This document shows, piece by piece, positions 1-64,000 of a DNA stretch of 64,000 nucleotides. The notes under the pieces are model-generated. The model did not search any database. It was not told the origin of the DNA and saw nothing but the letters and a program-made list of their open reading frames with translations. Positions within the stretch are counted from its first letter, which is position 1; each line of letters begins with the position of its first letter. The DNA comes from Hypomesus transpacificus (taxonomy: Eukaryota > Chordata > Actinopteri > Osmeriformes > Osmeridae). The stretch spans positions 6,530,160-6,594,159 of the forward strand of contig NC_061062.1 in the NCBI RefSeq assembly GCF_021917145.1, in the 5' to 3' direction. Both the position numbers and the translations under genes were made by a program.

Positions 1-350
1 TGCTAACCATGTCTGAACCATCTCTGAACCATGTGCTAACCATGTCTGAACCATCTCTGAACCATGTGCTAACCATGTCTGAACCATCTCTGAACCATGT
101 GCTAACCATGTTTGAACCATCTCTGAACCAGGTGCTAACCATGTCTGAACCATGTGCTAACCATGTCTGAACCATCTCTGAACCATGTCTGAACCATCTC
201 TGAACCATGTGCTAACCATGTCTGAACCATCTCTGAACCATGTCTGAACCATCTCTGAACCATGTGCTAACCATGTCTGAACCATCTCTGAACCATGTGC
301 TAACCATGTCTGAACCATGTGCTAACCATGTCTGAACCATCTCTGAACCA
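1..350. repeat. Minisatellite in a capn3 intron, 33-bp unit
   Basis: About ten imperfect copies of a 33-bp unit built from the words CTAACCATG, TCTGAACCAT and CTCTGAACCATG fill the intron right up to the splice acceptor of the first visible capn3 exon at 365. Some copies lack one half of the unit, which suggests replication slippage or unequal exchange. No coding sense is apparent. Confidence 0.9.
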
Positions 351-364
351 TGTGTGCTCCACAG

Positions 365-3300
365 CTCTAAGGAGTGGACCTCTCTGTCTAAGGGAGAGAA
401 GGATAAGCTGCATCACCAGAGTGCTGAGGACGGAGAGTTCTGGTGAGACCCATCGCCCACCACCACCCTCTCTCCTCCTCCAACCCCCCGTCCACTCCTC
501 CCCCTCCTTCTTGGTTTTTATTATAATTTATACTGTCAATTCAGGGTTTTCCACTGTCTAAATGGGGTTTTTACTGGCCAGTCATGGTTTTTACTAGCTA
601 GTTAAGGTTTATTCTGTCTAGCCATGGTTTCTACTGTCTAGTCATGGTTTCTACTGTCTAGTCATGGTTTTCTACTTTCCCTCTCCTGTGTCAGGATGTC
701 CTTTGAGGATTTCAGGAAGAATTACACCAAGATTGAGATCTGTAACTTGACGCCCGACGCCCTGGAGGATGATAAGATCCACAAATGGACCGTGTCTGTG
801 AACGAGGGCCGCTGGGTCAGGGGCTGCTCTGCCGGAGGCTGCAGGAACTACCCAGGTAGGAGACACACACCTGGGGGTTGGCCAGGTAGGAGACACACAC
901 CTGGGGGTTGGCCAGGTAGGAGACACACACCTGGGGGTTGGCCAGGTAGGAGACACACACCTGGGGGTTGGCCAGGTAGGAGACACACACCTGGGGGCTA
1001 ACAAGGTAGGAGACACACCTGGGGGCTAACAAGGTAGGAGACACACCTGGGGGCTAACAAGGTAGGAGACACACCTGGGGGCTAACAAGGTAGGAGACAC
1101 ACACCTGGGGGCTTGTAGGGCTCTGTTCTCTGCCATACTGCTTCAGTCAAATAATCCAACCAGGAGATTGTGGATCTGATCTGGTTGTTTCTTGCTTCTG
1201 CCCTCTGCCCCAACAGACACGTTCTGGACCAACCCTCAGTACCGCCTGCGTCTGCTGGAGGAGGATGACGACCCAGAGGACAACGAGGTGGCCTGCACCT
1301 TCGTGGTGACGCTGATGCAGAAGAACCGGCGGAAAGAACGCAAAATGGGCGCCAACCTCTACACCATCGGGTTCGCCATCTACGAGGTGCCGCCGAAAAG
1401 TCCACATGCGCGCCAAGTACACTCATCACCAAAACAAACATCCACACACACACGTCTACTACAACGATCACTGAAACACACGCATGTATGTATGGATACA
1501 CGCATCACCAAAACACATATCCATACCCACATGATGCATACTGATCTTGAGAAAGCCAGGATGTCTGCTTGTTGTAGGCCGTAAATTCTGCATGTTCACA
1601 GCTGGTTACTGTAATGTTTGATGTCATGAAAACGGGAAGATCTTCTTCAGTTCTACAACTCACTCTGCTCTCTGTCTCCCCCTAGGTTCCCAAGGAGGTA
1701 AGGAGGCATAAAGAGGAATCCCTCCATGGAGTCTTGACACAATATTAGTATATCCATTTCACCTTATGTGTCTCACTGCGTCTCACTTTCTATGTCTCTC
1801 TCCTCCTGTCTCTCTTCCTGTGTCTCTTCCCTCTCTCCCTGTGTCTTTTCCCCTCTCTCCCTGTGTCTCTCTCCCTGTGTCTCTTCCCTGTGTCTCTCTC
1901 CCTGTGTCTCTCTTCCTGTGTCTCTTCCCTCTCTCCCTGTGTCTTTTCCCCTCTCTCCCTGTGTCTCTCTCCCTGTGTCTCTTCCCTGTGTCTCTCTCCC
2001 TGTGTCTCTCTCCCTGTGTCTCTCTCCCTGTGTCTCTTCCCTCTCTCCCTGTGTCTTTTCCCCTCTCTCCCTGTGTCTCTCTCCCTGTGTCTCTCTCCTT
2101 CCTCTGGTCCGCGGTTCCAGATGCACGGTAACAAGCAGCACATGCAGAAGGACTTCTTCCTGGTAAACGCCTCGAAGGCCCGCTGCAAGGCCTACATCAA
2201 CCTGCGGGAGGTGACTCAGCGCTTCCGCCTCAGCCCCGGCGAGTACGTGATCGTGCCCTCCACCTACGAGCCCCACCAGGAGGGCGAGTTCATCCTCCGA
2301 GTCTTCTCCGAAAAGAGGAACACCTCAGAGTGAGTAGATGATGGAGGGAGGAAAGGAGGGGGAGGGGTGTGGAGGGAGGGAGGGACAGAGGAGGGGAGGG
2401 GTGATCCTGTGTAGTGGTTCTGAGGGGAGAAGAAGCCAGCGGTGTTGTAGCTAATCTGCAGTGTGATTCACATGCAGACATGCTCGATCCATTCTACTGG
2501 AGTATTTGCTCTCCTTTTTAGACAGAAAATACTCCAACAGCATGGACATATGACAGTGCCTTAGGTTGTGTCCAGATGGGGTGTTTCCCCCTGGAGTGTA
2601 TGCTCCTGTGTCTGGGATAGGGGTACCTGTGTGGGGTGGGGGGCGGGGGTTAGGGACGCCTGGGGCATGTTTGGATGGGGTTACAACCACCAAGGACAAA
2701 CAATTTTAACGGCGATTTGATTTGTAGAACTGGAAGAAATCGGCCCCAGTTCGAAGCTGTTATGGATTCTTTTTTAGGACAAGCGACATCCCATGTGGGC
2801 ATGCACCGGTAAACATTCTCTTTCAGTATTGAGAAACAGCCTGGAGGACTCCTGGAGGCACCTGCTCACACAGAGAAACTAGGAGAGCAGAGTGCCGCTC
2901 CGGAGAGTCACGACAGATACCTGATCTAGAGAGTTACAGGATAAACCAATTCTATAGAGTCAAAGCAGCACTAGAGAGTCACAGCACAGAGCTGATAGAG
3001 TCACAGCACATAGCTGATATAGAGTCACAGCACATAGCTGATAAAGAGTCAGAGCACATAGCTGATACAAATTCACAGCACATAGCTGATATAGAGTCAC
3101 AGCACATAGCTGATACAAAGTCACAGCACATAGCTGATATAGAGTCACAGCACATAGCTGATACAAAGTCACAGCACATAGTTGATATAGAGTCAGAGCA
3201 CATAGCTGATATAGAGTCACAGGACATAGCTGATATAGAGTCACAGCACATAGCTGATACAGAGTCACAGCACATAGATGATATAGAGTCAGAGCACATA

Positions 3301-6300
3301 GCTGATATAGAGTCAGAGCACATAGCGGATATAGAGTCACAGCATCAAGATGAGAGTCTGTTGGAAAGCCTTGCTCCCCTGCCGTGCACACATGGAGAGG
3401 AACAAGCTCCTCTGGTACAGGAACTTCACACAGGAAATGATCCCCAACAGCACAGGAAGTGCTCCACAGCACCACAGGAAGTGTTCCACACGGTACAGGA
3501 AGTGCTTCACAAAGTGTCACAGGAAGTGCTCCACATAGCACAAGAAATGCTCCACTCAACAGTAGGAAACCTCTTATGTTTTCAAGAGGAAACCCAAACA
3601 AACCTACTCTTGTCCATAAAGCAGGTGGTATATAAGATTGTGTTTACAGGATCACTGTGAGATGGTAAGAGTGTGGTATACTGGTCAATGATATAAAAGC
3701 GCCTGCTAAATGAGTAAAATATAAAAATGAATGGAACTGTGAGCCACCCACAATTTAATGTAGTATAATATAGTGCACAGGTTTACAGAATAGACACCCT
3801 AACAGAATGTCATTCATTTAAATTCCGGGATTAGATTGTAGTAATTCCTTATCATCAAGACAATCACTCACACACTAGTTTGATCATGAGTCTCATGATC
3901 CAGATGACTGCTGTCATAGTAACTGCTGTTTGTTGGTCTTCACTCAGGGAGATAGAGAACAGGATCGAGGCCGACCACCCAGTGGTGAGTAGCTTCGCCT
4001 CTCTTCATCACACGCCTTCTGGTCTCCCAGGAGATCACTTCTCTACTGTCTGGTTTCTGCTGTCTTTTCCAACTTGTCATATTTATCATTTGAATTGCTG
4101 ATGCGTCAGTTGACAAATAGGTGACCTCAGATATTATATCAGACACAGGTCTCTCTTTCTCTCCGTCCCCCCTCTCTCCCCCCTCCTCTCCTCCAGCCTG
4201 CCCCTGCCTCAGTAGGAGAGGAGAGTGATGAGGACCAGCAGTTCAGGAACATCTTTCAGGAGATAGCTGGAGATGTGAGTAGAGAGAGGACCAGGGGAGG
4301 GGAGGAGGGGGGATACATGGAGGGATAGATGGACATATGGATGGATGAAGTGTAGATGAACATCTCTGGTGAATTGAAGTTTGATCCTGTTTCGGTGTTT
4401 GGTTATTATGTGTATATTTACATAAATCTGGCATCCATGTGAACTCCAATTGCGTCCCTCCCTACACAGGAAATGGAAATCTCAGCCAACGAACTGAAGA
4501 ACGTCCTCAACAAGGTGGTTTCCCAACGTAAGAGCCAAAGCTTGATCATCTTAGTGACTGACTGGATAACAGTTCTGGTCTCCTCACCCACAGCTGTATC
4601 TCTCATCCATCTCTCCCCCTCGCTGCCCTTTCATCTCCTCACCTATCCTTCTCCCTCTCCTCCCCTCCTTCCTCCCCCCCCTCAGATAAGGACCTGAACA
4701 CAGAGGGCTTCAGTCTGGAGAGCTGCAGGAGTATGATAGCTCTGATGGACGTATCCTTTGTATCGAGTGCCCTAAGCGGGCTGTGACCCCTGACCCCTGG
4801 CTGTATGGTCTGCAGAGGAAGCCAGCTGTGACCCCTGACTGTATGGTCTGCAGAGGCAGCCAGCTGTGACCCCTGACTGTATGGTCTGCAGAGGCAGCCA
4901 GCTGTGACCCCTGACCCCTGGCTGTATGGTCTGCAGAGGCAGCCAGCTGTGACCCCTGACTGTATGGTCTGCAGAGGCAGCTAGCTGTGACTCCTGGCAG
5001 AGTCAGGAGTGCCTCACTAGCCCTGGCTGAACATATCAAGGTTGAGACAACAACATCATTACAACATGGAAGGTCGGATTTCATGGGACCAGTAGTGACT
5101 TGTCACCTTAGAAACAGAACCTAAAACTAACTATAAGCTAGTAGTTGCTAACTGTCGTTAAAACAAACCAAAACTGCAAACAATTGAAAACAATTTGCCA
5201 CAATTAGTTATGAAAATGTTGTTAGTCTCGTGAAATACATGATGCCAACCAACTTGTAGGCACGTATTCAAGTACAGGCTAAATTTACTTCAGCAAAATA
5301 CACAAAGGTATTGAGTCTGTGTCTCATCCATCATAAATGTATCCTAGTTACTGACCTGACACGCCCTCTACACCACACACACACGCACAACACAACCACA
5401 CTACACACAACCACACAGTGGTCAACAGACTGTCCAGCTATGATACAAACATGATCAAATCATTTGGGCCTGAGATCAGTAATACAGTTGGTTCTTTTGA
5501 GCCGGCAGTCCGTGACACACACACACACACATGGTGGTGTCCTTAACTGTGTGCGTAGATGGACGGGACAGGCAGGCTCAACCTGCAGGAGTTCAGACAC
5601 CTCTGGAACAAGATCAAGCAGTGGCAGGTGACCAGCACAGCTCAACACTCAGCCCACAGTCATCCAAACCGACATACTAGAAAATCCAGCTGAAAATCTA
5701 AGATCAGAGTTCGAACCGTATTTCAGTGGTCACCTTCATGTGTTTCCGGGTGAGAAGGTTCTGATTCGGAACGTTGTCTTTCTTTCACCAGGGAATCTTT
5801 AAACATTACAATGCAGACCAGACTGGTAGCATCAACAGTTACGAGATGAGGAACGCTGTCAACGATGCAGGTAACAGCCCCTCCCCCCCAACACACACAC
5901 CACACACACCGTAAGACCACAAGCAAAATCCAAGAAGCGTTGTTTTCCAAAGAGATTTCCACAGCCTGTTCAGTGTGCTCCATGCATTTACATTTGACTC
6001 TGTAAATGTTCTTGTCACTGTACAGTCATGAGTCTTATGTTCCGCTCAGGCTTCCGTCTCAACAACCAGCTCTATGACATCATCACCATGCGCTACGCCA
6101 ACGAGAGCATGAACATCGACTTTGACAGCTTCATCAGCTGTCTGGTGCGTCTGGAGGCCATGTTCAGTAAGTACTGCCCCCCGTCCCCCCGTCGGCACAC
6201 ACCCCACCCGCCCCCCCAGCATGCTCCCCCGCCCCCCCCTCCAGTTCCTGACGCCGTCTGCTGTCTCTCCCCACAGGGGCATTCCAGGCCTTCGACCAGG

Positions 6301-6451
6301 AGGGCGACGGGACGATCAGTCTGAGCGTCCTGGAGGTAAGATCTCTGCTTGACGTGCTTCAGTGTTGAGGGGCTTGTGGGCCCGTGGGCGCTAACCCCTC
6401 TCTCTCTTCCTCTCTTCCGTACAGTGGCTCCAGCTGACCATGTATGCCTAG
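365..6451 (+). CDS. capn3: Calpain 3, C-terminal half (5' half outside the window)
   Basis: Muscle-type calcium-dependent cysteine protease; this part encodes the C2-like domain and the penta-EF-hand domain. Exons: 365-442, 695-855, 1217-1386, 1686-1697, 2121-2329, 3948-3984, 4197-4274, 4470-4527, 4686-4750, 5559-5627, 5792-5870, 6050-6166, 6277-6335, 6425-6451; phases agree and give about 406 residues to a TAG stop. Recognisable stretches include [51 protein letters not shown] and the terminal [10 protein letters not shown]-hand loops are visible as [18 protein letters not shown] and DQEGDGTIS. The fourth exon is only 12 nt (VPKE). The IS2 linker between the C2-like and EF-hand domains is very short here and shows no lysine-rich nuclear signal, unlike human CAPN3. 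The tail-to-tail neighbour znf106 matches human gene order, which supports capn3 over other calpains. The catalytic domain is not in view. Confidence 0.95.
586..684. repeat. Short tandem repeat before a capn3 acceptor
   Basis: Four to five degenerate copies of a roughly 25-bp unit containing CTGTCTAGTCATGGTTT lie immediately upstream of the acceptor for the exon at 695. They may form part of the branch-point and pyrimidine region. Confidence 0.75.
853..1110. repeat. Minisatellite containing the capn3 5' splice site
   Basis: Starting at the last bases of the exon ending at 855, a 30-bp unit (CAGGTAGGAGACACACACCT plus a G-rich end) occurs five times. Four or five copies of a shorter 28-bp variant in which CAGGTAGG is replaced by AAGGTAGG follow. 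Every unit repeats a good 5' splice-site match, so the true donor is the first of about nine. Confidence 0.92.
1790..2105. repeat. Pyrimidine-rich minisatellite before a capn3 acceptor
   Basis: A repeat of CTCCCTGTGTCTCT words, with higher-order blocks that recur two or three times, runs to within about 15 bp of the acceptor at 2120. It is a greatly expanded polypyrimidine tract. Reading frames in both directions are open only because the repeat is simple. Confidence 0.9.
2955..3347. repeat. 24-bp minisatellite in a capn3 intron
   Basis: About 16 copies of a 24-bp unit (core GAGTCACAGCACATAGCTGA) lie in the 1.6-kb intron where human capn3 carries the exons encoding IS2. A long minus-strand reading frame through it is an artefact of a repeat length divisible by three. 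Confidence 0.9.
4780..5010. repeat. 38-bp minisatellite just after a capn3 exon
   Basis: Five copies of a unit of about 38 bp containing GCTGTGACCCCTGACTG and TATGGTCTGCAGAGGCAGCC start 30 bp downstream of the donor at 4751. Confidence 0.88.
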
Positions 6452-7301
6452 ACAGGCCCCTCCCCCATCCTCTCCCAGGTGAGGAGCCAGGCAGCCTCGC
6501 CGCTCACTCAGAACCGCCCCGCTCCTCCACACACACTCCAACCCCCCACCGAGCCACCCTACACACACACACACCCTCGCTCCATCCTTCTTCTACCATC
6601 CCCCCCTCTTCCTTACTCACTTCCTCCTGACCTCCCTCCTTCCCTTCCTTCCTTCCCTCTCTCTCTCCACTCCCTCCTTGCAGGTCTCAGGCTTCTTAGA
6701 TATCTCAGCCTCGTCCTTCTTCCGAAGCGCGCAGTCTCACTGGAGTCATCCGCCTTGTTTTTTCTTTTTTTTATTGACCACAACCATACCACATGTTCCG
6801 TATCATTTTCTCAGGCATCAAACACACACAACCTCTCTTTTTCTGTCATTATACCTCTCAGCCTCCTTCTAGTCATCCATCTCTTTCACTGTTCATCTCT
6901 CTGAGAGACTTCTGCTTAACCCCCGCCCTCCCCCCACACCACCTTTGACCTTTCTCATACCAAACCGACCCAAAGCCCTCTCTTCAACATCGCTTCGGTG
7001 AGCTGCTCATGGGTGGACCGGGAGGACCGGGTGTGGGGCAGCCTCCTCCACCTTCTCCCTGCCCCAGGGGGCGAGGTGGCAGCGGCCTGGGGGGCCCCAA
7101 CCCTGCGCTCCGCCGGGGGGGGAAGGAGAGCCAGACCGCCCCTGGCGTGAACACCAGAGGACTCCCTCAGCAGGCACACTCACGGTCACTATGGAGCCCA
7201 AATGACACGGCTATGGGTTGGACATTTTTAGTTTTTTTTTTGTGGTTTCTAATTAAAGCTTTGGTCAAATGAGTGTATTGCATTTTTAACCCTTTTAAAC
7301 A

Positions 7302-7307
7302 AATAAA
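7302..7307 (+). terminator. Candidate capn3 polyadenylation signal
   Basis: An AATAAA lies about 850 bp after the capn3 stop, in an AT-rich stretch. A second AATAAA at about 7425 and a third at about 7607 are alternatives. Which one is used cannot be told from sequence. Confidence 0.5.
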
Positions 7308-8561
7308 TGATTGTGTAGTTACTGGTTTGACTGTAACTGAAGGGGGGTAGTGTGGTTCACTTCTCTTCATGTAGGGGACAGGAACAAGGAATACCTGTGA
7401 ACTGACTAGTGCTCCAAGTGACTAATAATAAATCCTTAAAAAAAAAAGTTTTCATGCACATAAACAACATTGCAAATGAAAGGCAAAGGACCCAAAACAC
7501 TTCCCAAATATTTTTTCTTTGCGATATTTTATCTGAACTTTTATTTATATTGCACTTACTTGCATATTTCGGTACAAAACATCTGTTAAAAGTTAACAAC
7601 TTTTGAAATAAACTTGTCAAAGAAACTCAGGAATGACAGGTAAGAGTTCAATTGCATGCTTTCCCCAGCCTTAAAACAGCGAGGAGACAAGTGGGGAGCC
7701 CGTCTGGGAAGGCCAGGGGCCTGGAAGGTCGACCGAGATCTCAACCCACCCAAACCGGTCCGACCCAACCAAGCAAACCGCCACCACAGCAGGTGTGTCT
7801 TCACAACTGCTTCTTCATCACACTGATAAAAACTGAATGTAAAGGAGTATAGTTGTGTTGTCTTTTGTTTAAAGCAGTTTTACGTCGGTAAAAAAAAGGC
7901 ATATTAAGTGAGCTTTGCTCCAGTTCTATGTGTTGTAAGGGGTGAAGTATGGCACAGGGCCTTGTGTTCCTCCAGCATCTCCTTCACACACTTCCTCTCA
8001 GACCAGCCTGCTCTTCCTAAAGAAGCCTCGGCGTAGTACAGCTTCCTCCCATCTTCCTCCTCGTAAAAAGGATCCCAGAGTCAAGGAGCTCTATAACAGG
8101 ATCACAGCTATATAAAATCACTACCCAAGATATAAGCTCACTCATTCATGGGAATAACAGAAAGGGATGACTTCGTAATCATCTCTACAATGAGGACTAA
8201 ATCTCACACACACACACATTCACACATGGAAACACACACTACTACTCCTCTAAAACGCCTCTAAACCTCCGCTTAACTTTCACGGCAAACCTAAATCTTC
8301 ACAGACCAAGTTACCATGTTGCACCAAATTCTTTCATCACAATCCTAATATTCGGTGAGCAACATCCAAAATAAAATATTAAAACCCATCAAAAAATTAC
8401 CAACAGAAGTTAGTAAAGGGTTTTCATGGAAAAAAAGAAATTAAATGGGTAAACTTTCTTCCACTTCAATTAAACTTTTCTAAACTCACACAAAAAGCAC
8501 ACCATTGCACTTATTATGGCCTTGAATTTCTGCAATGAAATCTTACAAGAAGTTTCATGCA

Positions 8562-8567
8562 TTTATT
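8562..8567 (-). terminator. Candidate znf106 polyadenylation signal
   Basis: TTTATT on the + strand reads AATAAA for znf106, about 740 nt beyond its stop. A second candidate at 7540-7545 would give a 1.8-kb 3' UTR overlapping the capn3 tail. Confidence 0.35.
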
Positions 8568-8968
8568 TTACCACACTGACTGACTACATGAAGATCAAGA
8601 AAAAAACAAAACAAAAATAATTGTCTAAAAGTGTATCGCTCAAAACAACACGTCCCGGTTGTACTCAAAACACAAACGATTCTCTAAACCCATGCCATAC
8701 AGGACACAACCGGGTTGTAAAACGGGATTTGGTACGTTTTGGGCCGTTTGAAAGGAAAACATGACAATCACTCTTAATACCTGTACCCAAGTTTCTCTTT
8801 GATAGTTTCTGCCTGGTGTTTGGTCTGAGCGCGGCAGAGAGGACAGTACTGTGCACGTTCAGAGACACAGGATACAAAAGAGACAGAAGTGTTTGTGAAA
8901 GGTAGAAAACAAACGAACAGCATCCGTCACTGGACTGGCAACACATGGTGCAGTTGGCCTGGTGATTA

Positions 8969-24524
<15,556 letters not shown>

Positions 24525-27367
24525 GTTGGACGTTGGTGTGTTAGGCCATTACTGTAAAAAATATAACAATAATGTCTTAATTTAGCCCTTATCCAAAGCA
24601 ACATACAGCGGGGGATTTGAACCCGCAACTACTCTATCTGCAGTGGCATGCTCTGCCGCAGACACAGGGATGATATGATCAGTGAGTCCAGATCCACAGA
24701 CCCAGCGAGTGCTACACTGGAGGGTTTAGTAACGCTGCTTATAAATAGCAAGCTTCAGCCTCAGCCGCCTGTGGTATTGACTATGTTAACGCACTAAATC
24801 TGTCCAGGTATGCAGGCCTGCTGCCTGTTATCATGTTAGCATCTGAGGCTGTGTGTGCAAGGGCACTGGTTTGAACATTGGTGGGGACAAGGGTTTCTCC
24901 TCGTCCTATTGGCTAACACCACCCTCTCTGCTGGTCGTTATCAATGGGGACATTTCGATGGTGCCTTGACATTGGTAGGGACACGTCCCCACTGTGCGTC
25001 CCTACAGCCACAACTATGAGTGTGTGGGACTGGAGCGAACCCTGCTTCCCTACCCAGGAGGAGAGCAGAGCAGAGCAGAGGGTTTCACTACCCTTCCCCC
25101 CCCCCCCCCTTCCCCTCCAGACCACCTGGCTCTTCAACAACAGGCTCGAGTCAGTGCCAACCCCGAACAGGCCTGGATGCCAGTTCTGAGCCTGGCCCGG
25201 TCCACGTTCCAGCTCCAGTCTGCTGACCCAGCAGCTCCCGGGCCCAGGGTCCTGGGAGGGCCCACACATGCTCAGCCTTCACCGGGCACGGCGGGCCAAC
25301 ACTCTGGGCATACCGTCACCGTCTGGCAATCTGAATGCTTCACAATCCTGCGCTTCATCTTGACTGTGTTGAAAGTACAACTTGGCCAGAAAGGCCACCT
25401 TTGACATGTTTGCAACAGCGTGGAAATCTATGTTGAAACAACTTTACTTCAACAACATACACAACTTTATTTAAACACCACAGCCTATATGCGGATGAAT
25501 GCCAGGCCATCATCCCTATGTAGCCTTCATTATGGTGTTGATTGGCCATACAAAGTCCTTCTCTCACTAACAATCATAGGTCAAGTTTGACTTTTATCAA
25601 AGCTATAATTGGAGGATAATCCCATCACACCGAGTAAAACGCTGAGAGCAGGCAGCTTTCCCATCTACTGAAGAGGTGCTTGGTCTAAACCCAGTAAACG
25701 GAGGGTGGACGGAGACCCCTGGAGATAAGACGTGTTGTTGACCGAACCGCCTGATGACCAGGCCTACTATCTTGTGAACGGAGCTTTGCATCAAACAACA
25801 AGATGGGTTCCATTATATAAACAATGATTACCTACAAACTCAATCATGACGACTACTACTGTGTTTACCTTTACAAGTTACTAGCTAGCTGTGCATGTAC
25901 CCAAGCTGCGCTTATTACTGTCAAGATACAATAACAATGCACGAGAGGGCTTGTACTGGCACACCCACACTGTAACAATAACTTCCTCCATTGCAATGGG
26001 AAGGTAGTCTATGATAGTAGATATAGCGCGCTGCCTTTGTTTACATAATGGATAGTAGGCTAGTAGTAGAGAACTAGCACTAGCTATCACTGGTTAGCAT
26101 CACGCCATGTAGCTACGCTGAACCATGGAATATAGAGCTAACCAAAGCAAAACCATTTAACCAGGCACAGGTAGCAGTTAGCTAAATAATATAACGCGCA
26201 TTATTTAACAACAACAGATACAAAGTTCGCAGGTTTGCAGGACATGGGAGACTAAGTCCTTTTGCTAGCTAACATGTAGTCTAGCTCGCTAATAACGTGT
26301 GCATGAGATGCATAGGCCAGGGCTAGCTAGCTAGCTAGGTAGATTAGTATTACTACTGTACTAGGCTAGCTGGTTTTAAGTTTGTTATCCTGCTAACCAA
26401 ACAAATAGCAGGGTCTGACTAAGTAAATCAACAATTCTAGCAACATATACCGCTACATAAAAAAACTGAAATTGTTAATTTATTGCGTTATGCTTATTAT
26501 TTTGATGTAAAATATCTACCGTCATAACTTCCCAACTAGCGCTTCAAGCAGTAGCTTACTTCCCGTACACAGCTGTGGTAACTCAGCCACTCCCCCTCCG
26601 GCAGCATGGCACTTGAGTGTGAGTAGGTGTGTTCACGAACATTAGCGTTCTGGTAAGGACTTTACAAGACTCGTTAAAGCAGGTAACTTTATTGATAAGT
26701 TTATTGAATTTCAAGTAATTTCCAGTCAGAAGTAAAGTAGTTCAAAACATTTTTTAACGAAAAGTAAGTCACATAGATGTAACAATATCCATGAGTGGAA
26801 AGTTCCCTTTTTAACTCATCATACAGTTCAGTTACACTAAATAAGAAGTTTCCCTTTTCAAAAGTGATTCCCTTACAAGGAATTTCCAACTTTACATATG
26901 TACTGTCAGTCCAAGTATAAGTTAGTGTTCAGCAACAGGGTTGGTATATTTCACCTGCCTACAAACTTCAGAAACATGGATTGCACATAAATATATCAAA
27001 TGGAACATTAGTGCTATGAATATCATTGAAATGGAATGGCAAAATTTAACTTGCTGGAAAAATTGCCAGTACACTATACATTTTAAACTGCCTACACTAT
27101 ACATTTTAAACTGCCCAAGTATTTCAAAAGCAGCATGAGCCTAGGTTGAATATAGGAAATATGTTATGAGTAAGTGTTTCAAAATGTTGTTTGTGCACGT
27201 AACATGGACATAATCTATGAAGCTGACTGGCCAGTGTGATGACTTCGAATCTCAAAGTATAAAATGATGACACAAAATCATAAAATATGTAAATATAACC
27301 CATTTCCTGTGCAATTTATATAATTTCCTGTATAGCATCTAGGCTAGATGCTTTGCTAGCCTGCATT
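24525..27367. other. znf106 5' region and pacc1 3' region
   Basis: Besides the SINE fragment I see no supported exon. The znf106 promoter and untranslated first exon should lie here. The GC-richer stretch near 26560-26620 just before an AT-rich block is a candidate. 26300-26400 is rich in CTAGCTAGCTAG. The right end should hold the pacc1 3' UTR. Confidence 0.45.
24581..24662 (-). mobile_element. tRNA-derived SINE fragment
   Basis: On the minus strand the piece reads a B-box-like GGGTTCAAATCCC followed by CTGTATGTTGCTTTGGATAA, the layout of teleost tRNA-derived SINEs. It lies just upstream of the first coding exon of znf106. Confidence 0.6.
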
Positions 27368-30300
27368 TCAGCTGATCGGGTTTAGCTCTCTGTTTTTATT
27401 CCTCCGATGCCTCTTTCGAATCTTGATGATCCACTGGATGCTGAGTTTTGCAAAGTTTGTTGCCTTAAACAGGGCCATGAACACTCCACACAGAATGGCA
27501 ATGGTGTTCCAAGGGTTAGCTGTCACTATCTGCAGGACAGAGAGGGGGAAGGCATTTAGTGTCACACTTTCTGGCAGTGAGTAAAAATTGTGAATTAAGC
27601 AAAATGCCTTTGAACACTTACATCTCGGACTTCCTGTATGAATGGATCCCGCCATTCAAACACAACAAAGAACAGCTGATTGTTTTTTTCTGACTCGGGT
27701 CTTTTGTCATTGAACTTCACCACACTGGACTGGTGAAACACAGAGGACACATTACTACTACATCATAACACTGTTGTTACCCAATCACATAGCTTTGACT
27801 GATGGAATGGTTATAGCTCAGTGGTACAACTCAGGGGTCACAGAACACAGAGGCTGTGACCTATCAGAGATCTCACCTCTTGGCGAAATTCCATCGTCTC
27901 ATTTCTTTTCCCAGAGGTTTTCACCAGAGACATCTTGACCCACGTCCTGAAGCCCCCAGAGAAGGTCCACATGGAGTAGGTCCGCTCACAGTCCTCCATG
28001 AACTCTGACTTATCTACACTAGAGACCAGAGGAGTCTGGGGAACTGGGACCATCTGCAGTACTCATTTGAAACTATAAATATTCCATGTATTGTATGTTT
28101 GTAATACATGTGTGTGTGCGTGTTTATATAAGTCATGTACAAATTATAAAACAACAAACTAAAACTATGATTATATTATGGCTTACCTTCTGGACAGGTC
28201 AACATATGTAGCAAACAGCATGTAGCTGATGGCACTAAAATCCTCTTCGGTTTCATTCAGACTGAACTGCAGGAAGATCAGTTCTCTGTTGCGTACATCC
28301 GAGGGGCCGCGGACCACCAAAGCTTGCTTCAACAAACCAGGTCAGGAGGTCATCAGTGACCATGTGAGGCATTTTTTTATCATCACATGTTTGTTGCTTT
28401 GCCGAAAAAGCATCTGCTAAACTCACACACATCTGTTCTGTTCAATGTACATGAAAATATGGGGATGGGTTTAGAGCTTAGTGATGGAGTGCTTCACTGC
28501 AGATCGAGAGGTCGCATGTTCGAATCACCCCCTGTACGTTGCTTAGGATAAAAGTGTCTGCGAAATGAACACATTAGAAATGGAAGGTGTTTGTGCATGC
28601 AGCGTGGTCTCACCTTGGTGTGGTTGGTGTAAGGGCCAGTGTATGTGACATCCTGCATGACACAGTCTCCTTCCTGGGGCTTCCCTGGTGCCACCAAGGG
28701 GGGGATGTGATCATGGTGGTGGTGTTTACAGCTCAGGAGCTGGGCTCTGCCTGGGTACAGAGCTATCCCTGCTCCAAACCACCAAGTACAAGTACACTTA
28801 GGAATGCTTGATTGGACCTGATGTTATTTTCCTCCAGGATCACAATGACTCTTATTGAGAGACTTGTTGCTCTTGTAGGTTAGCTATAACGAAGTTAACT
28901 CTTGTACTCTTGTCCTCGCTGTGAAATATTTTACTGTTGATTGTTCTTCTACAGGTACAGTCTTGCACTTTTTGGGGTTCTTGTTGTTTTAATTTGTAAC
29001 TTGTATAACTGCATGCTCTTATGGGTCTTCCCTTTGGCACTTGTTTAGTTTTTTACAATGTTTGCTTCATGTTTTGGCTGCTTGCAATGTTTGCGACTAC
29101 CTCGTTGTTATGATCAGTGACCCATGCTCTTTAGTAAAGCTCTCTCTTTTGGTAGTTGCTTTGGATAAAAGCGTCTGCTAAATGCATAAATGTCAATGTA
29201 AGTAAACATTAACTTTTTTATTCATTTCGCTTTTATCCAGAGCAACATGCAAATAATGCACATAGAAAGTAGCCTACAGCAGAGAATCAAAGTCAATAAT
29301 GCATTTCAGTGGTTAGAGCCAATGAATGTCTACTTTACCAGGCATCAGTGGTATTAACCAGGCACAATTAAGAACCAGAGAGAAAATAATCTCTTTAGGC
29401 TGTACACAGTTTTCTTTTTGTTCTCACGGAGCCTTTACAAACCTGGAGGGGCAAACGAGTCGACCTCTTTGTAAGTGACGGACATGACAGGCTGGCTGAG
29501 CTTCTTCATGAAGTCAGTGATGGTCTGGTAGGCCAGGAACACGGCCACTGTGGTCAGCATCAGGTAGATGAGGATCAGGATGACCGACAATACGTTTTTT
29601 AGGCAGGCTTTACTGAACGCCATTGACGAGCTGCCATCTGTTGTGTCGTCATCTGTGATCAAAATGATAACTACGTTGACGTTAACGGGCAGAATACAGG
29701 TTAATGCACGTTAGTATTTCTGAGGAGAGTTTTGTAAACGCATATTTGGACCTGGCAGCGCGCCTCCGTTGGAGTCCTCCACCGTATCCTGATCCCCACT
29801 GTCTTTATGGTCATAGTCTAGGCTTGGAGAATCGTCTACATCATCATTAAACTGTATTGAACAAGTGTATGTGAAATAATACTGTTAAAATTGTCCTGGT
29901 CCAGTCCAATCAGATACATTTGTTTGATGTTAGTGTAAAACTAACATCAAACATCATTTTCTTTTTAAGGAGAAATTCCAGACGTCTCAAGCATGGTCAT
30001 AGATTAATGGTTAGTAAATGTGTTAATTGCATTTGCACTACAACCATTGTTCTTTTGTAGGCCTATATTCTAAAATAATAACGAGATAATCCTCGTCTGT
30101 TCCATTTCATACTAAACATAAATAACTTTTCATGGTTCCATGTTCCTGTCAGCAGTAAAGTCACATGATGACACGAGTGCTTGAGAATGGGCGACCCTTA
30201 TCTGCGGGGCCTCTGTTCCCGACTTAAAACTCTATACATGAAATCGATCATCTGTGAAATCAATGCCCAACTATGAAAGTTAAATTTGCAATAGCACTGA

Positions 30301-30394
30301 AAAGAAAACAGAAAGACAATCAGATCATTGTAGCCATTGTAGGTCCACACCAGCCTACCTCTTGATAAGACCGGGACGTCTCCTTTCTTAGCAT
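27368..30394 (-). CDS. pacc1: Proton-activated chloride channel (PACC1/TMEM206)
   Basis: Acid-activated chloride channel of the plasma and endosomal membrane, a trimer of two-helix subunits. Exons, 5' to 3' on the minus strand: 30394-30359, 29851-29752, 29652-29443, 28768-28614, 28326-28187, 28018-27877, 27729-27622, 27529-27368. Phases agree and give 350 residues, the human length. The start MLRKETSRSYQE matches the conserved N-terminus. TM1 is about residues 55-80 (SKACLKN then a hydrophobic stretch ending in QTITDF), followed by PVMSVTYKEVDSF. The extracellular domain contains YMLFATYVDL, FSGGFRTWVKMSLVKT and FFVVFEWRDPFIQEV. TM2 is NPWNTIAILCGVFMALFKA, followed by NFAKLSIQW with the conserved pore-associated lysine after ALF. 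A basic tail follows. The partner nenf on the opposite strand is also its neighbour in human. Confidence 0.96.
28465..28572 (+). mobile_element. tRNA-derived SINE in a pacc1 intron
   Basis: A tRNA-like head (TAGAGCTTAGTGATGGAGTG, B-box-like GTTCGAATCAC) leads to the teleost SINE body motif TTGCTTAGGATAAAAGTGTC. Related tail-only fragments with GGATAAAAGCGTCTGC occur at about 3696-3716, 18780-18816, 29153-29190 and 62052-62092 (+), and at 16340-16385, 29222-29270 and 39056-39115 (-). Confidence 0.7.
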
Positions 30395-30942
30395 TCCGAC
30401 AAGTTGAAATTATTATTTTAAACAGCTGGCCACTTTCCTTTACTAAGTTATTAGGCTACAGTTTATTAATTTAAGTCATTTTCAATTCTAGGTTTCTGTC
30501 ATTTCCCAGATGTACCACCCTCGTCTCGCAGGTACGTTGTTATGTTCGTTGGCACAGTAGGCTATGCACAGCAGCGCACCTATAGTCTAAAACTTGCTGC
30601 GCAAGTTTTTCAATGGGGAAACCCACTGAATAACAGTTGCGCAGCATAGACCGGCTTTGGTGCGCACCATATGATTCTTTGGAACACTCCTCCCACATGA
30701 CCGTCAAAATGAAACAACTGAATGGTTCCCAAAACTGTCTTGGAACTTGAGAAAAGTATTAACCTATATTTTCTAGTGATATGGGTGATTGGCAAGCTTG
30801 TTTATAGGCTATAGGTCAAATAATTTCTGCTCAATACAGACTTTGTTAGAACGCTAAACTCGGGCGCAAGGCGGCGTTGCTAGAAGGAACGGTTGGGGGA
30901 AGATTCCTTATCTCAGGTGTTGTGACTTCAGACAGGTTCACC
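30395..30942. promoter_or_regulatory. Shared pacc1/nenf bidirectional promoter region
   Basis: The start codons of pacc1 (-) and nenf (+) are 548 bp apart, head to head. Any transcription start for either gene must lie here unless an untranslated first exon overlaps the other gene. No clear TATA box was found. Confidence 0.55.
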
Positions 30943-35302
<4,360 letters not shown>

Positions 35303-36048
35303 TCCAATGTTTTTTTTCCATGTTAAAGTAGCCTAGGGAAGGTTTTAAAAACTGGTGATAGTAAATGAAAACGGCAGTGGTGTTTGAATGTAGAAAAATG
35401 TATTGCACTCCAGTAGGCCTACGACTTTTTCTTTTCCATTGTATCATCACTTAGAGCCAGAGCGGTACAGGCAGTGGCACCTCACAGACCTGTTTGTGGG
35501 TACTGTATTACATTAAAATAATACAATGAAACATTAAATGCAATATTCTCACATCAGTTGGTTGTCCAGGCTGTGTTATTAACTGCAGTACCACTGCACC
35601 TTCACTGCATTATTAGTATGCTACATATTTAAAAACAAACATTAATTAATCATAAAGAAGTGAGTGAACTTAAGTATTCACAAAACAAAAATGACAAATT
35701 AATCAACGCAACTCTAACCGATCAAAGGTCATTAAACCCAGGGTGCTGATGTAAGGTGATGAGATTGTTAGGGTGGGGCCTTAAATAGTTCTCACCCAGA
35801 TAGGAAGTCGTCATGGTGGAGGTGAGGCGTTAGGAGTGCCCGAGAAGTGAGTCAGTAACGCACTACGTCAGTAAGAAAGTAAGTAATCTACAACGGAGTT
35901 CAAAGGACACGCGCCCTTCCCTGGAGTCCCTGGGCAGGACTCGCGTTCTTTATCAGGGAGCGGTTTCACAGGGTGAAGACCACTACGATTCCCGATCCCG
36001 AGGAGAACGCGCTATTCACCGGGAGCCGCTGCAACATCAACAGTCAAG
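35303..36048. other. nenf 3' UTR and ezrin-like gene 5' region
   Basis: Holds the nenf 3' UTR (ATTAAA-type signals near 35512-35540) and the presumed promoter and 5' UTR of the ERM gene (GC-richer from about 35800). No other exon is seen. Confidence 0.5.
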
Positions 36049-46260
<10,212 letters not shown>

Positions 46261-47397
46261 CCTGGGGACGTGGCCCCGTACTGATGTCCAGTCTGGAACG
46301 TCACGTAGACCGAAACAGACATGCGGTGTCCTGGCAGAAAGAGTTACCACTCAGAATGACCTACCTAAAAGAGGTGTGCTTGTCGATTAGGGACCAGGGA
46401 CCATCAGAACACCTGTGTGAGTGTAGCCAATGTGGATTAGCTCAACTCACTCCTCAACTATGTACACAAACCTCTCATGCCAGTCAATCGTTTTGTTGGT
46501 GTAGCTTGTAGTGGTGGCGCTTGTAGAGTTGGAGGTGCTGAGTTTGAGCCCAGGTGCGGGCAAGATTGACCGTGTGTGATTGCCGATGACTGACACGACC
46601 ACGTCTGTTGTGGGACACTAGACTGATGCAGACACAAAGTGCCTTGATTATTTGTGTTTCTTGATACAATGTGCTACATAACAAAATGATCACTCCAAAC
46701 ACACTTAAGTAAAAGCAGGGAGATTTTTGCGTAGGCTACTTTGTAACTTTCCATGTGTGCCTGGGGTAGTGTTGACTGCTATAGGCTACAACTAATCAAA
46801 GCATGGTGTTTCTACTCACAATATTAAAGATTATGAGTGAATTGAGTTGTTCAGTATTGATGTCTCTCCATCCGTGTCATGAAATGTACTATATTCTGAA
46901 TATGTCCTGTGTATGATAAATGTAGCAAGGATCTGAGAATAATAACAACAACAACCTATATTTAAATAAATCAATACCAAATATATTTCAGTGCCTCATG
47001 GGTGTCATTTCCTTCTCATTATCAAATGTCATTGAGTTTGGGTGTCATTGCAATGTCCAGCCAAGCCGCTCTCGCTGGCTCGGTTCCCATGTGTTTTGCC
47101 TGCATGTATTAGGCGTGCGCAGGAAAACGACAGAAGGAAAGTCCGTTTGACAAGTCCCTGTATTGTTGACTCCCCGTGGAGTTAGCATCTGCTGTTTTTA
47201 CTCTGCCCATAGACCTCCGTATTTGTCAATGACAAAAATAGTTTCACATGGAAGGTCAGCTCTGCCATTACGTCACTTGAAAGCCCGCCACTGACGTAGC
47301 CTACGTGCTAAGGGTAAATCCTTTTGTTGAAACAACCGATACATTATTTAATAGAAATCTAGAGCGAAACGTAGCAACGTAACAAACGTAACAATTA
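46261..47397. other. kcnk3 3' UTR and flank before the mtarc array
   Basis: Contains a candidate AATAAA at 46965-46970. A weak tRNA-like piece at about 46498-46570 (GAGTTTGAGCCC as B box) may be a SINE remnant. Nothing coding is seen. Confidence 0.5.
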
Positions 47398-47889
47398 TTT
47401 TTATTATATATTTGTATTTTCAGTACACTATTGGTTTTGTTCGGAAGTCTTCGGATCTGTGGACTACTTGAGATTTACAGAATGAGAATATGGCATTCCA
47501 GGAAAAATATTTTGCATTGACATGAAATCGCACATCGTCGCATGGCATGGCTCGAAATAGCCCTAAAAAAGCAAGCTTGCATACTGAAAAATACAACCAG
47601 ATGCAGAAGGACAGCCTGGTATTTTTTGGCATATGCCTACTGCATTTGACATACTATGGGACATACTCAATATTTTTTTCCGTACTAAATATGGATATTG
47701 AGAAGCACCAGCCACTTCTTGGTGTCCCATGTCACCAATAATCTGTTAACTCTCCACTCCAATCACTAACTCGCTGGAACAAGCCCCTTCTCAAACCCAA
47801 CCCCTTCAGGTTTGTTATTTTTTAGGTTCAAAGTTCACAAGCATTTACAGCTTGCAAATTAACAAACTGGTCGAAAGAATACTAATAAA

Positions 47890-49880
47890 ATGGACTTCAG
47901 AGAATTTAAGAATTTCCTTACAGATAAAAAAATCCTTATGCTGGCTGGAGTAGCAAGTTTAACTGCAGTTGGTTTGGGACTTGGGTATAAGTACTTACTA
48001 AAGCCAGAGAAAGTTAACCGTGTCGGAATTGTGTCACAGCTTCTCATTCACCCACTTAAATCGGGAAAAGCTGTATCCGTGGCCTTAGCAGAATGTCAAG
48101 AGATGGGCCTGAAGTTTGGAGCACTTCAAGATCGGTAAACAACACTTAATGTATTGCAAGTAATTTTTTCATAAATGACATTTCTCAAAACAGATGGGCA
48201 AGAAGATTGAGTGAAGCTAAGGTAAGAAGTTTTAAACCATACTCGTGTAAACTGGGTCGTAAAGTGTATTCGTACTTGGCTTGCATTTAAACAACTGGCT
48301 GATATACAGGCACTGGCTGGTGGTGACGGAGGATGGTCAGATGGTGACGGGCAGACAGCAGCCGCGCTTGGTCCTGGTGGCTTTGACTGTGGAAGGACAA
48401 CAGGTGTGTCTGAACGCCCCGGACATGGAGACGCTGACGTTCCCTGTCACACAGCCAGACAACGCCATCAAGGACTGCAGGTCCAAGAAAACAAAAACAT
48501 TCATACTCTTGTCCAGACATTCAGAACAATATTTGACACATTATTTCTCTCACGTTTCCAAGTCATAAACTTGAGGTCTGTGTGCGCGTGTGTGTCCCAG
48601 AGTGCTCAGTTTGGACATTCAAGGCAGAGACTGTGGTGATGAGGTCTCTAGCTGGCTCACTCGGTACCTGGCTGCAGAGAAGGTTGTTCGCATGGTGCAC
48701 TTTGAACCCCAAATGAAACCCAGGAAAACAGGAGAGAAAGAGCCTCTCTTCCCTCGACAAACAAAGGTACAACCAGGAACCTTCTCACAGCTTCAACTCT
48801 CACCCAACATTCACAAATTAGTCATTACATTTGAGATTTGTCGATGTTGCTGCCCGTTTATTGTTGCTGTTCGACAATCAACCGCTAGGCAGCGTACTCC
48901 GACGTGGGGCCGATCATGCTGTTGTCTGAGTCGTCAGTGAACGACCTCAGCAGCAGACTGGACAGCAAAGTAACGGTGGCCAGGTTCCGACCCAATATAG
49001 TCATCAGCGGATGTGAAGCATTCGATGAGGTAGGATCTCCTTCACAGATTCTTCCACACAAACACGATGTATGCGAATAATGTCACTTTTTGAAATATGT
49101 ATTTAATTGACAAATCTAGATTAAAAAAATAATAATTATTATAACCTCCAAACCTGAAAGGTTGTGTTTTCTTCTGCTTTGAATTTTGGAATCTAACTTT
49201 TCTTTTTACATTAACCACTTTTAATCTTGGCAAGGATTCCTGGGACAACATCCAGATTGGCAAAGTCCGACTGCATCGTGTTATGGCCTGTGAAAGGTAC
49301 TGTAGTATTTGTTACCCAGAATGCTCTATGACCATATGTCCTGGTTGTCTTGACCTCTCAAACTCCTTGCAGGATTTGGCCAGGGCCAAGATCAAGTGCT
49401 TCTAGCCAATAGCGTGTCTTGTTCCTATCAGGTGCATTTTCACTACTGTGGACCCAGAGACCGGAGTGATGAGCAGGAAAGAACCACTGGATACTCTTAA
49501 AAGGTATCAATGCTGTTGGGGAGCGCTGGTTTAGAGAGGCTTGTTAAGGGATCGATCTTCTGGGACTGAAAAAATGTAATTAATTTGGCAGACACTTTTT
49601 TCGAAAGATTTAAACCTGCCACCTCATGATCCGCAGTCAAATGGTTTTTCACGTATCTATTTACAAAGAAGAATATGTTGTTGGTGTCATTTTAAAGATG
49701 AATAATGTGGTAGTGGTTTGGGGACTAACTCGTCCATCAAACTTGATTTGCAGCTACCGCCAGTGCAAGCCGGACGAGAGAAGCATTTACAAAATGTCTC
49801 CTCTCTTTGGACAGATGTACACGGTCAGGAAGACTGGCGTCATGCAAGTGGGAGATGTTGTGTATAAGATCAGTCGCTGA
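47890..49880 (+). CDS. mtarc1: Mitochondrial amidoxime-reducing component, copy 1
   Basis: Molybdenum-cofactor enzyme of the outer mitochondrial membrane that reduces N-hydroxylated compounds with cytochrome b5 and its reductase. Exons 47890-48134, 48310-48480, 48601-48766, 48889-49029, 49235-49296, 49432-49503, 49754-49880; phases agree, 327 residues. A single N-terminal anchor is residues about 14-37 ([20 protein letters not shown]). The MOSC N-terminal barrel shows [20 protein letters not shown] with the cofactor-contacting Lys-Ser, [20 protein letters not shown] and GRDCG. The MOSC core shows [13 protein letters not shown] and [20 protein letters not shown] with the molybdenum-ligating cysteine, then SPLFGQMY. 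Vertebrates have MTARC1 and MTARC2; the symbol is a family-level guess. Its 5' part differs from copies 2 and 3; from 49374 onward it is identical to copy 2. Confidence 0.93.
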
Positions 49881-51802
49881 GATGGTCACCTCACTTTGGA
49901 GGTTTGATGGATGAGAACAAGGATTTGTCAGTCAACACAAGTAGTTCTTTAAGCACTTTAATTGAGTAGTAACTGAAAGGATCAACTAACATTGGAGCTT
50001 TTGGGAATGTTTTAGGGAGACGTTAGGATGAGCTAAGATTAGGAAAGTAAATAAATAATAATGAAATTGTGAAGAAATGGTGTTGTACTCATTTGTTTGG
50101 TGCTTCATTGACTGCTTGTTTGTGGCGAAAGTGTATTTTGTTGTTTTCACCCAGCTAAAAGGAGATGGGATGTTGGCCATGGTACACCATAGACTCGACA
50201 AGTAAAGAGAGGATATCGATTTTAATTCAGTGCTAGTAAACCAGACAAATAACTTTCAGTTCACTTTTCCTGGGGGGGGGGGGATTCTTCACTGTTGGAG
50301 TCTCATCTCATTGTCATGATATTATATGTAGTCTTCATGGTGTCAGACTCACTGACTCCTCTGTCTGACTAGAGGAGTCTGTCACTATGCACCTGCAGTT
50401 CCATTTCCTGTCCACCAGGGGGAAGCATAGCATTACTTGAGATTTCTCCTGTCCAATGGTTTCAGTCAGGCCATTTGAAAATGGGAAAATGTCAGCTCCT
50501 CTCTCAATAAATGTGATCTGATCTTCTTTCTGTAGCAGAATAGTGGCAGTTTTGTTCACCTTTCATCTCCCTCCCACTCAATATCCCAGTTTTGAAAATG
50601 TCTGATAAATATCATCACACCTGCTCAACACACACTGGTTTCATCACAGGTTTGTGTTTGGAAAGTTCTTAAGGGGGAGTTCACCAAGAAAAGTACTTCT
50701 AGTGTATAATTCAAACATGAAGGAAAGTGAAAATAATAGTGTGCAAGTAAACTGTTGTATAATGTCTAAGATTGTATAAATCAGATCAGCAAAGATTCTA
50801 CTGATTACAAGTTCACTTTAGTTTCTGCCAGAAGTGCTTCAGTTGCAGCAATAAAGCATATTAAAGTTGTCTCATAATAGCAATGAATCCTGCCTGGTTT
50901 TACTGTAGTATAACTGTTAATCATATTTAGACTCAGTGTAGGTGGCGGAATGGTGTTAAATTTCTCACAAAGTTGTGATAGGTCTTCGTGGTCGTCATGG
51001 GTGTCAAGCCCATGGCAACAGAACTATGTCTCTGTGTTTCATCTCCATCTGTAGCCCTGGATGCTACTGCAGGCCTGGACCTCTGAGGGGGGTTATGCTC
51101 ACATGACCACGAGCTATAGTTGGGACAACAATTACTAATACTTCCTGTTCAGAATATATTAATTCTTCTGACTACAGAACTTCCTGCAGAGTGATGAAAA
51201 CATGACTGATCTGGATATACATCATAGGAGGTTTTGAAATCATATTTGAATCTCGTTTATTTGACCATATCCAAAAAGACGTCTACATCGACATGCGCAC
51301 AAAATGTGTAGGGAACATTGTTTGTTTAATATTTTGGAGGAAACTACAAATCTGACTTCAAAAGGTGTGCAAGCCTGTCACAAAACAGACGTGTCACAGC
51401 ACGAGCCTCTGATGTCAACAGAACACTTAGGGTCGTGACTGCCCCACCACTGAGACTCTACAAACGTCTCAGAGCACAGACAGGAGTAATGACTAACCGG
51501 AGGGACGTCTGATGAGTGCCTGCAGCGGAGCAGACAGGAAGATTTCCCTACAAAGCGGGAGGATGAGTTTCAACATTTAGGGGTGGCACATTTACAGTGA
51601 GCCGCGGTTTTTGAACCTGACTTGAATCTGGTTTTAATGTATATTTTGTGTACGTTCATGTATTAACCCGTTTTCCAACGAAGGATCCAAAAAAACACAA
51701 CACTGTTGGAATGCATTTTTGAAGGACCACGTGATGCAGAGATATGCCCAGGTGTGAGAGTATGTTTCTGCCAATTTTAGTCTATAGTTCTAGTGAGTTT
51801 CT
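49881..51802. other. Downstream flank of mtarc copy 1
   Basis: 3' UTR and intergenic sequence with no supported exon. It matches 54262-56183 with no difference in the portions compared. A run of about ten G lies at 50273-50283. Confidence 0.7.
50850..50855 (+). terminator. Candidate polyA signal, mtarc copy 1
   Basis: AATAAA within GCAGCAATAAAGCATATT, about 970 nt after the stop, conserved in all three units. Earlier AATAAA sites near 50049 and 50505 are alternatives. Confidence 0.4.
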
Positions 51803-52285
51803 TTTTATTATATATTTGTTTTTTCAGTACACTGTTGGTTTGGTTCGGAAGTCTTCGAATCTGTGGACTACTTGAGATTTACAGAATGAGAACATGGCAT
51901 TCCAGGAAAAATATTTTACATTGACATGAAATCGCACATTGTCGGTATAGCATGGCATGGCTCGAAATAGCCCTAAAAAAACAAGCTTGCAAACTGAAAA
52001 ATACAACCGGATGCAGAAGGACAGCCTGGTATTTTTTGGCATATGCCTACTGCATTTGACACACTATGGGACATACTCAATATTTTTCTTCAGTACTAAA
52101 TATGGATATTGAGAAGCACCAGCCACTTGTCACCAATAATCTGTTAACTCCACTCAAATCACTAACTCGCCGGAACAAGCCCCTTCTTAAGCCCAACCCC
52201 TTCAGGGTTGTTATTTTTTAGGTTCAAAGTTCACAAGCATTTACAGCTTGCAAATTAACAATCTGGTCGAAAGAATACAAATAAA

Positions 52286-54261
52286 ATGGACTTCAGAGAA
52301 CTTAAGTATTTCCTTACAGATAAAAAAATCCTTATGCTGGCTGGAGGAGCAAGTTTAACTGCAGTTGTTTTGGGACTTGGGTATAAGTACTTACTAAAGC
52401 CAGAGAAAGTTACCCGTGTCGGAATTGTGTCACAGCTTCTCATTCACCCACTTAAATCGGGAAAAGCTGTATCCGTGGCCTTAGCAGAATGTCAAGAGAT
52501 TGGCCTGAAGTATGGAGCACTTCAAGATCGGTAAACACCACTTAGTGTATTGCAAGTATTTTTTTCATAAATGACTTTTCTCAAAACAGACGGGCAAAAA
52601 ACTGAGTGAAACTAGAAGTTTTAAACCATACTCGTGTAAATTCGGTCGTAAAGTGTATTCGTACTTGGCTTGCATTTAAACAACTGGCTGATATACAGGC
52701 ACTGGCTGGTGGTGACGGAGGATGGTCAGATGGTGACGGGCAGACAGCAGCCGCGCTTGGTCCTGGTGGCTTTGACCGTGGAAGGACAACAGGTGTGTCT
52801 GAACGCCCCGGACATGGAGACGCTGACGTTCCCTGTCACACAGCCAGACAACGCCATCAAGGACTGCAGGTCCAAGAAAACAAAAACATTCATACTCTTG
52901 TCCAGACATTCAGAACAATATTTGACACATTATTTCTCTCACGTTTCCAAGTCATAAACTTGAGGTCTGTGTGCGCGTGTGTGTCCCAGAGTGTTCAGTG
53001 TGGACATTCAAGGCAGAGACTGTGGTGAGGAGGTCTCTAGCTGGCTCACTCGGTACCTGGCTGCAGAGAAGGCTGTTCGCATGGTGCACTTTGAACCCCA
53101 AATGAACCCCAGGAAACCCGGAGAGAAAGAGCCTCTCTTCCCTCAACAAACAAAGGTACAACCAGGAACCTTCTCACAGCTTAAACTCTCACCCAACATT
53201 AACAAATTGGTCATTACATTTGAGATTTGTCGATGTTGCTGCCCGTTTATTGTTGCTGTTCGACAATCAACCTAGATTGCGTACCCCGACCTGGGGCCGA
53301 TCATGCTGTTGTCTGAGTCGTCAGTGAACGACCTCAGCAGCAGACTGGACAGCAAAGTAACGGTGGCCAGGTTCCGACCCAGTTTAGTCATCAGCGGATG
53401 TGAAGCATTCGATGAGGTAGGATCTCCTTCACAGATTCTTCCACACAAACACGATGTATGCGAATAATGTCACTTTTTGAAATATGTATTTAATTGACAA
53501 ATCTTGAATTTCGTTTTTTTTTTAAATGACCTCCAGACCTGAAAGGTTGTGTTATGTTCTGCTTTGAGATGTGGAATCTAACTTTCTTTTTACATCAACC
53601 ACTTTTTATCTTGGCAAGGATTCCTGGGACGACATCCAGATTGGCAAAGTCCGACTGCATCGTGTTATGGCCTGTGGAAGGTACTGTATTTGTTACCCAG
53701 AATGCTCTATGACCATATGTCCTGGTTATCTTGACCTCTCAAACCCCTTCCAGAATTTGGCCAGGGCCAAGATCAAGTGCTTCTAGCCAATAGCGTGTCT
53801 TGTTCCTATCAGGTGCATTTTCACTACTGTGGACCCAGAGACCGGAGTGATGAGCAGGAAAGAACCACTGGATACTCTTAAAAGGTATCAATGCTGTTGG
53901 GGAGCGCTGGTTTAGAGAGGCTTGTTAAGGGATCGATCTTCTGGGACTGAAAAAATGTAATTAATTTGGCAGACACTTTTTTCGAAAGATTTAAACCTGC
54001 CACCTCATGATCCGCAGTCAAATGGTTTTTCACGTATCTATTTACAAAGAAGAATATGTTGTTGGTGTCATTTTAAAGATGAATAATGTGGTAGTGGTTT
54101 GGGGACTAACTCGTCCATCAAACTTGATTTGCAGCTACCGCCAGTGCAAGCCGGACGAGAGAAGCATTTACAAAATGTCTCCTCTCTTTGGACAGATGTA
54201 CACGGTCAGGAAGACTGGCGTCATGCAAGTGGGAGATGTTGTGTATAAGATCAGTCGCTGA
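52286..54261 (+). CDS. mtarc1: Mitochondrial amidoxime-reducing component, copy 2 (hybrid)
   Basis: Exons 52286-52530, 52699-52869, 52990-53155, 53276-53416, 53619-53680, 53813-53884, 54135-54261; 327 residues, intact. Same fold and cofactor residues as copy 1 ([28 protein letters not shown]). Up to 53754 it agrees with copy 3 and not copy 1: MDFRELKYF for [15 protein letters not shown] for [14 protein letters not shown] for [13 protein letters not shown] for ACERC. From 53849 onward it agrees with copy 1 and not copy 3 (VMSRKEP, SIYKMSP). The interval 53755-53848 is shared by all three, so the crossover that made this gene lies around the intron 5/exon 6 border. Confidence 0.94.
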
Positions 54262-56183
54262 GATGGTCACCTCACTTTGGAGGTTTGATGGATGAGAACA
54301 AGGATTTGTCAGTCAACACAAGTAGTTCTTTAAGCACTTTAATTGAGTAGTAACTGAAAGGATCAACTAACATTGGAGCTTTTGGGAATGTTTTAGGGAG
54401 ACGTTAGGATGAGCTAAGATTAGGAAAGTAAATAAATAATAATGAAATTGTGAAGAAATGGTGTTGTACTCATTTGTTTGGTGCTTCATTGACTGCTTGT
54501 TTGTGGCGAAAGTGTATTTTGTTGTTTTCACCCAGCTAAAAGGAGATGGGATGTTGGCCATGGTACACCATAGACTCGACAAGTAAAGAGAGGATATCGA
54601 TTTTAATTCAGTGCTAGTAAACCAGACAAATAACTTTCAGTTCACTTTTCCTGGGGGGGGGGGGATTCTTCACTGTTGGAGTCTCATCTCATTGTCATGA
54701 TATTATATGTAGTCTTCATGGTGTCAGACTCACTGACTCCTCTGTCTGACTAGAGGAGTCTGTCACTATGCACCTGCAGTTCCATTTCCTGTCCACCAGG
54801 GGGAAGCATAGCATTACTTGAGATTTCTCCTGTCCAATGGTTTCAGTCAGGCCATTTGAAAATGGGAAAATGTCAGCTCCTCTCTCAATAAATGTGATCT
54901 GATCTTCTTTCTGTAGCAGAATAGTGGCAGTTTTGTTCACCTTTCATCTCCCTCCCACTCAATATCCCAGTTTTGAAAATGTCTGATAAATATCATCACA
55001 CCTGCTCAACACACACTGGTTTCATCACAGGTTTGTGTTTGGAAAGTTCTTAAGGGGGAGTTCACCAAGAAAAGTACTTCTAGTGTATAATTCAAACATG
55101 AAGGAAAGTGAAAATAATAGTGTGCAAGTAAACTGTTGTATAATGTCTAAGATTGTATAAATCAGATCAGCAAAGATTCTACTGATTACAAGTTCACTTT
55201 AGTTTCTGCCAGAAGTGCTTCAGTTGCAGCAATAAAGCATATTAAAGTTGTCTCATAATAGCAATGAATCCTGCCTGGTTTTACTGTAGTATAACTGTTA
55301 ATCATATTTAGACTCAGTGTAGGTGGCGGAATGGTGTTAAATTTCTCACAAAGTTGTGATAGGTCTTCGTGGTCGTCATGGGTGTCAAGCCCATGGCAAC
55401 AGAACTATGTCTCTGTGTTTCATCTCCATCTGTAGCCCTGGATGCTACTGCAGGCCTGGACCTCTGAGGGGGGTTATGCTCACATGACCACGAGCTATAG
55501 TTGGGACAACAATTACTAATACTTCCTGTTCAGAATATATTAATTCTTCTGACTACAGAACTTCCTGCAGAGTGATGAAAACATGACTGATCTGGATATA
55601 CATCATAGGAGGTTTTGAAATCATATTTGAATCTCGTTTATTTGACCATATCCAAAAAGACGTCTACATCGACATGCGCACAAAATGTGTAGGGAACATT
55701 GTTTGTTTAATATTTTGGAGGAAACTACAAATCTGACTTCAAAAGGTGTGCAAGCCTGTCACAAAACAGACGTGTCACAGCACGAGCCTCTGATGTCAAC
55801 AGAACACTTAGGGTCGTGACTGCCCCACCACTGAGACTCTACAAACGTCTCAGAGCACAGACAGGAGTAATGACTAACCGGAGGGACGTCTGATGAGTGC
55901 CTGCAGCGGAGCAGACAGGAAGATTTCCCTACAAAGCGGGAGGATGAGTTTCAACATTTAGGGGTGGCACATTTACAGTGAGCCGCGGTTTTTGAACCTG
56001 ACTTGAATCTGGTTTTAATGTATATTTTGTGTACGTTCATGTATTAACCCGTTTTCCAACGAAGGATCCAAAAAAACACAACACTGTTGGAATGCATTTT
56101 TGAAGGACCACGTGATGCAGAGATATGCCCAGGTGTGAGAGTATGTTTCTGCCAATTTTAGTCTATAGTTCTAGTGAGTTTCT
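54262..56183. other. Downstream flank of mtarc copy 2
   Basis: Equivalent to the flank of copy 1 and apparently identical to it. No exon. Confidence 0.7.
55231..55236 (+). terminator. Candidate polyA signal, mtarc copy 2
   Basis: Same AATAAA as in copy 1, 4,381 bp further on. Confidence 0.4.
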
Positions 56184-56666
56184 TTTTATTATATATTTGT
56201 TTTTTCAGTACACTGTTGGTTTGGTTCGGAAGTCTTCGAATCTGTGGACTACTTGAGATTTACAGAATGAGAACATGGCATTCCAGGAAAAATATTTTAC
56301 ATTGACATGAAATCGCACATTGTCGGTATAGCATGGCATGGCTCGAAATAGCCCTAAAAAAACAAGCTTGCAAACTGAAAAATACAACCGGATGCAGAAG
56401 GACAGCCTGGTATTTTTTGGCATATGCCTACTGCATTTGACACACTATGGGACATACTCAATATTTTTCTTCAGTACTAAATATGGATATTGAGAAGCAC
56501 CAGCCACTTGTCACCAATAATCTGTTAACTCCACTCAAATCACTAACTCGCCGGAACAAGCCCCTTCTTAAGCCCAACCCCTTCAGGGTTGTTATTTTTT
56601 AGGTTCAAAGTTCACAAGCATTTACAGCTTGCAAATTAACAATCTGGTCGAAAGAATACAAATAAA

Positions 56667-58642
56667 ATGGACTTCAGAGAACTTAAGTATTTCCTTACAG
56701 ATAAAAAAATCCTTATGCTGGCTGGAGGAGCAAGTTTAACTGCAGTTGTTTTGGGACTTGGGTATAAGTACTTACTAAAGCCAGAGAAAGTTACCCGTGT
56801 CGGAATTGTGTCACAGCTTCTCATTCACCCACTTAAATCGGGAAAAGCTGTATCCGTGGCCTTAGCAGAATGTCAAGAGATTGGCCTGAAGTATGGAGCA
56901 CTTCAAGATCGGTAAACACCACTTAGTGTATTGCAAGTATTTTTTTCATAAATGACTTTTCTCAAAACAGACGGGCAAAAAACTGAGTGAAACTAGAAGT
57001 TTTAAACCATACTCGTGTAAATTCGGTCGTAAAGTGTATTCGTACTTGGCTTGCATTTAAACAACTGGCTGATATACAGGCACTGGCTGGTGGTGACGGA
57101 GGATGGTCAGATGGTGACGGGCAGACAGCAGCCGCGCTTGGTCCTGGTGGCTTTGACCGTGGAAGGACAACAGGTGTGTCTGAACGCCCCGGACATGGAG
57201 ACGCTGACGTTCCCTGTCACACAGCCAGACAACGCCATCAAGGACTGCAGGTCCAAGAAAACAAAAACATTCATACTCTTGTCCAGACATTCAGAACAAT
57301 ATTTGACACATTATTTCTCTCACGTTTCCAAGTCATAAACTTGAGGTCTGTGTGCGCGTGTGTGTCCCAGAGTGTTCAGTGTGGACATTCAAGGCAGAGA
57401 CTGTGGTGAGGAGGTCTCTAGCTGGCTCACTCGGTACCTGGCTGCAGAGAAGGCTGTTCGCATGGTGCACTTTGAACCCCAAATGAACCCCAGGAAACCC
57501 GGAGAGAAAGAGCCTCTCTTCCCTCAACAAACAAAGGTACAACCAGGAACCTTCTCACAGCTTAAACTCTCACCCAACATTAACAAATTGGTCATTACAT
57601 TTGAGATTTGTCGATGTTGCTGCCCGTTTATTGTTGCTGTTCGACAATCAACCTAGATTGCGTACCCCGACCTGGGGCCGATCATGCTGTTGTCTGAGTC
57701 GTCAGTGAACGACCTCAGCAGCAGACTGGACAGCAAAGTAACGGTGGCCAGGTTCCGACCCAGTTTAGTCATCAGCGGATGTGAAGCATTCGATGAGGTA
57801 GGATCTCCTTCACAGATTCTTCCACACAAACACGATGTATGCGAATAATGTCACTTTTTGAAATATGTATTTAATTGACAAATCTTGAATTTCGTTTTTT
57901 TTTTAAATGACCTCCAGACCTGAAAGGTTGTGTTATGTTCTGCTTTGAGATGTGGAATCTAACTTTCTTTTTACATCAACCACTTTTTATCTTGGCAAGG
58001 ATTCCTGGGACGACATCCAGATTGGCAAAGTCCGACTGCATCGTGTTATGGCCTGTGGAAGGTACTGTATTTGTTACCCAGAATGCTCTATGACCATATG
58101 TCCTGGTTATCTTGACCTCTCAAACCCCTTCCAGAATTTGGCCAGGGCCAAGATCAAGTGCTTCTAGCCAATAGCGTGTCTTGTTCCTATCAGGTGCATT
58201 TTCACTACTGTGGACCCAGAGACCGGAGTAATAAGCAGGAAGGAACCTCTGGATACTCTTAAAAGGTAACAGTGCTGTTGGGGAGCGCTGGTTTAGAGAG
58301 GCCTGTTAAGGGATCGATCTTCTGGGACTGAAAAAATGTAATTAATTTGGCAGACACTTTTTTCGAAATATTTAAACCTGCCACCTCATGATCCGCAGTC
58401 AAATGGTTTTTCACGTATCTATTTACAAAGAAGAATATGTTGTTGGTGTCATTTTAAAGATGAATAATGTGGTAGTGGTTTGGGGACTAACTCGTCCATC
58501 AAACTTGATTTGCAGCTACCGCCAGTGCAAGCCGGACGAGAGAAGCATTTACAAAACGTCTCCTCTCTTTGGACAGATGTACACGGTCAGGAAGACTGGC
58601 GTCATGCAAGTGGGAGATGTTGTGTATAAGATCAGTCGCTGA
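56667..58642 (+). CDS. mtarc1: Mitochondrial amidoxime-reducing component, copy 3
   Basis: Exons 56667-56911, 57080-57250, 57371-57536, 57657-57797, 58000-58061, 58194-58265, 58516-58642; 327 residues, intact. The first five exons and introns are indistinguishable from copy 2. Exons 6 and 7 carry their own differences (VISRKEP for VMSRKEP, SIYKTSP for SIYKMSP), and the downstream flank has many. Cofactor residues HPLKSGKA and the cysteine in [10 protein letters not shown] are kept. With copy 1 it represents the older duplicate pair. Confidence 0.93.
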
Positions 58643-60528
58643 GATGGTCACCTCACTTTGGAGGTTTGATGGATGAGAACAAGGATTTGTCAGTCAACAC
58701 AAGTAGTTCTTTAAGCACTTTAATTGAGTAGTAACTGAAAGGATCAACTAACATTGGAGCTTTTGGGAATGTTTTAGGGAGACGTTAGGATGAGCTAACA
58801 TTAGGAAAGTAAATAAATAATAATGAAATTGTGAAGAAATGGTGTTGTACTCATGTGTTTGGTGCTTCATTGACTGCTTGTTTGTGGCGAAAGTGTATTT
58901 TGTTGTTTTCACCCAGCTAAAAAGAGATGGGATGTTGGCCATGGTACACCATAGACGACAGGTAAAGAGAGGATATCGATTTTAATTCAGTGCTAGTAAA
59001 CCAGACAAATAACTTTCAGTTCACTTTTCCTGGGGGGGGGGGGGTTCTTCACTGTTGGAGTCTCATCTCATTGTCATGATATTATATGTAGTCTTCATGG
59101 TGTCAGACTCACTGACTCCTCTGTCTGACTAGAGGAGTCTGTCACTATGCACCTGCAGTTCCATTTCCTGTCCACCAGGGAGAAGCATAGCATTACTTGA
59201 GATTTCTCCTGTCCAATGGTTTCAGTCAGGCCATTTGAAAATGGGAAAATGTCAGCCCCTCTCTCAATAAATGTGATTTGATCTTCTTTCTGTAGCAGAA
59301 TAGTGGCAGTTTTGTTCACCTTTCATCTCCCTCCCACTCAATATCCCTGTTTTGAAAATGTCTGATAAATATCATCACACCTGCTCAACACACACTGGTT
59401 TCATCACAGGATCGTGTTTGGAAAGTTCTTACGGGGGAGTTCACCAAGAAAACTACTTCTAGTGTATAATTCAAACATGAAGGAAAGTGAAAATAATAGT
59501 GTGCAAGTAAACTGTTGTATAATGTCTAAGATTGTATAAATCAGATCAGCAAAGATTCTACTGATAACAAGTTCACTTTAGTTTCTGCCAGAAGTGCTTC
59601 AGTTGCAGCAATAAAGCATATTAAAGTTGTCTCATAATAGCAATGAATCCTGCCTGGTTTTACTGTAGTATAACTGTTAATCATATTTAGACTCAGTGTA
59701 GGTGGCGGAATCGTGTTAAATTTCTCACAAAGTTGTGATAGGTCTTCGTGGTCGTCATGGGTGTCAAGCCCATGGCAACAGAACTATGTCTCCATGTTTC
59801 ATCTCCATCTGTAGCCCTGGATTCTACTGCAGGCCTGGACCTCTGAGGGGGGTTATGCTCACATGATCACGAGCTACAGTTGGGACAACATTCAGAATAT
59901 ATTAATTCTTCTGACTACAGAACTCCCGCAGAGTGATGAAAACATGACTGATCTGGATATACATCATAGGAGGTGCTGAAATCATATGTGAATCTTGTTT
60001 ATTTGAGCATACCCAGAAAGAGGTCGACTTCAAAATGCGCACAAAATGTGTAGGGAACATTGTTTGTTTAATATTTTTGGGGAGACTACAAATCTGATTT
60101 CAAAAGGTGTACAAGCCTGTCACAAAACAGACGTGTCACAGCACGAGCCTCTGATGTCAACAGAGCACTTGGGGTCGTGACTGCCCCACCACTGAGACTC
60201 TACAAACGTCTCAGAGCACAGACAGGAGTAATGACTAACCGGAGGGACGTCTGATGAGTGCCTGCAGCAGAGCAGACAGGAAGATTTCCCTACAAAGCGG
60301 GAGGATGAGTTTCAACATTTAGGGGTGGCACATTTACAGTGAGCCGCGGTTTTTGAACCTGACTTGAATCTGGTTTTAATGTATATTTTGTGTACGTTCA
60401 TGTATTAACCTGTTTTCCAACGAAGGATCCAAAAAACCACAACACTGTTGGAATGCATTTTTGAAGGTCCACGTGATGCAGAGATATGCCCAGGTGAGCG
60501 GGTATGTATTTCTGGCGACTCTAGTCTG
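58643..60528. other. Downstream flank of mtarc copy 3 (diverged)
   Basis: Aligns with the flanks of copies 1 and 2 but carries scattered substitutions and a few small indels, for example a missing block at about 59890 and a changed segment near 58957. No exon. Confidence 0.7.
59610..59615 (+). terminator. Candidate polyA signal, mtarc copy 3
   Basis: AATAAA in the same conserved context as in copies 1 and 2. Confidence 0.4.
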
Positions 60529-61125
60529 GAAAGCGCTGGAGGTTGCTCTTAGACAGTAGATTCGATGCATAACACGTAACAAGTCCCTACCTGGGGCTAC
60601 CAAGTCCACTGATCTTTTCTACAGGTTGGCACGATGTAAAAGCTCAGATCATTCAACAAGTTGACCCATTGGTGTCCGAAGGCTCTGGGATGAACTGAAA
60701 AACACTTTTCTGAAATCAAACAATTGACAAAACAGCAGATCCTTGTGTCTACTGAACCTTCACTATTTAAGTCACAGTCTGTGGTTTCAATCATGATCAG
60801 TGGAGTCAAATGACAGAGGGCTTCGCAGAGACACACAGCTCGTTTACGATCCCCAGAGGTTTATTTTTTAACGTATGCATGTGCTGTAAAATTAGTGCAA
60901 TTTTACGACACCACAATGTCGGTTTTTATGTTCGCCGACTTTGCCCAGTTCTGTCTTTGATTTAACTCTAAAGACGTAACAAAAATGATCAGCTTGAAAT
61001 ACTGACTTCACTGCAGTTCAAAGTGACAGGACTACACAAACAAATTCACCATACCAGTGTATTCTATTTCTCAGAAACAAGATACTGAATTAATTATCAA
61101 CAGCCACACAAGGAACAATATCGTC
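60529..61125. other. Flank between the mtarc array and the lysine-rich gene
   Basis: Unique sequence; the right part is probably the 3' UTR of the minus-strand gene. Nothing else supported. Confidence 0.5.
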
Positions 61126-62520
61126 TCATTGGACTTGTTTGCTTTTGACAGTTTTCTTTTTTTGCGCTGTTTTCCTTGTGTCCGACACTGGTTTGCTTCC
61201 CTTAGCCTTGGCTCCTTTGGAAGGTGTTTTGTTCTTCTGGCCGTTCCTGACTAGTTCATGTTTAAATGGCTTCAGCAGCACTGCCTTAAAAGATCCTGTC
61301 TTCTTTGTCTGTGCTTTAACATTCTGCTTGTTTTGATTTTTCAGAGGCATCTTAGTCTTTGATTGCGTTTTGACTGTCTGCTTGAGATTCTTCAGTGGGT
61401 CCTTCCTCTTTGATTGCATTTTGACAGCCTGTTGGTCCATTTTCAGATGGGTCTCACTATTTGCCTGTGCTGTGGCTACCTGCTTGTTCAGGGTTTTTAA
61501 TGGAGCCTTTTTCCTCAACTGTAGTTGGGCTGTTTGCTTGTCGAGGACAGTGAAAGGCATCTTCTTTTTGCTTTGTGCTTCTGCTGTCTGATTTTTGAGA
61601 GATTTATTCTCCATCTGTTGTTTGGCTTTGAGTTTTTTACCTTTGGTGTTTGTCGTGGTCAAATTCTTATTGTTTGCTCTCCATTCGGGTGCCGGTGTGG
61701 GGGTGGGGACCCTGGGGCTAAGACTGGCAGAGGGAGGGCTGGTCTGGGGGGTGGCAGGAGGCTTGCTAGTAAATATGAATTTCCGAAGTGGCGGTCTGGT
61801 GGGTTTTTCATGTATGTCCAGCACTGTTACTGAAGTCAAACAAGCATACGTGTTAGCAAGCACTTTCAACATTTAGCCTGCCTCCTTTACATTAACCCTA
61901 AAAAGCTAAAATAAGTTTATATGTTGTGATCCAAATGTTTGGCCTTGAATGAAGGACATGCATGTTTGGAATTCTCTTAGTTTTGACACTATGTATAGGT
62001 TATGTTTGATGTAAAATAGGCTGTTGCCTTGGATAGTTTTATAAGTTCTCTTTTGGAAGTCGCTTTGGATAAAAGGGTCTGCATAAATGTACATTTAAAA
62101 TGTAAATGTAAGTTGAGTCCCTTTATAAAGTTTGGCAGCATGTCATTGCCAAATGAAATGAGTATAAATAGAAAACAGTAAACCATGAATCAGTTGGCTT
62201 CCCTCATTGCTCCTAACATGCAGTCAATTAGGATGAATCCTGAGCAGCACCCTGGGCATGACTTAAAGGGAGCTGGAGTTTTAGTGGGTCCTCAAAGTGA
62301 AGGAGGACTATGTGTCAACAATACAAACACTGCCCCCAATAAACTGGTTACACCACAAGCTACAGGCATCGTTTAATCACTTGATGCATTTAAACACAAC
62401 ACATAATAACACAACCCATTGTGAAGTTGTAACTTACATTCTCTTGGTGTGAAAGGCAGCTTCTTGCTCCTGACCTTCACAGGAGCTTGTTTGATTCTGC
62501 ACTTCCCTGGAGGGGCTCTC
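61126..62520 (-). CDS. Unrecognised lysine-rich repeat protein, 3' end
   Basis: Two linked minus-strand exons, 62520-62438 and 61829-61126, joined in phase with good GT-AG borders (GAGAAT|GTAAGT and CTTCAG|TAACAG). They read APPGKCRIKQAPVKV, then SKKLPFTPRELTVLDIHEKP, a Ser/Pro-rich linker (PPATPQTSPPSASLSPRVPT) and a long Lys/Gln-rich tail ending KTVKSKQVQ. The tail consists of about six degenerate repeats of 17-18 residues with the pattern hydrophobic-xx-Q-xKxK-x-P-L-K-x-hydrophobic-x-K-Q, e.g. QSKTKMPLKNQNKQ and QLRKKAPLKTLNKQ. Strongly basic and low in aromatic residues, as in nucleolar or chromatin-binding proteins, but I do not recognise the family. The 5' exons were not found and may lie beyond 64000. 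Confidence 0.65.
61290..61680 (-). repeat. Degenerate 17-18-residue coding repeats
   Basis: Six basic repeats in the C-terminal exon, with conserved positions Gln, Lys-Lys/Arg, Pro-Leu/Phe, Lys and a closing Lys-Gln. Divergent in DNA, so this is an old protein repeat and not a recent minisatellite. Confidence 0.7.
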
Positions 62521-64000
62521 CTGTGGGGGCAGTAGGGTGGGGAAGCAACAGACAACCAGGTCACATTCAGTAATACAAGACTGCGGTTAAGTGAAAATAA
62601 AATAACACAATGAATCCCAAAAATAAGTTTACAACAGTAAGTATCCATCAGTAAGTCAAGGTTTAGTCAGTTGCACTTTCTGCCAGCTGAGTGGTGATGG
62701 TGAAACCTTCAACAGATTAAGACTTTAGCATCTGCTTATTAAATAAATTACATAATATCATGAACAGTACAGGTTGTTGGCTGCAATTAGTATCTAGTGC
62801 TATATCCACACCTAAAGCCATGTGCAGTAGAATACAGTATATTCTATTCAGTCTATTCATAGTTTTATATATTCAGAATATCTATCTGGAGTATACATTC
62901 AGAGTATATATTCAAAGTAGTATATATTCAGAGTATTATATATTCAGAGTATCTATTAATACATGTTCAGAATATCTATTCAGAATATTATTTGTTAGAG
63001 TATCTATTCAGAATGTTATAGCAGAGAAGTAGAAAGTAGTACTTATTCAGAGTATTATCTATTCACAGTGTTATATGTACTAGATAGAATAGAATAAACT
63101 GGTTATATATTCAGCGTAGTATACTCAGAGTGTACATTCATGTGTGTGCAGCTGTGGCCAGTATGCCACTCCAGATGGTCTTTATAAGGTTTCTCCTCTT
63201 CTAGAGTTGCTTAGAAGAGGAGGGGGGCTCAGCTCTGGGACGTTCTGGGACGACCAGGTGAGCCCTGTCTGTCAGTGTTTCAGGGTAAGAGGACGACATC
63301 ACCAAGGTCAAACTGTAAGAGTTCATTAGCGAGGAGAAACAAAAACACCTTGCACGGGTGTTTCTCAGATCTGAAGTCAAGTTCTTATGGGTGTTTTCTA
63401 CTCATACCTTTAGTTTATACCTACTAATACCTAATGGTTTACGCTGGGAACTCCCACATTGTGTGAAAAATGACAACAACAGACTAAATAACAACTTTCT
63501 TTCAATATGCTCAACTTGAACTAAATGGTCAATCCTAATCCTGGGGTTATCCACCCTGCATCCCTTCAAAGTACAGTAGTTAAAATCCCACATGCCTTGG
63601 AATTGGCAACGATTCCAAAAGGGACGGAAAGAATGTCGAACATCTGATAGCTTCTAATGATTCCATCAGTCCAGGAGTATGTGAACCTACCGTGTCAACT
63701 GGCGTGAAGTCATTTCTGACACGTGTGCAGATATTGAGTTACACGAGAGGCATCTTTTCTTTCTATCATCCATCAAGACAGATTCCAACAGCAGCTATGA
63801 ACAGAGATCAATACGCAGGTTTGATCAGCTGAAGGACATTAAACGGTTTCAGAGCATCTTTGAATCATATCTCAACAATCCATCCCACATCCACATAATC
63901 CACATAACTACTGTCACCTAAGAACTAGTCATCATCATGAGGATTCGGTTCTACCCATGTGATCTTAAAAGACTGAGAAAATATCAAAAGAGCTGAAGAA
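62521..64000. other. Right end without a supported gene
   Basis: 62860-63110 is AT-rich with repeated TATTCAGAGTATATATTCA-like words. A possible + strand exon at 63205-63257 is listed under rejected items. Otherwise nothing is seen. Confidence 0.5.
62860..63110. repeat. AT-rich degenerate tandem repeat
   Basis: About twelve loosely spaced copies of TATTCAGAGTAT and variants. Confidence 0.75.

Follow-up and report, generated by a model that had tools for sequence, protein, structure and literature searches.

What kind of event placed a third mtarc gene between two others, and did it happen in the fish or in the assembly of its genome? The question arises at an array of three tandem head-to-tail units, each of ~4.38 kb, which self-BLAST and alignment delimit at 47395-60527 of the window (the whole 64,000-nucleotide stretch of Hypomesus transpacificus DNA that was analysed). 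The outer units represent two types, designated X and Y, and the middle unit is Y-like at its left and X-like at its right. The best explanation for the resulting order of X, Y/X hybrid and Y is a single unequal exchange within an older pair of X and Y, a reading that we consider probable. The units, their coding exons and the sequence that joins them are as follows.

47395-51783, + strand: unit 1, type X throughout, carrying mtarc copy 1 (self-BLAST, alignment)
47890-48134, 48310-48480, 48601-48766, 48889-49029, 49235-49296, 49432-49503 and 49754-49880, + strand: coding exons of copy 1 (exon model)
51799-56164, + strand: unit 2, a hybrid with a Y-type left part and an X-type right part, carrying mtarc copy 2 (difference events, exon model)
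52286-52530, 52699-52869, 52990-53155, 53276-53416, 53619-53680, 53813-53884 and 54135-54261, + strand: coding exons of copy 2 (exon model)
56180-60527, + strand: unit 3, type Y throughout, carrying mtarc copy 3 (self-BLAST, alignment)
56667-56911, 57080-57250, 57371-57536, 57657-57797, 58000-58061, 58194-58265 and 58516-58642, + strand: coding exons of copy 3 (exon model)
51784-51798 and again 56165-56179, + strand: 15-base filler at the X/Y junction (alignment, junction sequences)

All three copies are intact as genes, as an earlier note on this DNA had claimed. Each is modelled on the + strand with seven exons and six introns, all of the GT-AG class, and each has an open frame of 984 nt including the stop (327 residues). 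The interval 52286-54261 is the exact coding span of copy 2, and with its exons, splice sites and frame all intact, pseudogene status of the middle copy is ruled out. The copy 1 protein matches the human mARC1 chain 6fw2_A in two stretches (query residues 42-120 and 124-325; E 2.2e-95). The Pfam MOSC family is matched only once, in exon 4 of copy 1 (score 30.3 bits, cut-off 22.7), because introns split the domain; the copy count rests instead on genome-wide DNA and protein searches. Residues ~13-37, hydrophobic by eye in the translation, are a candidate N-terminal outer-membrane anchor helix. A cysteine, Cys263, is present in all three copies within the stretch aligned to the human mARC1 motif MACSRCILTT, and this alignment makes it the putative molybdenum-ligand cysteine. 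By a residue count based on the length of human mARC1, we take Cys263 to be the probable equivalent of human C273. C273 is named as the molybdenum-coordinating residue of human mARC1 (PMC10637980); mARC enzymes act reductively on N-oxygenated compounds, and the human form is linked to liver fat (PMC10637980).

A reading frame at 45454-46260, upstream of the array on the + strand, encodes a K2P potassium channel closest to KCNK3/KCNK9; from its end it is ~1.1 kb to the array and 1.6 kb to the start codon of the first mtarc gene. The channel is itself preceded by exons of a FERM/ERM-type protein (Pfam, two of six frames, 36001-47400). A Pfam scan of 10 of the 24 listed flank ORFs returned one sub-threshold match, and no Pfam family was found in the six frames of 60528-64000. 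Elsewhere in the window, a 615-bp inverted pair that is 99.2% identical (31409-32023 and 34233-34847) encloses a second inverted pair (32013-32493 and 32866-33346), and the nested arrangement at 31409-34847 looks like a young palindrome or a mobile element. A tandem array with a 31-bp period occupies 42178-42536, where shifted copies are identical over 328 bp.

The case for a hybrid rests on a three-way alignment, the base-by-base comparison of diagnostic sites that the earlier note had proposed. Copies 1 and 3 are separated by 162 difference events, comprising 146 substitutions and 16 indels; two of the indels are the 15-base junction filler, at the edges of the units. As far as 53754, copy 2 has the copy 3 state at all of the first 97 events (97/97), and from 53849 onward it has the copy 1 state at all of the remaining 65 (65/65); with the edge events excluded, the counts are 96/96 and 64/64. 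It has no private differences, and a single switch of this kind has a chance of about 10^-46 under label shuffling. The clean split between 53754 and 53849 that the earlier note described is thus exact to the base. The events do not alternate anywhere along the 162, by which patchy gene conversion along copy 2 is ruled out. Between the two blocks lies a switch interval that is identical in all copies, and around it an exact direct repeat extends in both directions.

53755-53848, + strand: switch interval in copy 2, identical in three copies (49374-49467 in copy 1, 58136-58229 in copy 3), with the end of intron 5, the exon 6 acceptor and the cysteine codon
49374-53848, + strand: first member of the exact 4,475-bp repeat, made of the X right part and the Y left part, an exact match to 53755-58229
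53755-58229, + strand: second member of the exact 4,475-bp repeat, with a period of 4,381

The interval had been put at about 95 bp; all three coordinate pairs given for it are exact, and its length is 94 bp. Exon 6 of copy 2 begins at 53813 and the Cys263 codon occupies 53814-53816, so that both the acceptor and the cysteine codon fall inside the interval, in agreement with its earlier placement across the exon 6 acceptor beside the molybdenum-ligating cysteine. The flanking bases are G..G in copy 1, A..A in copy 3 and A..G in the hybrid, which has the Y-type A at 53754 and the X-type G at 53849, 95 bp apart; each flank-to-flank 96-mer is unique in the 64-kb window. The coding markers on either side, in exons 5 and 6, tell the same story: codons 261 and 274-275 read GAA and GTGATG in copy 1, GGA and GTAATA in copy 3, and GGA and GTGATG in the hybrid, with codons 261 and 274 separated by 40 nt.

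An identical two-block outcome would also follow from gene conversion in an older three-copy array, in which the left half of copy 2 came from or went to copy 3 and the right half from or to copy 1. This history would need two long tracts, of ~2.0 and 2.3 kb, to abut in one 94-bp interval, and both would have to be too recent for any change to have accumulated, with no patch among the 162 events. We consider it very improbable. The earlier attribution to one unequal exchange is partly supported, inasmuch as the X, Y/X, Y order, the one clean switch and the lack of patchiness all agree with it. Under that explanation, an older tandem duplication would have produced a two-gene mtarc array, X followed by Y, with the 15-base filler between them. 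Mispairing of Y on one chromatid with X on another would then have been followed, within the 94 bp common to X and Y, by a crossover or by a homology-guided template switch of equivalent outcome. The product would be X, a Y/X hybrid and Y, with one whole 4,381-bp unit added in register, and for this reason the new gene would retain seven exons, the 5' flank of Y and the 3' end of X. The filler occurs at both inner unit junctions and has no counterpart at the outer edges of the array (47395, 60527), and it is therefore assigned to the older X/Y duplication, from which it probably dates; its presence at the X/Y junction suggests that this duplication arose by end joining or template switching.

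The two events differ widely in apparent age. Between X and Y, 116 of 3,355 noncoding sites are different (3.46%); at 5.97e-9 mutations per site per generation, the mean rate for fish (PMC9995274), this places their duplication ~3 million generations ago. The 4,381 bp added by the second event contain no difference, for a 95% upper bound of ~57,000 generations (45,000-78,000 over the confidence limits of the rate), and both ages assume the mean fish rate and a clock. The earlier suggestion of a recent change is borne out only in the form of this upper bound. We infer a germ-line origin for the exchange, with sister chromatids or near-identical haplotypes as partners, a very young age and expression of the hybrid.

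The same perfect identity, which includes runs of G12 and T10, is also what would be seen if the animal carried only X and Y and 4,381 bp had been counted twice, either because the assembler went twice round the X-right/Y-left loop or because two overlapping pieces were joined within the array. False duplications are common in some assemblies, and in three newer VGP assemblies those that remain lie mostly on the same scaffold (22.2 of 24.1, 4.8 of 5.8 and 3.4 of 5.6 Mb; PMC9516828). Several observations weigh against such an artefact here. Gaps between same-scaffold pairs mark false duplications (PMC9516828), whereas the array and its surroundings, 264 kb in all, contain no N. The main source of false duplication is reported to be heterotype, with allelic differences, and read errors are a minor source, the exception being an older hummingbird assembly, one of six tabulated, with more homotype duplication (PMC9516828). 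Duplication by heterotype or by read errors would usually be visible as differences, unless these had been removed by polishing. By length, the 94-bp tract ranks just 11th among the identical X-Y stretches, the longest being 241, 216 and 187 bp, so there is no particular reason why a repeat-tangle artefact should have settled on it. The 4,475-bp repeat is the sole exact direct repeat of at least 1 kb in the 264 kb, a small sample of the 437-Mb assembly; the next longest is 337 bp, so that no other reaches 340 bp, and the other exact direct repeats of at least 200 bp outside the array all lie within short-period tandem arrays. Finally, among the best-scoring candidates of DNA and protein searches of the 437-Mb assembly, there is no further mtarc copy or leftover haplotype: the DNA search gave three matches, and 21 of 22 protein matches fall in the array, the other being weak (C11, E 0.06). 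On this evidence an assembly artefact is a serious though less likely rival, and the hybrid is most likely real and very young.

Perfect identity also bears on the exchange itself. If two homologues had recombined, the probability of no difference over 4,381 bp would be 0.11 at an assumed diversity of 0.05% and 0.0002 at an assumed 0.2%. Recombining homologues of ordinary diversity would be expected to leave differences, and this counts against the exchange reading. The length of the shared tract is a further consideration, since 300-500 bp is quoted for efficient human meiotic non-allelic homologous recombination (NAHR) and the 94 bp here fall below that range; in cell culture, a reduction of uninterrupted homology from 232 to 134 bp lowered recombination 20-fold (PMC2583991). 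A replication-based route to the tandem duplication, with template switching or break-induced replication directed by the 94 bp of homology, would give a product of identical sequence; the shortness of the homology and the lack of any allelic difference fit an event of this sort between sister chromatids. No sequence feature favours this route over crossover, and we regard it as improbable when taken as the specific route; its share of the probability is already contained in that given above to the exchange, which covers crossover and the replication-based variant together. Judged from the sequence of the product, crossover and homology-guided replication switching are indistinguishable.

If the unequal exchange did occur, its predicted effect on the protein is small: two residues (275 and 300) separate the hybrid from copy 3, and 21 separate it from copy 1. 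Upstream of the hybrid gene, 487 bp of Y flank reach the unit edge, beyond which come the filler and the last part of unit 1; the 3' end is that of X. Self-BLAST indicates that the sequence left of 47395, upstream of copy 1, is not common to copies 2 and 3; since they lack it, the promoters of copies 2 and 3 may differ from that of copy 1 beyond ~490 bp, and these two copies may be without part of the copy 1 promoter. In the unduplicated region at 47000-47394 there are 3 to 6 CpG per 100 bp, against 0 to 1 in the preceding 400 bp, together with several ACGT motifs. A higher mtarc dosage is possible, as the earlier note suggested together with a change in isoform diversity. Should the hybrid be real, it would be a very clean, freshly formed exchange product in a drug- and lipid-relevant enzyme, all of the mtarc genes that were found being in the array; should it be an artefact, the mtarc gene count of three may be two. 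The junction is exact to the base and its flanking markers lie 95 bp apart, which makes it typable with ordinary short reads.

The divergence between the older X and Y copies is unevenly distributed along the gene. In exons 1-5 (47890-49296 versus 56667-58061), 21 of 22 differing codons are nonsynonymous against a neutral expectation of 73% (P 0.009, uncorrected and from a post hoc split between exons 1-5 and 6-7), and NG86 estimates for copies 1 and 3 give a dN (0.037) about twice dS (0.017). Exons 6-7 look constrained, with two of five differing codons nonsynonymous, dN 0.013 and dS 0.075. The excess falls short of significance when the whole gene is counted, whether by codons (23/27, P 0.12) or by single changes (24/30, P = 0.18). 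Diversifying selection on exons 1-5 of the older pair is therefore possible. Substitution rates do not differ between coding (30/984) and noncoding (116/3355) positions (P 0.62), and the absence of stop codons is uninformative alone (P 0.31). The indels, 14 in number when 15 columns at each edge are excluded, all lie outside coding exons; at the noncoding rate 4.1 coding indels would be expected and none is observed (P(0) 0.016), which suggests that the frames are being maintained. At 19 aligned X/Y differences compared by eye, the human mARC1 residue is matched by copy 1 at six, by copy 3 at three and by neither at 10; with the matches divided between them, neither copy is simply ancestral. 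A bolder reading is that the array is a live, selected copy-number system, in which exons 1-5 of X and Y have been driven apart through positive selection and unequal exchange around exons 5-6 couples this variable part with the conserved catalytic end of the other type, such that two-copy, three-copy and reciprocal one-copy alleles segregate. We regard this as a long shot.

Among the matches listed by a literature search on fish mtarc duplication, no title concerned tandem mtarc copies, which is not proof of absence. Mammalian MTARC1 and MTARC2 belong to the same enzyme family as the array, with two paralogues per mammalian genome, and zebrafish is described as having one mARC (PMC10637980). 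The human pair is ~66% identical (PMC10637980), whereas copies 1 and 3 differ at only 30 of 984 coding positions; the array is far less diverged and thus much younger. With respect to mechanism, the human alpha-globin genes are likewise close tandem genes with short matching stretches, and NAHR between them used matches of less than 50 bp (PMC2583991). Those events were detected as new by single sperm/cell assay (PMC2583991), whereas the mtarc exchange is deduced from one sequence. A further parallel is found in the MYH3C cluster of threespine stickleback, where the middle copies likewise resemble the last copy in their 5' part and the first copy in their 3' part; they are read as NAHR products of an older duplication, which is itself attributed to microhomology-mediated repair (PMC12776057, preprint). 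The two systems differ in that MYH3C is a muscle myosin with a ~17.6-kb unit, for which both read depth and assemblies show the copy number in several populations (PMC12776057), whereas mtarc encodes a molybdoenzyme in a 4.38-kb unit known from one assembly. Given the matching pattern in the stickleback MYH3C arrays, the mtarc hybrid would be a fresh case of a known kind.
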